This document shows positions 1 to 64,000 of a stretch of DNA of 64,000 nt, in pieces. The stretch lies in the NCBI GenBank assembly GCA_021740845.1, contig JAIOYZ010000001.1:273246-337245 (forward strand), written 5' to 3'. The notes under the pieces were generated by a model. That model was not told where the DNA came from. It made no database searches and saw only the letters and a list, made by a program, of their open reading frames with translations. How positions within the stretch are numbered: position 1 is the first letter of the stretch; every line of letters starts with the position of its first letter. Source of the stretch: Bacteroidia bacterium (lineage in GTDB: Bacteria > Bacteroidota > Bacteroidia > UKL13-3). The position numbers were made by a program, and so were the translations under genes.

Positions 1-896
1 AGTTCATGGATATATTTTTCAAGCGATTGTTCATTTGATTTTACCTTAGTTTCATTTTGCAGTGAGCGCAAGGCATAAGACAGATTGCTTGAAATTTTTT
101 CTATAAAATTTATTTGAGATTCTTCAAATGCCTCTGGGTTGTTAGAGCCAATTCCAAATAACCATTGTTTGTCTTCACCTAATTGAAAAGGCGACATTAA
201 TACAGATTTTATTCCTCCTATTTCAGGAGGTAAAGATTTTCTATCTTCAGGGTTTATTTCTAGAATACTTGGCCTTGAATTTTGAATGGCTTCATTTCCT
301 TTTTCAAAAATTAAACTTAGAAAGCCAGATTTTTTAAGAGACTCGTTGCTTATATAGCTTTCAGATTCCCTATACCAAATTTCTATGTTACTTGGATTTA
401 CTTTGGCTACCCAACTAATCTCAAAATTGGCCTTTTTTACTAGTATTTTGCAGAGTTCACCAAAAAGGCCATCCATTTCTTGGATTTCTAAAATAGATTC
501 ATTTATTGAGTTTAGTAATTGTAAGGATTTATTTTCTCGAATTGTTCTTTGTTCATTAACATTAATAGTTTTGCCAATACATAAAACAGCATTGGCATTT
601 TGATTCCAATACATGGTCCAGATAATAAAAACCCAGTTGCCATTTTTATGCCTAAACCCAGATTCAAAGTTAACTGCAATGTCTTCTGAAGTAGAAATTT
701 TCGACTCAATTTCATGCAACTTTTGATTGTCAATTTCTAAAAAGTCTTTAAATTTTTTTCCTAATAATTCTTGTTGGGTATAACCAAAATGGTAGTAAGC
801 TGCATAGTTAGATTTAATACAAAATCCTTCAGAATTTATTTCCAAAATAATATTGGAAACGGGTTCATTTTCTGTAAGGTTTGCTTTTGTTTTCAT
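1..896 (-). CDS. PAS-GAF sensor protein, partial (C-terminus beyond window)
   Basis: This reverse-strand frame is open from an ATG at 894-896 to the window's left edge, giving about 298 codons without a stop. Residues roughly 10-118 look like a PAS domain: 'GYTQQELLGKKF' is the usual PAS core and 'RHKNGNWVFI' the usual second half. Residues roughly 130-270 resemble a GAF domain ('EMDGLFGELCKILVKKANF' type start, 'LMSPFQLGEDKQWLFGIGS' type strand pair). PAS-GAF modules usually precede a histidine kinase, GGDEF or phosphatase domain; which one is present here lies outside the window. It diverges from a second PAS gene at 1147. Function beyond signal sensing is inference. Confidence 0.75.
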   Translation of the reverse strand, partial: MKTKANLTENEPVSNIILEINSEGFCIKSNYAAYYHFGYTQQELLGKKFKDFLEIDNQKLHEIESKISTSEDIAVNFESGFRHKNGNWVFIIWTMYWNQNANAVLCIGKTINVNEQRTIRENKSLQLLNSINESILEIQEMDGLFGELCKILVKKANFEISWVAKVNPSNIEIWYRESESYISNESLKKSGFLSLIFEKGNEAIQNSRPSILEINPEDRKSLPPEIGGIKSVLMSPFQLGEDKQWLFGIGSNNPEAFEESQINFIEKISSNLSYALRSLQNETKVKSNEQSLEKYIHE

Positions 897-1146
897 TATA
901 TATTTTTTGAAATAAGGTAGCCTATCAATACCAAAATTACTTTAAATAGGTCTTGTAAAAAATGATTTAAATTATAAATTTTGATAGTAACATCGTGAAA
1001 TTTAATGAAAAAATAAATAAAACACCAAATTGCATTTGCAAATAGCAATTTTTATCTTCATTATTAACCAGAATTTGTAAATTAGTTTTGTTTTCAAAGT
1101 TGAATTTATTTTAGGTATTTGGTTCAAACCAATTTTTTTAATAGAA

Positions 1147-1803
1147 ATGAAGGAAAGAAATGAAAATATGGAAGACCAAGCTTTGAAGAAAGCAGTTGTT
1201 CCTGTTACTCTTTATTTGTTGATTAGTGTGTCTATTTTTTATGGAATAGATCAAATAAGTTTTTCTGCCACTAACTTACTTGGTGGTGATAAACAAAAAT
1301 TGGTACATATTTTAGAGGTATTGGTAATTGGCCTATTAACTACTTTTATGATATTTTATTTGATTTATAAATTTAAATATGTAGAAATAAATGCCAATTT
1401 AAATATCTCTTTTATTTTTAGTTCTTCACCTTATCCCGTTCTTATTTGTAAACTAAAGGACAATTCAATAGTTAGCTGTAGCCCAATAATGAGTAGGGTT
1501 TTGGGTTATACGGCAAAAGAAATAAAGGAGCTTACTTTGCAAGAGTTAATTACAGAAAGTTCCTATAATTTAATCATGGGAGTTGAAGAAAACAAATATT
1601 ACATCAATCGTGATTTTGAGGGAATTCATTTTATAGAGAAAAACAAATCCCTTCTATCAATTGCTGCCAATGTAATTAAGTATGAATTCTTAGATAAAGA
1701 TTACTTGCTTATTCAATGTCATGCAGAGTCTGTAGGAGGAAAGACTATTTTTGAGGATTTGGAACCTAAACCTAACGAAATAAAAAGACCTTTTCAATTT
1801 TAA
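1147..1803 (+). CDS. Membrane-anchored PAS-domain protein
   Basis: A 218-residue protein with two predicted membrane helices (about residues 16-34 and 52-72), followed by one PAS-like domain (about 85-190; 'SPIMSRVLGYTAKEIKELTLQELI' contains the PAS core). No kinase, GGDEF or DNA-binding domain follows, so it is either a stand-alone sensor or a partner that passes its signal to another protein. An in-frame ATG at 1168 is an alternative start. It is divergent from the partial PAS-GAF gene at the window edge, which suggests related roles. A strong hairpin terminator follows directly. Confidence 0.7.
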   Translation: MKERNENMEDQALKKAVVPVTLYLLISVSIFYGIDQISFSATNLLGGDKQKLVHILEVLVIGLLTTFMIFYLIYKFKYVEINANLNISFIFSSSPYPVLICKLKDNSIVSCSPIMSRVLGYTAKEIKELTLQELITESSYNLIMGVEENKYYINRDFEGIHFIEKNKSLLSIAANVIKYEFLDKDYLLIQCHAESVGGKTIFEDLEPKPNEIKRPFQF

Positions 1804-1840
1804 GCATAAAAAAACCAGCCTAAGCTGGTTTTTTTATGCT
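1803..1840. terminator. Bidirectional hairpin terminator between PAS gene and fabI
   Basis: A perfect inverted repeat with 17-bp arms (AGCATAAAAAAACCAGC and its complement) around a 4-base loop CTAA. Poly-T runs on both strands make it a shared intrinsic terminator for the two converging genes. Confidence 0.9.
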
Positions 1841-1855
1841 TAAAATCATTCTTTA

Positions 1856-2674
1856 TTAATCTCTGTTTTCCATTAATTTAAAAACATCATAGCTAAATCC
1901 AGTATTGCTAAATCCTCCATCATGAAAAAGATTTTGCATGGTCACCAATCTGCTAAAATCAGAGAACATCATTAAGCAATATTCTGCACATGCTTCTGCA
2001 CTTGCATTTCCTAGTGGAGATAGGGCAGAGGCGTAATCATAAAAATCACCAAAACCTTTTACACCACTACCTGCTGTTGTTGGTGTTGGACTTTGAGAAA
2101 TGGTATTTATTCTCACTTTATTTCTTTTGCCGTAATGATAGCCAAAGCTTCTTGCATAAGATTCTAAAAGTGATTTTGCATCTGCCATTTCATTATAATC
2201 TGGGAAAACTCGTTGAGCGGCAATATAACTTAATGCAATTATAGAGCCCCAATCGTTCATGGCATCCATATTATAACATGTTTGCAATAATCTATGAAAC
2301 GAAATAGCACTGATATCCAATGTATCGTGGTGAAATTTATAATCTAAATCGGTATATGCTTTCCCTTTTCTAATGTTCATGCTCATGCCTACAGAATGCA
2401 AAATGAAATCTATTTTACCACCCAAAATTTCCATTGATTTAGAAATTAGGTTTTCCATATCTTCATTTTTAGAAACATCACAGGGCACAATTTGAGCATT
2501 GCCACAGGTTTCTGCTAATTTGTTAATTTCTCCCATGCGCATGGCAATTGGTGCATTGGTTAAAACAAATTCAGCACCTTGTTCATGGCATTTTAGTGCA
2601 ACTTGCCAGGCAATACTCTTATCATTTAACGCACCGAATATGATGCCCTTTTTCCCTTTTAATAAATTATTCAT
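1856..2674 (-). CDS. fabI: Enoyl-[acyl-carrier-protein] reductase (NADH), FabI
   Basis: Catalyses the last reduction of each fatty-acid elongation cycle in the cytoplasm. The protein is 272 residues, close to the family's usual 260-270. It shows the Rossmann start 'GIIFGALNDKSIAWQVA' and the FabI catalytic pattern Y-x6-K as Tyr160 and Lys167 ('YNEMADAK'), with the second FabI tyrosine at 150. The tail 'LFHDGGFSNTGF' is typical of FabI. The gene stands alone, convergent with the PAS gene; the serine hydrolase upstream is on the same strand with an 80-bp gap. Confidence 0.95.
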   Translation of the reverse strand: MNNLLKGKKGIIFGALNDKSIAWQVALKCHEQGAEFVLTNAPIAMRMGEINKLAETCGNAQIVPCDVSKNEDMENLISKSMEILGGKIDFILHSVGMSMNIRKGKAYTDLDYKFHHDTLDISAISFHRLLQTCYNMDAMNDWGSIIALSYIAAQRVFPDYNEMADAKSLLESYARSFGYHYGKRNKVRINTISQSPTPTTAGSGVKGFGDFYDYASALSPLGNASAEACAEYCLMMFSDFSRLVTMQNLFHDGGFSNTGFSYDVFKLMENRD

Positions 2675-2756
2675 TTTTACAAATTGTATATTCTTGCCTG
2701 CAAGTTTAGGAAATTTACCTCGATTGGGAAATTTGTTTTTTGATTTTATATGGATT

Positions 2757-3416
2757 CTATCTCAATTTTAAACTCGTCTTGTCCACAAAATTCAATGCTT
2801 GTTCTATGGTATCAATGTTTACTTCATGCTTGCCCTTAAATTTAAGAAATTTTACACCCTCTACCTCTAAGGTTTTTGCTTGGTTTTGTATTTTCTCTTC
2901 ATCAATCAATTGCTCCTCATCTCCAACTAAAAATAAAGTTGGCACCTTAAATAAGTTTGGTGGAGTAGTATCTTGAAATTCTTTGGCTATTTCGCCAGCA
3001 ACCAAAATCAAATAATCAAAAACATTCGGGAAATGATATGCAAATCTGGTTTGAGTAGAAACTCCTTGACTAAAACCTAGTAGTATTTTTTTTGCCGAAC
3101 CAAAGTTCTCCAATTCTATTTCATTGCTCAATTGCGTTAGGTAAGATAAATAGTCCTCAATTTCACGTTCGCGTTCCAAGCTTGTCATCCAACTGGCAAC
3201 AGGCGTACCCCTAAAACCTCTCGAATAAAATTTGTTAAGTCCTTCTGGCGCAATAATAAAGTGGTTTGAACCAAGACTTTCAAAAGGTGCAATCAGGTTT
3301 TCTGCCGTTTGCGCATAGCCATGAATTAAAAACCAAATATGTGTAGTTTCTTTATTTAGAGTTCCTAAGGTAAAATACCTTGCTGTTTTTTCAACTTTAA
3401 TATACCGCTTTTCCAT
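2757..3416 (-). CDS. Alpha/beta hydrolase, carboxylesterase/phospholipase type
   Basis: A small cytoplasmic serine hydrolase of about 219 residues, with no signal peptide. Visible features are the 'HGYAQTAEN' oxyanion region, the nucleophile elbow Gly-Phe-Ser-Gln-Gly, the acid in 'VGDEEQ' and the histidine in 'GKHEV', which together form a Ser-Asp-His triad of the carboxylesterase 2 / YpfH type. The reading frame extends to an ATG at 3449, but that extension (11 codons) runs through a copy of the dispersed GGTTCAAACC element, so the ATG at 3416 (MEKRYIK) is preferred. The substrate is unknown. Confidence 0.8.
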   Translation of the reverse strand: MEKRYIKVEKTARYFTLGTLNKETTHIWFLIHGYAQTAENLIAPFESLGSNHFIIAPEGLNKFYSRGFRGTPVASWMTSLEREREIEDYLSYLTQLSNEIELENFGSAKKILLGFSQGVSTQTRFAYHFPNVFDYLILVAGEIAKEFQDTTPPNLFKVPTLFLVGDEEQLIDEEKIQNQAKTLEVEGVKFLKFKGKHEVNIDTIEQALNFVDKTSLKLR

Positions 3417-3557
3417 CTTTTTTGGTTCAAACCAATTTTTCCTATGCATTTATAGAATAAAATTAGCCTCTGCAATGGCCAACATAGTGCAATTTAAAAT
3501 TAATCCCTATTTTGCCTGCAAATTTTACAAGATTTCGGTTTGAACCAATATTATTAA

Positions 3558-4145
3558 ATGAAAAAAATAATTTTCTCCCTTCTGATTCTCCTTGCAACAA
3601 CTTTGGTTCAAGCCCAAGATGTTTTGGATTCTATCTCGGCACACAGTTGTGATTGTATATCTAAGTTAAATTTGAAAGACATGCCTAAGGAAAAGCTAAC
3701 CATTGAAATGGGTTTGTGTATGATGCAGGCAGCCGATCCATATTCAAAACAACTTAAAGCAACCTATGGTATTGATATGGCCAAAGTTGATAAAGGCGAT
3801 GGTGAAAAATTAGGAAGATTAGTGGGTTTAAAATTAGCTTCTAATTGTTCCTCATTCAAAGATTTAATTTCTGTTATTACTTCAGAAGACCAACCTTCAT
3901 TTTCATTAGAAGGAACTATTACAGATTTTGTAATTGAACAATTTGTTACTATTGTATTAAAGGATGAGGATGGAAGAGACCAGAAAATTATTTGGTTGGA
4001 TTATTTCAAAAACTCAGAAAAACTCCTTAAAAAGGGCAAAAATAAAAATGTAGTTATTGAATACGAGGAGCGTGAATTATACAATCCCAAATACGAAGAT
4101 TACATCAAGTATAAAGTAGCAACAGGAATAAGATACGAAGAATAA
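3558..4145 (+). CDS. Secreted hypothetical protein with conserved cysteines
   Basis: A 195-residue protein with an N-terminal signal peptide (MKKIIFSLLILLATTLVQAQ, cleavage near residue 20). The mature part starts with a Cys-x-Cys pair ('HSCDCISKL') and has two further cysteines (in 'GLCMM' and 'SNCSSF'), which could form disulfides in the periplasm. The C-terminal half is beta-rich and lysine/glutamate-rich. It ends one base before an M1-type peptidase gene, so the two are almost certainly co-transcribed. A copy of the dispersed element lies just upstream at 3537. I do not recognise the family. Confidence 0.65.
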   Translation: MKKIIFSLLILLATTLVQAQDVLDSISAHSCDCISKLNLKDMPKEKLTIEMGLCMMQAADPYSKQLKATYGIDMAKVDKGDGEKLGRLVGLKLASNCSSFKDLISVITSEDQPSFSLEGTITDFVIEQFVTIVLKDEDGRDQKIIWLDYFKNSEKLLKKGKNKNVVIEYEERELYNPKYEDYIKYKVATGIRYEE

Positions 4146-4146
4146 A

Positions 4147-5742
4147 ATGACTAAATTGCTTTCTGTTTTTGGTTTCCTTCTAACATTTTTACTGCCTGTA
4201 TTTTTGCAGGCAAAGAATCCCAAAATTAGAAAGTCGTACGATGTTATTTCTTACCAAATTGTTTTAAAGGTTAATCCTGATAAAAAATGGATTGAAGGTT
4301 CTAATACCATTAAGTTTAAAGCACTTAAAAACATGAAAAGTATGGAACTTGATTTGTTTCCTCAAATGAAGGTTCTCAATGTTTCTAATTCTAAGGGCTC
4401 CATTACCTTTTCAAGAGATAGTTTTACTTTTTCCTTCCCATATCAATTAAAAAAAGGAGATAGCGCAGAATTAACGGTGGCTTTTGAAGGCTCACCAATA
4501 GAAGCAAAAAAAGCTCCTTGGGATGGCGGTTTTGTTTGGGCAAAAGATAGTTCCAATAATCCTTGGGTGGGATTGGCTTGCGAGGGTTTGGGTGCATCCT
4601 GCTGGTTGCCTTGCAAAGACCAGTGGGATGACGAGCCAGAAAGCATAAGCGTTAAATTAATTGTTCCAAAAAATTTAGTTGGCGTAAGCAATGGCCAACT
4701 GCTTTATTCAAGAAACCATGCCGGTAATTTAAAGGAATTTAATTGGGTGGTTAATTCTCCAATTAATGTTTATAATATTTCTATAAATGTAGGAGATTAT
4801 GAACATTTGCCTGATGTTTTTGTTAATTCAAAAGGTCAGCAATTAACCTTAAATTATTATGTTTTAAAATACAATGTAAGGGCTGCAAAAACTCATTTTC
4901 AACAAGTGAAAAGAATGCTTAAAACTTTTGAAAAGCATTTTGGTCCTTACCCATTTTATTTAGATGGTTACAAATTAGTAGAAACACCCTATTGGGGAAT
5001 GGAACATCAAAGTTGTATTGCCTATGGAAACAATTTTAAAAACAACAAATTTGGCTTCGATTTTATAATTATTCACGAGAGTGGTCATGAGTGGTTTGCA
5101 AATAGTATTACTGCCGCAGATAAATCGGATATGTGGATACATGAAAGTTTTACCACTTACAGCGAATCAATTTATGTTGAAGATTATTACGGAACCCAAA
5201 GAGCCACAAATTATTTGGTAAGTCAAAAAGGCAATATCAAAAATCAATTACCCATTATTGGTCCAAAAGGGGTAAATTACAATAGACCCGATAACGATAT
5301 TTATTATAAAGGTGCATGGATGCTTCATACCATGCGAAACATGTTGGACAATGATACACTTTGGTTTCAAACCTTACTTGATTTAAATAAAACTTTTTAT
5401 CACCAAATTGTAACTACTGAACAAATTGAAGATTTTTTATCAATAAGGACCAGGTATAATTTTAAACCATTTTTTGATCAATACCTCAGAGTGGCTGAAT
5501 TGCCAACAGTTGAATATTTTATGAAAGAAAAAAATGGATTAAATGAATTGCACTACAGATTAGTTTCTAAAAAGATGAAACTTAAAATGCCCATCAGGGC
5601 AATATTAGAAAAAGGGAAATACGATTATCTAGAAATTGGTCCTAAATGGAGAATAATTGATTTGCCTTATATTGATGAGGCAGAATTTAAATTAGATGAA
5701 AGAAATTTCTTAATTCAAATAAAAAAAATAAACCCCAACTAA
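4147..5742 (+). CDS. Secreted M1-family metallopeptidase
   Basis: A 531-residue peptidase with an N-terminal signal peptide (about 22 residues). The M1 zinc site is clear: His310-Glu311-x-x-His314 in 'HESGHEWF', and the third ligand Glu333 nineteen residues later. The substrate-anchoring motif reads 'GMEHQ' at 284-288, where aminopeptidase N has GAMEN. At 531 residues it lacks the long C-terminal helical domain of PepN and resembles the shorter Bacteroidota M1 proteins. It probably trims peptides in the periplasm or at the cell surface. It follows the small secreted Cys protein with a 1-base gap, and the stop codon sits inside the terminator stem. Confidence 0.88.
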   Translation: MTKLLSVFGFLLTFLLPVFLQAKNPKIRKSYDVISYQIVLKVNPDKKWIEGSNTIKFKALKNMKSMELDLFPQMKVLNVSNSKGSITFSRDSFTFSFPYQLKKGDSAELTVAFEGSPIEAKKAPWDGGFVWAKDSSNNPWVGLACEGLGASCWLPCKDQWDDEPESISVKLIVPKNLVGVSNGQLLYSRNHAGNLKEFNWVVNSPINVYNISINVGDYEHLPDVFVNSKGQQLTLNYYVLKYNVRAAKTHFQQVKRMLKTFEKHFGPYPFYLDGYKLVETPYWGMEHQSCIAYGNNFKNNKFGFDFIIIHESGHEWFANSITAADKSDMWIHESFTTYSESIYVEDYYGTQRATNYLVSQKGNIKNQLPIIGPKGVNYNRPDNDIYYKGAWMLHTMRNMLDNDTLWFQTLLDLNKTFYHQIVTTEQIEDFLSIRTRYNFKPFFDQYLRVAELPTVEYFMKEKNGLNELHYRLVSKKMKLKMPIRAILEKGKYDYLEIGPKWRIIDLPYIDEAEFKLDERNFLIQIKKINPN

Positions 5743-5756
5743 TTGGGGTTTTTATA
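5731..5756. terminator. Hairpin terminator overlapping the M1 peptidase stop codon
   Basis: Arms AACCCCAA (5731-5738) and TTGGGGTT (5743-5750) flank CTAA, which carries the last bases of the gene including its TAA stop. T-rich sequence lies on both outer sides, so it can serve the M1 gene and the converging gene at 5759. Confidence 0.85.
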
Positions 5757-5758
5757 AA

Positions 5759-6061
5759 TTAGAATTTAACTTGATTTCCTTTTTGGGTTTCTTTTTCAGA
5801 ATCAACGGTATCAGAATGTTGGTTTTTATCTGTTGCCATATCTTTTAATTGATCCAATTTTGCAGGAACTTCTTTGTTTGCGTCCTTCTTTGCTTGTATT
5901 CCTTGGATTCCACTTTGGCTATTGCTTACATTAAACATAACAACCAATCCGCCTACCACAAATACTTGGCTCACTAAAAATATTTTCGACCAAGCTCTTC
6001 TGCGGTTCATAAAGCCAATAATGTTAATGGCTAATAAGATGATAAAAATAGTAAGTAGCAT
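5759..6061 (-). CDS. Small membrane protein, function unknown
   Basis: A 100-residue protein with two membrane helices close together at the N-terminus (about residues 2-17 and 26-44), separated by the basic stretch 'NRRRAWSK'. A hydrophilic, lysine/aspartate-rich tail of about 55 residues follows. The basic loop suggests it faces the cytoplasm, which would put the tail in the periplasm, or the reverse if the topology flips. No family was recognised. It is convergent with the M1 peptidase and shares its terminator. Confidence 0.55.
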   Translation of the reverse strand: MLLTIFIILLAINIIGFMNRRRAWSKIFLVSQVFVVGGLVVMFNVSNSQSGIQGIQAKKDANKEVPAKLDQLKDMATDKNQHSDTVDSEKETQKGNQVKF

Positions 6062-6214
6062 AATCTTGTTGTTTTATGATATATATGTTTCAATTATGAT
6101 TCCAAAAAAATAAAATGTCCTTTAGTCCAATAATAGCAAGGGTTTCAAATTTGTGTTCATTTTTCGTATTACTTTTTTTCGGTTCAAAATGGGATAATGA
6201 ATTTATTTTTGAAC

Positions 6215-6571
6215 CTAATCATGAGGTGGTGGTGCTCCTTGTGATTCTCCAGAAAGTGATCCTTTTGCTTCCTTATAAACATCATCAAAAGGAGTATCAA
6301 TTCCAGGGAAGAGATCGATTTGGTATTCCATTTTCAATTCCATCAAAACTGCCAGAGTAATTCCTATAATAAAGATAATATAAATTACTCCAAAAACTTG
6401 TTCCAAAAGTTGCGACTTTTCCTCATTCACTAAATCCTCCGTCTGATTATTTTTTTTTTCAGTCGAGGTTTTGGGAAATAGAGGATCTGTTTTTTTTAAT
6501 ATCTTCAAGGTTGGACAAATGTAAATGAAACAATATTTATTTTTCTTAAATTTTCGAAATGATTTTGGCAA
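6215..6571 (-). CDS. Putative small single-pass membrane protein
   Basis: A frame of up to 118 residues with one strong membrane helix ('VFGVIYIIFIIGITLAVLMEL', about residues 59-79), followed by a short acidic, proline-ending tail. The N-terminal 40 residues are lysine-rich and low in complexity, so the true start may be internal. It lies on the same strand as the small membrane protein at 5759, with a gap of about 150 bp. No family was recognised; it is kept because the hydrophobic pattern and lack of competing frames look gene-like. Confidence 0.4.
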   Translation of the reverse strand: MPKSFRKFKKNKYCFIYICPTLKILKKTDPLFPKTSTEKKNNQTEDLVNEEKSQLLEQVFGVIYIIFIIGITLAVLMELKMEYQIDLFPGIDTPFDDVYKEAKGSLSGESQGAPPPHD

Positions 6572-6604
6572 GCAATTTGCAAAAGTTTTACATATTTTTA
6601 CAAC

Positions 6605-7108
6605 ATGAAAAAATCAATAGCATTTTTACTCGCAGCCTTTGTTACCCTTACTGTATTTGCCCAAAAAGACGACCAGACCATGCCTAACATGGTTTTGAAA
6701 GACATGAATGGCAAACCCAAAAACATGTCGGATTACTCTAAAACAGGAAAAATTACCATCGTTAGCTTTTGGGCAACTTGGTGCTCTCCTTGCAAAAAAG
6801 AACTTAATAATATCAATGATGTTTACGATGATTGGAAAAATAAGTACAATTTAGAATTAGTAGCAGTTTGTACTGATAATGCTCGTAATACTCAAAAAGT
6901 AAAACCTTATGTAGATGGTCAAGGTTGGGAATTTGATGTGGTTATGGATGTTAACCAAGAGTTTCAAAGGGCTTTAAATATTGTTCAAATTCCTCATACC
7001 TTTCTTTTGGATCAAAACGGAAAAGTTGTTTACCAACACAGCGGTTATGTAGAAGGCGACGAATTTGCTTTAGAAGAAAAAATTAAGTCGTTGATGGCAG
7101 GTAAATAA
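6605..7108 (+). CDS. Periplasmic TlpA/ResA-like thioredoxin
   Basis: A 167-residue thiol-disulfide exchange protein. It has a signal peptide (about 20 residues, ending FAQ), then a thioredoxin fold with the active site Cys60-Ser-Pro-Cys63 in 'FWATWCSPCKKE' and the cis-proline region 'VQIPHTFLLDQNGKVVY'. Such proteins reduce or maturate cysteines outside the cytoplasm, for example for cytochrome assembly or secreted proteins. The next gene, a secreted subtilase with Cys residues near its N-terminus, begins at the very next base, which suggests co-expression. The client is unknown. Confidence 0.88.
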   Translation: MKKSIAFLLAAFVTLTVFAQKDDQTMPNMVLKDMNGKPKNMSDYSKTGKITIVSFWATWCSPCKKELNNINDVYDDWKNKYNLELVAVCTDNARNTQKVKPYVDGQGWEFDVVMDVNQEFQRALNIVQIPHTFLLDQNGKVVYQHSGYVEGDEFALEEKIKSLMAGK

Positions 7109-9373
7109 ATGAAATTTAAATACCTTTTATTGGTGTTTCAAGCCTTTTGGGTGTTTCAAATAAACGCTCAAAAGGCTTCTTTTTTTTATAGCCCTGAACC
7201 AAATTCTTCTAAGGAGTTTTGGGGACAATGGAATCATTATTCCTTATCCAATCCTCTAATTCCTATAACTTTTCATCCCAATCCAACCACAGATTGCTCT
7301 TTTGATAGTTATGGATGGAATGGACAACCCCAATTTTTATGCACTTGCAACAATATAGACGCTGCAAGAACTTTAGGAACTTCAAACTTATGGCCAAGTG
7401 GTTCTTTAGGCCTTTCTCTTTCTGGAGCAGGGGTTTCTGGTTTAGCCTTATGGGATGGTGGTTCAGCCAGAACCTCCCATAGAGAATTGTTAGGTAGGGT
7501 TTCTGTAATGGATAGTCCAAGTACTCTTAGTAGCCACACAACAGCGGTTGTAGGAAATTTAATTGCAACCGGAATTAATTCCAATGTGCACGGAATGAGT
7601 TACCAAGCTCAATTAAAAAATTGGAATTTCTCAAATGATAATGCCGAAATAATTGCTGCTGGTCCAGATTTGTTGGTTTCTAATCATTCCTATGCTTCAA
7701 CCACTGCTTGGCAAAATATTGGTGGAAATTGGTATTGGTATGGAGATTCCTCATTGAACCAATTTAAGGATTGGAAATTTGGATATTATGATAACCGAAG
7801 TAGAATTTGGGATAGTGTAATGTTCCAAAATCCATATTATTTAATGGTAAAGGCAGCAGGAAATGATAGAGGTAGTGCAATTGCTCCAGGCACCACGCAT
7901 TATTATTGGAATGGAACTGCTTGGGCTCTCACCAATACAACAAGAGACACCGTTGGCCCATATGATTGCATTTCTACTTTTGGAACTGCAAAGAATTTAT
8001 TAACCGTAGGCGCTGTGCAAGTTTTGCCCAATGGTTTTGGTGGTCCAAGTTCAATTTCTATGCTGTCTTATAGCAGTTGGGGCCCAACCGATGATGGAAG
8101 AATAAAACCAGATTTGGTTGCCGCAAGTGGCTCCATCCTTTCAACAGGCTCAAGCCACGATTCTTCTTATGCCACCTTAGGGGGAACTTCTATGTCATCG
8201 CCAAATGTTGCCGGCTCTTTACTTTTATTACAACAATATTTTCATCAAATTAATGGTCATTACTTACGCAATTCTACCTTAAAAGGTTTGGCTATACATA
8301 CCGCTGATAGATGTAAAGCCTTGCCTGGGCCGGATTATCAATGTGGTTGGGGATTGCCAAATATGCTAAGGGCAATATCGGTAATTCAAGACTCTATCAA
8401 CAATACAATTCAAGAAAATACACTTTTAAACAACGATACTTTTGAAACCGATATTTATGTAACCGCAGGAGATACAGTAAGAATAACAATTGCCTGGACT
8501 GACCCAAAAGGAATTACTTCTGCACCCGTTTTTAACGATACAACACCAAAATTGGTAAATGATTTGGATTTGAGATTGTGTAATGTTTTGGATTCTGTGT
8601 TGGCTTATCCCTTTATTTTAAATCCTTCCAATCCCAGCATAGCTGCAACTACAGGAGATAATTTTAGAGATAATATTGAGCAAATTTATGTGCCTAGTTT
8701 ACCTGCTGCTAGGTATCGCATTAAGGTGTCTCATAAAAACCAATTATTAAATCAAAGTTCGCAAAATTTTTCGCTGCTCATTAGTGGGGCTCCTCTGTAT
8801 ACACCATCCTTACCAGTTGCTTGGCTAAAATTGAATGGGCAAGTATTATCTTGGAAAAGCACCCAACTTAATTGGGAAACAGCTCAAGAAATAAACAATT
8901 TAGGTTTTGAAATTCAATATAGTTTGGATGGGGAATTATATACACATGCAGGTTTTGTGAAATCCCTAAAAACAAATTCTTTTTCGGTTTCTAAATACCA
9001 GTTTCTTCATCAACTAAATAATGGAATTGGTTCAAAAATATATTATAGAATTAAACAAATAGATATAAATGGCTCTTCTTCGTATTCTAGAATTATTGTA
9101 TTAGAAAACGATTTGGATTGGAGGGTTAATAGCATTTATCCAAATCCTTTTTCTCAAATCATAACCATTCAAATTTCTTCAAAAAATCCAAGCGAAAATG
9201 TATTTAACATCTACGCAATGACAGGTCAGTTGGTTCATACCGAAACCAAAATTATTAACAACTCAGAACCTGTTTTAGTAGATTTAAGCGGTTTGAACCG
9301 AGGCGCTTTTATACTTGAAATAAATGAAATTGGAAGTGACCAATTTTATAGAGGAAAGATAATTAAGAATTAG
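7109..9373 (+). CDS. Secreted subtilase (S8) with T9SS C-terminal sorting domain
   Basis: A 754-residue serine protease. A signal peptide (about 20 residues) is followed by a region with cysteines and then the S8 domain. The catalytic residues are Asp116 ('ALWDGGSART'), His143 ('SSHTTAVVGN') and Ser361 ('GGTSMSSPNVAGS'), with Asn252 ('AAGND') as oxyanion residue. A beta-sandwich part follows, and the last 80 residues read 'YPNPFSQ...GQLV...LNRGAFILEI...GKIIKN', a type A sorting domain cleaved during type IX secretion. So the enzyme is expected on the cell surface or in the medium. The insert between His and Ser is long for the family. Confidence 0.9.
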   Translation: MKFKYLLLVFQAFWVFQINAQKASFFYSPEPNSSKEFWGQWNHYSLSNPLIPITFHPNPTTDCSFDSYGWNGQPQFLCTCNNIDAARTLGTSNLWPSGSLGLSLSGAGVSGLALWDGGSARTSHRELLGRVSVMDSPSTLSSHTTAVVGNLIATGINSNVHGMSYQAQLKNWNFSNDNAEIIAAGPDLLVSNHSYASTTAWQNIGGNWYWYGDSSLNQFKDWKFGYYDNRSRIWDSVMFQNPYYLMVKAAGNDRGSAIAPGTTHYYWNGTAWALTNTTRDTVGPYDCISTFGTAKNLLTVGAVQVLPNGFGGPSSISMLSYSSWGPTDDGRIKPDLVAASGSILSTGSSHDSSYATLGGTSMSSPNVAGSLLLLQQYFHQINGHYLRNSTLKGLAIHTADRCKALPGPDYQCGWGLPNMLRAISVIQDSINNTIQENTLLNNDTFETDIYVTAGDTVRITIAWTDPKGITSAPVFNDTTPKLVNDLDLRLCNVLDSVLAYPFILNPSNPSIAATTGDNFRDNIEQIYVPSLPAARYRIKVSHKNQLLNQSSQNFSLLISGAPLYTPSLPVAWLKLNGQVLSWKSTQLNWETAQEINNLGFEIQYSLDGELYTHAGFVKSLKTNSFSVSKYQFLHQLNNGIGSKIYYRIKQIDINGSSSYSRIIVLENDLDWRVNSIYPNPFSQIITIQISSKNPSENVFNIYAMTGQLVHTETKIINNSEPVLVDLSGLNRGAFILEINEIGSDQFYRGKIIKN

Positions 9374-9420
9374 AGTTAAGAGTTAAGAGTTAAAAATTAA
9401 GAGTTTGGAATTAAGAGTTA
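9372..9420. repeat. Seven tandem 7-bp units (AGAGTTA and variants)
   Basis: A run of exactly seven heptamers. Units 1-3 (9372, 9379, 9386) and 7 (9414) are AGAGTTA; unit 5 is AGAGTTT; units 4 and 6 are AAAATTA and GGAATTA. It begins inside the subtilase stop codon and ends just before the dapA stop, filling the whole gap between two convergent genes. Confidence 0.85.
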
Positions 9421-9422
9421 TT

Positions 9423-10289
9423 TTAAACGCCTTTCATCCACTCGTCTAAAAGTGCTTCTGAGGCAGAGCTAATTGGTGCTAAAGGCAAACGAACTACATT
9501 TTCGCATAAACCCATTTTACTCATTACATACTTTACTCCGCCTGGATTTCCCTCTATGAAAATACCTTTCATGAGTTGGTATAATTGATAATGTATTTGA
9601 CGAGCTTCTTCAAATTTTCCATCTAAGCCTAAGCGAACCATGGTGCTAAATTTTTGCGGATATGCTTGGCCAATTACAGAAATCACCCCCGACATGCCCA
9701 TTGCAATAAAAGGAAGGGTTAAATTATCATCACCAGAAATGATATCAAAATCGGCTGGTTTTTCATTTAATAAATCCATGAACTGCTCAGGGTTACCGCT
9801 TGCCTCTTTTACTGCCGCAAATTTTTCGCTGGCATTTGCCAAACGCAAAGTTGTACTCGCTGTCATATTGGAGCCAGTCCTTCCTGGTACATTATACAAA
9901 ATAATAGGTATAGGACAAATTTCCTGAACCTTCATATAATGTTGGAAAATTCCCTCTTGTGTGGGCTTATTGTAATATGGACTTACAGACAAGATTGCAT
10001 CAAAGGGCGTAAAATCAAAATGCTGAATGGTTTCTAAAACTTCGCTTGTGCTATTGCCTCCTAAACCAGCAACAAGAGGAACACGACCATTGGTATGTTT
10101 TGCTATAAAAGCATAAACATCCTTTTTTTCTTCTTTGGTTAAGGTTACACTTTCTCCAGTAGTTCCTAATGCTACCAAGTATTCTATGCCACCAGTAATG
10201 CAATGGTCAATAATTCTTCCTAAAGCATCAAAATCTATGCTTAGGTCCTTTTTAAAAGGAGTAATTAATGCTACGCCAGTTCCTCTCAT
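9423..10289 (-). CDS. dapA: 4-hydroxy-tetrahydrodipicolinate synthase
   Basis: Condenses pyruvate with aspartate semialdehyde, the first committed step towards diaminopimelate and lysine. It is 288 residues, the normal length. Family features are 'GTTGES' (42-47), Tyr132 and Arg137 in 'YNVPGRTG', and the Schiff-base Lys161 in 'AVKEASGN'. It is transcribed alone. Its 3' end meets the tandem heptamer repeat that separates it from the subtilase gene. Confidence 0.95.
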   Translation of the reverse strand: MRGTGVALITPFKKDLSIDFDALGRIIDHCITGGIEYLVALGTTGESVTLTKEEKKDVYAFIAKHTNGRVPLVAGLGGNSTSEVLETIQHFDFTPFDAILSVSPYYNKPTQEGIFQHYMKVQEICPIPIILYNVPGRTGSNMTASTTLRLANASEKFAAVKEASGNPEQFMDLLNEKPADFDIISGDDNLTLPFIAMGMSGVISVIGQAYPQKFSTMVRLGLDGKFEEARQIHYQLYQLMKGIFIEGNPGGVKYVMSKMGLCENVVRLPLAPISSASEALLDEWMKGV

Positions 10290-10371
10290 GTCAGTATATA
10301 TTTAGGTTCAAAAGTAAATTTTATTCAATTAATATTTGGGGAATTCCCTTGTCTTCCTTTAGAATTTGCAA

Positions 10372-11097
10372 TTAACTATCGTATTTTTCTAATTGCTTAA
10401 TCATTACAGCAAAATCTTTTGGATAGGGTGCCGTTATATGGTAATCCTTATCAAACAAATGAAAACTAATGGAGGATGAGTGTAAAGCAACACGTTTCAT
10501 CATGGGCTCTTCATTTTCCCATTTGCCTTCTTTAAATTTCGGTTTCATTTTAGAAAGAAAAGGCATTTTGCCTCCATAGGTTGTATCTGCTACCAAAGGG
10601 AAATTCTGTGATGCCAAATGTATTCTAATTTGGTGCAACCTACCGGTTACAGGTAAGCAAGAAAGCAAGGTATAATGGCGGTAATTTTTTATTGTAGTTA
10701 CTATGGTTTCACTAGGTTTTCCATCGCGCATATCTACCTTAGCAATGCCTTTAGCGGATTGACCCAAAGGTAAAACAATTTTTTGCTCAACTACTTGCAA
10801 GGTGCCGTTTACAATTGCATGGTATTCTTTTTTTACCTCTCTTTTTTCAAATAACATGGCCATCTCGCGGTAAACTGCTTCGTTTTTTGAAATCACCAAC
10901 ATTCCACTGGTTTCTTTATCTAAGCGATGACAAAGCTGTAAGTTTTCATCGTGTTTTTTTGCCTGACGAATAATAGAAAATACATCGCCATGTCTATCGT
11001 CTAACGAAGAATAATTGGCTGGTTTATTAATGAAGATAAAATGCTCATCTTCTTCTATAATCATTCCTTTAAAGGGAATTACCTTAGGTTTATCCAT
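10372..11097 (-). CDS. RluA-family pseudouridine synthase
   Basis: Converts uridine to pseudouridine in rRNA or tRNA. The catalytic motif 'HRLDKETSG' (Asp at about residue 60 from the preferred start) and the later 'TGRLHQIRIHLA' are the standard RluA-family signatures. The frame reaches an ATG at 11124, but the ATG at 11097 (MDKPKVIPFKG) avoids a short hydrophobic extension and is preferred, giving about 241 residues. There is no N-terminal S4 domain, so it is nearer to RluC/D-like short forms such as RluA/TruC. The exact target base cannot be told from sequence alone. Confidence 0.88.
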   Translation of the reverse strand: MDKPKVIPFKGMIIEEDEHFIFINKPANYSSLDDRHGDVFSIIRQAKKHDENLQLCHRLDKETSGMLVISKNEAVYREMAMLFEKREVKKEYHAIVNGTLQVVEQKIVLPLGQSAKGIAKVDMRDGKPSETIVTTIKNYRHYTLLSCLPVTGRLHQIRIHLASQNFPLVADTTYGGKMPFLSKMKPKFKEGKWENEEPMMKRVALHSSSISFHLFDKDYHITAPYPKDFAVMIKQLEKYDS

Positions 11098-11224
11098 GCC
11101 GCGAAAATAGACTAAAATAAGCATTTAGCCTTTACAAAACTCTTATAATTTGTTTATTTGAACCTAGCTTTATGTGGGTTTTAGAATGCTATTTCCTAAA
11201 AGGTGGATTTAAACTACTAAAATG

Positions 11225-11578
11225 CTAAATTAATTTCGATCCATTTGGAACCTTTATTTTCGGTTGGTTCAAAACGATATAACCGTTTTCATCTGCAAAA
11301 CCTGTAAGTAAAAACTCCGACATAAAATCTGCAATTTGCCTAGGTTCAAAATTTAATACACCTATTATTTGCTGACCCAAAAGTTCTTGACAGGTATAAT
11401 GTTGCGTTATTTGTGCACTTGTTTTTTTAATTCCATACTCGCCAAAATCTGCCCAAACTTTATAAGCTGGTTTTTTTGCCTTGGCAAATTCTTCTGCTCT
11501 TATTATAGTTCCAACTCTCAATTCAACTTTTTCAAAATCTTGCCAATGTATGGTTTCTTTTATTACTGGGTTTGCCAT
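11225..11578 (-). CDS. csaA: CsaA-like tRNA-binding domain protein
   Basis: A 117-residue stand-alone tRNA-binding (EMAP II/Arc1p-like OB-fold) protein. The sequence 'FEKVELRVGTIIRAEEF' and the ending 'VPNGSKL' match CsaA, a small dimer reported as an export-related chaperone in Bacillus. It starts 4 bases after the end of the ABC-F gene on the same strand, so the two are likely one operon in which the upstream gene also acts on translation. Confidence 0.88.
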   Translation of the reverse strand: MANPVIKETIHWQDFEKVELRVGTIIRAEEFAKAKKPAYKVWADFGEYGIKKTSAQITQHYTCQELLGQQIIGVLNFEPRQIADFMSEFLLTGFADENGYIVLNQPKIKVPNGSKLI

Positions 11579-11582
11579 CCTT

Positions 11583-13478
11583 TTATTCTGTTAATTCTAA
11601 CCAACGCAATTCTTTTTCATCAAGATTGAATTTAATGCGCTCAATTTCTAAACTCCATTTGGTTAATTCTTCGTGGTTGCTTCCACCTTGCAGTAGTAAT
11701 GTTTCTAAACTTGTTTTGCGCTCATTTAATTCAGCCATTTCTGTTTCTAATTGCTCTAATTCGCGCTGTTCTTTAAAGCTTAATTTTCTTTTTTCAACTG
11801 GTTTTGGTGCTTCTATTTTTGGAGCTATTTTTGGTTTATTGAGTTCTTGTTTAGCCAAATAGGCTTCTTGCTTTTTCTCCTCTACCTCGTTTAAATAATC
11901 TTGGTAGTTTCCATTAAAATCGCGGATATATCCTTCTCCTTCAAAAACAAATAATTTGTCAACCAAATTGTCCATAAAATACCTGTCGTGAGTTACCACC
12001 AAAAGGCATCCTTCAAAACCTTCCAAAAATTCTTCAAGTACATTTAAGGTCTCAATGTCCAAATCATTTGTTGGTTCATCCAGAATTAAAAAATTTGGTT
12101 TTTGCATTAAAATGGTAAGCAAATACAAACGTCTTTTTTCTCCACCGCTTAATGCACTCACATAATTGTGTTGCTTTTTGGCATCAAATAAAAACATGCG
12201 CAATAGCGCTATAGCCGTTAATTTAACGCCTTTTCCAACTTCTAAGTATTCTGCTATATCTGTAATAACCTCAACAACTCTTTTGTCTTCTTTTATTTGT
12301 AATCCTTGTTGTCCGTAGTATCCAAATTTTATGGTTTCACCTTTTACAACTCTTCCAAAATCAGGTTTTTCTAATCCTTGCAATAGGTTCAAAAAGGTAG
12401 ATTTACCAACTCCATTTTTACCAATAACACCAATTCTTTCTCCTGGTTTAAACAAGTAAGTAAAGTCTTCTGCAATTTTTAGGGCTCCAAAACTTTTAGC
12501 CAATTGATGCACTTCTAAAATTTTACTTCCCATACGCTTCATTTGCATTTGAATCTCAACCTGAGAATCATCTTTTCTAAAAGAAGCTTTTTCTTTGGTT
12601 TCGTAATAGGCATCAATTCTACTTTTAGATTTTGTAGTTCTGGCCTTTGGCTGCCTGCGCATCCATTCCAATTCTTTACGAGCTAATTTTCTTGCTTGGT
12701 CGGCTTCCTTTGCTTGGTAGGTTTCACGCAATTGTTTTTTCTCTAAGAAATAGGCATAATTTCCTTTGTAAACAAACAATTGACCCAAGTCCAATTCAAT
12801 AATTTCGGTACAAATGGTATCCAAAAAATACCTATCGTGGGTTACCAATAACAAAGTAATGTCTTGTGATTTTAAATAGGCTTCCAACCATTCAATCATT
12901 TGAATATCTAAGTGATTGGTAGGTTCATCCAAGATCAACATATCCGGACTTTGAATTAAAACTCTTGCCAAAGCCAAGCGTTTTTTTTGTCCACCACTCA
13001 ATTGGTCTGCTGTGTGGTTAAGATGATGCTGTAAGTTTAATTGAGTTAAAATGGTATGCACTCTGGCCTCTATATCCCAAGCTTGCATATTATCCATCAT
13101 CTCCATGGCATTTTGCAAGCGGTTTTGCCAAGAAACATCATCTGGATTTTGCTCTAATTCTTCAATACAAATTTCATATTCGGCAACCGCTTTTAATATT
13201 TCATTATCCGAATTAAAAACCGCTTCCCATACATTTTCTTTTGGGTCAAACTGAGGCTCTTGCTCCAAATATGCCCATTTTATATGCCTGTCTATTACCA
13301 CAGAACCTTCATCTGGCTCGTCGCATTGGGTTAATAAATTAAGTAAAGAGGTTTTTCCAGTACCGTTTTTTGCAATCAATGCAACGCGGTTACCTTTAGC
13401 CAATGTATAGGAAATGCCTTCAAATAAGATTCTCTCTCCAAATCGTTTCGACAGATTTTCTGCCCTCAAATAGTTCAT
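11583..13478 (-). CDS. ABC-F family ATPase (Uup/EttA type)
   Basis: A soluble protein with two ABC ATPase domains and no membrane segments. The first domain has Walker A 'AKNGTGKTS' and signature 'LSGGQKKRLALAR'; the second has 'GKNGVGKST' and 'LSGGEKRRLYLL'. Both have 'LDEPTN' Walker B motifs. The linker is rich in charged residues, and the C-terminal 80 residues form a predicted coiled coil, as in Uup. ABC-F proteins act on the ribosome in translation or, for Uup, also affect DNA stability. The frame extends to 13520, but ATG 13478 (MNYLRAENLSKRFG) is the family start. It leads an operon with csaA. Confidence 0.9.
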   Translation of the reverse strand: MNYLRAENLSKRFGERILFEGISYTLAKGNRVALIAKNGTGKTSLLNLLTQCDEPDEGSVVIDRHIKWAYLEQEPQFDPKENVWEAVFNSDNEILKAVAEYEICIEELEQNPDDVSWQNRLQNAMEMMDNMQAWDIEARVHTILTQLNLQHHLNHTADQLSGGQKKRLALARVLIQSPDMLILDEPTNHLDIQMIEWLEAYLKSQDITLLLVTHDRYFLDTICTEIIELDLGQLFVYKGNYAYFLEKKQLRETYQAKEADQARKLARKELEWMRRQPKARTTKSKSRIDAYYETKEKASFRKDDSQVEIQMQMKRMGSKILEVHQLAKSFGALKIAEDFTYLFKPGERIGVIGKNGVGKSTFLNLLQGLEKPDFGRVVKGETIKFGYYGQQGLQIKEDKRVVEVITDIAEYLEVGKGVKLTAIALLRMFLFDAKKQHNYVSALSGGEKRRLYLLTILMQKPNFLILDEPTNDLDIETLNVLEEFLEGFEGCLLVVTHDRYFMDNLVDKLFVFEGEGYIRDFNGNYQDYLNEVEEKKQEAYLAKQELNKPKIAPKIEAPKPVEKRKLSFKEQRELEQLETEMAELNERKTSLETLLLQGGSNHEELTKWSLEIERIKFNLDEKELRWLELTE

Positions 13479-13668
13479 GGGTGCAAGGTAGGTGGAAATT
13501 AGAAATGAAAAAATTGGCAAATGCTAAAAATCAAAATTCATGTTCAAGCTTGCATTTTGCGTATTTTTTTTTGGGTTCGGTTTGAACCAAAACTGATTTT
13601 AGATAAAAATAGGAGGTGCTAATTGTAAATGTATTGACCTTGTAGGAATAAAATGTAATTCAGAGCGC

Positions 13669-13676
13669 TATATTTG
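13669..13676 (+). promoter_or_regulatory. -7 box TATATTTG upstream of ribBA
   Basis: This matches the Bacteroidota -7 consensus TAnnTTTG and lies 19 bases upstream of the ribBA ATG. No good -33 TTG lies at the usual spacing. I looked for the conserved FMN riboswitch blocks between 13590 and 13695 and did not see them. Confidence 0.55.
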
Positions 13677-13695
13677 CACCTCAATTTTAGGAAAT

Positions 13696-14910
13696 ATGTT
13701 CAAGTTTAATACAATAGAGGAAGCGATAGAGGATATAAAAAACGGCAAAATGATTATTGTGGTGGATGATGAAGACCGCGAAAATGAAGGAGATTTTCTT
13801 ACTGCCGCCAGAAATGTAACGCCAGAAATTATCAATTTTATGGCCAAAGAGGGTAGAGGTTTGATTTGCGCGCCTTTAATTGATAGTCGTTGCGCTGAGT
13901 TAAACTTAGATTTAATGGTGCACGATAATACTACTTTGCACGAAACGCCTTTTACCGTTTCTGTAGATTTGTTAGGTAAAGGCTGCACCACTGGAATTTC
14001 TGCTCAAGACAGAGCGAAAACGGTTCAAGCATTAATTGACCCAAATAGCAAACCAGAAGATTTTGGAAAGCCAGGTCATATTTTCCCATTAAAAGCAAGA
14101 CCAGAAGGTGTATTAAGAAGAGCTGGTCATACAGAAGCTGCAATTGACTTTGCTAGATTAGCTGGTTTTGAGCCTGCTGGTTGTATAGTTGAAATATTGA
14201 ACGAAGATGGAACTATGGCTCGCGTTCCTGATTTGATTAAAATAGCAGAGAAATTTGATATGAAATTGGTAACAATTAAAGACCTAATTGCTTACCGATT
14301 GGAGAAAGAATCCTTGATTCAAAGGATAATCTCTGTAAATATGCCAACTAAATATGGCGAATTTGTATTAACTGCTTTTAAACAAATTGATACAGGTGAA
14401 GAACATTTGGTTTTACAGAAAGGCGTTTGGGAGGAAAATGAACCTGTTTTAGTGAGAGTCCATTCTTCCTGCATAACTGGTGATATTTTTCATTCTTTAC
14501 GCTGCGATTGTGGCGACCAATTACAAAAGGCTATGGAGTTGATTGAAAAAGAAGGAAAAGGAATGGTTTTGTATATCAACCAAGAGGGTAGAGGCATTGG
14601 TTTAACAAATAAACTGAAGGCCTATAAATTACAAGAGCAAGGTTTGGATACCGTTGAAGCTAACCTTCAATTAGGTTTTAAAATGGATGAACGCGATTAT
14701 GGTGTAGGTGCTCAAATATTGCGTGCTATGGGTGTATCTAAAATGCGATTAATGACAAATAACCCTACCAAACGTGCAGGCTTAATTGGGTATGGATTGG
14801 AAGTAGTGGATAATGTTCCTTTAGCAGTTAAACCAAACCCACATAATAAAAAGTACTTAGATACCAAGAGAGATAAAATGGGTCATGAATTTAAAGCGGA
14901 GGCTCAATAA
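13696..14910 (+). CDS. ribBA: Bifunctional riboflavin biosynthesis protein RibBA
   Basis: Makes both precursors of riboflavin: 3,4-dihydroxy-2-butanone 4-phosphate from ribulose 5-phosphate, and the pyrimidine from GTP. It is 404 residues in two domains. Residues 1-200 form the RibB part, with the metal-binding '[10 protein letters not shown]' near residue 23. Residues 205-395 form GTP cyclohydrolase II, with zinc cysteines in '[20 protein letters not shown]' and 'NQEGRGIGL'. The downstream Cys-cluster gene starts 3 bases after the stop. Confidence 0.95.
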
Positions 14911-14913
14911 AAA

Positions 14914-15405
14914 ATGCTTCCTGCTTATCAGAAATATTTAGATAAGGCCAATAAAAATAAGGGCGAGAATAAGAAGTTTTTAGAGAAACTCAAAAAGCAG
15001 AAGCCTACAGGTTTAGATTCATTGGTTCAGGAATTAAACGATTTAGCCTTTGAAGATATTGATTGCTTGCAGTGCGCAAATTGTTGCAAAACAACGGGTC
15101 CTTTGCTTTTAAACAAAGACATTGACCGCTTGGCAAAAAATCAAAAACTTAGGCCTGCTGTTTTTACCGAACAATTTCTAAAAATAGATGAAGACAGCGA
15201 CTATGTTTTTAAATCGATGCCATGTACGTTTTTGGGAGAAGATAACTATTGCAATGTTTATCAAGATAGGCCAAATGCGTGCAGGGAATTTCCGCATACA
15301 CACCAAAGAGACCAGTTGCAAAAATTAAAAATTACCTATCAAAATTCTTTGATTTGCCCGGCAGTAGCAGTGGTAGTGGAGGAGTTAAAGCAGAAATTAA
15401 CCTAA
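14914..15405 (+). CDS. YkgJ-type cysteine-cluster protein
   Basis: A 163-residue protein with the YkgJ/UPF0153 signature CxxCxxCCxxTGP (Cys51, Cys54, Cys57 and Cys58 in 'CLQCANCCKTTGP'). Further cysteines follow in 'MPCTFL', 'NYCNVY' and 'NACREFP'. The arrangement suggests a bound iron-sulfur cluster or zinc. The biochemical role of the family is not settled. It is co-directional with ribBA and nearly touches it. Its 3' end overlaps the end of queE on the other strand by 4 bases. Confidence 0.8.
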   Translation: MLPAYQKYLDKANKNKGENKKFLEKLKKQKPTGLDSLVQELNDLAFEDIDCLQCANCCKTTGPLLLNKDIDRLAKNQKLRPAVFTEQFLKIDEDSDYVFKSMPCTFLGEDNYCNVYQDRPNACREFPHTHQRDQLQKLKITYQNSLICPAVAVVVEELKQKLT

Positions 15406-16025
15406 GGAATTTGCATGTATTTATGCGTTTGTAAACTAATTTTCCAATGAGGATTTTTCTTTATATACTCAATAATTTCCGGTACCATTTTATCCGCTTG
15501 ATCCCATTCTGGCTGTAAGTAAAGTTTACATTCAATAGAAACCGATGCGGCATGTTTTTCCGCCCAATCAAAGTCGCTTTTATTAAAAATAACAACCTTT
15601 AATTCGTCTGCCTTCCGTAATACATTTGGCAATGGGGCCTTAAATTTTTTAGGAGAAACGCAAATCCAATCCCAATGGCCATTTAAATCATATGCTCCAG
15701 AAGTTTCTAAATTGGTTTCAATTCCCTTGTCTTGTAATTTGCTGCTAAGATCCTCCAAAGAATGCATTAAAGGCTCTCCTCCAGTAATTACAACCATGTG
15801 TGTACCCGATTTTTCAGCCATTTCAACCATCTCATCCAAATCAACCAATGGGTGTTTACTAGCATCCCAGCTGTCTTTTACATCACACCAAACACAGCCT
15901 ACATCACAACCACCCAAACGCAAAAAGTAGGAAGCTCTGCCACTGTGATAGCCTTCTCCTTGAAGCGTATAGAAATGCTCCATTAATGGCAATTTGTTTT
16001 TATGATTTTCCTCTTTACTTGGCAT
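15402..16025 (-). CDS. queE: 7-carboxy-7-deazaguanine synthase (radical SAM)
   Basis: Forms the 7-deazapurine ring on the way to queuosine, a modified tRNA base. It is 207 residues, the normal QueE length. The radical-SAM cluster ligands are Cys40-x3-Cys44-x2-Cys47 in 'LGGCDVGCVWCDVKDSWD', preceded by 'EHFYTLQGEGYHSGRASYF', which is characteristic of QueE. 'ITGGEPL' is the SAM-binding loop. Other queuosine genes are not in this window. It ends in a 4-base tail-to-tail overlap with the YkgJ-like gene. Confidence 0.93.
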   Translation of the reverse strand: MPSKEENHKNKLPLMEHFYTLQGEGYHSGRASYFLRLGGCDVGCVWCDVKDSWDASKHPLVDLDEMVEMAEKSGTHMVVITGGEPLMHSLEDLSSKLQDKGIETNLETSGAYDLNGHWDWICVSPKKFKAPLPNVLRKADELKVVIFNKSDFDWAEKHAASVSIECKLYLQPEWDQADKMVPEIIEYIKKNPHWKISLQTHKYMQIP

Positions 16026-16033
16026 GCTAAAAT

Positions 16034-16582
16034 TTACTTTTGATTAATCACATTAAGGTAGTGTACTATTTGGCTAGCTAAGTTTTTTATATCTCTGTTT
16101 GAACCTAAAGAAATCAAGCCATCATTGTAGGCAAGGTTCCCCGGCATTTCAACACCCATTGAATATTTACTTTTGCAAAGAGTGCTTAAGGCTTCTAAGG
16201 GCAATTCTTTTTCAAAATAGAGGTTCATCATAAGATCAAATGGATGGCTGATAAAATTGCCAATTTTATTAGGATCAGGCAAATTGAAAAAGGTTAATTT
16301 TTCTTTCCAAAAATATTCAGAACTAATATGAAATTTTTTATTTTCAGGAAGGGTTTTACTATTAACGTAGCCCATCATCCAAACCTTTTTTCCTTGTTCT
16401 CTAAGATAATTGGCAACAAGATTTATTTCCTGTTCGTGTTCTTTTGTATCGGCATTATAAATAATACCTATATCCTGAATTTGGCTAAAAGTAGGAATAG
16501 AGGTATTACCATTCTGTTTGTTAACAGGTTTCTTAAGTAAAATCCTACCAATCTTATTTTTTATATTTTCAATCAAACTCAT
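16034..16582 (-). CDS. DUF6913 family protein
   Basis: About 182 residues. It resembles the DUF6913 proteins of Bacteroidota: a basic N-terminus, then 'IGIIYNADTKEHEQEINLVANYL' (a Rossmann-like beta-alpha start), 'VWMMGYVNSK' and the C-terminal 'NLASQIVHYLNVI'. The role is unknown. The frame extends to an ATG at 16594; the ATG at 16582 (MSLIENIKNKIG) fits the family better. It lies between queE and the LptF/G permease gene on the same strand. Confidence 0.7.
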   Translation of the reverse strand: MSLIENIKNKIGRILLKKPVNKQNGNTSIPTFSQIQDIGIIYNADTKEHEQEINLVANYLREQGKKVWMMGYVNSKTLPENKKFHISSEYFWKEKLTFFNLPDPNKIGNFISHPFDLMMNLYFEKELPLEALSTLCKSKYSMGVEMPGNLAYNDGLISLGSNRDIKNLASQIVHYLNVINQK

Positions 16583-16621
16583 AAAGCAAGGCAATAATAA
16601 TTTAAAACCAGTAATTATCCA

Positions 16622-18091
16622 TTATTGGGTAAGTGTTTCAAGAGATTTGCTTGGCATTAATTTCTTTATTTTACGCAATATTCCCATATACAACGACTTG
16701 TCGAAAAGAGCAGAGTCATTGGCGGCTTGGTAGGTAATAAACAACCCTAGAGGAATAAAAACTAAAATCCCAAACCACATTCCCTCCATGGGAGTCCAAG
16801 CTTCTGTTTTAGCAGCTTTTTCTCCTGATAAGGAAACAATATGGTAGCAAACATACAACAAAACCGAAACCACAATAGGCAATCCAAAACCACCTTTTCT
16901 AATGATTGAACCTAAAGGTGCGCCAATAAAAAACATAATGATACAGGCAACTGATAATACAAATTTCTTATGCCACTCAATTTTATGTTTGATCCTAAGT
17001 TTACTTAAATCGTTGTATTCGCCGATGCTATACTCTACAATATTTTTTACACTTCTAGCAGATGTTAAGGCACTTGAGTATAAAGTATTGGCTGGTATTT
17101 TATTGAAATGACTAGTAATATCTGGCTCTTTGGTGTTAACTAAGATTTTATTGGAATCATTTATAACAATTGTTCCGGAGCTATCTGCGAGCACTTTGCC
17201 AAAATAATAGTATGGTAAAACAAAGCCTTTTAATTCACTATATTTCTGCTTGGCAACTCGGTCTAAGGAATCACTTGCATCTCCCAATTCAAAAACGTTT
17301 AACATTTCCCAATGGTGCTTAAATAAGTTTTCATCGGTACGGTTAAACTTAAAACTATTCATATCAAAGGCAATTCTCTCTGTATTAAAAGCCATGCTCG
17401 AATGCTGTTGAGAATAGTAATACCCTTTTACACGCTCTAATTCCTCGTACCTGCCACCTTCAATTAAATCTAGGAAAAGATAACGTTTATCCTCACTCAT
17501 TTTCATGGAGCCACGCTTGGCATAAATAATTACTGGATGAAGCTGGCTTTCCCTTTGGTCGTAAATTAATATATCTTTTAATTCTTGGGTATGTCGGTCT
17601 TTGTCGCCAACACGTATGGTAATTCCTGGTATATCCTGACTAAAAACTCCAGCTTTAATTGCTAGAGCAGGTTTTTGTTGGCGAACATCATAAAGGAGTG
17701 TTCCTCTTTTTAAATTTGCTTGAGGGATAAGAACATTGGAAACAAAGAATGCAAAAAGTGCTATACCTAGCATCATTACAAACATGGGTCTAAACATTTT
17801 CCAAATAGAAATACCAGATGCTTTGGCTGCAACCAGTTCATAGCTTTCACCCAAATTACCAAACGTCATGATAGATGATAGCAAAACGGATAGTGGAAGG
17901 GCTTGTGGAATAAGACTGGCAGAAAAGTAAAATAAGAGTTCGCCAATTATTAACCAATCTAAACCTTTACCAATAAGCTCATCCACATAAAGCCAAATCA
18001 TTTGCATCAATAAAATGAGCATCACAATTAAGAAAGTTGGGACAAAGGCTTTCAGGTAATTCCTAATAATGAACAGATAAAACTTCTTCAC
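16622..18091 (-). CDS. LptF/LptG family permease
   Basis: A 489-residue inner-membrane protein of the YjgP/YjgQ family, which with LptB drives lipopolysaccharide from the inner membrane to the outer membrane. N-terminal helices ('YFLKAFVPTFLIVMLIL'-like start, about residues 10-35, and others to about 120) are followed by a periplasmic beta-jellyroll of about 180 residues and three C-terminal helices (from about residue 375). Only one member is visible here, so its partner is encoded elsewhere. It cannot be assigned to F or G from sequence alone. Confidence 0.9.
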   Translation of the reverse strand: MKKFYLFIIRNYLKAFVPTFLIVMLILLMQMIWLYVDELIGKGLDWLIIGELLFYFSASLIPQALPLSVLLSSIMTFGNLGESYELVAAKASGISIWKMFRPMFVMMLGIALFAFFVSNVLIPQANLKRGTLLYDVRQQKPALAIKAGVFSQDIPGITIRVGDKDRHTQELKDILIYDQRESQLHPVIIYAKRGSMKMSEDKRYLFLDLIEGGRYEELERVKGYYYSQQHSSMAFNTERIAFDMNSFKFNRTDENLFKHHWEMLNVFELGDASDSLDRVAKQKYSELKGFVLPYYYFGKVLADSSGTIVINDSNKILVNTKEPDITSHFNKIPANTLYSSALTSARSVKNIVEYSIGEYNDLSKLRIKHKIEWHKKFVLSVACIIMFFIGAPLGSIIRKGGFGLPIVVSVLLYVCYHIVSLSGEKAAKTEAWTPMEGMWFGILVFIPLGLFITYQAANDSALFDKSLYMGILRKIKKLMPSKSLETLTQ

Positions 18092-18099
18092 TCTTTATT

Positions 18100-18107
18100 T
18101 ATATTTG
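18100..18107 (+). promoter_or_regulatory. -7 box TATATTTG just before the 18114 gene
   Basis: An exact TAnnTTTG match that ends 6 bases before the ATG at 18114. With the usual 4-7 base spacing, transcription would start at or next to the start codon, giving a leaderless message. No clear -33 TTG was seen. Confidence 0.5.
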
Positions 18108-18113
18108 GCAGAT

Positions 18114-18686
18114 ATGGAACAAAAATGGACAAATAATTTGAATAATGACGAATTCAATTTCATTCAAGATACTCATTACCCAATTTTAAAGCGAAATGCT
18201 ATTGAAAAAATCAAAGCTCAACTCTTTTTGTTGGGTGAAGAAATGAATCAAAAATTCGACCAAAAAGGGTTTAAAATTAGTTTGGGTGAAAATTATTTAG
18301 AGATGCCTTATGTGGTTTTAGATTATCCTAAAATATCTGGAAATGATTTCCCTTTTTTGTTCCGAACATTTTTCTGGTGGGGGCATCCTATTTCCTATCA
18401 AATTTTGGTTCAAACCGAACCCTACAAAAAATTAATTGAAGCTTGGTTGACCCAAAAAGAAGAAGGTGTTTTTGTTTGGGTAGGTGAAAATTTATGGGAT
18501 AATAATTGGCAAGGCAATGGTTTTGTAGGTTTGAACCAATTAAATGAGGTGCAAAAAGAAATGGTTTTAAATAGAAATTGGTTCAAGCTAGTGGGAACAA
18601 AAATCATTAAAAAACCCGATAACTTGTTTAACGAAGCTATCGGGTTTTATGAATTTTATATAAAGGAAGTTTTAGCCTCCAAGTAA
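18114..18686 (+). CDS. Conserved-looking hypothetical protein
   Basis: A 190-residue soluble protein, rich in aromatic residues (for example 'RTFFWWGHPISYQ', 'ENLWDNNWQG'), with no signal peptide or membrane helix. No family recognised. The ATG at 18114 is preferred to a TTG at 18105, because the TTG sits inside a -7 promoter box. Two copies of the dispersed element lie in the gene (18407 read as Val-Gln-Thr-Glu, 18528 read as Gly-Leu-Asn-Gln). A terminator-like hairpin sits inside its last codons. Its 3' end overlaps the converging START-like gene by 15 bases. Confidence 0.65.
   Translation: MEQKWTNNLNNDEFNFIQDTHYPILKRNAIEKIKAQLFLLGEEMNQKFDQKGFKISLGENYLEMPYVVLDYPKISGNDFPFLFRTFFWWGHPISYQILVQTEPYKKLIEAWLTQKEEGVFVWVGENLWDNNWQGNGFVGLNQLNEVQKEMVLNRNWFKLVGTKIIKKPDNLFNEAIGFYEFYIKEVLASK
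18611..18648 (+). terminator. Terminator-like hairpin inside the 3' end of a coding region
   Basis: Arms AAAACCCGATA (18611-18621) and TATCGGGTTTT (18638-18648) are perfectly complementary, with a 16-base loop. A TTTT run ends the right arm. It lies within the 18114 gene, 12 to 13 codons before the stop codon. Confidence 0.6.
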
Positions 18687-19058
18687 AGTTCTTAGCTCAT
18701 GAACTTGGTTTTCCCATAATAAAATCGAATTCTTTTCATCAATTGGATCAACAAAATCTGTTACCACCAAGGCAACATCATCTGTTAATTCATCTTGTTG
18801 AATTTCAAATTCAAAATATTCATCAGGATGAGTATCCTTCCAACGAAATTTAATTCCTTTTGATGGGGTTTTCTTTAATAGTTCAGCAATGTTTTCATCG
18901 CCATCCCATTTAAATTTATAGAAGTTGTTATATATATCAACGTCGTTACAAAACCATTGTGATAAGCCAGAAGGGGAACTAATGTAATTAAACAACATCG
19001 ATGGCGATGCTTTAATTTCAAATTCCATTCTAATTTTTTTCTTTAAACTCTTTACCAT
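18672..19058 (-). CDS. START-like (SRPBCC) domain protein
   Basis: A 128-residue protein resembling the Bacteroidota START-like family: 'EFEIKASPSMLFNYISSPSGLSQWFCNDV' is the typical first half, and 'LLWENQVHELRTLLG' the amphipathic last helix. The fold makes a hydrophobic pocket, but the ligand is unknown for this group. An internal Met at residue 11 could be the real start. It overlaps the end of the opposing 18114 gene by 15 bases. Confidence 0.82.
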   Translation of the reverse strand: MVKSLKKKIRMEFEIKASPSMLFNYISSPSGLSQWFCNDVDIYNNFYKFKWDGDENIAELLKKTPSKGIKFRWKDTHPDEYFEFEIQQDELTDDVALVVTDFVDPIDEKNSILLWENQVHELRTLLGG

Positions 19059-19183
19059 TACTCAAATTTTTATAGGTCAATGGCAAATATATATTTTTAG
19101 CTTACACTGCCAAGTTTTTTTGTAAATGAACTTACTTTTTTCTTAAATTTTAATTAAAAAGGTGTTTATCAGGGTTGTTTTTT

Positions 19184-20221
19184 TTAATGATCCGACTTTT
19201 TGAGGGTGAAACCAAAAGTTGTTCCTTCTCCAACACTACTTCTTACATTAACAGATTGTCTATGCGCCTCCAAAATATGTTTTACGATAGCTAACCCTAA
19301 ACCAGTTCCGCCTTCCTGACTTTCCCTTGTTCTGCTTTTATCTATTCTATAAAATCGTTCGAAAATTCTATTAAGATGCTCTTTGTCAATGCCAGTTCCA
19401 TTGTCTGATATTTCAATTAAAATGTTTTCATCCATATCATAAAATGCAGCGGCTGTGATTCCATTTTCTTTTCCATATTTAATAGAATTAGAAATCAAAT
19501 TCACCAATACCTGCCTAATTCTATACCTATCTGCATAAACATAAAAAGGAATATTGCACCCTTCTTTAATTAATAATTGAACCTTTGTATTACTAAATTG
19601 TTCGTAAACATCTTTAACTAGAGAGGTAATATCAAACCGCTCAAACTCCATGGTTAATTCCCCACTTTCCAACTGAGAAATTGCCAATAAATCTGCCACC
19701 AAATCACTTAACCTATCCGCACTTTTAGCTGCTTTTTTAAGAAACCTAGAATTTACCTGAGGGTCGTCTAGGGCACCATCCAATAAAGTATGAATATATC
19801 CTTGAATATTAAAAATGGGAGTTTTTAATTCGTGGGATACATTACCCAAAAATTCTTTTCTAAAATCGGCCAATCGTTTTAATTGGTCAATTTCCATTTT
19901 ATTATCACGAGCCCATTTTATCACTTCCTTGTTCATTTCGCCAATAGGATCTTTGTCCCAATCGAAATTACTTAAAATGGCATCGTACTTTTGGGTTTTA
20001 AGGCTATGAATTGTCTTGTAAATAAGTTTAATCTTTCTATAGATAAAAAACTCTAAGGTATAGAAAAACAAGAAAAATGAAAGCCCAAAACAAAGTGTAA
20101 AAATTATTACCGTATCTATTATTTCCCATTCGCTCATAAAGAAAGAAACTACTCCCAAGATGGTTGAGAGTAGGAGGGAAATCAAAAATGCGATATGAAC
20201 TGGTTTTGGGTTTCTAATCAT
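19184..20221 (-). CDS. PhoR-like sensor histidine kinase
   Basis: A 345-residue kinase with two N-terminal membrane helices (about residues 8-28 and 34-60), only a few residues apart, so there is almost no periplasmic sensor domain. A linker is followed by the phospho-acceptor His130 in 'GNVSHELKTPIFN' and a HATPase domain with 'NLISNSIKYG', 'DNGTGI' and 'GGTGLGLAIVK'. Its start overlaps the end of the response-regulator gene upstream by 4 bases (ATGA), so the two are translationally coupled. The lack of a large sensor domain suggests it senses through the membrane or a partner, as PhoR does. Confidence 0.92.
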   Translation of the reverse strand: MIRNPKPVHIAFLISLLLSTILGVVSFFMSEWEIIDTVIIFTLCFGLSFFLFFYTLEFFIYRKIKLIYKTIHSLKTQKYDAILSNFDWDKDPIGEMNKEVIKWARDNKMEIDQLKRLADFRKEFLGNVSHELKTPIFNIQGYIHTLLDGALDDPQVNSRFLKKAAKSADRLSDLVADLLAISQLESGELTMEFERFDITSLVKDVYEQFSNTKVQLLIKEGCNIPFYVYADRYRIRQVLVNLISNSIKYGKENGITAAAFYDMDENILIEISDNGTGIDKEHLNRIFERFYRIDKSRTRESQEGGTGLGLAIVKHILEAHRQSVNVRSSVGEGTTFGFTLKKSDH

Positions 20222-20895
20222 ATTTCAAACTTGTAACCTACTCCCTTCACTGTGCCAATATATTCATCTCCTAATTTCTCCCTAATTTTACGGATATGAA
20301 CATCAATAGTTCTATCAACTACTAAAACTTCTTCGCCCCAAACTTTTTCTAAAATATATTCACGCGTAAATACTTTACCGGGTTTAGAGGCCAATAAAAA
20401 TAGTAACTCAAATTCTTTTCTAGCTAATTGGATTTTTTGTTCTCCACGATAAATTAAGAAAGACTCACGATCAATAATAATGTCTTTAACTTTAATTGTA
20501 GGCGCAACAATTTCTTTGATTTTTCTTCTTAAAATAGCGCTTAACCTAGTTACCAAAACTTTTGGTTTAATAGGTTTAGCAATATAATCATCTGCACCTG
20601 CATTGAATCCTTCAATTTCAGAATATTCCTCAGCTCTAGCTGTTAAGAATACCACATATGTTTGGCTAAAATCAGGGTCAGATTTTATCAATTTGCAGGT
20701 TTCAATTCCGTCCATAACCGGCATCATCACATCCAATAAAATTAAATCTGGTTTAATTTTTTTTGCAATGGGCAATGCTTCTTTTCCATTTTGGGCTGTC
20801 CAAACCTCATAACCTTCCTTTTTTAGGTTATAAGTAATAAACTCAAGAATGTCTGCTTCGTCGTCTACAACAAGGATTTTACCGTTATTTTCCAT
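20218..20895 (-). CDS. PhoB/OmpR-family response regulator
   Basis: A 225-residue transcription regulator, partner of the adjacent kinase. The receiver domain has acidic residues 'VVDDEAD' near residue 11, the phosphoryl-accepting Asp55 in 'LLDVMMP' and the conserved Lys in 'YIAKPIKPK'. The C-terminal winged helix contains 'RKEFELLFLLASKPGKVFTREYIL' and 'VDRTIDVHIRKIREKLG'. It is the first gene of the pair. Phosphate control is likely by family resemblance, but no phosphate genes are nearby to confirm it. Confidence 0.92.
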   Translation of the reverse strand: MENNGKILVVDDEADILEFITYNLKKEGYEVWTAQNGKEALPIAKKIKPDLILLDVMMPVMDGIETCKLIKSDPDFSQTYVVFLTARAEEYSEIEGFNAGADDYIAKPIKPKVLVTRLSAILRRKIKEIVAPTIKVKDIIIDRESFLIYRGEQKIQLARKEFELLFLLASKPGKVFTREYILEKVWGEEVLVVDRTIDVHIRKIREKLGDEYIGTVKGVGYKFEI

Positions 20896-20979
20896 TTTGT
20901 CAATTAATTTGTAATAATCCTTTAATCGGTTAATTGAAGTATTAACGAATTGTTATCAAAACGTTAACACCTAAAAGGA

Positions 20980-22113
20980 TTAAAAGCCAAATACCTCTTT
21001 TAGTTTCATTTCCAGTTCTTTACCTCTTAACTTTTTGGAAATAATTTTCCCCTCTTTATCTACCAAAACTGTATAGGGTATACCTTCTATGCCATATAAA
21101 CTTACAATAGGAGAATTCCATTTTTGCAAATCAGAGCCATGTGTCCATAATAATTTGTCTTTATTAATGGCATCCATCCAATTTTCTCTGTTATCATCTA
21201 AGCTTACCCCAAAAATTTCAAACCCAGAGTTTTTGTATTTATTATATAATAACACATTACTTGGATTTTCTTTCCTACATGGTCCACACCAACTAGCCCA
21301 AAAATCAACCAAAACAATTTTTCCCCGTAATCCAGAAAGTGAAACGGTTTTGCCAAATGGATCATTTAAAACAATATCCGGAGCAAGCGAGCCTTCCGCA
21401 GTTTTCATTAATCCTTCAATTTTTTGATGCAATTGCACTGCATATTTCGATGAGCTAAATTTTGGATAAAGTGTTTTGTCTACCGCTGATAAAAAGGTTA
21501 AATCTGGTTCAGGTAATAAAAAGGTAGTAGCAAAATAAGGCACCATCGAATTGGTTAGCGAACCAGCATAGGTTTTAATAGCCTTTTGATGTTCTTTTTG
21601 CAAACTGTCAAATGAGTTCCTAATTCCTTCCATTACTTTTTCGGTTAACATCGCATCTGTATAGCTCGAAAAGCGCTTGTTTAGTTCGTCGCTCTTAATC
21701 ATAAAATCATTGTTAATCATATACAATTGTTTCAATTCCTCATTTTCTAGGGAGTTTTCAATGGTATAATTTTTTATGCTATCCGAATTTATGTTAAGTG
21801 TAAATTGGCTATTGGTATCAACCAACAAAACCACATCCCCTTTTTCAAATCTCAAAACACAAAAGGTTTTTTCTTTTAAAATTCCATTCAAAAGAAAATT
21901 TCCATCCATATCCAAAGAACAAGTATCAATTAATACCATTCCACCTGGTGTTATTTCTTGCAAACTAACCTGACGAATTCCTTTTCCATTTAATATTTTT
22001 CCTTTAACTATTGCGCCACAAAGTTCTTCTACTTTTGGCTCGCTACAAGAAATGGCAAAGATTCCAAGTAGAACAAGTATGAATGAAAATTGAGTATATA
22101 TTTTTTTGTTCAT
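20980..22113 (-). CDS. DUF4369-TlpA thioredoxin lipoprotein
   Basis: A 377-residue thiol-disulfide protein. The N-terminus is a lipoprotein signal ending 'FAISC' with the lipidated Cys23. Residues about 30-125 match the DUF4369 beta domain, and the rest is a helical linker followed by a TlpA-like thioredoxin domain with active site Cys276-Gly-Pro-Cys279 in 'FWASWCGPCRKENP' and 'GIEGIPYTVLVDKEGKI'. Such lipoproteins are common in this phylum and act at the periplasmic face of a membrane. It lies 15 bases after gatB on the same strand and may be co-transcribed with it. Confidence 0.88.
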   Translation of the reverse strand: MNKKIYTQFSFILVLLGIFAISCSEPKVEELCGAIVKGKILNGKGIRQVSLQEITPGGMVLIDTCSLDMDGNFLLNGILKEKTFCVLRFEKGDVVLLVDTNSQFTLNINSDSIKNYTIENSLENEELKQLYMINNDFMIKSDELNKRFSSYTDAMLTEKVMEGIRNSFDSLQKEHQKAIKTYAGSLTNSMVPYFATTFLLPEPDLTFLSAVDKTLYPKFSSSKYAVQLHQKIEGLMKTAEGSLAPDIVLNDPFGKTVSLSGLRGKIVLVDFWASWCGPCRKENPSNVLLYNKYKNSGFEIFGVSLDDNRENWMDAINKDKLLWTHGSDLQKWNSPIVSLYGIEGIPYTVLVDKEGKIISKKLRGKELEMKLKEVFGF

Positions 22114-22128
22114 GTGTTTTCCTTTTTC

Positions 22129-23598
22129 TTATTTTTCTAAAGATGCTTTAATCATTTGAGTACTTAGTTTAGGATCAGCCTTACCTTTACTTGATTTCAT
22201 AACCTCACCCATAAACAATCCCATTAAACTTTGTTTTCCTGCTTTGTATTCCAATACTTTTTCAGGGAATTTAGCTAAAGCTTCATCAATCCACTTTTGC
22301 AATTCACCCGAATCGCTTTCTTGCAATAGGTTCAAACCTTCTGCAATTTGCAATGCAGATTTATGGTGTTCCTTAATCATTTCTGGGAATAGCCTTTGTG
22401 AGGCAGCGCTATTGCTAATTTTATTGGTATCAATTAAGGCAATAATTTCAGCTATTTTAGAAGGCTGCAAAACAAAATCACTAATGCTTAAAGCCTGTTC
22501 GTTTAAATAACCTTTAATATTTACCATTAACCAATTGGCTGCAGCTTTTGCATTGCCAGTATGTTTCAAAATTTGCTCAAAATACTCTGCTATATCTCGG
22601 TTTTCTGTCAATACCTGAGCATCATAATCATTTAGGCCAAATTGTTTTGTAAATTTAGCATAAAGTGCTTTTGGTAGTTCTGGCATTTGCTCTCTAACAC
22701 CTTCAATAAAATCGTTTGTTAGGTGCAAAGGTGGCAAATCTGGTTCAGGAAAATACCTGTAATCTGCGGCACCTTCCTTGGTTCGCATGGTAAAAGTTAA
22801 ACCTTTAATTGCATCAAAGGTTCTAGTTTCCATGCTCAATTTTTCACCAGTTTCAAGCGCAATAATTTGACGGTTTATTTCAAAATCAATGGCTCTTTGC
22901 ACATTACGCATGGAGTTCATATTTTTTACTTCCACCTTGGTTCCAAAGGTGGTAGAGCCTTTTAACATCACAGAAATATTAGCATCACATCTTAGACTTC
23001 CTTCCTCCATGTTTCCATCGCAAATATCAAGGTATCTAACCAGTTTTCTTACCTCCATTAAATATTGAAAAGCCTCCTCTCCAGTTTTAATTTCTGGCTC
23101 AGAAACTATCTCAATCAAAGGAACTCCAGCTCGGTTCAAATCAATTAAACTGTCATAAACATCTTGGTCGTGCATGCTTTTTCCAGCATCCTCTTCCATG
23201 TGAATTCGGGTCAAACCAATTTGTTTTGTAACTCCATCTTTGGTTCTTATTTCTATGCTTCCACCAGTACAAATTGGAGTTTTATCTTGTGTAATTTGAT
23301 AGCCTTTTGGTAAATCTGCGTAGAAATAGTTTTTCCTAGCATAATATTGATTTTCGGCAATAGCACAATTACAAGCCAAACCCATCTTTACAGCATTTAC
23401 TATCACTTTTTTGTTGTGTTTAGGCAATGTGCCAGGGTGACCCAAGCTAATTGGTCCAACCTGAGTGTTGGGATCGGCACCATACGAATAAGGGTCTGAG
23501 CTATAGGCCTTGCTATTTGTAAGCAATTGGGCGTGAACTTCTAAGCCAATTACAGCTTCGTATTTGTCAAAATCAATTTGTGTTGTAGCAGTAGTCAT
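22129..23598 (-). CDS. gatB: Asp-tRNA(Asn)/Glu-tRNA(Gln) amidotransferase subunit B
   Basis: Subunit B of GatCAB, which converts misacylated Glu-tRNA(Gln) or Asp-tRNA(Asn) to the correct amide form. It is 489 residues, normal length. The N-terminus '[20 protein letters not shown]', '[28 protein letters not shown]' and '[11 protein letters not shown]' are family signatures. The C-terminal YqeY-like helical tail is present. gatC lies 37 kb away at 61039, so the complex genes are split. A copy of the dispersed element is inside (22329, read as Gly-Leu-Asn-Leu). Confidence 0.95.
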   Translation of the reverse strand: [489 protein letters not shown]

Positions 23599-23713
23599 GA
23601 TAGACCGCGAAAATACACAAATCTGTTATTAAATTGGTGTATTTTCTTGTAAATCTACCGCAGAAAAAAATATGGTATTTAAGTCTAATTCAGCTTCAAA
23701 TGCTCTTATTTCC

Positions 23714-23748
23714 TTGGTTCAACTTTTTAAGGTTTCGGTTTGAACCAA
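23714..23748. repeat. Inverted pair of the dispersed element (hairpin)
   Basis: TTGGTTCAA at 23714-23722 and TTGAACCAA at 23740-23748 are perfect complements with a 17-base loop. The right arm belongs to a full dispersed-element copy. The hairpin lies just past the 3' end of the T9SS plug gene, in the gap before gatB. Confidence 0.65.
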
Positions 23749-23760
23749 ATAAATGAAGTA

Positions 23761-25017
23761 TTATGGTGTTTGGGTTGAGAATTTTCTAGCCCCAATTAGT
23801 TCTTCGTAATGGAATTGTAGGTTTTTTGTATATACCAAAATCATGTATTCATTTTCGGTTTGAAAATGGTTTCCCTCTAATGAGGTTTCTTCTGCCTTGC
23901 CATTTTCATTTTTGATAGCATAGCAATATTCAAATCGTCCTTGCTTCATTGGTATTTCCAAATCGTAACGCTGCCTACTTTTATTATAATACATTTTATA
24001 GGCCGGGTCTAGCCGCCAATCTGTAAATTCTCCAAAAACATAAACTTCCGCATCAGGTGGTACACCCATGGTTGACGATAAATAGAAGTTTACATAAGCA
24101 TAATCTCCATCTATATCAGAATTATTTCCTTCCTTGTTTTGAATCAACCTTTTTCCGTTGTAATCAATATAATTGAAGTATTGATTGGCGCCTCTACTTT
24201 CATCAATATTTAGAATTACATGTATTACAGAATCGGTTCTTTTGCTCCTAACATTGGTAGAAAATTGCCTCAAATTACGAATGTCGAAAAAACGAAACTC
24301 ATTGCCTCCATTAAAAAGGGATTTGTCTAAATAAGAATATTCCAATTTATTATTCGACATAAATTGTGGTTTCAAATCAGTAATGGCATTGTCCCAACGA
24401 CTATTTTGCATCAATACAATTTTGATATCATCTAAAGGATTTACAACTTGAGAAGGGTTTATGCCCACACTAAAAATAACTTCCTGTTTAGTAAAACGAT
24501 ATTCTGCTAAAGATGCTGGCCTAGCTAATCCTTCAATGGTGGTAGAATTATTCATTACCATCATTCTTCGCGTTAATAGAAGGTCTTCTTCGTCGTAATT
24601 TCTAAATACTTTTACAATATAATTTCCTGCAATACGGGGTTTCATATTGTCATTTGGAACTAAAATATTGTAATGAACATATTTTACATAGGTATTGGTA
24701 GAAAACTTGAAATCGCTAATATTATCAAGGGTTAACCCTGATAAATATTCATTTTGATTGAGCGCAGTTGGTTTCCAATTTACATCGCAATGAATAAAGG
24801 TATATTGTAGGTTTTCAGAATTTGGACCCAAAACATCAAAACTTAGTTTTAGTATTTCACTACTGTTTAGTGATATAATTGGGTATCGGTCATCCGTTCC
24901 GGCTTTGCCAAAAAGTACTGTTTGAACACGACTATCAAAAACGCGGTTTTCGAAAATTTCTGCATTTACCAATTGAATGGTGAAAAGTAATATGGAGAGT
25001 AATTTGAGTTTAAGCAT
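23761..25017 (-). CDS. Type IX secretion plug protein (DUF5103)
   Basis: A 418-residue exported protein with a signal peptide (ending VNAEIF). It matches the DUF5103 family, represented by PlugA, which plugs the periplasmic side of the SprA translocon in the type IX secretion system: 'NRVFDSRVQTVLFG', 'YTFIHCDVNWKPTALNQNEYLSG', 'AGNYIVKVFRN' and the C-terminal 'VYVFGEFTDWRLDPAYKM' are the family's hallmarks. The first codon of the frame is GTG at 25020; the ATG at 25017 is preferred. No other translocon gene is adjacent. Confidence 0.85.
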   Translation of the reverse strand: MLKLKLLSILLFTIQLVNAEIFENRVFDSRVQTVLFGKAGTDDRYPIISLNSSEILKLSFDVLGPNSENLQYTFIHCDVNWKPTALNQNEYLSGLTLDNISDFKFSTNTYVKYVHYNILVPNDNMKPRIAGNYIVKVFRNYDEEDLLLTRRMMVMNNSTTIEGLARPASLAEYRFTKQEVIFSVGINPSQVVNPLDDIKIVLMQNSRWDNAITDLKPQFMSNNKLEYSYLDKSLFNGGNEFRFFDIRNLRQFSTNVRSKRTDSVIHVILNIDESRGANQYFNYIDYNGKRLIQNKEGNNSDIDGDYAYVNFYLSSTMGVPPDAEVYVFGEFTDWRLDPAYKMYYNKSRQRYDLEIPMKQGRFEYCYAIKNENGKAEETSLEGNHFQTENEYMILVYTKNLQFHYEELIGARKFSTQTP

Positions 25018-25075
25018 CACACAAGTTTAGGTAAATTATCAGAATTACTAAACTTCCTTGCCTAATAGTTTATTG

Positions 25076-25083
25076 TATATTTG
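25076..25083 (+). promoter_or_regulatory. -7 box TATATTTG upstream of kdsB
   Basis: An exact TAnnTTTG match ending 18 bases before the kdsB ATG. A TTG at 25058-25060 lies at 15-base spacing, slightly short for a -33 box. Confidence 0.5.
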
Positions 25084-25101
25084 TTGCCTCAATAAAAATC
25101 A

Positions 25102-25845
25102 ATGAAAATTATCGGAATTATTCCTGCCAGATTTGCCAGCACCAGATTTCCTGGAAAACCCCTTATTGAAATAAATGGAAAGACCATGTTGCAGCGTGTT
25201 TATGAGCAAACCATGCAAGCCAAGCAATTGTCAGAAGTACTTATTGCTACCGACGATGAAAAAATCGCCCAACATGCTCAATCCTTTGGTGCTAAGGTAG
25301 TTTTAACAAAAGCAGATCATCCAAGTGGTACTGATAGGTGTTATGAAGCGTATGTAAATTTTGGCGAAACCTTCGATTATGTTGTCAATATTCAAGGGGA
25401 TGAGCCCTTTTTAGACCCGCAACAAATTGATGAGTTGGCTGCTATTTGTGATGGTAAAACCGAATTGGCAACACAAATGATTGCGGTGGATAATGAGTCC
25501 GTTTTGTTTGACCAAGGAGAGGTGAAAATTGTAATGAACCAAAATAAAGAAGCGCTATATTTTAGTAGAATGGTAATTCCATTTATTAAAAATGTGCCTC
25601 AAGAAGATTGGCATAAACACCATCCTTATTTTCGTCATGTTGGTATGTATGCCTATAGAACCGATATTTTGGAGGCATTAACAAAATTACCACCATCCTC
25701 TTTAGAAAATGCAGAGAGTTTAGAGCAGTTACGCTGGTTAGAAAATGGGTTTAAAATTAAATTGGTTCAAACCGAATTTGATAGCCATTGTATTGATACA
25801 CCAGACGATATTGAAAAGGTTTTGAATTTACTTTCTAAAAAATAA
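25102..25845 (+). CDS. kdsB: CMP-KDO synthetase (3-deoxy-manno-octulosonate cytidylyltransferase)
   Basis: Activates KDO with CTP for attachment to lipid A. It is 247 residues, normal length. 'GIIPARFASTRFPGKPL' is the nucleotide-binding start, and 'VNIQGDEPF', 'FSRMVIPF' and 'HVGMYAYR' are KdsB motifs. It implies lipopolysaccharide, in keeping with the LptF/G permease at 16622. Copies of the dispersed element sit in its last codons (25764, read Val-Gln-Thr-Glu) and just after the stop (25860). Confidence 0.95.
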   Translation: MKIIGIIPARFASTRFPGKPLIEINGKTMLQRVYEQTMQAKQLSEVLIATDDEKIAQHAQSFGAKVVLTKADHPSGTDRCYEAYVNFGETFDYVVNIQGDEPFLDPQQIDELAAICDGKTELATQMIAVDNESVLFDQGEVKIVMNQNKEALYFSRMVIPFIKNVPQEDWHKHHPYFRHVGMYAYRTDILEALTKLPPSSLENAESLEQLRWLENGFKIKLVQTEFDSHCIDTPDDIEKVLNLLSKK

Positions 25846-25878
25846 ATTTAAATAATTTTGGTTCAAACCATTTGTTTT

Positions 25879-27078
25879 TTATTTGGTTTGATCCGAATAT
25901 AAAAGGTATTTCTTACGAATAGCTCTATAATTAGTTAGACCTGGCTGCCAACTTTTCCTAATTTCCTCTTCAGTTTTTCCAGCAATAATTTGTTTTCTTA
26001 ATTGATCAGTTCCAGCCAATTTTTCAAAAAATGAAGTAAAGAAATGTGCCGAATCTGAATCTGCTTTGTAAAGTTCAATTAACCAATAAAGATTTAATTT
26101 TCCTTGAAATGGCGCTATATTGTTTCCATAATCACTTAATAAAAATCCTTGGCATTTCTTTCCTTCAAATGGAGGATGTTCTGCAATACCAGGCAGGTTT
26201 TTAGGGGTAAAAGTGTCTGAACCTAAGGTGCAATTTGGTTTTCCAACTCGTTCAAAGGGCTTGTTGGTTCCTCTTCCCACGCTATAAGAGGTTCCTTCAA
26301 AAAAACACAAGCTTGGATACAAGTATACACTGCTCATATTTGGAAGATTAGGTGAAGGTTTGATAGGTAAAGAATAAGGAGTTTGATGGGTATAATTTTT
26401 AACAGGAATAACGACCAAATTGCATTTTATTTTGTTTTTAAGCCATCCTTCCCCATTAATCATTTTTGCATATTCACCAATTGTACAACCATGCACAACG
26501 GGCACAGGGTGCATGCCAACAAAGGATTTAAAGGCAGTGTCTAAAATTGGCCCATCAACAAAAAAGCCATTTGGGTTGGGTCTGTCTAAAACGATAAGTG
26601 TTTTCTTTTGCTCTGCACATGCCTCCATTACATAATGAAGCGTAGATATATAGGTATAAAAACGAGCACCCACATCTTGAATATCAAAAATTACGATGTC
26701 TAATTTCTTTAGTTGAGCTTCGTTTGGTTTCTTATAACTTCCATATAAAGAATAAACAGGCAATTTAGATTTTTCATCCACAAAGGTTTTCACCTTTTCG
26801 CCAGCAGAGTGGTCGCCTCTAAAACCATGTTCAGGAGCAAAAATGCAAACTAAGTTTATATTCTTTTTTTTGAGAAAATCCACCAAATGTTCGGTGCCAA
26901 CCGAAGAGGTTTGGTTAACTACAAGTCCTACTTTTTTGTTTTTAAGGAGTGGCATGTACTTGTCAACTTGTTCGGCTCCAACAATTTGGGCATTTGTTGA
27001 GCCAAGATTTAGTAAAAAGCATAAAAGCCAAAACCAGTGTTTATATTTGACAGATAAAATGAAGGTAAGTTTTTTCAT
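25879..27078 (-). CDS. NamZ-like exo-beta-N-acetylmuramidase (DUF1343)
   Basis: A 399-residue exported protein with a long signal peptide (about 30 residues, ending TNAQ). The sequence 'KKVGLVVNQTSSVG', 'IFAPEHGFRGDHSAGE', 'DIQDVGARFYTYISTLHYVMEAC' and 'LDRPNPNGFFVDGPI' is diagnostic of DUF1343, shown for NamZ to release terminal MurNAc from peptidoglycan fragments. It probably recycles cell-wall sugars in the periplasm. Its start overlaps the start of the LolE-like gene on the other strand by 20 bases. Confidence 0.87.
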   Translation of the reverse strand: MKKLTFILSVKYKHWFWLLCFLLNLGSTNAQIVGAEQVDKYMPLLKNKKVGLVVNQTSSVGTEHLVDFLKKKNINLVCIFAPEHGFRGDHSAGEKVKTFVDEKSKLPVYSLYGSYKKPNEAQLKKLDIVIFDIQDVGARFYTYISTLHYVMEACAEQKKTLIVLDRPNPNGFFVDGPILDTAFKSFVGMHPVPVVHGCTIGEYAKMINGEGWLKNKIKCNLVVIPVKNYTHQTPYSLPIKPSPNLPNMSSVYLYPSLCFFEGTSYSVGRGTNKPFERVGKPNCTLGSDTFTPKNLPGIAEHPPFEGKKCQGFLLSDYGNNIAPFQGKLNLYWLIELYKADSDSAHFFTSFFEKLAGTDQLRKQIIAGKTEEEIRKSWQPGLTNYRAIRKKYLLYSDQTK

Positions 27079-28297
27079 TGCAAAAAGATTAATGGCTCAA
27101 AAGCCTTTCCAAAGAAATGGAAAGGGAAGCGGATTTTCAAAGTTGATTATCAACTTGGCGATGGCTGCTGTATGCGTAAGTGTAATGGTTATGATTTTGG
27201 CCACAGCTATTGTAAAAGGATACCAACACCAAGTGCGCGACAAGTTAATTGGTTTTAATGCCCCCATTCAAGTTTCTCATTTAGATTTAAACAACAGTTT
27301 TGAAAGTCTGCCTATTGAGCGAGATTCAATTTTTGAACATTTGGTTGCAAGAATGGATGGAATAAAATTTATTCAAAGTTATAGCACTAAAGCAGGTATT
27401 ATAAAAACAGAGGAAGCCTTTGAAGGAATTGTATTGAAAGGAATTGGCTCCAACTATAATTGGGATTTTATTTCCAAACATTTGGTACAAGGTAGCTTAC
27501 CCAATTTATCAGATTCACTTCCTGTAAATGAGGTTTTAATTTCTTCGATAACTGCCAACAGATTGGGCTTTAAGCTGGAGGACAATGTTTTTATTTATTT
27601 TATTCAAAACCCTCCACGTGTTAGAAAATTAAAAATTGTTGGAATTTTTGATACCGGTATGGGTGAGTTAGATGAATTGTATGCCTATATAGATATTAGG
27701 CAAGTTCAAAAGTTAAATAATTGGGACATAAGCCAAATAAGCGGTTATGAAATAGGTTTGAACCAAATTGAAGAAACCAATAACAAAAGAAATGAGCTAG
27801 CAATGATTACTCCATACAATATGGGATTGAATAGCATTTTTGAACGCTATCCTGCACTTTTTGATTGGTTGAATTTATTGGATTTGAATGTGGTAATTAT
27901 CTTGTTATTAATGGTGGCTGTTGCAGCAATTAATATGATAACTGCTTTATTAATACTCATTCTGGAAAGAACACAAATGATAGGTTTGTTAAAGGCAATG
28001 GGAGCAGAAGACAGGCAAATTAATAAAGTCTTTTTGTGGATGGCAAGTAGTATAATTTTAAGAGGCTTGTTATTAGGAAACGCTTTGGGTATTGGTTTTG
28101 CATTGCTTCAAGATAAATTTGGGATTATTAAATTGGATCAAAAAGCCTATTATTTAAACCAAGTGCCAGTAGAAATTAATTTATTGGATTTGTTGAATAT
28201 CAACTTTTTTGCCTTTGTAATTTGTTTGGTAATATTAGTAATTCCTGTGAGATTGGTAAGTAAAGTTAATCCTGTAAAAAGTATCCAATTTACTTAG
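27059..28297 (+). CDS. LolE/FtsX-type ABC transporter permease
   Basis: A 412-residue permease with the MacB/LolE layout: one N-terminal membrane helix (about residues 25-48), a periplasmic domain of about 220 residues, and three C-terminal helices (from about residue 275). The first is followed by 'LLKAMGAEDRQINKVFLW', typical of FtsX-type permeases. It probably releases lipoproteins towards the outer membrane together with a LolD ATPase such as that at 61329. The frame extends 72 codons upstream to 26843, but the ATG at 27059 (MKVSFFIAKRL) carries the conserved 'FFIAKR' start. The start overlaps the NamZ start by 20 bases. Confidence 0.88.
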   Translation: MKVSFFIAKRLMAQKPFQRNGKGSGFSKLIINLAMAAVCVSVMVMILATAIVKGYQHQVRDKLIGFNAPIQVSHLDLNNSFESLPIERDSIFEHLVARMDGIKFIQSYSTKAGIIKTEEAFEGIVLKGIGSNYNWDFISKHLVQGSLPNLSDSLPVNEVLISSITANRLGFKLEDNVFIYFIQNPPRVRKLKIVGIFDTGMGELDELYAYIDIRQVQKLNNWDISQISGYEIGLNQIEETNNKRNELAMITPYNMGLNSIFERYPALFDWLNLLDLNVVIILLLMVAVAAINMITALLILILERTQMIGLLKAMGAEDRQINKVFLWMASSIILRGLLLGNALGIGFALLQDKFGIIKLDQKAYYLNQVPVEINLLDLLNINFFAFVICLVILVIPVRLVSKVNPVKSIQFT

Positions 28298-28302
28298 ATA
28301 AA

Positions 28303-29103
28303 ATGAAAAATTGGGTGCCACAATTCATAAAGTTTCCTCTCTGGTGGATTTTTAAATCTCCACAAAGGAAGCTTGGTTGGTTTACCTTGAAAAACGATAT
28401 TCTTGGATTAGGAATTTATTTAAAGAATATGGTATTTCCTCCCAAGAATCTTGTTAGCATTAGTGTTTGTGTAGGAATTTATAATAGGAGTGAACAATTT
28501 CTCACTTATTTTATTCCTTCATTGGTTTTGTGCGAGCATCAAGAATTAATAGAACTTTCTATTTTTGATTGCGGTTCTACCGATATTCCTGATTTGGAAA
28601 GGAGAATAAAAGAAGTATTCAAAGGAAAACTAATATTTAAGAGCAGTTCTGAGAAGCCATTTTCAAGGGCCTACACTTTTAACAAATCGGTTCAACAAGC
28701 AACTGGACCAATTGTATTTTTGTGTGATGCCGATTTTTCTTTACCTATGGATTTGGTTCAAAAATGCAATGGCTTTACTTCAAATAATACATTTTGGTTT
28801 CCCATTGTATTTTACCTTTACAAGAATAAACCAAATAAATATGGTTCCAAAAATGGCGAATGGATGATATGGGGAGGGAAGGGCTTGTTGGCTTGTTCTC
28901 GCTTTTTATACCTTAAGTTGGGAGGCTTAGATGAAAGTTTTACCGTTTGGGGAGGGGAGGATGAGGCATTTTGGTTGAAATGTCATGCTGCAAATAGCAT
29001 TATTATACGCAGCAGGGAAAAGAGTTTATTGCACCATTGGCATCCAAGTTTAAATCCTAAATATAAAAAACTAGAAGAGTTATCAGATAATGGATTGCTG
29101 TAG
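28303..29103 (+). CDS. Glycosyltransferase family 2 with galactosyltransferase-type C-terminus
   Basis: A 266-residue sugar transferase. It has a GT-A nucleotide-binding start 'VSISVCVGIYNRSEQFLTYF', the metal-binding 'LCDADFSLP' (D-x-D) and a C-terminal acceptor motif 'GGLDESFTVWGGEDEAFW', typical of the galactosyltransferase C-terminal family. There is no signal peptide. It starts 5 bases after the LolE-like gene and 15 bases before a second GT2 gene, so the three form an operon. The product is probably a surface glycan, but the sugar is unknown. Confidence 0.82.
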   Translation: MKNWVPQFIKFPLWWIFKSPQRKLGWFTLKNDILGLGIYLKNMVFPPKNLVSISVCVGIYNRSEQFLTYFIPSLVLCEHQELIELSIFDCGSTDIPDLERRIKEVFKGKLIFKSSSEKPFSRAYTFNKSVQQATGPIVFLCDADFSLPMDLVQKCNGFTSNNTFWFPIVFYLYKNKPNKYGSKNGEWMIWGGKGLLACSRFLYLKLGGLDESFTVWGGEDEAFWLKCHAANSIIIRSREKSLLHHWHPSLNPKYKKLEELSDNGLL

Positions 29104-29111
29104 TATATTTG
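29104..29111 (+). promoter_or_regulatory. -7 box TATATTTG just before the second GT2 gene
   Basis: An exact TAnnTTTG match ending 7 bases before the ATG at 29119, beginning at the stop codon of the previous gene. It would give a message starting at or very near the start codon. No -33 TTG at normal spacing. Confidence 0.45.
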
Positions 29112-29118
29112 CAGTTCG

Positions 29119-29895
29119 ATGACCCAACCCTTGGTATCAATAATTACACCGTCATTTAATCAGGTTAAATGGCTTGAGCAAACCATCCTATCGGTATTAA
29201 ATCAAACTTATACCAATATTGAATACATCATTATAGACGGAGGGTCAACGGATGGATCAAAGGAAATTATAGAAAAGTATTCAGATAAATTGGCTTATTG
29301 GCAATCTCAAAAAGATGGCGGCCAGGCTGATGCCATTAATATTGGTTTTAGAAAAACAAAAGGGGAGTTGGTAGCCTATTTAAATGCGGATGATTTATTG
29401 GAACCCAATGCTGTTGCAGGTATAATAAGTGCTTATGAAGTTAATCAAGAGTTTGGGATTTTTTACGGCAAATGCAAAACCATAGATTCTGAAGGCGTTC
29501 TTTTATCAGAAGGGGCAGGGAATCAAATTCATTTTAACAATTTGGTAAAAGATGGGATGTTGCCCAATATTTATCAGCCAGCATGTTTCTTTAATGTTGC
29601 CTATTTAACTAGGGATAATTTTGTGGTAACAAAATATAATTATGCCTTTGATTATGAGTTAATCCTTTCTATTTCCTCTCAAAAAACCTTATTGTTTTTA
29701 AATAGAGATATCGCGAGTTACAGAGTTCATGATAACAGCAAAAGCCATTTGCACAAAATAGAAGCATATAAAGAAAAGCTTAGTATCCAGGAAACCTATA
29801 GCAAGAAAGATTTCCTGGTTCTAAAATGGAAACGATTAAAATTAGCGATTGCTGAAAAAACCGGTAAGATTACAAACGGTAAAGCCGCACTTTAA
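29119..29895 (+). CDS. Glycosyltransferase family 2
   Basis: A 258-residue GT-A glycosyltransferase. It starts directly with 'VSIITPSFNQVKWLEQTILSVL' and 'EYIIIDGGSTDGS', and has the D-x-D-like 'YLNADDLLEP' and the 'KDGGQADAINIGF' loop typical of this group. The acceptor and sugar cannot be told. It is the last gene of the LolE-GT2-GT2 run and is convergent with pfkA, with a 3-base gap. Confidence 0.85.
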   Translation: MTQPLVSIITPSFNQVKWLEQTILSVLNQTYTNIEYIIIDGGSTDGSKEIIEKYSDKLAYWQSQKDGGQADAINIGFRKTKGELVAYLNADDLLEPNAVAGIISAYEVNQEFGIFYGKCKTIDSEGVLLSEGAGNQIHFNNLVKDGMLPNIYQPACFFNVAYLTRDNFVVTKYNYAFDYELILSISSQKTLLFLNRDIASYRVHDNSKSHLHKIEAYKEKLSIQETYSKKDFLVLKWKRLKLAIAEKTGKITNGKAAL

Positions 29896-29898
29896 ATT

Positions 29899-30876
29899 CT
29901 AGTTATTTAAGATATCTATTAGCTTTAGCATATCGGCATTTAAGTCCTTTTTCATGGTAATTGAATCGATAAAAGGAGTAAGTCTTATTTTATTATCTAT
30001 AAGGCCAACCATCTTATTTTTTTCGCCAGCCAATAATGCATTCACTGCGCCATATCCTAGTTTAGACGCCAATACTCTATCGTAAGCAGTAGGTGAACCA
30101 CCTCTTTGGATATGCCCTAAAATTACAACTCTAGATTCAAAGCCAGGAATTTCCTTATTTAACATACTCGAAATGGCTTGGGCTCCACCTTCAAAATTTC
30201 CTTCTGCAACTACTACAATTGAAAAAGACTTTTTAGTTTCATTTCTACTTCTAAAAAAATCTATAAGTACTGTGTGCTCTTCCTTCACCTCTGGCAGCAA
30301 TACCATTTCTGCTCCACCTGCAATTGTTGCTGCTAAAGCAATAAACCCTGCATCGCGCCCCATTACTTCAATAAAGAAAACCCTACCATGACTATCTGCA
30401 GTATCTCTTATTTTATCAATCGCATCAACCGCTGTGTTAATGGCAGTATCAAACCCAATAGTTAAATCTGTACCGTAAAGGTCGTTATCAATGGTTCCAG
30501 GTGCGCCGATAGAAGGAATACCATATTCATTGTAAAATATTTCTGCACCCGTAAAAGTTCCATTACCACCAATACAAACAATACCTTCAATACCTTGATC
30601 TACCAAATTCTCATATGCCATTTTTCTTCCAACTGGCGTCATAAAGGCTTTGCTTCTCGAACTTTTTAGGATTGTTCCTCCACGCTGAATAATGTTACCA
30701 ACCGATCTTGAAGTTAGTGCTGTGAAATTATCTCCACCTTCAATCATACCTTTATATCCTTGCATAATTCCAACTACCTCCACATCGTTGGAAATAGCTG
30801 TTCTAACAACTGCTCTAACACAAGCATTCATTCCAGGAGAATCGCCTCCAGATGTAAAAACCCCAATTTTCTTCAT
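29899..30876 (-). CDS. pfkA: 6-phosphofructokinase
   Basis: Phosphorylates fructose 6-phosphate in glycolysis. It is 325 residues, the usual length for bacterial PfkA. 'TSGGDSPGMNA' is the nucleotide-binding start, 'PGTIDNDLYGTD' holds the catalytic Asp, and 'VEVMGRDAG' and 'LGHIQRGGSPTAYDR' bind substrate. The residues that separate ATP from pyrophosphate users look ATP-type. One oddity: the metal-binding motif usually written GGDG reads Gly-Gly-Asn-Gly, with Asn at residue 105. Confidence 0.92.
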   Translation of the reverse strand: MKKIGVFTSGGDSPGMNACVRAVVRTAISNDVEVVGIMQGYKGMIEGGDNFTALTSRSVGNIIQRGGTILKSSRSKAFMTPVGRKMAYENLVDQGIEGIVCIGGNGTFTGAEIFYNEYGIPSIGAPGTIDNDLYGTDLTIGFDTAINTAVDAIDKIRDTADSHGRVFFIEVMGRDAGFIALAATIAGGAEMVLLPEVKEEHTVLIDFFRSRNETKKSFSIVVVAEGNFEGGAQAISSMLNKEIPGFESRVVILGHIQRGGSPTAYDRVLASKLGYGAVNALLAGEKNKMVGLIDNKIRLTPFIDSITMKKDLNADMLKLIDILNN

Positions 30877-30890
30877 GGTGTAAAAATAAA

Positions 30891-30920
30891 AAAAGGCCGC
30901 TTCATTTGAAACGGCCTTTT
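30891..30920 (-). terminator. Hairpin terminator after the 30942 lipoprotein gene
   Basis: Arms AAAAGGCCGCTTCA and TGAAACGGCCTTTT pair with one mismatch around a TT loop. On the reverse strand it is followed by a long T run, so it ends the lipoprotein transcript just before pfkA. Confidence 0.85.
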
Positions 30921-30941
30921 AATAATATTTGAAAAATATGA

Positions 30942-31883
30942 CTACAATTCAGTCTTAACTTTTAATAAAATTTGACCAGCATCAGAAGTAGCTATATTTC
31001 CAACTAATACAAATCCTCTTTTACCGTCAGCTTTTTTGAATGCAAATACTTGTCCTATTCCTAAATTAGCAATTCTATCTTGAGTTCCAGTAGTGAAATC
31101 AACAATAGAAATTTCATCTAAGAAAGTACTTCCTTGCAATGCATCAAAATCAGATGAAGTAATGTCTGGAGTTAATTTCAACATAGTTTTGTTTTTTGAA
31201 GGCCAAGCTGAAACTTCAGTAAACCAACCGCTACCAGATGTAAAACCATAATCAGGAGAGTAAATAGCATTTTGAACGCTACCAGCAGAGTTGTAGAAAT
31301 ACAAGAAATCAATTTTAGCTGAATTATCTTTAGCTAAATCACTTCCAACTGAACCTGCACGGTAAGTTCTAAAACCATCTGAAGTACCCAAGAAACGATA
31401 CTCGTTAGTAGTATTAGCTGGTCCACCAATTAAGATTTGACCTGAAGTAGCCATACTAGAAATTGTTACAACATAAGTTGTGTTAGCTGTTTTACCTTTA
31501 TCATCTGTAACAGTTACAGAATAAGTAATAATGCTACCTTCATCAATTACAATTGCACCAGCAATAATATCTTGGTGAGTGTAAATTACATCTTTAGCAT
31601 CATAAGTAGCATCCTTGATAGTGTTTGTGCTACCACCGGTGATTGCTCTAGTAATGGTTAATTTTTTGATTTTTCTATCAGTATCAGCTGAAGCTAAAAC
31701 TTTAATTTCAATTGAATCAACTGATAAAGAAGCTGAGCTAGTTTTAACTCCATCATTTACTGTTAAAGTAGGAGCAGCAGATTCTGTAGTTGTAGGATCG
31801 TCGGTTTTATCACCACACGATGTAAAAAGAAGTGAGCTACTAATAGCAGCTAATACAAACATTGATTTGAATAGTTTTTTCAT
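30942..31883 (-). CDS. Putative outer-membrane-type lipoprotein
   Basis: A 313-residue lipoprotein: signal 'MKKLFKSMFVLAAISSSLLFTSC' with the lipidated Cys at 23, followed by a short acidic stretch 'GDKTDDP' typical of surface-exposed lipoproteins in this phylum. Residues about 35-145 look like a beta-sandwich (Ig-like; 'IDEGSIITYSVTVTDDKGKTANTTYVVTI' type strands). The rest is another beta-rich domain with no recognised family. It has its own terminator. The function is unknown. Confidence 0.75.
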   Translation of the reverse strand: MKKLFKSMFVLAAISSSLLFTSCGDKTDDPTTTESAAPTLTVNDGVKTSSASLSVDSIEIKVLASADTDRKIKKLTITRAITGGSTNTIKDATYDAKDVIYTHQDIIAGAIVIDEGSIITYSVTVTDDKGKTANTTYVVTISSMATSGQILIGGPANTTNEYRFLGTSDGFRTYRAGSVGSDLAKDNSAKIDFLYFYNSAGSVQNAIYSPDYGFTSGSGWFTEVSAWPSKNKTMLKLTPDITSSDFDALQGSTFLDEISIVDFTTGTQDRIANLGIGQVFAFKKADGKRGFVLVGNIATSDAGQILLKVKTEL

Positions 31884-31937
31884 GTTTTAGTTTAAATATT
31901 GATTTGCAAATTAAAGGATTTATTTATTATAATGCTA

Positions 31938-32264
31938 TTAATTAGATGTTACTTCTCTTGGTGATTCAGATGATTCAAAAGAATCATTTCTAAATTCATC
32001 AAAATTATAATCTGGCATTAGGTCAGTTTTAATATAGGTTACAGTTTCATTTAGAGCTTCAACAAATTTGTTAAAATCTTCTTTGTACAAGAAAATTTTG
32101 TGCTTTACAAAATTACCATCTTCAAAGCTTTTTTTGCTTTCTGTAATGGTAATAAAATAATCCTTGCCTCTAGTTGATTTTACATCAAAGAAATAAGTCC
32201 TTTTTCCAGCTCTAATCTTTTTTGAGAATATTTCTTGACTCTCATTTTTGTTGAATTCGTCCAT
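31938..32264 (-). CDS. PUR-alpha-like nucleic-acid-binding protein (DUF3276)
   Basis: A 108-residue protein of the bacterial PUR-alpha family. The sequence 'IFSKKIRAGKRTYFFDVKSTRGKDYFITITESKK' and the following 'HKIFLYKEDFNKFVEALNETVTYI' form the characteristic PUR repeat, with an acidic disordered tail. Family members bind single-stranded DNA or RNA and can act as post-transcriptional regulators (BpuR in Borrelia). It stands as a single gene between the lipoprotein and the MsbA-like exporter. Targets here are unknown. Confidence 0.85.
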   Translation of the reverse strand: MDEFNKNESQEIFSKKIRAGKRTYFFDVKSTRGKDYFITITESKKSFEDGNFVKHKIFLYKEDFNKFVEALNETVTYIKTDLMPDYNFDEFRNDSFESSESPREVTSN

Positions 32265-32352
32265 GCATTTTTTCTATAAACGATGGCAAAATATGAGTTC
32301 ACAGTTTGTTTTCAAAACATTTTTTCCACATATAATAAAAATAACACAGAAT

Positions 32353-34149
32353 CTATTCTAATTGTTGTGCTTCCTCTGCAATTTGCTTATTATAAAGGTC
32401 ACAATAAGAGCCACTTAGTTTAATTAATTCTTCGTGCGTGCCAAACTCAATTTTTCTGCCATCTTCCAAAACTAAAATTTGATCTGCATCTTTAACAGAG
32501 GAAACTCGATGGCTAATAATAACACTTGTTTTGTTTTTCTTAATTGCATGTAGGTTTTTTAATATATCCGATTCTGTTTTGGTGTCCAATGCACTTAAAC
32601 AATCATCCATAATTAATAAATCTGGATTTTTAATAAATGCCCTAGCAATTGCAACCCTTTGTTTTTGTCCTCCACTTAAGGTAATTCCCCTTTCACCCAC
32701 TCTAGTTTGGTAGCCTTCTTCAAAACCCATGATATTTTCATGTAAGGCGGCCATTTTAGATGCATTAATTACCTTTTCATTTAAATCTTCGGCGCTTTGG
32801 TTCAAACCGAAAGCTATATTATTTTGAATGCTATCGCTGAATAAAAATACGTCTTGAGGCACATAACCTAAATATTTTTTCCATGCATTTAGGTTACAGT
32901 CTTTTATATCTAAATCATCAATCGTTATTTTCCCTAGGCTTGGGTCAAACATTCTCAACAACAATTGTATTAAAGTGGTTTTGCCAGATCCAGTTGAACC
33001 TAAAACAGCGAATGTGCTTCCTTTAGGTATAACAAAACTTAACTCATTTATTGCTGGAATTTCTTTGCCTGGATAGGTATAGCTTACCTTTTCGAAGCGA
33101 ATTTCTTTTTCAAAAACCAAATTAGTTTTATTGTGACTAAGCATGGATGGTTTGGTTTCCAGAAATTCATTTATCCTTGCTTGGGAGGCAGCGGCCCTTT
33201 GGATCAAACTGCTTGTATACCCTAAACTTGTTACAGGCCAAACCAAAATACCCACATAAATTACAAATTCTGCAATATTTCCTATGCTTGCATTTCCTGC
33301 AATTACTTCCAAACCTCCAAAATAAATAGTAATTAAGGAACTTAAGCCTGTTAGAAAAACCATAAGTGGGAAAAAGAAGGCATCCACCTTTGCCAAACTC
33401 ATTTGCTTTTCGCGGTAGTTTTTGGTTTCCACCTCAAAAGCTTCTGTGCTGGCTTTTTCTGAGGCAAAAGCTTTTATGACGCGGATTCCAGAAAAGGCTT
33501 CTTGAACAAAGGATGTTAATTTAGACAGCTGTGCTTGAATAATATCGCTTCGGGTATTTATTAAATTATTCACCTTAAATATAGCAAACGATAAAATTGG
33601 TAAAGGAGAGATTACCAACCAAGTTAACCTGGCATTAACGCTAAACATTACTATTAATACCAAAATTATGGTAACCACTAAATTAATGGCGTACATAATT
33701 GCTGGGCCAGCATACATTCTTACTCGGCTCACATCTTCACTTATTCGGGCCATTAAATCGCCAATGCGGTTTTGTCTGTAAAAGCCTTGATCCAATTTTT
33801 GGTAGTGTTCAAAAATCTCATTTTTCAGGTCGAATTCAATTAACCTGCTCATTACTATTATGGTTTGGCGCATGAGGTACATAAAAATACCTCGGATAAC
33901 CGCAAAGGCAACCACCAAAAGTGTAAAATATAAAATTGCGCTGGAAAGCTCTTTTACTAAAAGCGTTTTACCAACCGCATCCGTTTCTGGGATTTTTGTT
34001 AAAATTTCCTTAATTAAATCAATTGCTTTTCTAACCAATTGGGCTGGAAAAATTGCAAATAAATTGGAGGCCGCCACAAATAATACCCCAAGGAGTAACC
34101 TTTTGCGGTAGAGAAAAAAATATTTTCGGAGATGCCTTAGTGCTTTCAA
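32353..34149 (-). CDS. MsbA-like ABC exporter (fused membrane and ATPase domains)
   Basis: A half-size ABC exporter of about 600 residues, acting as a homodimer in the inner membrane. Six membrane helices occupy about residues 20-310, and the ATPase domain has Walker A 'LGSTGSGKTTL', signature '[14 protein letters not shown]', Walker B 'LLIMDDCLSALD' and switch His in 'VIISHRVSS'. The Walker B ends in two acidic residues (Asp-Asp). The frame begins with a GTG at 34173, but a TTG at 34149 (LKALRHLRKYFF) fits the usual family start. It is divergent from leucine dehydrogenase. The substrate (lipid or drug) is not determined. Confidence 0.88.
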   Translation of the reverse strand: MKALRHLRKYFFLYRKRLLLGVLFVAASNLFAIFPAQLVRKAIDLIKEILTKIPETDAVGKTLLVKELSSAILYFTLLVVAFAVIRGIFMYLMRQTIIVMSRLIEFDLKNEIFEHYQKLDQGFYRQNRIGDLMARISEDVSRVRMYAGPAIMYAINLVVTIILVLIVMFSVNARLTWLVISPLPILSFAIFKVNNLINTRSDIIQAQLSKLTSFVQEAFSGIRVIKAFASEKASTEAFEVETKNYREKQMSLAKVDAFFFPLMVFLTGLSSLITIYFGGLEVIAGNASIGNIAEFVIYVGILVWPVTSLGYTSSLIQRAAASQARINEFLETKPSMLSHNKTNLVFEKEIRFEKVSYTYPGKEIPAINELSFVIPKGSTFAVLGSTGSGKTTLIQLLLRMFDPSLGKITIDDLDIKDCNLNAWKKYLGYVPQDVFLFSDSIQNNIAFGLNQSAEDLNEKVINASKMAALHENIMGFEEGYQTRVGERGITLSGGQKQRVAIARAFIKNPDLLIMDDCLSALDTKTESDILKNLHAIKKNKTSVIISHRVSSVKDADQILVLEDGRKIEFGTHEELIKLSGSYCDLYNKQIAEEAQQLE

Positions 34150-34202
34150 CGTTGCAAAATAAAGAAAAACCACTCACATTCAGCCTGCCTTTTTTTTTGA
34201 AC

Positions 34203-34231
34203 TTGAAAAACGAAAAATAAAATTACTTTTG
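34203..34231 (+). promoter_or_regulatory. Promoter of leucine dehydrogenase
   Basis: TTG at 34203-34205, 18 bases, then TACTTTTG at 34224-34231: a full match to the Bacteroidota TTG-N(17-23)-TAnnTTTG promoter. The 5' leader would be about 30 bases. Confidence 0.7.
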
Positions 34232-34267
34232 CGCCACTATTGAAAGTAAAATCTAATCCAATTCATT

Positions 34268-35341
34268 ATGGCTGAACAAGAAATATTTACTCAACTCGCT
34301 ACCTACGATCATGAACAAATTGTATTTTGTAATGACAACGCAACTGGCCTTAAAGCCATAATTGCCATTCACAATACTGTTTTAGGTCCTGGCTTAGGTG
34401 GTACACGTGTTTGGAATTACGCAACAGAGGCAGAAGCCATCAATGATGTGATGCGTTTGTCTCGTGGTATGACATACAAAGCAGCCATTTCTGGCTTAAA
34501 TTTAGGTGGTGCAAAAGCCGTAATTATTGGCGATGCTACTAAAATCAAAACCGAAGCTTTGATGCGCAAATTTGGTCGTTTTGTTGAAAACTTAAACGGT
34601 AAGTATATTACTGCTGAGGATGTAAACACAACTACTAAAGACATGGAATATGTAAACATGGAAACTTCTCATGTGGTAGGTTTACCCGAAAGCATGGGCG
34701 GCGGAGGAGATCCTAGTCCTGTTACGGCGTATGGTGTTTACATGGGAATGAAGGCAAGTGCCAAACAAGTTTTTGGAAACGATAGCCTTGCTGGTAAAAA
34801 AGTAGCTGTTCAAGGTGTTGGTAAAGTAGGTGGACATTTATTAGACTTCCTTCATAAAGAAGGTGCTGAGTTGTTTATCTCGGATATTAATGCAGATACT
34901 TTAGCTCATTATGCTTCTAGAGTTGGTGCTAAAGTGGTTAATGGAGAAGAAATTTACGGTTTAGATGTAGATGTTTTTGCTCCTTGCGCTTTAGGTGCTA
35001 TTTTAAATGATGAACATATTGCTCAATTGAAATGTTCAATCGTTGCAGGTGCTGCCAACAACCAATTAGCTGATGAAACCATTCATGGTCCAGCTTTGAT
35101 GAACAAAGGAATAGTTTATGCTCCAGATTTCTTGATTAATGCAGGTGGTTTGATAAACGTTTATCAAGAACACATTGGTTACAACAGAGAAACTGCACAA
35201 CGCAAAGCAGAACATATTTACGATGTAACTTTAGAAATTTTAAAAATTTCTGCTTCAGAAAAAATTTACACGCAAAAAGCGGCTATGAACCTTGCCGAAA
35301 AGCGTATTCAAGATATTTCAAAGGTTAAATCAACCTATTAA
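34268..35341 (+). CDS. ldh: Leucine dehydrogenase (Glu/Leu/Phe/Val dehydrogenase family)
   Basis: Reversibly deaminates branched-chain amino acids with NAD. It is 357 residues, the normal length. The substrate-binding Lys71 and catalytic Lys83 lie in 'GMTYKAAISGLNLGGAKAVI', and Asp118 in 'TAEDVN'. 'GGDPSPVTAYGVYMGMKA' is typical of leucine/phenylalanine dehydrogenases rather than glutamate dehydrogenase, and the NAD fold has 'VQGVGKVGGHLLDFL'. It has its own promoter. A long stem-loop follows it. Confidence 0.93.
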   Translation: MAEQEIFTQLATYDHEQIVFCNDNATGLKAIIAIHNTVLGPGLGGTRVWNYATEAEAINDVMRLSRGMTYKAAISGLNLGGAKAVIIGDATKIKTEALMRKFGRFVENLNGKYITAEDVNTTTKDMEYVNMETSHVVGLPESMGGGGDPSPVTAYGVYMGMKASAKQVFGNDSLAGKKVAVQGVGKVGGHLLDFLHKEGAELFISDINADTLAHYASRVGAKVVNGEEIYGLDVDVFAPCALGAILNDEHIAQLKCSIVAGAANNQLADETIHGPALMNKGIVYAPDFLINAGGLINVYQEHIGYNRETAQRKAEHIYDVTLEILKISASEKIYTQKAAMNLAEKRIQDISKVKSTY

Positions 35342-35355
35342 TTCCATTCCATCGC

Positions 35356-35408
35356 GCAAGCGATAAACGTTCTTTTCTTTTTGGTTTTTTAGTTCGTTTA
35401 TCGCTTGC
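35356..35408. repeat. 14-bp perfect stem-loop between leucine dehydrogenase and nusB
   Basis: GCAAGCGATAAACG (35356-35369) and CGTTTATCGCTTGC (35395-35408) are perfect complements around a 25-base T-rich loop. The stem is not followed by a clean T run, so it could be a terminator with an unusual loop, an RNA-processing site, or a protein-binding site. The nusB ATG lies 15 bases downstream. Confidence 0.7.
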
Positions 35409-35422
35409 TTTGAAAACATATT

Positions 35423-36361
35423 ATGTTGAACCGAAGATTTTTACGCATCAAAGCGTTTCAGGCTTTATACAGTTTTTCTAGAGAAGAGGGTGGAAAGCCT
35501 TCTTCTTATAAGAAAAGGTTATTGGATGGACTGGATAAAACCTATGAGCTATATTTATTGTTGCTTTCCTTCCCTCAGGAATTTAAGCACTTTTTGGTTC
35601 AAGAATTAAATGCAGAAAAAGCAAAACACTATCCTTCTGCAGAACAAATTGCATTATTAGATTTACTTACTTCCAATAGGGTAATTCATACTCTCGAAAA
35701 TAATTTTGCCTTTCAAGAGGCATTGAAACAAAATACCGTTGTTTGGAATGGTCATACCGACTTGTTTAGAAAATTATGGTCGGAATTGAAGAACCACGAA
35801 TTAATAATCAATTTCTCAAAGTCTGCACACAATCTTAACGACGAAAAAGCTCTAATTTCTGGGATGCTAGAATTTATGGTGGTAGATTCTGAACTCTTTG
35901 AGGCTTATATCGAAGAGCGTTATTTGAATTGGGACGACGACCAAGTTTTGGTATTGAGTACTTTGCAAAAGACGCTTCAAATGCTTAAGGAAAACTCCAA
36001 AAAAGTTTTGCCTGAAAAGCATAAAGACGAAGAAGAAGACCTCAAATTTGTTAAAGATTTGTTTGAATTAACCATCGAAAAAGACAAGGAATTAATTGAA
36101 ATGATTGCGGCCAAAACCCAAAATTGGGATCAAGACCGTATTGCTTTGGTAGATTTGATATTGATGAAAATGGCTCTTTGCGAGGTGATTTACTTCCCTT
36201 TTATTCCTGTAAAAGTGAGTATGAATGAATACTTGGAATTAGCCAAATTGTATAGCACTCCAAATAGTCATGGTTTTATAAATGGAATTTTAGATAAGGT
36301 GCAAATAGACCTTAGAAAAAATGATAAAATTAAAAAGTTAGGAAGAGGTTTAGTAGATTAA
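35423..36361 (+). CDS. nusB: Transcription antitermination factor NusB (long form)
   Basis: A 312-residue protein, about twice the length of E. coli NusB. The NusB fold is at the C-terminus (about residues 195-305; 'LVDLILMKMALCEVIYFPFIPVKVSMNEYLELAKLYSTPNSHGFINGILDKV'), with the conserved 'SMNEYLELAK' and 'FINGILDK'. The N-terminal part ('RRFLRIKAFQALYSFSREEG') is the extra segment seen in Bacteroidota NusB. It binds NusE at rRNA operons. It starts a conserved run: nusB, DUF1573 lipoprotein, yajC, coaE. Confidence 0.88.
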   Translation: MLNRRFLRIKAFQALYSFSREEGGKPSSYKKRLLDGLDKTYELYLLLLSFPQEFKHFLVQELNAEKAKHYPSAEQIALLDLLTSNRVIHTLENNFAFQEALKQNTVVWNGHTDLFRKLWSELKNHELIINFSKSAHNLNDEKALISGMLEFMVVDSELFEAYIEERYLNWDDDQVLVLSTLQKTLQMLKENSKKVLPEKHKDEEEDLKFVKDLFELTIEKDKELIEMIAAKTQNWDQDRIALVDLILMKMALCEVIYFPFIPVKVSMNEYLELAKLYSTPNSHGFINGILDKVQIDLRKNDKIKKLGRGLVD

Positions 36362-36388
36362 TTTTGAACCATTAAATATTTTATAAAA

Positions 36389-36844
36389 ATGAAAAAATTA
36401 TTTTTTGTGGCCACATTATTCTTTTTATTTTCTTGTGGCAATGATCCCAAAAAAGCTTCTGGTAGTTTGGTTACAAATCCAATTAGTGCCGATGATACAG
36501 CCGCAAGTTTAACAGACAAAATGCCTATCATGACATTCAGTGAAAATATTCATGATTTTGGAATGTTAACTGATGGTGAAGTAGTAACCTACAAATTTAA
36601 ATTTACCAATACAGGTAACGCAGATTTAATTATTTCTAATGCAAGTGCAAGTTGTGGTTGTACTATTCCTAGTTACCCAAAACAACCTGTAGCGCCAGGT
36701 GAAGAAGGTGCCATTGATGTGCAGTTTAATAGCAGTGGAAAAGTAGGAACTTTTGATAAAAATATTACCATTACTTCTAATACCATTCCCAACCAATTTT
36801 ACTTGGTTATTAGGGGAGAGGTAAAAGCCAAAGAAACTAAGTAA
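36389..36844 (+). CDS. DUF1573 lipoprotein
   Basis: A 151-residue lipoprotein (signal ending 'FLFSC', Cys at about 16). Residues about 45-150 match DUF1573, a short Ig-like domain: 'HDFGMLTDGEVVTYKFKFTNTGNADLIISNASASCGCTIPSYPKQPVAPGE', with the conserved Cys-Gly-Cys. The role of this family is not known. It sits between nusB and yajC, an order repeated in many Bacteroidota. Confidence 0.88.
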   Translation: MKKLFFVATLFFLFSCGNDPKKASGSLVTNPISADDTAASLTDKMPIMTFSENIHDFGMLTDGEVVTYKFKFTNTGNADLIISNASASCGCTIPSYPKQPVAPGEEGAIDVQFNSSGKVGTFDKNITITSNTIPNQFYLVIRGEVKAKETK

Positions 36845-36883
36845 ACCCAAATCACTAAAAATTATTTAAATAAATTATAACCC

Positions 36884-37228
36884 ATGTTGAACCAAATTTT
36901 ATTAATGGCTCCACCCGCTGGAGGCGCTGCTGGAGGTGGAAACCCAATTATGTCTTTCCTTCCTTTGATTTTGATTTTTGTGGTTTTCTATTTTTTCATG
37001 ATTTACCCTCAAATCAAAAAGAATAAAGCACAAAAGAAATTCCGCGAAATTCTTGGAAAAGGAGATAAAGTGATTACAATTGGTGGTGTTCATGCCAAAA
37101 TATTAGAGGCAACAGAACACACTTTCTTAATTGAAAGCGAAGGCACCAAATTAAGAATCGATCGCACTGCCGTTTCAATGGAAGCTTCTCAAGCCTTGAA
37201 CCAACCGGCAAAAGAAGAAAAGAAATAG
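36884..37228 (+). CDS. yajC: Preprotein translocase subunit YajC
   Basis: A 114-residue single-pass membrane protein of the Sec accessory complex with SecDF. A Gly-rich N-terminus, one helix ('LPLILIFVVFYFFMIYPQIKK', about 27-47) and 'GDKVITIGGVHAKI' identify YajC. The N-terminal 'PPAGGAAGGGNP' precedes the helix as in many Bacteroidota members. The gene is followed by a strong terminator, so coaE has a separate start. Confidence 0.92.
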   Translation: MLNQILLMAPPAGGAAGGGNPIMSFLPLILIFVVFYFFMIYPQIKKNKAQKKFREILGKGDKVITIGGVHAKILEATEHTFLIESEGTKLRIDRTAVSMEASQALNQPAKEEKK

Positions 37229-37241
37229 AAATTTTAAAAAG

Positions 37242-37276
37242 AGCCTTTACTTTGAATAAGAGTAAAGGCTTCTTTT
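37242..37276 (+). terminator. Intrinsic terminator after yajC
   Basis: Arms AGCCTTTACT (37242-37251) and AGTAAAGGCT (37261-37270), with a 9-base loop and then TCTTTTTT. It ends the nusB-DUF1573-yajC operon. Confidence 0.9.
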
Positions 37277-37318
37277 TTAGTAAGAGGTTTCGGTTTGAAC
37301 CAAATAAAGGAAAGCAAT

Positions 37319-37909
37319 ATGCTGAAAGTTGGAATAACAGGAAATATTGGAAGTGGTAAATCTACCATCACCAAAATTTTTGCCCAATTGGGTATTCCTA
37401 TTTACGATGCCGATTCCCGTGCAAAAGCAGTAATGGTGGAGGACCCAATTTTGGTTCAAGCCATAAAAAAATTACTTGGAGAAAACTCCTATTTTGGAGA
37501 TGGAGCCCTCAATAGAAATTTTATTTCAAGTCAGGTTTTTAAGAATGCAGAATTGCTAAATGGATTAAATTCATTGGTTCACCCAGCTGTAGCCAATGAT
37601 TTTGAAACTTGGGTGGCAATGCAAAATGCTCCCTATGTTTTAAAAGAAGCCGCTTTATTAATAGAAAGTAAATCCTATTTAGTTTTGAACCAACTAATAG
37701 TAGTATTAGCCGATGAAGAAATTCGATTAAAAAGAACCATGCGCCGCGATGAAGCCGATGAAGAAATGGTGCTATCCCGCATGCGCAACCAAATGCCACA
37801 AGAGGAAAAGGCGGAGTTTGCCCAATTTCTAATCTACAATAACAACGATTTATTAATTCCTCAGGTGATGAAAATTCACCACCAATTATTGGAACTAGCA
37901 AGCAAGTAA
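37319..37909 (+). CDS. coaE: Dephospho-CoA kinase
   Basis: Last step of coenzyme A synthesis (phosphorylation of dephospho-CoA). About 196 residues. Walker A 'GITGNIGSGKST' stands near the N-terminus, followed by 'YDADSRAKAVM' and 'LVHPAV'. The frame extends to a TTG at 37295, but that stretch is a copy of the dispersed GGTTTGAACC element, so the ATG at 37319 (MLKVGITGN) is used. It is convergent with the helicase gene, with a 2-base gap. coaD lies at 58575. Confidence 0.93.
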   Translation: MLKVGITGNIGSGKSTITKIFAQLGIPIYDADSRAKAVMVEDPILVQAIKKLLGENSYFGDGALNRNFISSQVFKNAELLNGLNSLVHPAVANDFETWVAMQNAPYVLKEAALLIESKSYLVLNQLIVVLADEEIRLKRTMRRDEADEEMVLSRMRNQMPQEEKAEFAQFLIYNNNDLLIPQVMKIHHQLLELASK

Positions 37910-37911
37910 TC

Positions 37912-40191
37912 TTACTTAATTTTTAGCTTAGCAAATTTCAATACCAATACCTTCTTCCCAGAAGATTCAAAATCGATAGTAGCTTTTCTATTATCTCCAT
38001 TACCTTCCATAACACTAACTATACCTGCGCCAAATCTTTGGTGTTCTACTTTCATACCCACTGCTAAATTGCTGGTATCGTCTGCTTCAAAATTTGGATC
38101 AACCGGAGCCTGACTTACTGCTGCCCTAGGTTGTGGTTTGGTAAAGGTTAGTACTTTTTTTGGTAAGCCGCTCATGGTGCCACCAGTTCTTGATGGACCA
38201 TCACGTTGCTCGCTTAAGTTTCCTCTCGCTCCAAACATGTTTTCAAAATGCAAGAATTGAGGGTCTAGTTCGGATAAAAACCTACTAGGTTCAGAATTAA
38301 CAATATTGCCAAATTTAAACCTGCTTGTTGCAAAACTTAAGGTTAGTTTTTTCATGGCTCTAGTTAATGCCACATAAAACAAACGTCTTTCTTCTTCTAA
38401 TTCTTGTCGGCTGTTTAAGGCTAACTGACTTGGGAATAAATTTTCCTCCAAACCTACTATGTGCACGTATTTATACTCCAATCCTTTTGAGGAGTGAATG
38501 GTCATTAAACTCACATGATCTTGATCTGGATCTTTGTCTTTATCATCGTTAGTAAGCAAAGCAACATCAGCCATAAAATCTGCCAAGGTTCTTGATTTAA
38601 CTACACCTTCGTCGTCTACTATTTCTTCTAAGCTAAATTCTTTGATTCCATTTAGCAACTCTTCTGTGTTCTCGTAACGTGCAATTCCTTCAACGGTTTT
38701 GTCTTCGTATAAAGATTTTAAAACACCACTCGATTTAGCAATGTGCATGGCAACTTCATAAGCATTGTTTTCTAACATTACTCTGAAGCTTTTTATCATG
38801 GTAACAAAATCTTCTACGGCAGCCATGTTTTTAAAACCAATCTGCCCAATTTGTTCCATCACTTGCCACATGCTAACTTTATGCTGATCGGCAACAATGG
38901 CAATTTTTTCTAAACTGGTTTTACCAATTCCTCGAGTTGGGTAATTGATAATTCTTTTTAGTGCTTCTTCGTCGTTTGGGTTCAAAACTAAACGGTAGTA
39001 AGCCAACAAATCTTTTACTTCTTTTCTTTGGTAAAAAGATAATCCACCGTAAATTTTGTAAGGGATATTTAACTTTCGCAAAGCCTCTTCCATGGAGCGA
39101 CTTTGAGCATTGGTTCTATATAAAATAGCAAAGTCTTTATTCAAAGCTTGGCTATTCATCTTATCTTGAAAAATGGCAGAAGCTACCATTTTACCTTCTT
39201 CATTATCTGTCAATGCCTTAAAAACACGAATGCGTTCACCAGGTTCATTGCTTGTCCAAACCTTCTTTTTTATTTGGTCTTTGTTCTTTTCTATAATACT
39301 ACTCGAAGCATTTACAATGGTTTGTGTGCTTCTATAGTTTTGTTCAAGTTTAAAAGTTTTTACATCTGGAAAATCTTTTTGGAACCCTAAAATATTTCTA
39401 ATGTTTGCACCTCTAAAGGCATAAATACTTTGTGCATCATCTCCTACAACAGCAACATTTTCGTGCACTGCGGCCAGTTTCTTGATAATCATGTATTGTG
39501 CATGGTTGGTATCTTGAAACTCATCAACCATGATATACCTAAACATATGTTGGTATTTATGAAGTACATCCAGATGGTTGCTAAAAAGCTTGTGGGTATT
39601 AACTAGCAAATCGTCAAAATCCATTGCTCCAGCGCGGAAACAACGATCTTGATATGCCTTAAATAAATGTCCAAATTTTGGTCGGCCACTGCTGGCGTCG
39701 TTTTCTTCAAACTCACTATTGCCCATGTATTGCTCAGCGGTGATGAGCGCATTTTTTGCAGAGGAAATTCGACCCAACATATTAGAAGGCTTGTATAATT
39801 TATCGTCGAGTTTTAATTCGCCTAAAAGGGTTTTTATTAAACTTTTGCTATCGTCAGAATCGTAAATAGTAAAATTTCTTGGATAGCCTATGCGTTCACT
39901 TTCTTGGCGAAGGATTCTTGAAAATATACTGTGGAAAGTTCCCATCCATAGGTTTCTAGCCTCTGAACCAACGGCAGCATAAATACGGTGCCTCATTTCT
40001 TTGGCAGCCTTGTTGGTAAATGTTAACGATAATATTTGAAATGGGTCTACATCGTGCTTTAACATGTGCACAATGCGGTATGTTAATACCCTTGTTTTTC
40101 CAGATCCCGCCCCAGCAACAATCATTACTGGTCCATTCAATTGTTCTACTGCTGCCCGTTGCGACGGGTTTAATGTCTCTAAATAATCCAC
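37912..40191 (-). CDS. UvrD/PcrA-type DNA helicase
   Basis: A 759-residue superfamily 1A helicase. Motifs: Q motif 'LNPSQRAAVEQL', Walker A 'AGAGSGKTR', motif II 'VDEFQDTN', motif III 'GDDAQSIYAFRGA', motif IV 'LEQNYRST', motif V 'MTIHSSKGLEYKYVHIVG' and VI 'ALTRAMKKL'. The C-terminal tail 'VGMKVEHQRFGAGIVSVMEG' is a Tudor-like segment seen in PcrA/UvrD, which can bind RNA polymerase. It acts in DNA repair. The start is GTG (VDYLETLNPSQ), consistent with the family. Confidence 0.93.
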   Translation of the reverse strand: MDYLETLNPSQRAAVEQLNGPVMIVAGAGSGKTRVLTYRIVHMLKHDVDPFQILSLTFTNKAAKEMRHRIYAAVGSEARNLWMGTFHSIFSRILRQESERIGYPRNFTIYDSDDSKSLIKTLLGELKLDDKLYKPSNMLGRISSAKNALITAEQYMGNSEFEENDASSGRPKFGHLFKAYQDRCFRAGAMDFDDLLVNTHKLFSNHLDVLHKYQHMFRYIMVDEFQDTNHAQYMIIKKLAAVHENVAVVGDDAQSIYAFRGANIRNILGFQKDFPDVKTFKLEQNYRSTQTIVNASSSIIEKNKDQIKKKVWTSNEPGERIRVFKALTDNEEGKMVASAIFQDKMNSQALNKDFAILYRTNAQSRSMEEALRKLNIPYKIYGGLSFYQRKEVKDLLAYYRLVLNPNDEEALKRIINYPTRGIGKTSLEKIAIVADQHKVSMWQVMEQIGQIGFKNMAAVEDFVTMIKSFRVMLENNAYEVAMHIAKSSGVLKSLYEDKTVEGIARYENTEELLNGIKEFSLEEIVDDEGVVKSRTLADFMADVALLTNDDKDKDPDQDHVSLMTIHSSKGLEYKYVHIVGLEENLFPSQLALNSRQELEEERRLFYVALTRAMKKLTLSFATSRFKFGNIVNSEPSRFLSELDPQFLHFENMFGARGNLSEQRDGPSRTGGTMSGLPKKVLTFTKPQPRAAVSQAPVDPNFEADDTSNLAVGMKVEHQRFGAGIVSVMEGNGDNRKATIDFESSGKKVLVLKFAKLKIK

Positions 40192-40328
40192 TAGGCGAAA
40201 GTAACTCGAAAATAGTTGGATTCTTGCTTAAGATTTCAACACTTAACAATAATAATTAATGTTTTTATGAACCTAAATTTGGTTCAAACCGAAAAGAAAA
40301 TTATTTGAAAAAGGGAAGTAAAGAAATA

Positions 40329-40490
40329 CTATTTGATATAGTCTAAATCTATAAAACTCACATTTGGCGCAAAGTGAGCAAATATTTTATTAATGAACAC
40401 GATAAGTGAAAACGGAACAATAAGAATAGAGTAAATGCCATAGATTAGCATTTGCCCCATTGGAGAAATATTGGTTTGTTGGTTTTTCAT
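40329..40490 (-). CDS. Putative small membrane protein (53 residues)
   Basis: An ATG-started frame of 53 residues with one hydrophobic helix ('MLIYGIYSILIVPFSLIVFINKIFA'). The start at 40490 (MKNQQTNISPMGQ) gives a compact protein; a longer frame reaches 40553. It occupies the gap between the helicase and the M20 dipeptidase. I see no family and no independent support, so it may not be translated. Confidence 0.35.
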   Translation of the reverse strand: MKNQQTNISPMGQMLIYGIYSILIVPFSLIVFINKIFAHFAPNVSFIDLDYIK

Positions 40491-40674
40491 GGTGTTCAAA
40501 AATAAGCTACCTTTTTGCATAATTGCGCTTGGTTTAGAGCGGATTATACACATACGAATATAAATAACATTTATTAATAGACAAAGGTTTTCGTTAATTA
40601 GTCCAAGTGGCTTTTTTTGCTATTTTTTTGGTGTTAAATAATGAATACTTTTGAAAACCAAAAAAAGAAAGCAA

Positions 40675-42051
40675 ATGCAAAACCAATATTTAAACGAAAA
40701 CAAAGACAGATTTTTAACAGAACTATTCGAATTGTTGCGCATTCCTTCCATCAGCGCAGATAGTGCCTACAAAAAAGATATCATTTCCGCCGCTCAATAC
40801 ATTTCAGAAAAGCTAACTAAGGCTGGGGCTGATAAAGTTGAAATCTGCGAAACCGCAGGAAATCCCATTGTTTACGGTGAAAAAATTATTGACCCTAGTT
40901 TGCCTACTGTTTTGGTTTATGGTCATTACGATGTACAACCTGCAGTTCCTTTAGAATTGTGGGATACTCCTCCTTTTGAACCTACAATTCGTAAAACTTC
41001 GGTTCATCCAGATGGCGCTATTTTCGCTCGTGGCGCTTGCGACGATAAAGGTCAGGTTTACATGCATGTGAAGGCTTTTGAAATGATGATGGCAACTCAA
41101 ACGCTTTCTTGTAATGTGAAATTTATGATTGAAGGGGAAGAAGAAGTTGGTTCAACCAATTTAGGCCCGTTTTGTATTGCCAATAAAGAGCGCTTAAAAG
41201 CTGATGTAGTTTTAATTTCAGATACTTCCATCATTGGAAATGATTCTCCAAGCATCGACTGTGGCTTACGCGGATTGAGCTATGTAGAAGTGGAAGTTAC
41301 TGGTCCAAATAGAGATTTGCATTCTGGCGTTTATGGTGGGGCAGTGGCTAATCCAATTAATATTTTAGCAAAAATGATTGCCAGCATGCACGACGGAAAC
41401 AACCATATTACCATTCCTGGATTCTACGATGCAGTGCAAGAATTATCTATGGCAGAACGTGATGCTTTAAATGAAGCACCATTTGATTTGGAAGCATATA
41501 AAAAAGACTTAGCTATTAACGATATCTGGGGTGAACAAGGATACAATGTATTAGAACGCACTGGCATAAGACCAACCTTGGATTGCAATGGAATTTGGGG
41601 CGGTTACATTGGCGAAGGTGCTAAAACTGTATTGCCTTCAAAAGCTTTCGCAAAAATTAGCATGCGTTTGGTTCCTAATCAGGTTTCGCATGATATTACA
41701 GAATTATTCCAAAAACACTTTGAATCCATTGCACCAGCTGGCGTAAAAGTGGTTGTTAAACCTCATCATGGCGGAGAGCCCGTTGTTACTCCAATTGATT
41801 CACCTGCTTATTTGGCGGCCGAAAAGGCAATGGAAACTACTTTTGGCAAAAAGCCAATTCCTACAAGAGGAGGTGGAAGTATTCCTATTGTTGCCTTGTT
41901 TGAAAGAGAGTTGGGTTTAAAATCTGTATTGATGGGATTTGGTTTAGATAGCGATGCCTTACATTCTCCAAACGAACATTATGGTTTGTTTAATTATTAC
42001 AAAGGCATTGAAACCATTCCTTTCTTTTATAAATACTTTGCCCAGAAATAG
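40675..42051 (+). CDS. M20-family metallodipeptidase
   Basis: A cytosolic-type zinc dipeptidase/aminoacylase of about 458 residues. Metal and catalytic residues are in 'VYGHYDVQPA', 'ARGACDDKGQVYMHVKAFEMM' and 'IEGEEEVGS'. The dimerisation-lid domain lies in the middle ('DCGLRGLSYVEVEVTGPNRDLHSGVYGG'). It probably releases amino acids from dipeptides. A TTG at 40651 is also in frame, but the ATG at 40675 (MQNQYLNENKD) is preferred. There is no signal peptide. Confidence 0.9.
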   Translation: MQNQYLNENKDRFLTELFELLRIPSISADSAYKKDIISAAQYISEKLTKAGADKVEICETAGNPIVYGEKIIDPSLPTVLVYGHYDVQPAVPLELWDTPPFEPTIRKTSVHPDGAIFARGACDDKGQVYMHVKAFEMMMATQTLSCNVKFMIEGEEEVGSTNLGPFCIANKERLKADVVLISDTSIIGNDSPSIDCGLRGLSYVEVEVTGPNRDLHSGVYGGAVANPINILAKMIASMHDGNNHITIPGFYDAVQELSMAERDALNEAPFDLEAYKKDLAINDIWGEQGYNVLERTGIRPTLDCNGIWGGYIGEGAKTVLPSKAFAKISMRLVPNQVSHDITELFQKHFESIAPAGVKVVVKPHHGGEPVVTPIDSPAYLAAEKAMETTFGKKPIPTRGGGSIPIVALFERELGLKSVLMGFGLDSDALHSPNEHYGLFNYYKGIETIPFFYKYFAQK

Positions 42052-42123
42052 GACCATTCTAAATTAAGAAAGTGTTTAATTACACTATACTCTGATTAGT
42101 TTTCGTTAAATTTTGTCAATTTG

Positions 42124-42154
42124 CGCTATTGCTTCGTTTTTTTAGAAGCATTGC
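42124..42154. repeat. Imperfect hairpin upstream of the C25 peptidase gene
   Basis: The outer arms GCGC/GCGC and inner arms TGCTTC/GAAGCA surround a loop of T's (GTTTTTTTA), with a small bulge between. It lies about 50 bases before the ATG at 42202, in a 150-bp gap with no other clear feature. It could be a transcription terminator for the M20 gene or a leader structure. Confidence 0.45.
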
Positions 42155-42201
42155 GCTAATTTGCGGTGTTCGTAATTATTACTGCCCACGACAATTAATT
42201 T

Positions 42202-45200
42202 ATGAAAATAAAAAAGACTGGATTTGGTTTGAACCTATTGATTGCAATTTTATTTGCCATTCTTTTTGCATTCCAAACTCAAGCTCAAAATAAATATGGA
42301 TTTGAGTGGATTAGAACCTATCAACCCTATTTAAAAATTAAGGTTAATCAAAAGGGTTTATTTAAAATTGATTCAGCCGCATTGTCTGCGTGGAATGGCA
42401 AAAATCCTCGGAAGTTTCAATTGTTTAAGAATGGTAAAGAGCAAGCTATTTTTGTTGCAGGTGAAAGCGATGGGGTTTTTAATGCCAATGATTTTATTGA
42501 ATTTTATGGTACTCCAAATGATGGAAGTTTAGATCAGTTTTTATACAGAACAAATGCCGAACAACCGCAAATGTTTAGGAGTATTTTTTCGGATACGGGC
42601 ATTTATTTTCTAACTATTTTACCAGATACCTCTTTGGTTCAGCCCTTACGTATTTCTGCCTTCACAGATATAGATTATGGTAATTATACGCCGGAACCCA
42701 AACTTGTAATAACTCAACAAGTTGTTCCTCAAGAAGATTATTATTACGGCGCCTACCTGGCTGCAGATGAAAAATATTACCTATCAGAATATGGCGATGC
42801 AGAAGGAATGATGAGTGCGTTGATTGGTCAGGGGCAAAGTAGATATTATACCTTTCAAACACCATTTGCCACAAATGGAATTTCCGCCGAAGCTGAAATA
42901 AAAATCATTGGTGCCTCAGATTTTTTTCTTCCCAATGCCACTCAAGCCAACCACCATGTTAAGATTTTTACTATTGCAAATAATCAAACTCCAGTCTTAA
43001 TAATTGATACCACTTTTAGAGGTTATGGTGAACAGAAATTTACAAGAAGCATTCTTAGTACTCAATTAGGAGATTCAACTCGTTTCTTGGTACAAGTAAT
43101 TAATGATATAGGTGTAAGTAGCGATTTTATTGGAGTTTCTTATATTCAACTTTCGTATACTCGAAACTCGTTTTTCAATGGAAGTAAACTAGAAGAATGT
43201 CTTTTAAATACCAGTATTTCGGGAGCCAAAACTTTACTTCAGGTAAATAATTTTATTGGGTCTGAACCAATTCTTTGGGATTTGAAAACCAACAGTAGGG
43301 CAGTGGGTACAAAAAATTCCAATCAAGCTCAATTCTTACTTCCTTTTTCATCTGGATTAAGAACCTTGGTTCTTGCAGATGGGCAAACTAATTTATCTAG
43401 CAGCCAATTGTTGCCCATTAGTTTTGTTGCTCCAAATCCAAATAATAACTATCAATATTTATTGATTTCAAATAAGCAATTGCAAAACTCTGCAGAGAAT
43501 TATAGGACTTATAGAAGTAATAAATACAAAACATATTTGGCATATGCAGAAGACTTATCAGATTATTATTGCTTTGGAAATTTTCACCCATTAGCTATTA
43601 GAAAATTTTGTGAGCATGTTTACAAAGAGCAAGCCACTCCACCTCAATTTCTTTTGCTTTTGGGTAGGGGCTATCAAAATAATTTATTAAAAGCTGATCC
43701 CAGAAACAACGCGTTAAATTTGGTTCCCGCATTGGGTGTTCCATCTTCGGATAATTTATTTACCAATGGATTTACACTCACAAACGGTGCACCTGCCATT
43801 GCAACTGGAAGGATTCCTGCCAGCACAAATACAGAGGCAAACAATTATTTGCAAAAAATAATTTACCTTGAAACCAACTCAGATTCAATTCAAAACTGGC
43901 GTAAACATTATCTGCATTTGAGCGGTGGTTCTTATGAATCTCAGCAAGTATCCTTTAAAAATCAATTGGCTTATTTGGGGAACTTTGTAAAAGATAAACC
44001 AATTGGAGGCGATGTGTTTTCTTATTACAAAAGTTCTACTGCACCTACAGATAATAATTTGGAAGGCAAACTCATAGGACATTTAAACGATGGGGTAAAC
44101 TTTATGACTTTTTATGGTCATGGTTCTTTAACCGTTTTGGATATGAGTTTCGGGGGGATTAATGATTTATTGCCAAACCATCATACCGCTTTTTATTATT
44201 TCAATGGCTGCAATATTGGAAATGCCAACGATGTGGATCCATTAGGAACAGGTTTGGTTTATGGCAAAGATTATATCTGTGCAGATGCCAAAGGTGCAAT
44301 AGGTTGGTTGGCTCATACCAACTTCACTTTTACTAATCATTTGGAATACCAAATGGAACAGTTATACAACCAATTTAGTTACCAGAAATATGGAAAAGAA
44401 ATTGGCTTACAAATAAAAGCAGCCTTGGAAGTTACCTCCCAAACCAATGAAGCTTTTGCTCGTTCTCATGCTTTGCAATTATTGCTTCAAGGAGATCCAG
44501 CTTTAACTTTATATTCACCTAGTAAGCCTGATTATAAAATTGCCAACGAAGATTTATTTATCTCTCCATCCAACGCCTCGGTTCAAAACGATTCTTTTGC
44601 AGTTGGAATAATATTACACAATTTAGCAAAGGCGCAAATTGATACTCTTGAAATAAAAGTTACTCGCAAATTACCCGACAATTCCATTATCGAGTATTTA
44701 CTTTCCCCTATCATGGGTCCTAATTATTTGGATACCGTCTACGCTTGGATCAAACCATTATTAAAAAAAGATATTGGCAACAATCAGTTCGATGTAGAAA
44801 TAAATCCTGCCAAAAAGATTGATGAAATTGCTTTTACCAATAACCAAGCAAGTATCAATTACTTCCTTCCGGGAAGTGGTTTGCAAGCGATTTTGCCTTC
44901 ACAATACGCAATTATTTCTTCGGATACCGTTTCGCTTTTGGTTCAAAACAATAATTTATTTGCCGAAGCCAATGAGTATTTGTTTGAAATTGATACCAGT
45001 TTAGCCTTTTTAGAAACTAGTTCTTTTTATAGAAAGAGTGAGGTAATTACGGCCAATCATATAGCCAAATGGGATGTGCCTTTAGCTGCTAATGATTCAA
45101 TGGTTTACTATTGGCGCGCTAAATTGAATCTCCCCGAGGCCGAGGGTGGAATATGGGTTACACAGAGTTTTGTTCACATAAACCTAGGACCAGAAGGTTG

Positions 45201-47235
45201 GCATCAACGCAAGTATCAGCAGATTAGAAATGCTAGTGCCCAAACTTTTATCGAGTTTAATGATACAACGAGTAAAATTGAGTTTAGTAATAATGAATTA
45301 GTATTAGGGATTGAGAACAGACGTTGGGATCACAGAAGGATGGGAGTGGTAATTCCTTATTTATTAAATGCAGGTGTTGGAACATGTATTTCGCAAGGAA
45401 CAGTTGTTTTAGTATTTGAACCTTTCCAAGTTGATTTTCCTTATGAACTGCCAAATTACCCTTTTAATTGTGCCTTCGTTCAAAGTAATAAACACGACCA
45501 AAGTATTCGCTATTATTCCTTTAATACCAATTTGCTTTCTGGAGAGCAAGAATTGGCTAGACTTATTGATTCAATCCCTGAAGGATATTATGTAGCTATG
45601 TTTTCGAGGTATAGCACCAATATTCAAAATTGGGCTCCAAGCACAAAGGCTTTATTCGGTAAAATTGGTTCTCAAAAAGTAGAACATATTCAAAGTCAAA
45701 ATACAGCTTGGGCTTTAATTGGTAAGAAGGGTGAGCCACTTGGATTTGCAACAGAAGACACCGTAATTAATAATACGCTTCCTTCAACTTTACCTCCTTT
45801 GCAATCCGACATTCAAGATGAAAATTATTTGCGAATTAAAAGAAATATAAAACTTAAATGGTACCAAGGAAATTTTGTTTCAGCACCAATTGGTCCTGCC
45901 CAAAAATACAATGAAATTAACCTAAATATTCGTGAAGAAGATCCAGTAATTTCTGGCAGATGGTGGCTTAATGTTTTGGGTATAACTAGCACAGGAAAAG
46001 ATACTGTTTTGATGGCAAATCAAACCTCCAATAGAATTGATATTAGCTGGATAAATTCAAAGAATATTCCTTTTATAAAATTACAGTTTAATTGTGTGGA
46101 TAGTACTTACCGCACACCTCACCAAATAGATTTTTGGCAAGTTAGTTTTGAGCCAACACCAGAGTTAAGCGTGGATATAAATAAGCAATATGCTTTTCAT
46201 TCGGAGGTATTATCTCAGGGCGATACTTTGTTGTTGAGCTTGCCTATGATTAATTTGGGTAAACGAACTATTGATACTACTTATGCATCGCTCGAAATTT
46301 CGGATGCCAATAGGTTAATTCCTTTCTCAAAACTGGTAAAAGTGCCTCCAATTGGTTCAGGCCAAAATTACGTTTTGAACCAAAAAATACCGACCCATAT
46401 TTTGCAAGGTATCAATAGCCTTCAGATAAATTTAAACGCCAATAAGGAACCGGTAGAAAGGACTTATTTGAATAATTTTTATAAGAAATCCTTTCTGGTA
46501 AATGGTGATATTGCCAATCCATATTTGGAGGTAACCTTTGATGGAAAGCGAATCATGAATAGAGATTTTGTTTCTCCTACTCCAAGTATTCGTATTAGTT
46601 CAACCGATAAAAATGCCTTCCTATTACAAAAAGATACCAGCACTTTTGAGTTGTATTTATTACGTCCCAAAACTTTGGATTACGAGCGTGTAAATTTGAA
46701 CAGCAGTGAAGTGCAATTTATTCCTGCAGTAGAAGGAAAAAATGAAGCTATGTTGCTCTACCAGCCAGAAAAATTACCTGATGGCATTTATTCATTAAAG
46801 GTTCAAGCTATAGATGCTAGTGGAAACAAAGCTGGAGTAAATGATTACGAAATCGACTTCAATGTTTTAAATAAGAGTACCATTTCACAGTTCTATCCTT
46901 ATCCAAATCCTTTTACCACTCAGATGCGTTTTGTATATACGCTAACGGGTTCTAAAATTCCAGATCAATTGTTAATTCGTATTTTAACCATTAATGGTAA
47001 AATAGTACGTGAAATTCGCAAAGATGAGTTTGGTCCCATGTATTTTGGTAGCAATGTAAGTGAGTTTGCATGGGATGGCACCGATCAATATGGAGATAGA
47101 TTAGCAAATGGGGTTTACCTTTACCAAGTATTCACAAAAATTGAAGGAAATTCCATCGAAAACAGAGGAACCAATGCCAAAGAGGAGGCTACTTTTTTTG
47201 TAAATGGTACGGGGAAAATTTATTTAATGAAATAG
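42202..47235 (+). CDS. Large C25 gingipain-family peptidase, PorU2-like T9SS sortase candidate
   Basis: A 1677-residue exported protein: signal peptide (about 28 residues), a beta-rich N-terminal propeptide-like part, then a C25 peptidase domain with the catalytic His640 ('FYGHGSLTVLDM') and Cys670 ('FYYFNGCNIGN'). Long beta-sandwich regions follow, and the end ('FYPYPNPFTTQMRF...NGKIVREI...FAWDGTDQYGDRLANGVYLYQV') is a FlgD-like/T9SS sorting-type fold. It is larger than the PorU sortase of Porphyromonas (about 1150). It fits the group called PorU2, which may process cargo of type IX secretion. The role as sortase is inference. Confidence 0.8.
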   Translation: MKIKKTGFGLNLLIAILFAILFAFQTQAQNKYGFEWIRTYQPYLKIKVNQKGLFKIDSAALSAWNGKNPRKFQLFKNGKEQAIFVAGESDGVFNANDFIEFYGTPNDGSLDQFLYRTNAEQPQMFRSIFSDTGIYFLTILPDTSLVQPLRISAFTDIDYGNYTPEPKLVITQQVVPQEDYYYGAYLAADEKYYLSEYGDAEGMMSALIGQGQSRYYTFQTPFATNGISAEAEIKIIGASDFFLPNATQANHHVKIFTIANNQTPVLIIDTTFRGYGEQKFTRSILSTQLGDSTRFLVQVINDIGVSSDFIGVSYIQLSYTRNSFFNGSKLEECLLNTSISGAKTLLQVNNFIGSEPILWDLKTNSRAVGTKNSNQAQFLLPFSSGLRTLVLADGQTNLSSSQLLPISFVAPNPNNNYQYLLISNKQLQNSAENYRTYRSNKYKTYLAYAEDLSDYYCFGNFHPLAIRKFCEHVYKEQATPPQFLLLLGRGYQNNLLKADPRNNALNLVPALGVPSSDNLFTNGFTLTNGAPAIATGRIPASTNTEANNYLQKIIYLETNSDSIQNWRKHYLHLSGGSYESQQVSFKNQLAYLGNFVKDKPIGGDVFSYYKSSTAPTDNNLEGKLIGHLNDGVNFMTFYGHGSLTVLDMSFGGINDLLPNHHTAFYYFNGCNIGNANDVDPLGTGLVYGKDYICADAKGAIGWLAHTNFTFTNHLEYQMEQLYNQFSYQKYGKEIGLQIKAALEVTSQTNEAFARSHALQLLLQGDPALTLYSPSKPDYKIANEDLFISPSNASVQNDSFAVGIILHNLAKAQIDTLEIKVTRKLPDNSIIEYLLSPIMGPNYLDTVYAWIKPLLKKDIGNNQFDVEINPAKKIDEIAFTNNQASINYFLPGSGLQAILPSQYAIISSDTVSLLVQNNNLFAEANEYLFEIDTSLAFLETSSFYRKSEVITANHIAKWDVPLAANDSMVYYWRAKLNLPEAEGGIWVTQSFVHINLGPEGWHQRKYQQIRNASAQTFIEFNDTTSKIEFSNNELVLGIENRRWDHRRMGVVIPYLLNAGVGTCISQGTVVLVFEPFQVDFPYELPNYPFNCAFVQSNKHDQSIRYYSFNTNLLSGEQELARLIDSIPEGYYVAMFSRYSTNIQNWAPSTKALFGKIGSQKVEHIQSQNTAWALIGKKGEPLGFATEDTVINNTLPSTLPPLQSDIQDENYLRIKRNIKLKWYQGNFVSAPIGPAQKYNEINLNIREEDPVISGRWWLNVLGITSTGKDTVLMANQTSNRIDISWINSKNIPFIKLQFNCVDSTYRTPHQIDFWQVSFEPTPELSVDINKQYAFHSEVLSQGDTLLLSLPMINLGKRTIDTTYASLEISDANRLIPFSKLVKVPPIGSGQNYVLNQKIPTHILQGINSLQINLNANKEPVERTYLNNFYKKSFLVNGDIANPYLEVTFDGKRIMNRDFVSPTPSIRISSTDKNAFLLQKDTSTFELYLLRPKTLDYERVNLNSSEVQFIPAVEGKNEAMLLYQPEKLPDGIYSLKVQAIDASGNKAGVNDYEIDFNVLNKSTISQFYPYPNPFTTQMRFVYTLTGSKIPDQLLIRILTINGKIVREIRKDEFGPMYFGSNVSEFAWDGTDQYGDRLANGVYLYQVFTKIEGNSIENRGTNAKEEATFFVNGTGKIYLMK

Positions 47236-47247
47236 CAAAGGCAATTT

Positions 47248-47263
47248 TTTGGTTCGAACCAAA
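47248..47263. repeat. 16-bp perfect palindrome related to the dispersed element
   Basis: TTTGGTTCGAACCAAA is a perfect palindrome and a one-base variant (GGTTCGAACC) of the dispersed element, in the gap after the C25 peptidase gene. Confidence 0.75.
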
Positions 47264-47361
47264 TTATTAAAAACAAATGCCTTTTGGAATCAATTTCTGT
47301 GTTTTATCTTTTTTTAATTGCGTAAAAAATTACACTTTCGCAGGATATTAATACTACAATT

Positions 47362-47778
47362 ATGACAGCACCTAAAGTTGGAGACGTGTTTACCCACGAC
47401 ATCACTTACACCCAAGAACAAGTTAATATGTATGCCCAAATTAGCGGCGATACCAATCCTTTACACGTAAATCAAGAAGTTGGAAGCGCCAGCATGTTTG
47501 GAAAATGTATCATTCACGGACATTTTAGCGCAAGCGTGTTTACCAAAATTTTTGGAACCTTATTATTTCCAGAAGGCCAAATTTACATGAAGCAAAATAC
47601 AACTTTCTTAAAACCAATGTTTGTTGAAACTCCTTATCAAGCGGTAATAACCGTAAAAGAAGTTTTCCCAGAAAAGAACAGAGTTTTATTTGAAACCAAA
47701 GTTGTAGATGTAGCAACAGGTGCAGATACCATTACCGGTGAAGCTTTGTTGATGAATAAAAAACATTACGTTTGGTAA
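47362..47778 (+). CDS. phaJ: (R)-specific enoyl-CoA hydratase, MaoC/PhaJ-like
   Basis: A 138-residue single hot-dog domain protein. The hydratase-2 motif with catalytic Asp30 and His35 is visible in 'ISGDTNPLHVN', followed by 'HGHFSASVF'. PhaJ turns trans-2-enoyl-CoA from fatty-acid oxidation into (R)-3-hydroxyacyl-CoA, the substrate of PHA synthase. The MaoC fold also occurs in other roles, but the neighbouring PHA synthase genes support PhaJ. It has its own terminator, with about 340 bp to the next gene. Confidence 0.82.
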   Translation: MTAPKVGDVFTHDITYTQEQVNMYAQISGDTNPLHVNQEVGSASMFGKCIIHGHFSASVFTKIFGTLLFPEGQIYMKQNTTFLKPMFVETPYQAVITVKEVFPEKNRVLFETKVVDVATGADTITGEALLMNKKHYVW

Positions 47779-47810
47779 TAAATTAGGGTAATTAATTCCT
47801 CAATGGCCTA

Positions 47811-47848
47811 AATCCTGAATCAAAAAAATTGGTTCAGGATTTTTTTTG
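47811..47848 (+). terminator. Intrinsic terminator after the phaJ-like gene
   Basis: Arms ATCCTGAA (about 47812) and TTCAGGAT (47833-47840) around a 13-base loop, followed by a TTTTTTT run. The gap 47779-48121 (343 bp) otherwise holds a half-copy of the dispersed element (TTTTGAACC near 47855), an AT-rich stretch and the phaE promoter. Confidence 0.8.
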
Positions 47849-48033
47849 TTCGTTTTGAACCAAAAAATATTTTAAAAAAAAAATTAAAGAATATGAATTT
47901 TTTACGCAGGATTTTGCCTTTTGTGCACCAGAAATTATTTATTTTTTTCCTTAGTTGATTAATGTCAGCTAAATTTCTTCCTTAGATAGTGGCTTGTTTG
48001 AGCCCTATTGATGATAATTTAATGCAGATAGCA

Positions 48034-48062
48034 TTGAAAATAAAGAATATGTACTAATTTTG
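48034..48062 (+). promoter_or_regulatory. Promoter of phaE
   Basis: TTG at 48034-48036, 18 bases, then TAATTTTG at 48055-48062: a complete match to the Bacteroidota promoter consensus, giving a leader of about 50 bases before the phaE ATG. Confidence 0.72.
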
Positions 48063-48121
48063 CGCCCGATTTCAGGACCCAAACTGATCTCCAATGAAAA
48101 ACAATTATATTAAATAATACT

Positions 48122-49426
48122 ATGGAAAACAAGAACATGTTTGAATCTTTTGCAGATATGCAAAAACAAGCAGCCGAAACTTTTACAAATGCAGCCGAAA
48201 ATATGCAAAAAGCTATGAACGGTGCGCCTGTAGATTTTAATTCTGATATCTTCAAAAAATGGTATGATAGCCAAATGGCTTGGTTCAATCAAGCTCAAGG
48301 TGAAAACAAAAATGTTCAATCTTTTGAGTTCTTCAATAACTGGATGACCCAACAAATGGAAATGGCTAAAAACTGGCAAGAAATGAGCAAAAATGCATTC
48401 TCTAGCATTCCTCAAATGAACAACATGAACGCAGAAATGGGTAATATGATGAATATGTTCAATTCTTGGAAAGATTCTTTGTCGAGCACTTATTCTGAAA
48501 TGATGAATAATATGAACAACGGAACTGCTAAAAATTCTTTCTCTGGTTTATTCAACAATGCAGAAATGTACATGAAAATGTATGAATTAATGATGCCTAT
48601 GATGAAGAGCTTGAACGATAAGACTTATACTCCTGAAATGTTCAAACAAATGTTTAACAATGAAATGTACAAAAACATGATGGACAAAATGTTCAACATG
48701 CAACCTGATTTCATGAAAAACATGATGGAAAACATGAACGTTTCTTCTAAAGATGCAATGGGTAAAATGATGGATATGAACAAAAATATGTTCGATACCA
48801 TGAAGAACAACATGACTTCTCAAATGGGAAACATGATGCCTAATGATATGTTTGGTTCTATGTACAGCAACTACACAAACATGTACAACCAAATGAACAA
48901 TGCATTTGCTCCTTTAACTAAATTAATGCCTGTTAACGGTACTACTCAAAACATGGATGCCATGAAAGAAATGAGTAATATGTTAACTGCTTATAACATG
49001 AAGAATAGCCAAATGCAATACATGATGTATACCACTGGCTTAAAAGCAATGGAGAATTTCTCTGAAAACCTTTACTCAAAAATGCGTAACGGTGAAGACA
49101 TGAAAAACTTCAATAACCTTTACCAAGATTTCTTAGCTAACTACGATAAAGAATTTATCGCTTTATACGAAACCGACGAATATTCTAAGTTAATGGGTGA
49201 AGTTAGTGCTATGCAATTAACTTTAAAGAAAAACATCGAAAAGCAATTGGAAAAATCAATGAGCAACTTGCCTTTGATTAACCGTAGCGAAATGGATGAG
49301 TTATACCAAACTATCCACGATTTGAAAAAACGTATCAATATGTTAGAAAAACAATTGGATACAGACGTAATAGTAGAAGAGCCTGCAAAAGCTGCTCCTG
49401 CTAAAAAAGCGGCTAAAAACGCATAA
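48122..49426 (+). CDS. phaE: PhaE-like subunit of class III PHA synthase, methionine-rich
   Basis: A 434-residue soluble protein without signal peptide. The N-terminus 'SFADMQKQAAETFTNAAENMQKAM' is phasin-like, and the C-terminal 'LPLINRSEMDELYQTIHDLKKRINMLEKQ' matches the hallmark helix of PhaE, the non-catalytic partner of PhaC. The middle (about residues 90-330) is extraordinarily rich in methionine and asparagine: about 68 Met in 434 residues by hand count. A Lys/Ala-rich tail 'AKAAPAKKAAKNA' ends the protein, like the nucleoid-binding tails of some PHA granule proteins. It has its own strong promoter and precedes phaC. Confidence 0.82.
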   Translation: MENKNMFESFADMQKQAAETFTNAAENMQKAMNGAPVDFNSDIFKKWYDSQMAWFNQAQGENKNVQSFEFFNNWMTQQMEMAKNWQEMSKNAFSSIPQMNNMNAEMGNMMNMFNSWKDSLSSTYSEMMNNMNNGTAKNSFSGLFNNAEMYMKMYELMMPMMKSLNDKTYTPEMFKQMFNNEMYKNMMDKMFNMQPDFMKNMMENMNVSSKDAMGKMMDMNKNMFDTMKNNMTSQMGNMMPNDMFGSMYSNYTNMYNQMNNAFAPLTKLMPVNGTTQNMDAMKEMSNMLTAYNMKNSQMQYMMYTTGLKAMENFSENLYSKMRNGEDMKNFNNLYQDFLANYDKEFIALYETDEYSKLMGEVSAMQLTLKKNIEKQLEKSMSNLPLINRSEMDELYQTIHDLKKRINMLEKQLDTDVIVEEPAKAAPAKKAAKNA

Positions 49427-49451
49427 AGTTTAGGGTTTGTTTATATCTAAG

Positions 49452-49492
49452 GCCGCAGATTTAGGTTAACGCCTGATTTCTGTGGCTTTTTT
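49452..49492 (+). terminator. Terminator-like hairpin between phaE and phaC
   Basis: Arms GCCGCAGA (49452-49459) and TCTGTGGC (49479-49486) pair with one G-U, an inner AGG/CCT stem adds to it, and a TTTTTT run follows. It lies 26 bases after the phaE stop and about 50 bases before the phaC start. No promoter was seen between it and phaC. Confidence 0.7.
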
Positions 49493-49541
49493 ATTAACTT
49501 ATTTTTCTATAAATCGCTTCATTAAAATAATATTACATACT

Positions 49542-50597
49542 ATGAATAATTTGAACTTTTCGGAAATGATGGATGAACTTCACACCACTAGCCAAAAGAT
49601 GGTGAAAGGATATGAAATTTTGTCCCAAATGGAGGAGGTAGAAGTTGCTACCACTCCTAAAGAATTGGTTTGGCAAAACGACTTGGTAAAACTTTACCAC
49701 TACAAACGTGATACTCCTGCTAAAAGCAAAATACCTGTTTTGGTTTCTTTTGCAATCATGAACCGTCATGATGTATTGGATTTGCAACCAGATAGATCTT
49801 TAATGAAAAAATTATTGGACGAAGGTTTGGATATCTATATCATGGATTGGGGTTATCCAAAACAACAGCATAAATTCTTAACCATGGAAGATTATATCCT
49901 AGGTTTTATGAACGATGCAGTTGATTTTGTTCGCAAGTCGACCAAAAGTCCTAAAATTCATAAAATGGGAATTTGCCAAGGTGGAACTTTCAGTGCCATT
50001 TACGCTTCTTTATTCCCAGAAAAATTAAAATCATTAACCGTTTATGTTACTCCTTTCGATTTTGGTGGTAACGAATGCATGCTATACAAATGGACCAAAG
50101 ACATCGATGTAGATGTAATGGTTGATAGCTTAGGAATTATTCCTGCTGATATGTTAAACGCTGGTTTTGGTTCTTTAAAACCTAGTGCTGATATGAGCAA
50201 ATACCTAGGAATGGTGGATGTAATGCAAGATGAAGCCAAATTGGCTAATTTCTTACGCATGGAAAAATGGAAAAATGATTGTCCTGATTTAGCTGGTGAA
50301 ATGTTCCGTAAATACATCAAAGATCTTTGGAGAGATAACAAATTAATCAAAGGTGAATTTGAATTAGGTGGTCATTTGGTAAACCTTAAAAACATTACCA
50401 TGCCTTTCCTAAATATTTATGCTACAGAAGACAATATTATTCCTAATACTTCTACCAAACCTGTTATGAAATTAATTGGTTCAAAAGACAAAGAAGAATA
50501 TGCTTTCCCAGGCGGACATATTGGTGTGTTTGTAGGTGGTAAATCGCAAAAAGAATTAGGTCCTAAAGTTGCCCAGTGGGTTATTGATAGAAGCTAA
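49542..50597 (+). CDS. phaC: Class III poly(3-hydroxyalkanoate) synthase PhaC
   Basis: Polymerises (R)-3-hydroxyacyl-CoA into PHA storage granules. It is 351 residues, the size of the class III enzyme from Allochromatium (about 355). The triad is visible at nearly the same positions as in that enzyme: Cys145 in the lipase-like box 'GICQGG', Asp297 in 'ATEDNIIP' and His326 in 'GGHIGV'. The frame extends to 49482, but ATG 49542 (MNNLNFSEMM) gives the family length. It works as a complex with PhaE. The stop is followed by a terminator built from the dispersed element. Confidence 0.9.
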   Translation: MNNLNFSEMMDELHTTSQKMVKGYEILSQMEEVEVATTPKELVWQNDLVKLYHYKRDTPAKSKIPVLVSFAIMNRHDVLDLQPDRSLMKKLLDEGLDIYIMDWGYPKQQHKFLTMEDYILGFMNDAVDFVRKSTKSPKIHKMGICQGGTFSAIYASLFPEKLKSLTVYVTPFDFGGNECMLYKWTKDIDVDVMVDSLGIIPADMLNAGFGSLKPSADMSKYLGMVDVMQDEAKLANFLRMEKWKNDCPDLAGEMFRKYIKDLWRDNKLIKGEFELGGHLVNLKNITMPFLNIYATEDNIIPNTSTKPVMKLIGSKDKEEYAFPGGHIGVFVGGKSQKELGPKVAQWVIDRS

Positions 50598-50616
50598 TTA
50601 AACAGCAATAAAAAAT

Positions 50617-50650
50617 AAAAAAGTTGGTTCGGTTTGAACCAACTTTTTTT
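50617..50650. terminator. Bidirectional terminator built from the dispersed element
   Basis: Arms AAAAAAGTTGGTTC (50617-50630) and GAACCAACTTTTTT (50636-50649) are perfect complements, 14 bp, around the loop GGTTT. The central GGTTCGGTTTGAACC contains a full copy of the dispersed GGTTTGAACC element. T runs on both strands let it end phaC and the convergent polX. Confidence 0.88.
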
Positions 50651-52305
50651 TATGCCTTTTTCTTTGCAAAATGAGCTTCAATAAACTCTAAACTTTGCGC
50701 ATTGAAGCACATTTCTTTAGTTAAGCCGCCCTTACGTGCTACTTCTACCCCATAAAACATATCGTTGAAACCTTCCACTTCGTGCGCATCTGGATTGATG
50801 CTTATCATCACACCTTTGTTGAGCGCATAATCAATATATCTCCAATCCATATCCAAGCGATAAGGATTTGCATTTAGTTCCATTATAACGCCATTAGCGG
50901 CACAAGCATCAATAATTTTGAGGTGGTCTATTGGGTAACCTTCTCGCATTAATAATAACCTTCCAGTTGGGTGACCCAAAATTGTGGTATAAGGATTTTC
51001 AATAGCTGCAATTAACCTGCTCATTGCTTTTTCTTCTGTCATCTTTAAAATGCTATGTACGGAGGCAACTACATAATCAAACGACTTAAGAATTACCTGA
51101 CTATAATCCAAGTTACCATCGTATAAAATATCGCATTCTATTCCAGCAAATATTTTAAACTTGCCAGCTAGTTTTTGGTTCAACTTAGCAATTTCTTGTT
51201 GTTGTAATTCAACACGCTCTTCTGATAGACCATTGGCATAAAATGCACTTTTACTATGGTCTGCCATCCCCAAATATTGATAGCCTTTTTCTTGACAAAA
51301 CTTGGCCATAGTTTCAACCGTATGCAAACCATCACTCCAAGTAGAGTGGTTGTGTAATGGTCCGGTTAGGTCGGTAAATTCAATGAGTTTGGGGAGTTTG
51401 CCTGTTTGCGCTTTTTCAATTTCTCCAAGGTCTTCACGTAATTCAGAAACAATAAATGGCAATCCTGCTTTTGTATAAATTTCCTCTTCAGAGTTGAATG
51501 TATTTTGGTTTGAACCTAAAAGCGCCAATACTTTTTCGGTATGGGTTTGAACCGAACTGAGTTCAAATAATTTCCATGCAAATTCAGATGGAGTACAATA
51601 ATGAAGTTGCACCGAAAATCCATCAAAGGTAAAATGCCCATCTCCAGTGAATATGCCCGTTTCGGAAACTAATTCCGATGAAAAATCGGATTGGTTTTCT
51701 GTTGCGATAAGCAAATCTATTTGGTGCAATATTTCGCACTTTCTTCTGATTTCGCCACATAAAGAAACTTGTTTTGCTAAACTCAAAGTTTCTAGTTTTT
51801 TTACTAAAGCTTGAGCAATAGGATAGGCTTTGGCATAATGAAATTTATTAGCGCTAGCAAACATAAATTCAATTTGTTTGATAACTGCTTCCTGAGTTTT
51901 TAATCCAAAGCCTTTGAATTGTGCCAACCTATTTTCCTTGCAGGCGTAAAGCAATTCGCCAATAGATTCCACACCCATTTCTTTCCAAATAACTGCCACC
52001 TTTTTTGGACCAATACCTTTAATACGCATGATATCTCTTACGCCTTCCGGAGTAGCTTCAAGTAATTCACTTAGTTCTTTAAACGATTCGGTGGTGAATA
52101 TTTCATGGAGCTTTTGGGCAATGCTTTTACCAACTCCTTCCATGCCCTCCAATTCTTGCAAACTTTTGCCATACAAAGGCTCTGGCATTTTATCTATTCT
52201 AAAAGAAGCGGAGGCAAACGATTTTATCTTGAATGGATTTCCTCCATGCAATTCACTTAAATCGGCATAAAGTTTTAATAAATCGGCAATGTCTGAATTA
52301 GTCAT
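50650..52305 (-). CDS. polX: DNA polymerase X family protein with PHP domain
   Basis: A 551-residue repair polymerase. The N-terminal part has helix-hairpin-helix DNA-binding ('EGVGKSIAQKLHEIFTT', 'IKGIGPKKVAVIWKEMG') and polymerase-beta regions. The C-terminal 230 residues are a PHP metal-dependent phosphoesterase domain ('HNHSTWSDGLHTVETMAKFCQEKGYQYLGMADHSKS', 'NPDAHE'), which gives nuclease activity in Bacillus PolX. The palm motif normally holding paired aspartates seems altered: where 'DIDLL'-like is expected it reads 'QIDLLIATE'. Two dispersed-element copies lie inside (51507, 51544). Confidence 0.88.
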   Translation of the reverse strand: MTNSDIADLLKLYADLSELHGGNPFKIKSFASASFRIDKMPEPLYGKSLQELEGMEGVGKSIAQKLHEIFTTESFKELSELLEATPEGVRDIMRIKGIGPKKVAVIWKEMGVESIGELLYACKENRLAQFKGFGLKTQEAVIKQIEFMFASANKFHYAKAYPIAQALVKKLETLSLAKQVSLCGEIRRKCEILHQIDLLIATENQSDFSSELVSETGIFTGDGHFTFDGFSVQLHYCTPSEFAWKLFELSSVQTHTEKVLALLGSNQNTFNSEEEIYTKAGLPFIVSELREDLGEIEKAQTGKLPKLIEFTDLTGPLHNHSTWSDGLHTVETMAKFCQEKGYQYLGMADHSKSAFYANGLSEERVELQQQEIAKLNQKLAGKFKIFAGIECDILYDGNLDYSQVILKSFDYVVASVHSILKMTEEKAMSRLIAAIENPYTTILGHPTGRLLLMREGYPIDHLKIIDACAANGVIMELNANPYRLDMDWRYIDYALNKGVMISINPDAHEVEGFNDMFYGVEVARKGGLTKEMCFNAQSLEFIEAHFAKKKA

Positions 52306-52433
52306 TTTTGAAATTTTGGTGAAACTACAAAAAAATGTTGAAAGTGATTTTGGTTCAAACCGAACTTATACCAAATTGATTTATTTTTACTAAAAACCAA
52401 TTGGGATAGTAAATTACTTTTGAACCTATATTT

Positions 52434-53369
52434 TTAGAATTTATTTCTCCAAACCAATAGTAAAACACCAAGAATGGAAATACCCACTGCCAAGAAAGAT
52501 TGAAGTGATATCTTCTCTTTATAAAACACAACAGAAACAAAAAAGAGCAAGGCAGGCAACAATGAAAACAAGGTTTGTGCTACCGAGACTTCTAGCTTGG
52601 TAGCTGCTAATAAAGAAAAGGTAACTCCTATGATGGGTCCGAAAAAAGTGCCCAATAAAACTGGCTTAACTCTATTGCCTTGAAGTGTAATTAATTTTAA
52701 TTCGGTCCAGACATTTAATTTAGTTGCTCCAATAATATAAACTGTAAGGCTGGCAATAAACATTCTTACCCACGTGGCATACATGGGATTAAAATTTGGA
52801 CCAGAAACTTGAAATCCTTTTTTTGCCAAAACCAAACCTACGCCTTGGCAAATGGCTCCCAAGCTTGCAAATACAACTCCTTTCCCAAATGAGCCCATAC
52901 CTTCCGCAGAAACATCTTGCTGTTCTGTTCTAGAAAGGATTAAAAGTAAAACTCCTAAAATGGCCAAGATTATTCCTCCAATTCCAATAAGGTTTAGAGT
53001 TTCGTTGAGTAGGAAAAAGCCAGCAAATAAGGCTGCTCCAGGAGCAAAACAACCAAATAAACTGGTTCTTCTTCCTCCTAAAATTCGATAAGCATTAAAT
53101 GCAAAAAAGTCGCCCAAGGTGAGGCCAATAAATCCTGAAATGCCAAACCAAAAATACTGTTGCCAAGATATTTGCGAGAAAAGAATTATTGGCGAAATAC
53201 CTTGACTAATACTAACCAAAAAAGAAAGTGCTATGAAAGCATACAAAAGCCTAACGCGGTTAACGCTTGCAGGATTGGAAATTTTGGAGGCATTGGCAAA
53301 CGATAAGGTTGCGATGGTCCAACTAATAAGAGTAATTAGGGCAGCGAGGTAACCAATATTAACTTCCAT
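52434..53369 (-). CDS. EamA/DMT-superfamily transporter
   Basis: A 311-residue inner-membrane protein with about ten membrane helices in two EamA repeats (about residues 5-135 and 165-308). The end of each repeat carries the usual 'GIGGIILAILGVLLLIL' / 'LAVGISILGVLLLVWR' type helix. Family members export metabolites, but the substrate is unknown. It overlaps the nuclease gene upstream by 11 bases, so the two are co-transcribed. A copy of the dispersed element (52352) lies in the gap after it. Confidence 0.85.
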   Translation of the reverse strand: MEVNIGYLAALITLISWTIATLSFANASKISNPASVNRVRLLYAFIALSFLVSISQGISPIILFSQISWQQYFWFGISGFIGLTLGDFFAFNAYRILGGRRTSLFGCFAPGAALFAGFFLLNETLNLIGIGGIILAILGVLLLILSRTEQQDVSAEGMGSFGKGVVFASLGAICQGVGLVLAKKGFQVSGPNFNPMYATWVRMFIASLTVYIIGATKLNVWTELKLITLQGNRVKPVLLGTFFGPIIGVTFSLLAATKLEVSVAQTLFSLLPALLFFVSVVFYKEKISLQSFLAVGISILGVLLLVWRNKF

Positions 53370-54792
53370 GGAGTTCGAATACTTCGTCCATTGTTGGAAG
53401 CACAGATTCTACATTGCCTAATTCTTCTAGCGATTTTTGCATGGCTCTCAATTGAGGTTCTTCCCCATGTACGAGAAATACTTTCTTCAACTTTTTACCA
53501 GCCTTTATACTGTTTTCGGCCGTTCTAACAATATAAGAATAAACCTCATCGTGGTCTGGATGTGAGCTATAAACGTCTGTTTTAGCTATTTGAGCATACA
53601 CATTTTTATCCTGGTTTTTAATGCGAATGGTGGATTGACCCAATAACAAGCGGTGACCTAAGGTTCCTTCTGCACAAAAACCAGCAATTAAAATAGTGGA
53701 ATACGGATTTTCAATATTGTTCATCACATGCTCTTGAATCCTTCCTCCTTCAACCATTCCTGCCGCAGAAATTATAATACAAGGATCGTAATAGTTCATC
53801 AATTCATCGTGTTCGCTCATGTTTTCTAGGTATTCGATACCTTCAAAATTGAACAAACTACCGTGCTCCTGCATAAAATTATGTGCCTCTTGGTTCAATA
53901 AATACGCATGTCTTTCGTAAACAGGAGTGCTCTTAATAGCTAAAGGACTATCCACAAAAACTTTTAACCAATCGGGTATCAATCCGTTTTTCTTCAATTG
54001 ATTAATGGTAAAAACAATTGCTTGAGTTCTTCCTACACTAAATGCTGGAATCACCAAACGGCCTCTAAATTCAACGCATGTTTTTTGGATATAATTCAAC
54101 AACTCGTCCTCTGCACTTTTTTCAACAATATGCTTTCTTCCTCCATAAGTAGATTCGGTAATTAGGTAATCTGCATCGTGAAAGATTTCGCCATTTCTAA
54201 CCAATTTACTATTGCTTCTTCCTAAATCACCAGAGAAGCCTACTTTGGTGGTCTTCCCATTTTCTTTAACTGTAATTTCAATACTTGCAGCTCCCAATAA
54301 ATGTCCAGCTTCTAAGAATTTAATGCTTACAGATGGGTTTACCTCAAAAGGAATATTCAGTTTTAAGGTTAAAAACTGCTCCACACATTGCTTCACATTT
54401 TTCTCGGTAAATAGAGGCTTTGCAATAGAATCTCTTCTACCTTTTTTTGCGCGAGCCAGGTTTTTTCTATAATCGTGAAATTGAATATTGGCAGAATCAA
54501 ATAGCAAGTATTCGCTAAGTTCTGCGGTAGCTGGAGTGCAAATAATATGCCCCGAAAACCCTTGGTGAACCAATGCTGGCAGGTTTCCAGAATGGTCTAT
54601 ATGAGCGTGGGTTAATAATACCAAATCAATATCTACTGGCTCAAAGGGAAATAAATTGGGACGTTCAACTGGATTTTTTTTTACCTCGTAATCCATCCCG
54701 CAATCTATTAGAATATTGTACCCATTATCTAGGCTTAGCATATACATGCTTCCAGTAACTTGCCTAGCGGCACCTAAAAATTTTAACTTCAT
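53359..54792 (-). CDS. Metallo-beta-lactamase/beta-CASP RNA-processing nuclease
   Basis: A 477-residue nuclease of the CPSF73/YSH1-like bacterial group. Zinc ligands are in 'LTHAHIDHSGNLP' (H-x-H-x-D-H), 'EAGHLLGAASI' and 'GFSGDLG'. A beta-CASP domain follows ('TESTYGGRKH', 'VIPAFSVGRTQ', 'IISAAGMVEGGRI') and the final histidine is in 'VHGEE'. It is expected to cut or degrade RNA in the cytoplasm. Its end overlaps the DMT transporter start by 11 bases. Confidence 0.88.
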   Translation of the reverse strand: MKLKFLGAARQVTGSMYMLSLDNGYNILIDCGMDYEVKKNPVERPNLFPFEPVDIDLVLLTHAHIDHSGNLPALVHQGFSGHIICTPATAELSEYLLFDSANIQFHDYRKNLARAKKGRRDSIAKPLFTEKNVKQCVEQFLTLKLNIPFEVNPSVSIKFLEAGHLLGAASIEITVKENGKTTKVGFSGDLGRSNSKLVRNGEIFHDADYLITESTYGGRKHIVEKSAEDELLNYIQKTCVEFRGRLVIPAFSVGRTQAIVFTINQLKKNGLIPDWLKVFVDSPLAIKSTPVYERHAYLLNQEAHNFMQEHGSLFNFEGIEYLENMSEHDELMNYYDPCIIISAAGMVEGGRIQEHVMNNIENPYSTILIAGFCAEGTLGHRLLLGQSTIRIKNQDKNVYAQIAKTDVYSSHPDHDEVYSYIVRTAENSIKAGKKLKKVFLVHGEEPQLRAMQKSLEELGNVESVLPTMDEVFELHGS

Positions 54793-54842
54793 TATAGCTG
54801 ACTTTCGCCTTAATTTTAATGCGCAAAGAAAGTAAGAATCTT

Positions 54843-54850
54843 TAACTTTG
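54843..54850 (+). promoter_or_regulatory. -7 box TAACTTTG upstream of upp
   Basis: An exact TAnnTTTG match ending 18 bases before the upp ATG at 54869. No TTG at the usual -33 spacing. Confidence 0.5.
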
Positions 54851-54868
54851 TTCCATATACACCTCCAT

Positions 54869-55513
54869 ATGCTCGAAATTTTAACTCAAAACCCATCCTT
54901 AGTGAACGATTTTTTAACCGAAATCCGAGATGTAAACATTCAAAAAGACCGAGCTCGGTTCAGGAAAAATGTGGAGAGAATAGGGGAGATATTAGCCTAC
55001 GAAGTAAGTAAACATTTACCGCGCAGCCAACAAACAACCAATACACCTTTGGGCGAAAAGTCGGGTGAATTAATGTCCTCTCAGCCAGTATTGGCAACTT
55101 TTTTACGAGCGGGTTTGGCCATGCACCAAGGTTTTCTTAATTATTTCAACCATGCAGATAATGCTTATGTTTCTGCCTACCGTAAACACACCAACCAACA
55201 TGAGTTTGAAATTGTGGTGGAGTATTTGGCTTCGCCTAGTTTGGAGGGGAAAACCTTAATATTAATCGATCCCATGTTGGCAACTGGCAGAAGTATGTTT
55301 TTGGCCTATAAAGCATTGTTAACAAAAGGCAAACCTGCACATGTTTTTGTGGTGAGCTTAATTGCTAGCGAGCAAGGAATAAACTTTATTCAACAACACA
55401 TGCCCGAAGCCCATATTTTTACTGCCGATGTAGATCCGCATTTAGATATAAATTCGTATATTGTTCCAGGCTTGGGAGATGCTGGTGATTTAGCCTTTGG
55501 TGAGAAATTATGA
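54869..55513 (+). CDS. upp: Uracil phosphoribosyltransferase
   Basis: Salvages uracil to UMP with PRPP. About 214 residues. The PRPP-binding loop is 'LILIDPMLATGRSM', and the C-terminal 'SYIVPGLGDAGDLAFG' is the uracil-binding flexible loop typical of Upp. The frame reaches a TTG at 54848, but ATG 54869 (MLEILTQNPS) is preferred because the TTG overlaps the -7 promoter box. Its stop overlaps the start of the TlpA-like gene by 4 bases (ATGA). Confidence 0.92.
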   Translation: MLEILTQNPSLVNDFLTEIRDVNIQKDRARFRKNVERIGEILAYEVSKHLPRSQQTTNTPLGEKSGELMSSQPVLATFLRAGLAMHQGFLNYFNHADNAYVSAYRKHTNQHEFEIVVEYLASPSLEGKTLILIDPMLATGRSMFLAYKALLTKGKPAHVFVVSLIASEQGINFIQQHMPEAHIFTADVDPHLDINSYIVPGLGDAGDLAFGEKL

Positions 55514-55998
55514 AATCAATAAAACTACTTTTTCTTGTTGTTATCTTGTTGATTGGTAAATGGAATTTTGCTCAAGAAATTAGTTTTGTTAAAGGCTCTC
55601 AAATTACCACTTGGAAAGCCAATACCTCAGATACTTTGTATATCTACAACTTTTGGGCAACTTGGTGCAAGCCTTGTATTGAAGAACTTCCCGCTTTTGA
55701 AAAAGTGGCTAAAGATTATCAAGGAGAGAAAGTGAAAATCATTCTCGTAAGCAACGATTTTAAGAAACAAATAGATTCTAAACTCAAACCTTTTTTGGTT
55801 CAAAACAAAATACAAAGTGAAGTTGTTTTTATGGACGAAACCAACCCTAATAACTGGTTAGGTTTGGTAGACGAAAACTGGAGTGGAGCCATTCCTGCAA
55901 CCTTATTTGTGTATGGAAAAAAACATCAAATTGGATTTCACGAAGGAGTTTTGACGGAAGAAGAATTGATACAATGGATAAAAAAATACATACCATGA
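55510..55998 (+). CDS. Periplasmic TlpA-like thioredoxin
   Basis: A 162-residue thiol-disulfide protein with a signal peptide (about 21 residues, ending FAQ) and the active site Cys-Lys-Pro-Cys in 'FWATWCKPCIEELP'. The region 'SGAIPATLFVYGKKHQ' holds the cis-proline. It is translationally coupled to upp upstream and to the redoxin gene downstream (both ATGA overlaps). The cellular target is unknown; the pair with the next gene may work on the same periplasmic clients. Confidence 0.87.
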   Translation: MKSIKLLFLVVILLIGKWNFAQEISFVKGSQITTWKANTSDTLYIYNFWATWCKPCIEELPAFEKVAKDYQGEKVKIILVSNDFKKQIDSKLKPFLVQNKIQSEVVFMDETNPNNWLGLVDENWSGAIPATLFVYGKKHQIGFHEGVLTEEELIQWIKKYIP

Positions 55999-56606
55999 AA
56001 AAAATACTAATAGCATTAATTTTAGGGTTCGGTTTGAACCAAATTGCGTTTGCTCAAGAGACCGAAAAGAAGGGTTATCAAATTGGAGATATAGCCACAG
56101 ATTTTAACCTAAAAGGTGTTGATGGAAAAATGCATTCCTTAGCTTCATTAACAGGTAGCAAGGGTTATTTGGTAATTTTCACTTGCAATCATTGTCCGTA
56201 TTCTCAGGCTTACGAGCAAAGAATTATAGAGCTACATAAAAAATATGCGGCTAAGGGAATTCAAGTAATTGCTATCAACCCCAACGACCCCAACCGTGAG
56301 CCAGACGATAGTTATGATAACATGGTTAAACGTGCTAAGAAATATAAATATCCCTTTAATTATTTGGTAGACGAAACACAAACTGTTGCCAAGGCATACG
56401 GCGCCACTAGAACTCCTCATGTATTTTTATTAGATCAAAATATGCAAGTAGTTTATATGGGTGCAATCGACGATAATTTTGAGGAACCAACTCAGGTAAA
56501 GGAAACCTATTTAGAAAATGCTTTGAACCAATTATTGGCAGGATTGAAAATAGAAATGCCTCAAACCAAAGCCATCGGTTGCAGTATCAAATGGAAAAAA
56601 TCCTAA
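55995..56606 (+). CDS. Exported thioredoxin-like redoxin (AhpC/TSA type)
   Basis: About 203 residues with a signal peptide (ending FAQ). The fold starts 'IGDIATDFNLKGVDGKMHSL', and the redox site is a Cys-Asn-His-Cys motif in 'FTCNHCPYSQAYE', typical of a widespread Bacteroidota group. The ending 'TKAIGCSIKWKKS' has a further conserved Cys. The ATG at 55995 overlaps the previous stop by 4 bases; a longer in-frame start at 55974 is less likely. A dispersed-element copy (56031) is read as Gly-Leu-Asn-Gln inside the signal peptide. Confidence 0.85.
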   Translation: MKKILIALILGFGLNQIAFAQETEKKGYQIGDIATDFNLKGVDGKMHSLASLTGSKGYLVIFTCNHCPYSQAYEQRIIELHKKYAAKGIQVIAINPNDPNREPDDSYDNMVKRAKKYKYPFNYLVDETQTVAKAYGATRTPHVFLLDQNMQVVYMGAIDDNFEEPTQVKETYLENALNQLLAGLKIEMPQTKAIGCSIKWKKS

Positions 56607-56631
56607 TGTTTTTTTGGTTCAAACCGAACCT

Positions 56632-57009
56632 TTAAATTACAGCATAGGTGCCATAACCTCTTGCGATAAGAGTTTGCACGCCATTGTTTTCTGTATAAAT
56701 TTCTGCTTCTGCAAAATGCAATTTTTGTCCGGCTTTTATTACATAGCCTTTGCAAAAAGCAACTGGACCTAAGCCTGGATTTAAATAAGAAATTTTCATT
56801 TCTGCTGTTACAACTGCTTGCCCTTCTTTAACCAAAGTAAAACAGCCAAAACCCATTACTAAATCGGCTAGGGTGGCAATAACGCCTCCGTGTAAAAAGC
56901 CAATTTGCTGACGGTGATGTTGTTCTATTTCAAGAATTCCTTCAACTATACCAGCCTCAATTTTATTTGCCTTAAAACCTAAATGGTTCATAAAATGATT
57001 GGCTTCCAT
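56632..57009 (-). CDS. PaaI-like hot-dog thioesterase
   Basis: A hot-dog fold acyl-CoA thioesterase of the PaaI/DUF4442 group: 'QQIGFLHGGVIATLADLVMGFGCFTL' holds the 'HGG' and the active-site helix, and 'AEMKISYLNPG' the central strand. Preferred start ATG 57009 (MEANHFMNHLGF), about 125 residues; the frame stays open to a TTG at 57123, which would overlap the opposing DUF3822 gene. The substrate is unknown. It is convergent with the redoxin gene, and a dispersed-element copy (56616) lies between them. Confidence 0.8.
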   Translation of the reverse strand: MEANHFMNHLGFKANKIEAGIVEGILEIEQHHRQQIGFLHGGVIATLADLVMGFGCFTLVKEGQAVVTAEMKISYLNPGLGPVAFCKGYVIKAGQKLHFAEAEIYTENNGVQTLIARGYGTYAVI

Positions 57010-57111
57010 TTTTTGAGGAATAAGTTCTTTAAAATTGGGGTTTTGGGGAATAAACTGCTGCACTTTTTTTATTTTTTGAAAGGGTTTTACTACTTTGCGA
57101 AGATAAGAACT

Positions 57112-57972
57112 ATGCCAGTGCAATCCATCATCGTAAAATCGTATTCAGATAATTTATACCAAGCCGCAGAAAATGGGTCTTACGATCACTATATATTTTT
57201 TGAAGCCAACCACATAAGTACTGTGGTTGCCGATGCCAAGAACAAACAGATCATGCAAATGAATGTGTTTACGGCCAAGGATGTAAATTTTTTAAATTTA
57301 TCCTACGATGAGCTCAAGCAAATTGAACCATTAAAGGAGGAATTGCTTCTGAAATTCAAAGAAAGAAAAGTAATTGTTTCATCGCCTAATTGTACACTTG
57401 TTCCAGAGTCATTGCTTAATGTTGTAGAAACAGAAGCGTATTACGTTTTGAACCAAAAATTGCTTCCCAACTCCCAGGTTTCATATTGCAAAATGCACGT
57501 GCAACAAACCGCTTGTATTTACAATTTGAGAAATGAATTATTGAAAATGGTTCGTTTCAATATGCCAATGGTAGATGTATATCACAGCAGTTTGTTGTTT
57601 ATAAAAGCAGTGGAAAGTCAGGCTTTTGAAAATGGAAATTCTAAGTTGCATTTACATGTTCATCCAGGATTTATTGAACTCTTAAATTTTGATGGGCAAA
57701 TACGTTTTTACAATAATTTCTTGTTTGAAACCGAAACTGAAATTGTGTATTACCTTTTGGCAACAGCAGAGCAATTGCAGATATCTCATGGCTGTGATGT
57801 GGTGCTTTACGGCAACTCGGGTCACATGACCGATTTGCATGCCTTACTTTCTAAATATGTTCGCTCGGTTCAATACGGAATAAAACCAAAAGCATTTGCC
57901 TATCCATTGAGCTTTAAACAATTTGCCGAACACCAATTTTTCACCGAATCTTCTGCTTTGTTGTGCGAATAA
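57112..57972 (+). CDS. DUF3822 family protein
   Basis: About 286 residues, soluble, with no signal peptide. It resembles the DUF3822 family of Bacteroidota, which has an actin-like/ASKHA appearance ('HLHVHPGFIELLNFDGQIRFYNNFLFETETEIVYYLL' and 'DVVLYGNSGHMTDLHALLSKYV'). The role is unknown; it is nearly always next to rsmD and coaD, as here. The frame extends to 56983, but the ATG at 57112 (MPVQSIIVKSY) is preferred because the extension lies over the start of the opposing thioesterase. Confidence 0.78.
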   Translation: MPVQSIIVKSYSDNLYQAAENGSYDHYIFFEANHISTVVADAKNKQIMQMNVFTAKDVNFLNLSYDELKQIEPLKEELLLKFKERKVIVSSPNCTLVPESLLNVVETEAYYVLNQKLLPNSQVSYCKMHVQQTACIYNLRNELLKMVRFNMPMVDVYHSSLLFIKAVESQAFENGNSKLHLHVHPGFIELLNFDGQIRFYNNFLFETETEIVYYLLATAEQLQISHGCDVVLYGNSGHMTDLHALLSKYVRSVQYGIKPKAFAYPLSFKQFAEHQFFTESSALLCE

Positions 57973-58505
57973 TTAGCGGAGAAAAAAAAGGTATTCTGTT
58001 GCATGCTCCACCTAATTTACCCGTTAGGCCAACAACAGACAGAGCAAAAGAAAGCCTGTTTAATATTCTAGAAAATAATTTCCATCTCGATAATTTAAGT
58101 GTTTTAGATTTATTTGCCGGAACCGGTAATATCAGTTACGAGTTTGCAAGTAGGGGTGCACAAGCCATACTAAGTATAGATCAAGATGCAGGTTGTGTGA
58201 AGTACATGAAATCTGTTGTGCAAAAGCTAGATTTTACCAGCATGGAAGTAAGAAAACAGGATGTGTTTGCTTTCTTAAAACAAGCCAACGAATCCTTTGA
58301 TATAATTTTTGGAGATGCACCTTATGCCTTAGCAAAAATACCAGAAATACCAGGATTGGTTTTTGAAAAAGGCCTTTTAAAACCAGGAGGCTGGCTCATT
58401 TTAGAGCATGCCACCATGATGAAATTGAACCATCTTCCACATTTTTTTGATGAAAGAAAATACGGACAATCCACATTTTCGTTTTTTAAGTCAGAGCCTC
58501 AATAG
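57963..58505 (+). CDS. rsmD: 16S rRNA (guanine-966-N2)-methyltransferase RsmD
   Basis: Methylates G966 of 16S rRNA during small-subunit assembly. It is 180 residues, normal length. 'RIISGEKKGILL' and 'RPTTDRAKESLFNIL' are RsmD signatures, and the SAM-binding motif I is 'VLDLFAGTGNISYE'. The catalytic motif IV, usually D/N-P-P-Y, reads Asp-Ala-Pro-Tyr in 'IIFGDAPYAL'. It starts at a GTG inside the end of the DUF3822 gene (10-base overlap), and coaD follows. Confidence 0.9.
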   Translation: MRIISGEKKGILLHAPPNLPVRPTTDRAKESLFNILENNFHLDNLSVLDLFAGTGNISYEFASRGAQAILSIDQDAGCVKYMKSVVQKLDFTSMEVRKQDVFAFLKQANESFDIIFGDAPYALAKIPEIPGLVFEKGLLKPGGWLILEHATMMKLNHLPHFFDERKYGQSTFSFFKSEPQ

Positions 58506-58529
58506 GTTCAAGCCAATTAATTATAAAAG

Positions 58530-58559
58530 TTGGTTTTTATAAAATAGAATTTACTTTTG
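58530..58559 (+). promoter_or_regulatory. Promoter of coaD
   Basis: TTG at 58530-58532, 19 bases, then TACTTTTG at 58552-58559, the full Bacteroidota consensus. The coaD ATG is 15 bases downstream. Confidence 0.65.
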
Positions 58560-58574
58560 AATCAATTTCATCCC

Positions 58575-59033
58575 ATGAAGAAAATTGCCTTATTCCCCGG
58601 AACTTTCGATCCAATAACCATTGGTCATGTAAATATCATAGAACGTGGCATTCCCATGTTCGACGAAATAATTGTTGGTATTGGTCATAATACCAACAAG
58701 TCTACCTTGTTTCCTATTGAGAAAAGGTTGGAATGGATTAATGAAATTTACAAAAATGAAGTTAAGGTGCGTGCCGATTACTATGAGGGCTTAACTGTAA
58801 ATTACTGCGATTCTATTGGCGCTAAGTATATTTTACGCGGCATTAGAAACATGGCAGATTTTGATTATGAGAAGAACATAGCCCAGATGAATAAAATTAT
58901 TTATCCCAAGGCAGAAACCGTTTTTCTTATGTGCGATCCTGCTTATACGCCAATTAGTTCATCGGTAGTTAGGGATTTAATAAGAAATGGGGGAGAAGCT
59001 TCTGCTTTTGTGCCCAAGGAAGTAAAATTCTAG
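58575..59033 (+). CDS. coaD: Phosphopantetheine adenylyltransferase
   Basis: Fourth step of coenzyme A synthesis: pantetheine 4'-phosphate plus ATP to dephospho-CoA. It is 152 residues, normal length. The nucleotidyltransferase motif 'FPGTFDPITIGHVNII' (T/HxGH) and 'ISSSVVRDLI' are diagnostic. The frame reaches a TTG at 58557, but the ATG at 58575 (MKKIALFPG) is the family start. It overlaps the end of the Nudix gene on the other strand by 4 bases. Confidence 0.95.
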   Translation: MKKIALFPGTFDPITIGHVNIIERGIPMFDEIIVGIGHNTNKSTLFPIEKRLEWINEIYKNEVKVRADYYEGLTVNYCDSIGAKYILRGIRNMADFDYEKNIAQMNKIIYPKAETVFLMCDPAYTPISSSVVRDLIRNGGEASAFVPKEVKF

Positions 59034-59647
59034 GATTGAGATTTTCTTAATTCTGTCAAAACATCTCTAATAGATTCATAAGAATCTAGCTTTTCCAAAT
59101 CTAATTCCTCAAAATTTACCCATTTCACTTCAGTAATTCCTTCCGATTCTTGAGGGATTAATTCTCCCATAAAATCAGAATCCATAATAAACCAATGGGT
59201 GATTTTTAAAAAGCGATGACCTTGTAATTTGTAGGTATGGTAGCTATTTTGAAAAAAGTTGCGAATCGATAATTTGTCAATTCCACATTCTTCTTCAACC
59301 TCTCTCAAAGCGCCCTCTTCATTGGTTTCCCCTGGATCAATTTTGCCTTTTGGTAAATCCCATTTGCCCAATCTTTTCATCAATAGCAATTGATTATTAG
59401 CGTTAAAAACAATGCCTCCACCAGCGTGAATATTGGTGAAATGGGATTTCAATGATTGAAAAACAGCCGTAGGATCCTCGCAAATTAGGTTCAATCCCAA
59501 TTGATTTTGGTCCTCAATTTTACGCACCTTTTCCATTAAGGATTCTTGGCCAAAATAGGTTTCTGTTGGAATACTAGAATATATTTCTCCCAAATCTGAA
59601 GAACTTGTGAGAAGAAGGGGCTTATCGTTAATGAAAAATTTATACAT
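59030..59647 (-). CDS. Nudix hydrolase
   Basis: A 205-residue protein with the full Nudix box 'GKIDPGETNEEGALREVEEECGI' (key residues Gly, Glu, Arg-Glu, Glu-Glu), preceded by 'LMKRLGKWDLPK'. The N-terminal 70 residues are an additional domain seen in many Bacteroidota members. Nudix enzymes cleave nucleoside diphosphates linked to another group; which one here is unknown. Its start is 7 bases from the pyrE start on the opposite strand, so the two share one promoter region. Confidence 0.88.
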   Translation of the reverse strand: MYKFFINDKPLLLTSSSDLGEIYSSIPTETYFGQESLMEKVRKIEDQNQLGLNLICEDPTAVFQSLKSHFTNIHAGGGIVFNANNQLLLMKRLGKWDLPKGKIDPGETNEEGALREVEEECGIDKLSIRNFFQNSYHTYKLQGHRFLKITHWFIMDSDFMGELIPQESEGITEVKWVNFEELDLEKLDSYESIRDVLTELRKSQS

Positions 59648-59650
59648 TTG
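59643..59650 (+). promoter_or_regulatory. -7 box TACATTTG just before pyrE
   Basis: An exact TAnnTTTG match ending 4 bases before the pyrE ATG and overlapping the opposite Nudix start codon. If used, the pyrE message would be leaderless. Confidence 0.4.
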
Positions 59651-59654
59651 TGGG

Positions 59655-60296
59655 ATGCAAATTAGTGAATCAACCGCAGCAAAGATAGCAGAATATTTAC
59701 TCGAGATTAAAGCGATTAAACTTCAGCCTAATAATCCTTTCACTTGGGCCTCTGGATTAAAGTCGCCAATCTATAGCGATAACCGTCTATCCCTTTCCCA
59801 TCCTCACATTCGCAGCTTTATTAAATTTGCCTTGGCACTCGAAATAAATAAACATTTTCCTGAAGCCAAAGCAATTATTGGAGTTGCTACAGCCGGAATT
59901 GCACCTGGTGCTTTGGTTGCAGATGCCATGGAATTGCCTTTTGGTTACGTTCGGTCTGAACCAAAAAAGCACGGAATGGGCAAGCAAGTAGAAGGCGATA
60001 TTCACCCTGGCGATAAAGTTGTGGTGGTAGAAGATTTAGTTTCTACTGGCAAAAGCAGCTTACAAGCAATAGAAGCTTTAAGGGAGTACGGTGTTGAAGT
60101 TTTAGGTCTGGCAAGTATTTTTACCTACGGATTAGATTCAGCAAAAAAGAACTTTGAAATGGCTAATTGCCCGATGTTCTCTTTGAGCAATTACAATGCT
60201 TTGATAAAAGTTGCCCTTAATAAAGGTTATGTTTCAATGGAAGATAAGGAAGTGCTTTCCAATTGGAGTAGTAACCCAGAAGCGTGGGGGAAATAA
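59655..60296 (+). CDS. pyrE: Orotate phosphoribosyltransferase
   Basis: Pyrimidine synthesis step joining orotate to PRPP to give OMP. About 213 residues. 'FTWASGLKSPIYSDNRLSLSHP' is the orotate-binding start, and 'VVVVEDLVSTGKSSLQAIEALRE' the PRPP loop. The frame extends upstream to 59607 within the Nudix gene; the ATG at 59655 (MQISESTAAK) is preferred. It leads towards plsC, which starts 6 bases after its stop. Confidence 0.94.
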   Translation: MQISESTAAKIAEYLLEIKAIKLQPNNPFTWASGLKSPIYSDNRLSLSHPHIRSFIKFALALEINKHFPEAKAIIGVATAGIAPGALVADAMELPFGYVRSEPKKHGMGKQVEGDIHPGDKVVVVEDLVSTGKSSLQAIEALREYGVEVLGLASIFTYGLDSAKKNFEMANCPMFSLSNYNALIKVALNKGYVSMEDKEVLSNWSSNPEAWGK

Positions 60297-60302
60297 GTAG
60301 CG

Positions 60303-61049
60303 GTGGCATTAAAATTATCTAGAAACCCCAAAGAAGCAATCTATGCCATATATCTTGGCTTATGGGTTGTGCTATGGTTTATTTTTTTATACCCTCTTAT
60401 TCGTTTGGGTTTAAGTACTCCAAAGTTTTACCGCTTTGCTCATTACGTTAGAAAATTTTGGGGAAAGATGCTATTGTACTTTGGCTTTGTGCGTGTTTAC
60501 ATGCATTACGAAGAACCAATAGACACCAATCAAGCTTATATGATTGCTCCAAATCATACCTCTCAAATTGATATTGTGACCCTAACCGCTAAATTGCCAT
60601 TGTACTTTAATTTTATGGCAAAAGCTGAGTTAGAAAGAATTCCTTTCTTTGGCATTTGGTTCAGAACAATTGATATTTCTGTTGAAAGAAAAGATGCAAG
60701 AAAAGCAGCATTGTCTTATAGAAAGGCCTTAAATTGGTTAGACGCTGGGCATAGCATGTGCATTTTCCCAGAAGGTACAATCTCTAATAAAGTGCCGCAA
60801 CTCATTTCTTTTAAAGATGGTCCGTTTAGAATGGCCATAGAAAAACAAATTCCAGTTTTACCAGTTACCATCATAGGAAATTGGATTGTTTTACCCGACC
60901 AAGGTATTTTTGGTGGAAGCCCTACCAAGGTTCATCAATACATTCATAAGGCAATTCCAACCAAAGGTTTAACATTAAATGATATTGAATCTTTAAAAGA
61001 ACAAGTATTTCAAGTTATTAATAATAAATTGCACGAAAATGGATATTAA
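60303..61049 (+). CDS. plsC: 1-acyl-sn-glycerol-3-phosphate acyltransferase (PlsC family)
   Basis: Adds the second acyl chain to lysophosphatidic acid in phospholipid synthesis. It is 248 residues, with N-terminal hydrophobic segments ('AIYLGLWVVLWFIFLYPLI', about 15-33). Acyltransferase motifs are 'APNHTSQIDI' (H-x4-D), 'FFGIWFRTIDISVERKD', 'CIFPEGTIS' and 'PVLPVTI'. The start is GTG. It overlaps gatC by 11 bases, which points to an operon with gatC and the LolD-like ATPase. Confidence 0.9.
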   Translation: MALKLSRNPKEAIYAIYLGLWVVLWFIFLYPLIRLGLSTPKFYRFAHYVRKFWGKMLLYFGFVRVYMHYEEPIDTNQAYMIAPNHTSQIDIVTLTAKLPLYFNFMAKAELERIPFFGIWFRTIDISVERKDARKAALSYRKALNWLDAGHSMCIFPEGTISNKVPQLISFKDGPFRMAIEKQIPVLPVTIIGNWIVLPDQGIFGGSPTKVHQYIHKAIPTKGLTLNDIESLKEQVFQVINNKLHENGY

Positions 61050-61329
61050 CGACGAAATGGTTGACCATTTGGCCAATTTAGCCAAACTCAATTTTAATGC
61101 AGAAGAAAAGGTAAACATCAAAAACGACCTCAATCGTATATTAACTTATTTTGAAAAATTAAATGAAGTGGATACTACGGGTGTGGAGCCTTTGATTTTT
61201 ATGAGCGAAAATGTAAATGTTTTGCGTGAAGATATTCCTCACCAAGAAATTGGTAAAAAAGAAGCCTTAGCTAATGCCCCAAGCAAGGATAGCGACTATT
61301 TTAGGGTTCCTAAATTTATGGAAAAATAA
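61039..61329 (+). CDS. gatC: Asp-tRNA(Asn)/Glu-tRNA(Gln) amidotransferase subunit C
   Basis: Small subunit that stabilises GatA in the GatCAB complex. It is 96 residues, normal length. The helical start '[48 protein letters not shown]' and the end 'FRVPKFMEK' match GatC. gatB is 37 kb away at 22129. It overlaps plsC by 11 bases at its start and the LolD-like gene by 1 base at its end. Confidence 0.93.
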
Positions 61330-62021
61330 TGGCAAACTTGGTTATCGATATCAAAGGAATTGGTAAAGCCTATCGCATTGGTGAGGTAACCGTTAATGCC
61401 TTAAAAGAAGTGGATCTTCAAATAGAGCGTGGCGAATACGTTGCTTTAATGGGGCCTTCTGGTTCTGGTAAATCTACCTTGATGAATATCTTGGGATGTT
61501 TAGACACTCCTAGCAAAGGCAAATATTGGTTAAACGGCACAGATGTAAGTCATATGTCGGATAATGAATTAGCTGAAATTAGAAACAAGGAAATTGGATT
61601 TATCTTTCAAACCTTTAACCTTTTAGCCAGAAATACTTCTTTAGACAATGTTGCTTTACCCTTGGTTTATGCAGGTATTAGCAAAAAAGATAGAATTATT
61701 AGAGCAGAAAAAGCCCTTACTAGTGTTGGCTTAGGAGATAGAATGGACCACAAACCAAATGAACTTTCGGGTGGTCAGCGCCAACGTGTGGCAATTGCAA
61801 GAGCATTGGTAAATACGCCTTCTATTATTTTAGCAGATGAGCCAACAGGTAATTTAGATACCAAAACTTCTCATGAAATTATGGAGTTATTGGAAGAAAT
61901 TCACAATGCTGGCAACACTGTTATCATTGTAACTCACGAAGAAGATATAGCCAAAAGAGCAAAACGTATTGTACGTTTAAGAGATGGCGAAGTAGAAAGT
62001 GATGGACCTAATTTAGGATAG
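61329..62021 (+). CDS. ABC transporter ATPase, LolD/MacB type
   Basis: A 230-residue ATPase: Walker A 'GPSGSGKST', signature '[15 protein letters not shown]', Walker B 'IILADEP' and switch His in 'IIVTHEED'. The start '[32 protein letters not shown]' is the LolD/MacB pattern. It could pair with the LolE-like permease at 27059 for lipoprotein export or with another MacB-type permease. It is coupled to gatC by a 1-base stop/start overlap and overlaps the convergent ispE by 9 bases. Confidence 0.9.
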
Positions 62022-62843
62022 TTTTCCCTCCCAATAAAAATAATCAGGATTTGTTTTTTCTAGTTTTGGTTCAGACCGAAATAACCCAAATACCGTTGAC
62101 CCACTGCCGCTCATGGCAGCGTAAACAGCACCTTGTTTATACAAGTAATCTTTAATAAATTTTAGTTCTGGAAAACTGGGAAATAACGACTCTTCAAAAT
62201 CATTTTTCAAATGCTCTTTCCATGATTCAATTGGCAGTTCAATAATTTGTTTCAAATCAATTCCTGCTTCAAATTCGCTAGGATTTATATTAGCAAAAGC
62301 TTGTGCTGTGCTTATATGAATATTGGGTTTAATTAGTGCCAACCAATACTTGTTTAAACTAAATTCAGAGGGCTCCAAAATTTCTCCTCGGGCTGAACCA
62401 AAGCAAGGCTGATTGTAAATAAAAAACGCACAATCACTGCCTAATTGTGCCGCATAATTAAGTTGTTTTTCTAAAGAGATTTTTAGGTTGAAATACTCAT
62501 TAAGCAAACGGATAGCATATGCGCCATCGCTAGAGCCACCGCCTAATCCAGCGCCCATTGGGATGGTTTTTAGCAAACAAAATTGAACGGGTTTTAAATC
62601 ATAATCTTGTGCCAACAAACGATAAGCTTTTAGTATTAAATTGTTTTTTGTTTCTCCTGCAACAGGCAAACCTTCTTGCCATAAATGAGCTCTTTCTCCA
62701 TCCACTTCCTCGGCATCTCCAATTTCTAAAGCATCACATAAAGGAATAGGGTAGAAGAGGGTTTCCAAATCGTGAAAACCATCTGCGCGCTTGCGCAAAA
62801 TTTTGAGTCCTAAATTTATTTTACAAGGAGGGAAAACTAGCAT
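62013..62843 (-). CDS. ispE: 4-(cytidine 5'-diphospho)-2-C-methyl-D-erythritol kinase
   Basis: Phosphorylates the CDP-methylerythritol intermediate of the MEP isoprenoid route. It is 276 residues, normal length. The GHMP-kinase ATP loop '[15 protein letters not shown]' is clear, with '[28 protein letters not shown]' at the start and '[14 protein letters not shown]' near the end. It implies the MEP pathway rather than mevalonate. A one-mismatch dispersed-element copy lies in it (62067). It is 2 bases after the RES toxin gene on the same strand. Confidence 0.93.
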
Positions 62844-62845
62844 GT

Positions 62846-63307
62846 TTAAGAAAATAAGCGAGGGTCAAATGTAAACGGTTTCACCCAAAGTATGCGCACC
62901 AGTTTTTGGAATTTTGGATGCAATGGATTCAATAAAATATTGTATTCGTAAGGAACAACAGCAGAAGGAACCTTAAGAGCTAATGACTCAAAATTTGTTA
63001 CCCAATTATCTCCCATTTTAGCAAGTTCATATGGTGCAGGATAAGTATTCCAAGTGCTTGACAAATCTTCTTTTTCCCAAACAATAATTTCTGCTTTATC
63101 CTCTATTTCTATGCATGCCAATTTAAAGCCTCTTAATCCCAAAACGCCCCCACTATTGCAAGCAACTTCCAATGCAGCCAAAGATGCATGAGAAGCAGTA
63201 TAAAGCATAGAAGTGCCTACAGAATTCCATCTGCCTCCATATTGTTTGGCCCCCATTCCACTGAGATCAGATGCATAGGGATTTCTTGATAATCTAAATA
63301 CCTGCAT
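62846..63307 (-). CDS. RES-domain toxin (NAD+-degrading type)
   Basis: A 153-residue protein with the RES fold: N-terminal 'VFRLSRNPYASDLSGMGAKQYGGRWNSVGTSMLYTASHASLAALE', holding the conserved Arg, Tyr and Glu of the active pocket. Known RES toxins break down NAD+ and stop growth until neutralised. Its start overlaps the end of the antitoxin gene by 1 base, so the two are coupled. The antitoxin is upstream, the usual order of the RES-Xre (DUF2384) family. It runs into ispE with a 2-base gap, so a toxin-antitoxin pair leads an essential gene. Confidence 0.88.
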   Translation of the reverse strand: MQVFRLSRNPYASDLSGMGAKQYGGRWNSVGTSMLYTASHASLAALEVACNSGGVLGLRGFKLACIEIEDKAEIIVWEKEDLSSTWNTYPAPYELAKMGDNWVTNFESLALKVPSAVVPYEYNILLNPLHPKFQKLVRILWVKPFTFDPRLFS

Positions 63308-63816
63308 TAAGAAAAAACGCCTTGTTCTAACCTTCCTAAAACTTGCAAAACCATATGCACACCAAAGCCAGTATCTAAAACAGAAACCGGACTTAAACCA
63401 TTAAGTGCTTGGAGCGGTGCATGCAACCATTGCCTGCAAGTATTATCATCACTAAAAACTTGGGTGGCTTTGGCAAATACCAAGGCCATTTCTATGGCTT
63501 GCTCTGAGGAAAAAATATCTAAGGTTGCATTAGCTGGCAAGCGCTGAAATGTTCTGGAGCTGATGTGCAATAGAGAACTCAGGGTTTCTAAATCTATCCC
63601 CATTTTTTTTGATAGTGCCAACAAGGCTTCTTTTTTAACGCCGGTTCTGGTGGCTTCTACCAATAGTAAATCATTAGAAAGCGGCCTCGGAAACCCAAGC
63701 CAATTAGCTACTAAAACATCTGTGCTTAAGGGCGAAATATCGTAGGATGAAAATTCTTCCTGAACTTCGTTTGCCTTAGTTTTAACGATTTTTCTTGTAT
63801 TTTTATAGGTTCCCAT
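63307..63816 (-). CDS. Xre/MbcA/ParS-type antitoxin (DUF2384)
   Basis: A 169-residue antitoxin partner of the RES toxin. The middle part 'LALSKKMGIDLETLSSLLHISSRTFQRLPANATLD' is the Xre-like helix-turn-helix, and the C-terminal 'EMALVFAKATQVFSDDNTCRQWLHAPLQALNGLSPVSVLDTGFGVHMV' is the DUF2384 toxin-binding domain. It probably represses its own promoter in the gap 63817-63864. The length is normal for the family. Confidence 0.87.
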   Translation of the reverse strand: MGTYKNTRKIVKTKANEVQEEFSSYDISPLSTDVLVANWLGFPRPLSNDLLLVEATRTGVKKEALLALSKKMGIDLETLSSLLHISSRTFQRLPANATLDIFSSEQAIEMALVFAKATQVFSDDNTCRQWLHAPLQALNGLSPVSVLDTGFGVHMVLQVLGRLEQGVFS

Positions 63817-63864
63817 TTTCTTTTACCTCCCGCCAAAAATACAACATTTTTACATTTTTGTCAA

Positions 63865-64000
63865 CTATTTTATCCATTCCACTATTTTTTTCAAATACGT
63901 GGTGGTCTCAGAAACTTCATAATTATCCAAAAATCCTCTATTTATTTCTTTCTGCTTTTGGTTCAAAACGATTTCTAATGTTTGCTTAATAGGATTGTTA
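63865..64000 (-). CDS. Unidentified protein, C-terminal fragment cut by window edge
   Basis: The reverse-strand frame is open from the right edge to a TAG at 63865-63867 and encodes about 45 residues ending 'VSETTTYLKKIVEWIK'. It is lysine-rich and helical. It includes a half-copy of the dispersed element (read Val-Leu-Asn-Gln). It is on the same strand as the toxin-antitoxin pair, with a gap of about 48 bp. Too short to identify. Confidence 0.4.
   Translation of the reverse strand, partial: NNPIKQTLEIVLNQKQKEINRGFLDNYEVSETTTYLKKIVEWIK

Follow-up and report, generated by a model that had tools for sequence, protein, structure and literature searches.

The phaE locus and its product

In the 64,000 nt stretch of DNA analysed here (the window), a gene for the PhaE subunit of a class III PHA synthase follows a phaJ-like gene and is itself followed, 115 nt downstream, by phaC; terminator-like hairpins stand on both sides of phaE (Table 1). 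The PhaC protein scores 414 bits against TIGR01836, for which the cut-off is 365. Further upstream, at 42202-47235, there is a PorU-like gene of 1677 aa, PorU being the type IX secretion sortase; its Peptidase_C25 match exceeds the cut-off, and FlgD_ig matches weakly close to the C terminus.

Table 1. Features at the phaE locus, in window coordinates.
Feature	Position	Strand	Description
phaJ-like gene	47362..47778	+	MaoC-like (R)-enoyl-CoA hydratase, 138 aa; PF01575 63.8 bits, cut-off 27
Terminator-like hairpin, phaJ-like gene/phaE	47810..47842	+	14-pair stem, 4 G-C, with T-run
Promoter-like pair before phaE	48034..48062	+	TTG-N18-TAATTTTG, Bacteroidota-type
phaE	48122..49426	+	Class III PHA synthase subunit, 434 aa; 15.7 % Met, 14.3 % Asn; PF09712 65 bits
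PhaE residues 1-330	48122..49111	+	Met-for-aliphatic part; Met 19.1 %, Ile+Leu+Val 4.5 %; helical Met spacing
PhaE residues 331-412	49112..49357	+	Conserved C-terminal helices, ordinary composition; Met 6.1 %, Ile+Leu+Val 23.2 %
PhaE residues 413-434	49358..49423	+	Lys/Ala-rich tail, from sequence; low model confidence at 416-428
Terminator-like hairpin, phaE/phaC	49449..49492	+	With T-run; kept across many Bacteroidota
phaC	49542..50597	+	Class III PHA synthase catalytic subunit, 351 aa; ATG at 49542, mechanical ORF from GTG 49482

A preliminary description of this DNA had called the product PhaE-like, and this identity is borne out. The Pfam family PF09712 (PhaE) matches residues 74-408 with 65 bits against a cut-off of 25.7, a class III phaC adjoins the gene, and the same family matches all 67 PhaE representatives compared here with E 0.001 or better. 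The conserved C-terminal helices are also shared with the PhaE of class III PHA synthases. Unlike the NCBIfam class III PhaE subfamily, the window PhaE falls below the TIGR01834 cut-off (37.8 bits against 154.95), and at 434 aa it is larger than the PhaE of 20-40 kDa given in the available text of PMC8312272. That text also counts class III PhaC in 13 Bacteroidetes genomes, with Proteobacteria at 51.8 %, and an excerpt of PMC9304909 records PHA in some Saprospiraceae. The protein is not a member of the phasin family PF05597 (13.4 bits against a cut-off of 28.8, E 0.083), and neither the SRP54 M domain nor the Sgt2 C (STI1) domain is among its four Pfam hits listed at E 1 or below. PhaE was found in all 26 PhaC-bearing genomes searched, which were picked from 80 PhaC loci. 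Within the window's family PhaC is the more conserved of the two proteins, with 70-92 % identity to the window's copy and 35-79 % for PhaE; a tblastn search of plasmids with the window PhaE gave no match at E 0.01.

The exact ORF count gives 68 Met and 62 Asn, and the coordinates, length and number of Met stated in the preliminary description were all exact. The concentration of Met that it had placed in residues 90-330 also holds, with 53 Met (22 %) there. Ile, Leu and Val together make up 8.5 % of the whole protein, and only 15 of them lie among residues 1-330. At the median Met content of the window (2.8 %, for 56 mechanical ORFs of at least 150 aa) about 12 Met would be expected for a protein of this length, and the binomial probability of at least 68 is 3e-30. 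The second-richest ORF is the adjoining phaC, at 5.9 %, and with this median a proteome-wide Met habit was rejected within the window. Copper-binding Met motifs were set aside, residues 90-330 being without His or Cys, and only two reverse-strand ORFs of at least 90 aa overlap phaE, each of 101 aa.

Repeated Met-Met, Asn-Met and Met-Asn patterns had also been reported. Given the composition of the whole protein, Asn-Met is the sole enriched pair of the three (18 against 9.7 expected); Met-Met (9 against 10.7) and Met-Asn (9 against 9.7) are not above composition, and repeats of these two kinds were therefore rejected. The true Met pattern is helical spacing rather than dipeptide repeats. Within residues 75-330, two Met stand three (z 1.9) or four (z 3.7) positions apart more often than in shuffled sequences, and seldom 2, 5, 10 or 13 positions apart. 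When 20 members of the window's family are pooled, there is an excess at lags 3, 4, 8 and 11 and avoidance of 2, 5 and 6, with z values that are inflated because the sequences are related. The nonpolar residues of Met-poor Nitrospirota PhaE behave as the family Met does, with an excess at lags 3 and 4 and avoidance of 2, 5 and 6. This helical spacing argues against a plain low-complexity tract.

The AlphaFold2 model of the window PhaE is all-helical (mean pLDDT 66.7, pTM 0.53). Its confidence is high at 145-190 and about 250-380 but low at 1-140 and 191-240; ten-residue blocks with confidence below 60 cover 204 of the 434 residues. The middle part had been suggested to be flexible, with which the low-confidence stretches agree, although the helical fold and the two confident stretches speak against it. 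A model of a Met-poor Nitrospirota PhaE, built from 33 sequences (mean pLDDT 61.0), has the same order of helices in the C-terminal half, including a 50-residue helix. Clustering of nonpolar residues on one face reached p <0.05 by shuffling in only six of the 14 model helices; four of the six are in the N-part, and none of the six is a Met-rich helix of the stretch 134-213. Foldseek gave no match to the model at E 0.001 or better, and a fold relative was rejected, the VIA-align results being only generic helical bundles (Z <7) that are uninformative on function. Solved structures suggested as relatives by sequence, among them designed bundles and Vipp1, were not credible.

Towards the C terminus, E377 and P384 are invariant across the 67 PhaE sequences. 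The Lys-Ala tail, for which tethering of granules to DNA had been suggested, is present in the window PhaE, but only seven of 27 family members have at least 10 Lys+Ala among the last 20 residues.

Methionine in place of aliphatic residues

Relatives were collected with an iterated profile built for the purpose, the scores of which carry large composition-bias corrections. Among 837 candidates in 180 loci it found 90 distinct ORFs (121 hits); a 155-aa ORF (L134, 927-1394) and a contig-edge fragment (L152) were left out, and a few of the final 88 PhaE (e.g. L032) remain truncated where a contig or locus ends. From the 81 complete ORFs, 69 representatives of <85 % identity were taken, of which 67 were aligned; two sequences of family f19 (L002 and L004) were too distant, at 11-12 % identity, and were omitted.

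The 27 PhaE of the window's family contain 9.3-19.1 % Met (mean 14.3). They come from 64 genomes searched in the window's order, 27 of which have PF09712, and all 64 are of the window's family. A further 45 PhaE, reached mostly via Bacteroidota PhaC, range from 2.7 to 13.1 %, with 19 at 9 % or more; the PhaE of Chitinophagaceae bacterium IBVUCB1 has 13.1 %. Lower values are found in Taibaiella chishuiensis (6.4 %) and Edaphocola flava (7.0 %), the Taibaiella/Edaphocola group as a whole having 5.1-8.0 % although it lies inside the high-Met clade. Three PhaE of f48 have 5.5-8.2 %, three of f19 have 3.2-3.7 %, and two on alphaproteobacterial plasmids have 3.3 and 4.5 %. The window PhaE, at 15.7 % Met and 8.5 % Ile+Leu+Val, differs in composition from eight Nitrospirota PhaE, which have 2.8-6.4 % Met and 16.3-22.4 % Ile+Leu+Val. 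PhaE is rare in an even sample of the phylum (8 of 296 genomes, 7 over cut-off), and in an even Nitrospirota sample it occurs in 16 of 148 genomes, again with 7 over cut-off. The preliminary description had asked whether many PhaE of other phyla share the Met-rich core; none of the small sample of eight Nitrospirota and two alphaproteobacterial plasmid proteins does. Other Bacteroidota often have this composition too, which makes it a trait of the lineage rather than a peculiarity of the window genome.

One record titled Phycisphaerales (L108/L156) contains a PhaE with 11.6 % Met. Its PhaC is 67 % identical to that of the window and groups in the tree with PhaC from Bacteroidota, therefore the record is probably a mislabelled or contaminated bin, with transfer as the alternative.

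Met stands where aliphatic residues stand in other PhaE. Across the 67 sequences Met and Ile+Leu+Val are opposed (rho -0.87; -0.83 for the 20 within the family and -0.80 for the 47 outside), and the relation remains in contrasts on the PhaC tree (-0.73, with none of 2000 sign-flip permutations as extreme) for the 63 PhaE with a PhaC partner, L016, L011, L005 and L006 having none. The sum of Met, Ile, Leu, Val and Phe is nearly equal in group means, 26.7 % outside the family and 29.5 % inside, with a full range of 23-32 %. Of the residues that the 17 PhaE with less than 6.5 % Met carry in the 62 columns where at least half of the 20 family members have Met, 60 % are Ile, Leu, Val, Met, Phe or Trp (background 30 %); Lys, Glu and Asp are rare there. 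At the 68 Met positions of the window PhaE, family members have on average Met in 65 % and a nonpolar residue, Tyr or Ala in 90 %.

This exchange is confined to residues 1-330 and ends at about residue 330. The N-part has on average 16.6 % Met and 5.9 % Ile+Leu+Val in the family against 4.5 and 17.6 % in six Nitrospirota PhaE; for the C-part (331-412) the values are 7.0 and 22.1 % against 4.1 and 22.6 %, and Ile+Leu+Val in three group means is 22.1, 23.5 and 22.6 %. An ordinary C-part within the same gene controls well for biases in codon use or in the genome. Purifying selection on the N-part is about as strong as on the C-part, with pairwise dN of 0.13-0.24 and 0.15-0.25, respectively, lower for the N-part in four of six pairs and slightly higher in two; omega, where defined, is 0.06-0.17, which is a guide only, dS being saturated or undefined in several of the six pairs.

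Met content is negatively correlated with GC3 (rho -0.44), and base composition may therefore account for part of the trend. Mutational bias alone was rejected as the full explanation because the relation to Ile+Leu+Val survives when GC3 is held constant (-0.85) and because the C-part, encoded by the same gene, has an ordinary composition. The PhaC partner contains at most 7.4 % Met in 63 proteins; its Met content follows that of PhaE in the raw data (rho 0.49) but weakly in contrasts (0.19, a value equalled or exceeded in 16 % of permutations). Asn enrichment was rejected as a coupled trait, the raw rho of 0.73 falling to 0.30 in contrasts (6 % of permutations as extreme). Because PHB synthesis usually accompanies nutrient shortage, the saving of nutrients fails to explain a protein rich in sulphur and amide nitrogen.

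Transcription signals and phasins

In the promoter-like pair before phaE, the -7 box occupies 48055-48062 and begins 67 nt upstream of the ATG; the consensus is the one known from Bacteroides promoters. A search for the box as TAnnTTTG found it in 25 of 26 distinct family regions upstream of phaE (2.7 expected) and the full pair in 18 of 26 (0.4 expected), and before the family phaC in none of 21 (2.9 expected); these expectations are from resampled sequences and overstate independence, the regions being related by descent. In all sets together, with phaE and phaC sorted automatically and some Nitrospirota phaC misfiled, the box precedes 29 of 45 phaE that are followed by phaC, 25 of 33 other phaE, five of 47 phaC that follow phaE (3.4 expected) and 17 of 59 other phaC (4.3 expected). 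The two family phaC that do not follow phaE (L042 and L043) are also without the box, therefore its absence before phaC is no proof of read-through.

The second hairpin is a recurrent feature of the phaE-phaC gap. A simple rule, applied to 36 distinct homologous gaps with lengths of 60-400 nt, found a hairpin with T-run in 28 (0.6 expected), 17 of 21 in the family and 11 of 15 elsewhere, and five of the eight misses (L020, L027, L029, L033 and L131) still fold a hairpin of -14.8 kcal/mol or better before a T-run. The terminator is not universal, because only one of 10 gaps shorter than 60 nt (L049) has such a hairpin. In other same-strand gaps of the window, 2 of 16 have one; the rule finds 4 in all 18, two of them flanking phaE. 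For 18 family gaps (all but L013, L023 and L031 of the 21), RNAalifold gives a consensus of 10 pairs, five of which have changes on both sides. Rfam models at gathering cut-offs gave nothing in 47700-50700.

On these sequence signals, the simplest reading is that phaE forms its own transcription unit and that phaC receives read-through; alternatively, phaC may use another, unrecognised type of promoter. A separate phaE unit with read-through to phaC would yield much PhaE, as a granule coat requires. In other Bacteroidota phaE and phaC are not adjacent on one strand; in the 26 PhaC-bearing genomes searched, phaE is often away from phaC, or nearby on the opposite strand (L094, L104, L107 and others). 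In one genus (L016, L017, L022 and L030, from genomes G339, G330, G331 and G332), no phaC follows phaE within the locus examined, and in G331 and G332 phaC is on another contig. The PhaC of L044 and L045 have ICQAG around the presumed catalytic Cys, where most have ICQGG.

No phasin of PF09361 exceeded the cut-off in the 24 genomes searched, which include 14 from the window's family, hence this Pfam family provides no contrast. PF05597 was over cut-off in none of the 14 window-family genomes, in all three f19 genomes with a Met-poor PhaE and in two of four Nitrospirota; both phasin families stayed under cut-off in three other Bacteroidota whose PhaE has 6.4-13.1 % Met (G017, G701 and G704). 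The direction of this distribution fits a PhaE that has taken on the role of a phasin, in a set of small numbers, diverse phasins and incomplete families. Sub-threshold PF05597 hits in the family (L187, L189 and L190) were not counted as phasins. At L187:1375-1683 and L189:1381-1689 a 102-aa ORF with weak PF05597 similarity stands directly before an ORF that, judged by eye, resembles an ABC1/UbiB kinase; in L190 no phasin-like ORF could be pinned down for the hit.

Lys/Ala tails are known from PhaM/PhaF-type proteins. With these and with the phasins of PF05597 and PF09361, the window PhaE has in common amphipathic helices, a Lys/Ala tail and possibly a place in the granule coat.

A possible role for the Met-rich helices

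The explanation preferred here, with a probability of about 0.45, is that this is a phasin-like PhaE whose Met-lined N-terminal helices wet the polyester and coat the granule, and which is made in excess of PhaC. Residues 1-330 would form amphipathic helices with their nonpolar faces converted from Ile, Leu and Val to Met, presenting a soft, adaptable hydrophobic surface that could hold nascent polyester and coat the granule. The ordinary C-terminal helices would carry out the task common to all PhaE, probably the binding of PhaC. Transcription from its own promoter, largely terminated before phaC, would leave PhaE in excess of the synthase. A granule-binding layer, as proposed in the preliminary description, is plausible in view of the helical Met spacing, the lack of a PF09361 or PF05597 phasin over cut-off in 14 genomes of the family and the separate transcription signals of phaE. 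The soft surface is favoured by analogy with Sgt2 and SRP, in which Met-rich helices bind hydrophobic clients through an adaptable surface, as described in the available text of PMC8010706. The SRP54 M domain and Sgt2 C domain would share Met-rich amphipathic helices of this kind with PhaE, although no sequence relation is seen and the proposed client of PhaE is a polyester, theirs a peptide helix.

The same substitution could have arisen by near-neutral drift, in which hydrophobic helix faces tolerate Met and a lineage-specific bias accumulates it with function unchanged. Such a process would account for the gradual change in Met and its seeming reversal in the Taibaiella/Edaphocola group, for the correlation with low GC3, and for the 68 Met positions of the window PhaE being 65 % Met and 90 % nonpolar, Tyr or Ala in the family. 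Drift is nevertheless rather unlikely, as Met and Ile+Leu+Val remain opposed at constant GC3, PhaE with 11-12 % Met exist at GC3 0.56-0.62, the C-part of the same gene has retained its aliphatic residues and the partner PhaC has remained at 7.4 % Met or below; by the codon table, moreover, an AT-rich bias favours Ile and Leu codons over ATG. The Met faces might instead serve only an interface of PhaE with PhaC or with itself and never touch the polymer. PhaE is an indispensable synthase subunit in haloarchaea according to the available text of PMC13038957, and the Met contents of the two proteins are related in the raw data; that relation fades in contrasts, however, PhaC is the more conserved partner, and this restricted role is very doubtful.

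A redox sensor or sink is a further candidate, in which clustered Met would be oxidised under stress and loosen PhaE assemblies or granule binding, like the Met-rich region of yeast Pbp1 (ataxin-2); polymer turnover would thereby depend on the redox state. The density of Met over residues 90-330 and the richness in Asn favour it, and in the portion of PMC8394241 available, oxidation of Met in Pbp1 disrupts droplets that Msr restores. The two proteins would have Met clusters and possibly a redox response in common; yet the Pbp1 region is described there as low-complexity and phase separating, whereas Met in the window PhaE follows helix periodicity at constrained hydrophobic positions, and a redox role is improbable. 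A bolder combination, and an improbable one taken as a whole, is that throughout one large Bacteroidota clade PhaE is synthase subunit and coat together, a liquid-like Met-bristle surfactant kept in excess by a conserved leaky terminator before phaC and with a grip set by redox state. Oxidation and reduction of Met would then release or tighten the hold of PhaE, and plastic storage would be set by redox state.

The phasin-like reading would concern a known protein, the PhaE subunit of class III PHB synthase; what is new is the variant of it with Met for aliphatic residues in the N-part. The matches listed in a search of the open literature included none that deals with a Met-rich PhaE or with a phaE-phaC terminator, which is weak evidence of novelty. 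To our knowledge, the help that PhaE gives to PhaC, and the coating of granules in class III organisms without recognised phasins, are poorly understood. The relatives compared here span about 3 % to 19 % Met at aligned positions, and the Met-normal C-part provides an internal control; this natural series makes it a testable question whether a Met-lined helix face is better at wetting polyester or is responsive to oxidation. Surfactant-like tags for bioplastic particles are a possible use, and a bacterial candidate is added to the Met-rich binders of hydrophobic clients.
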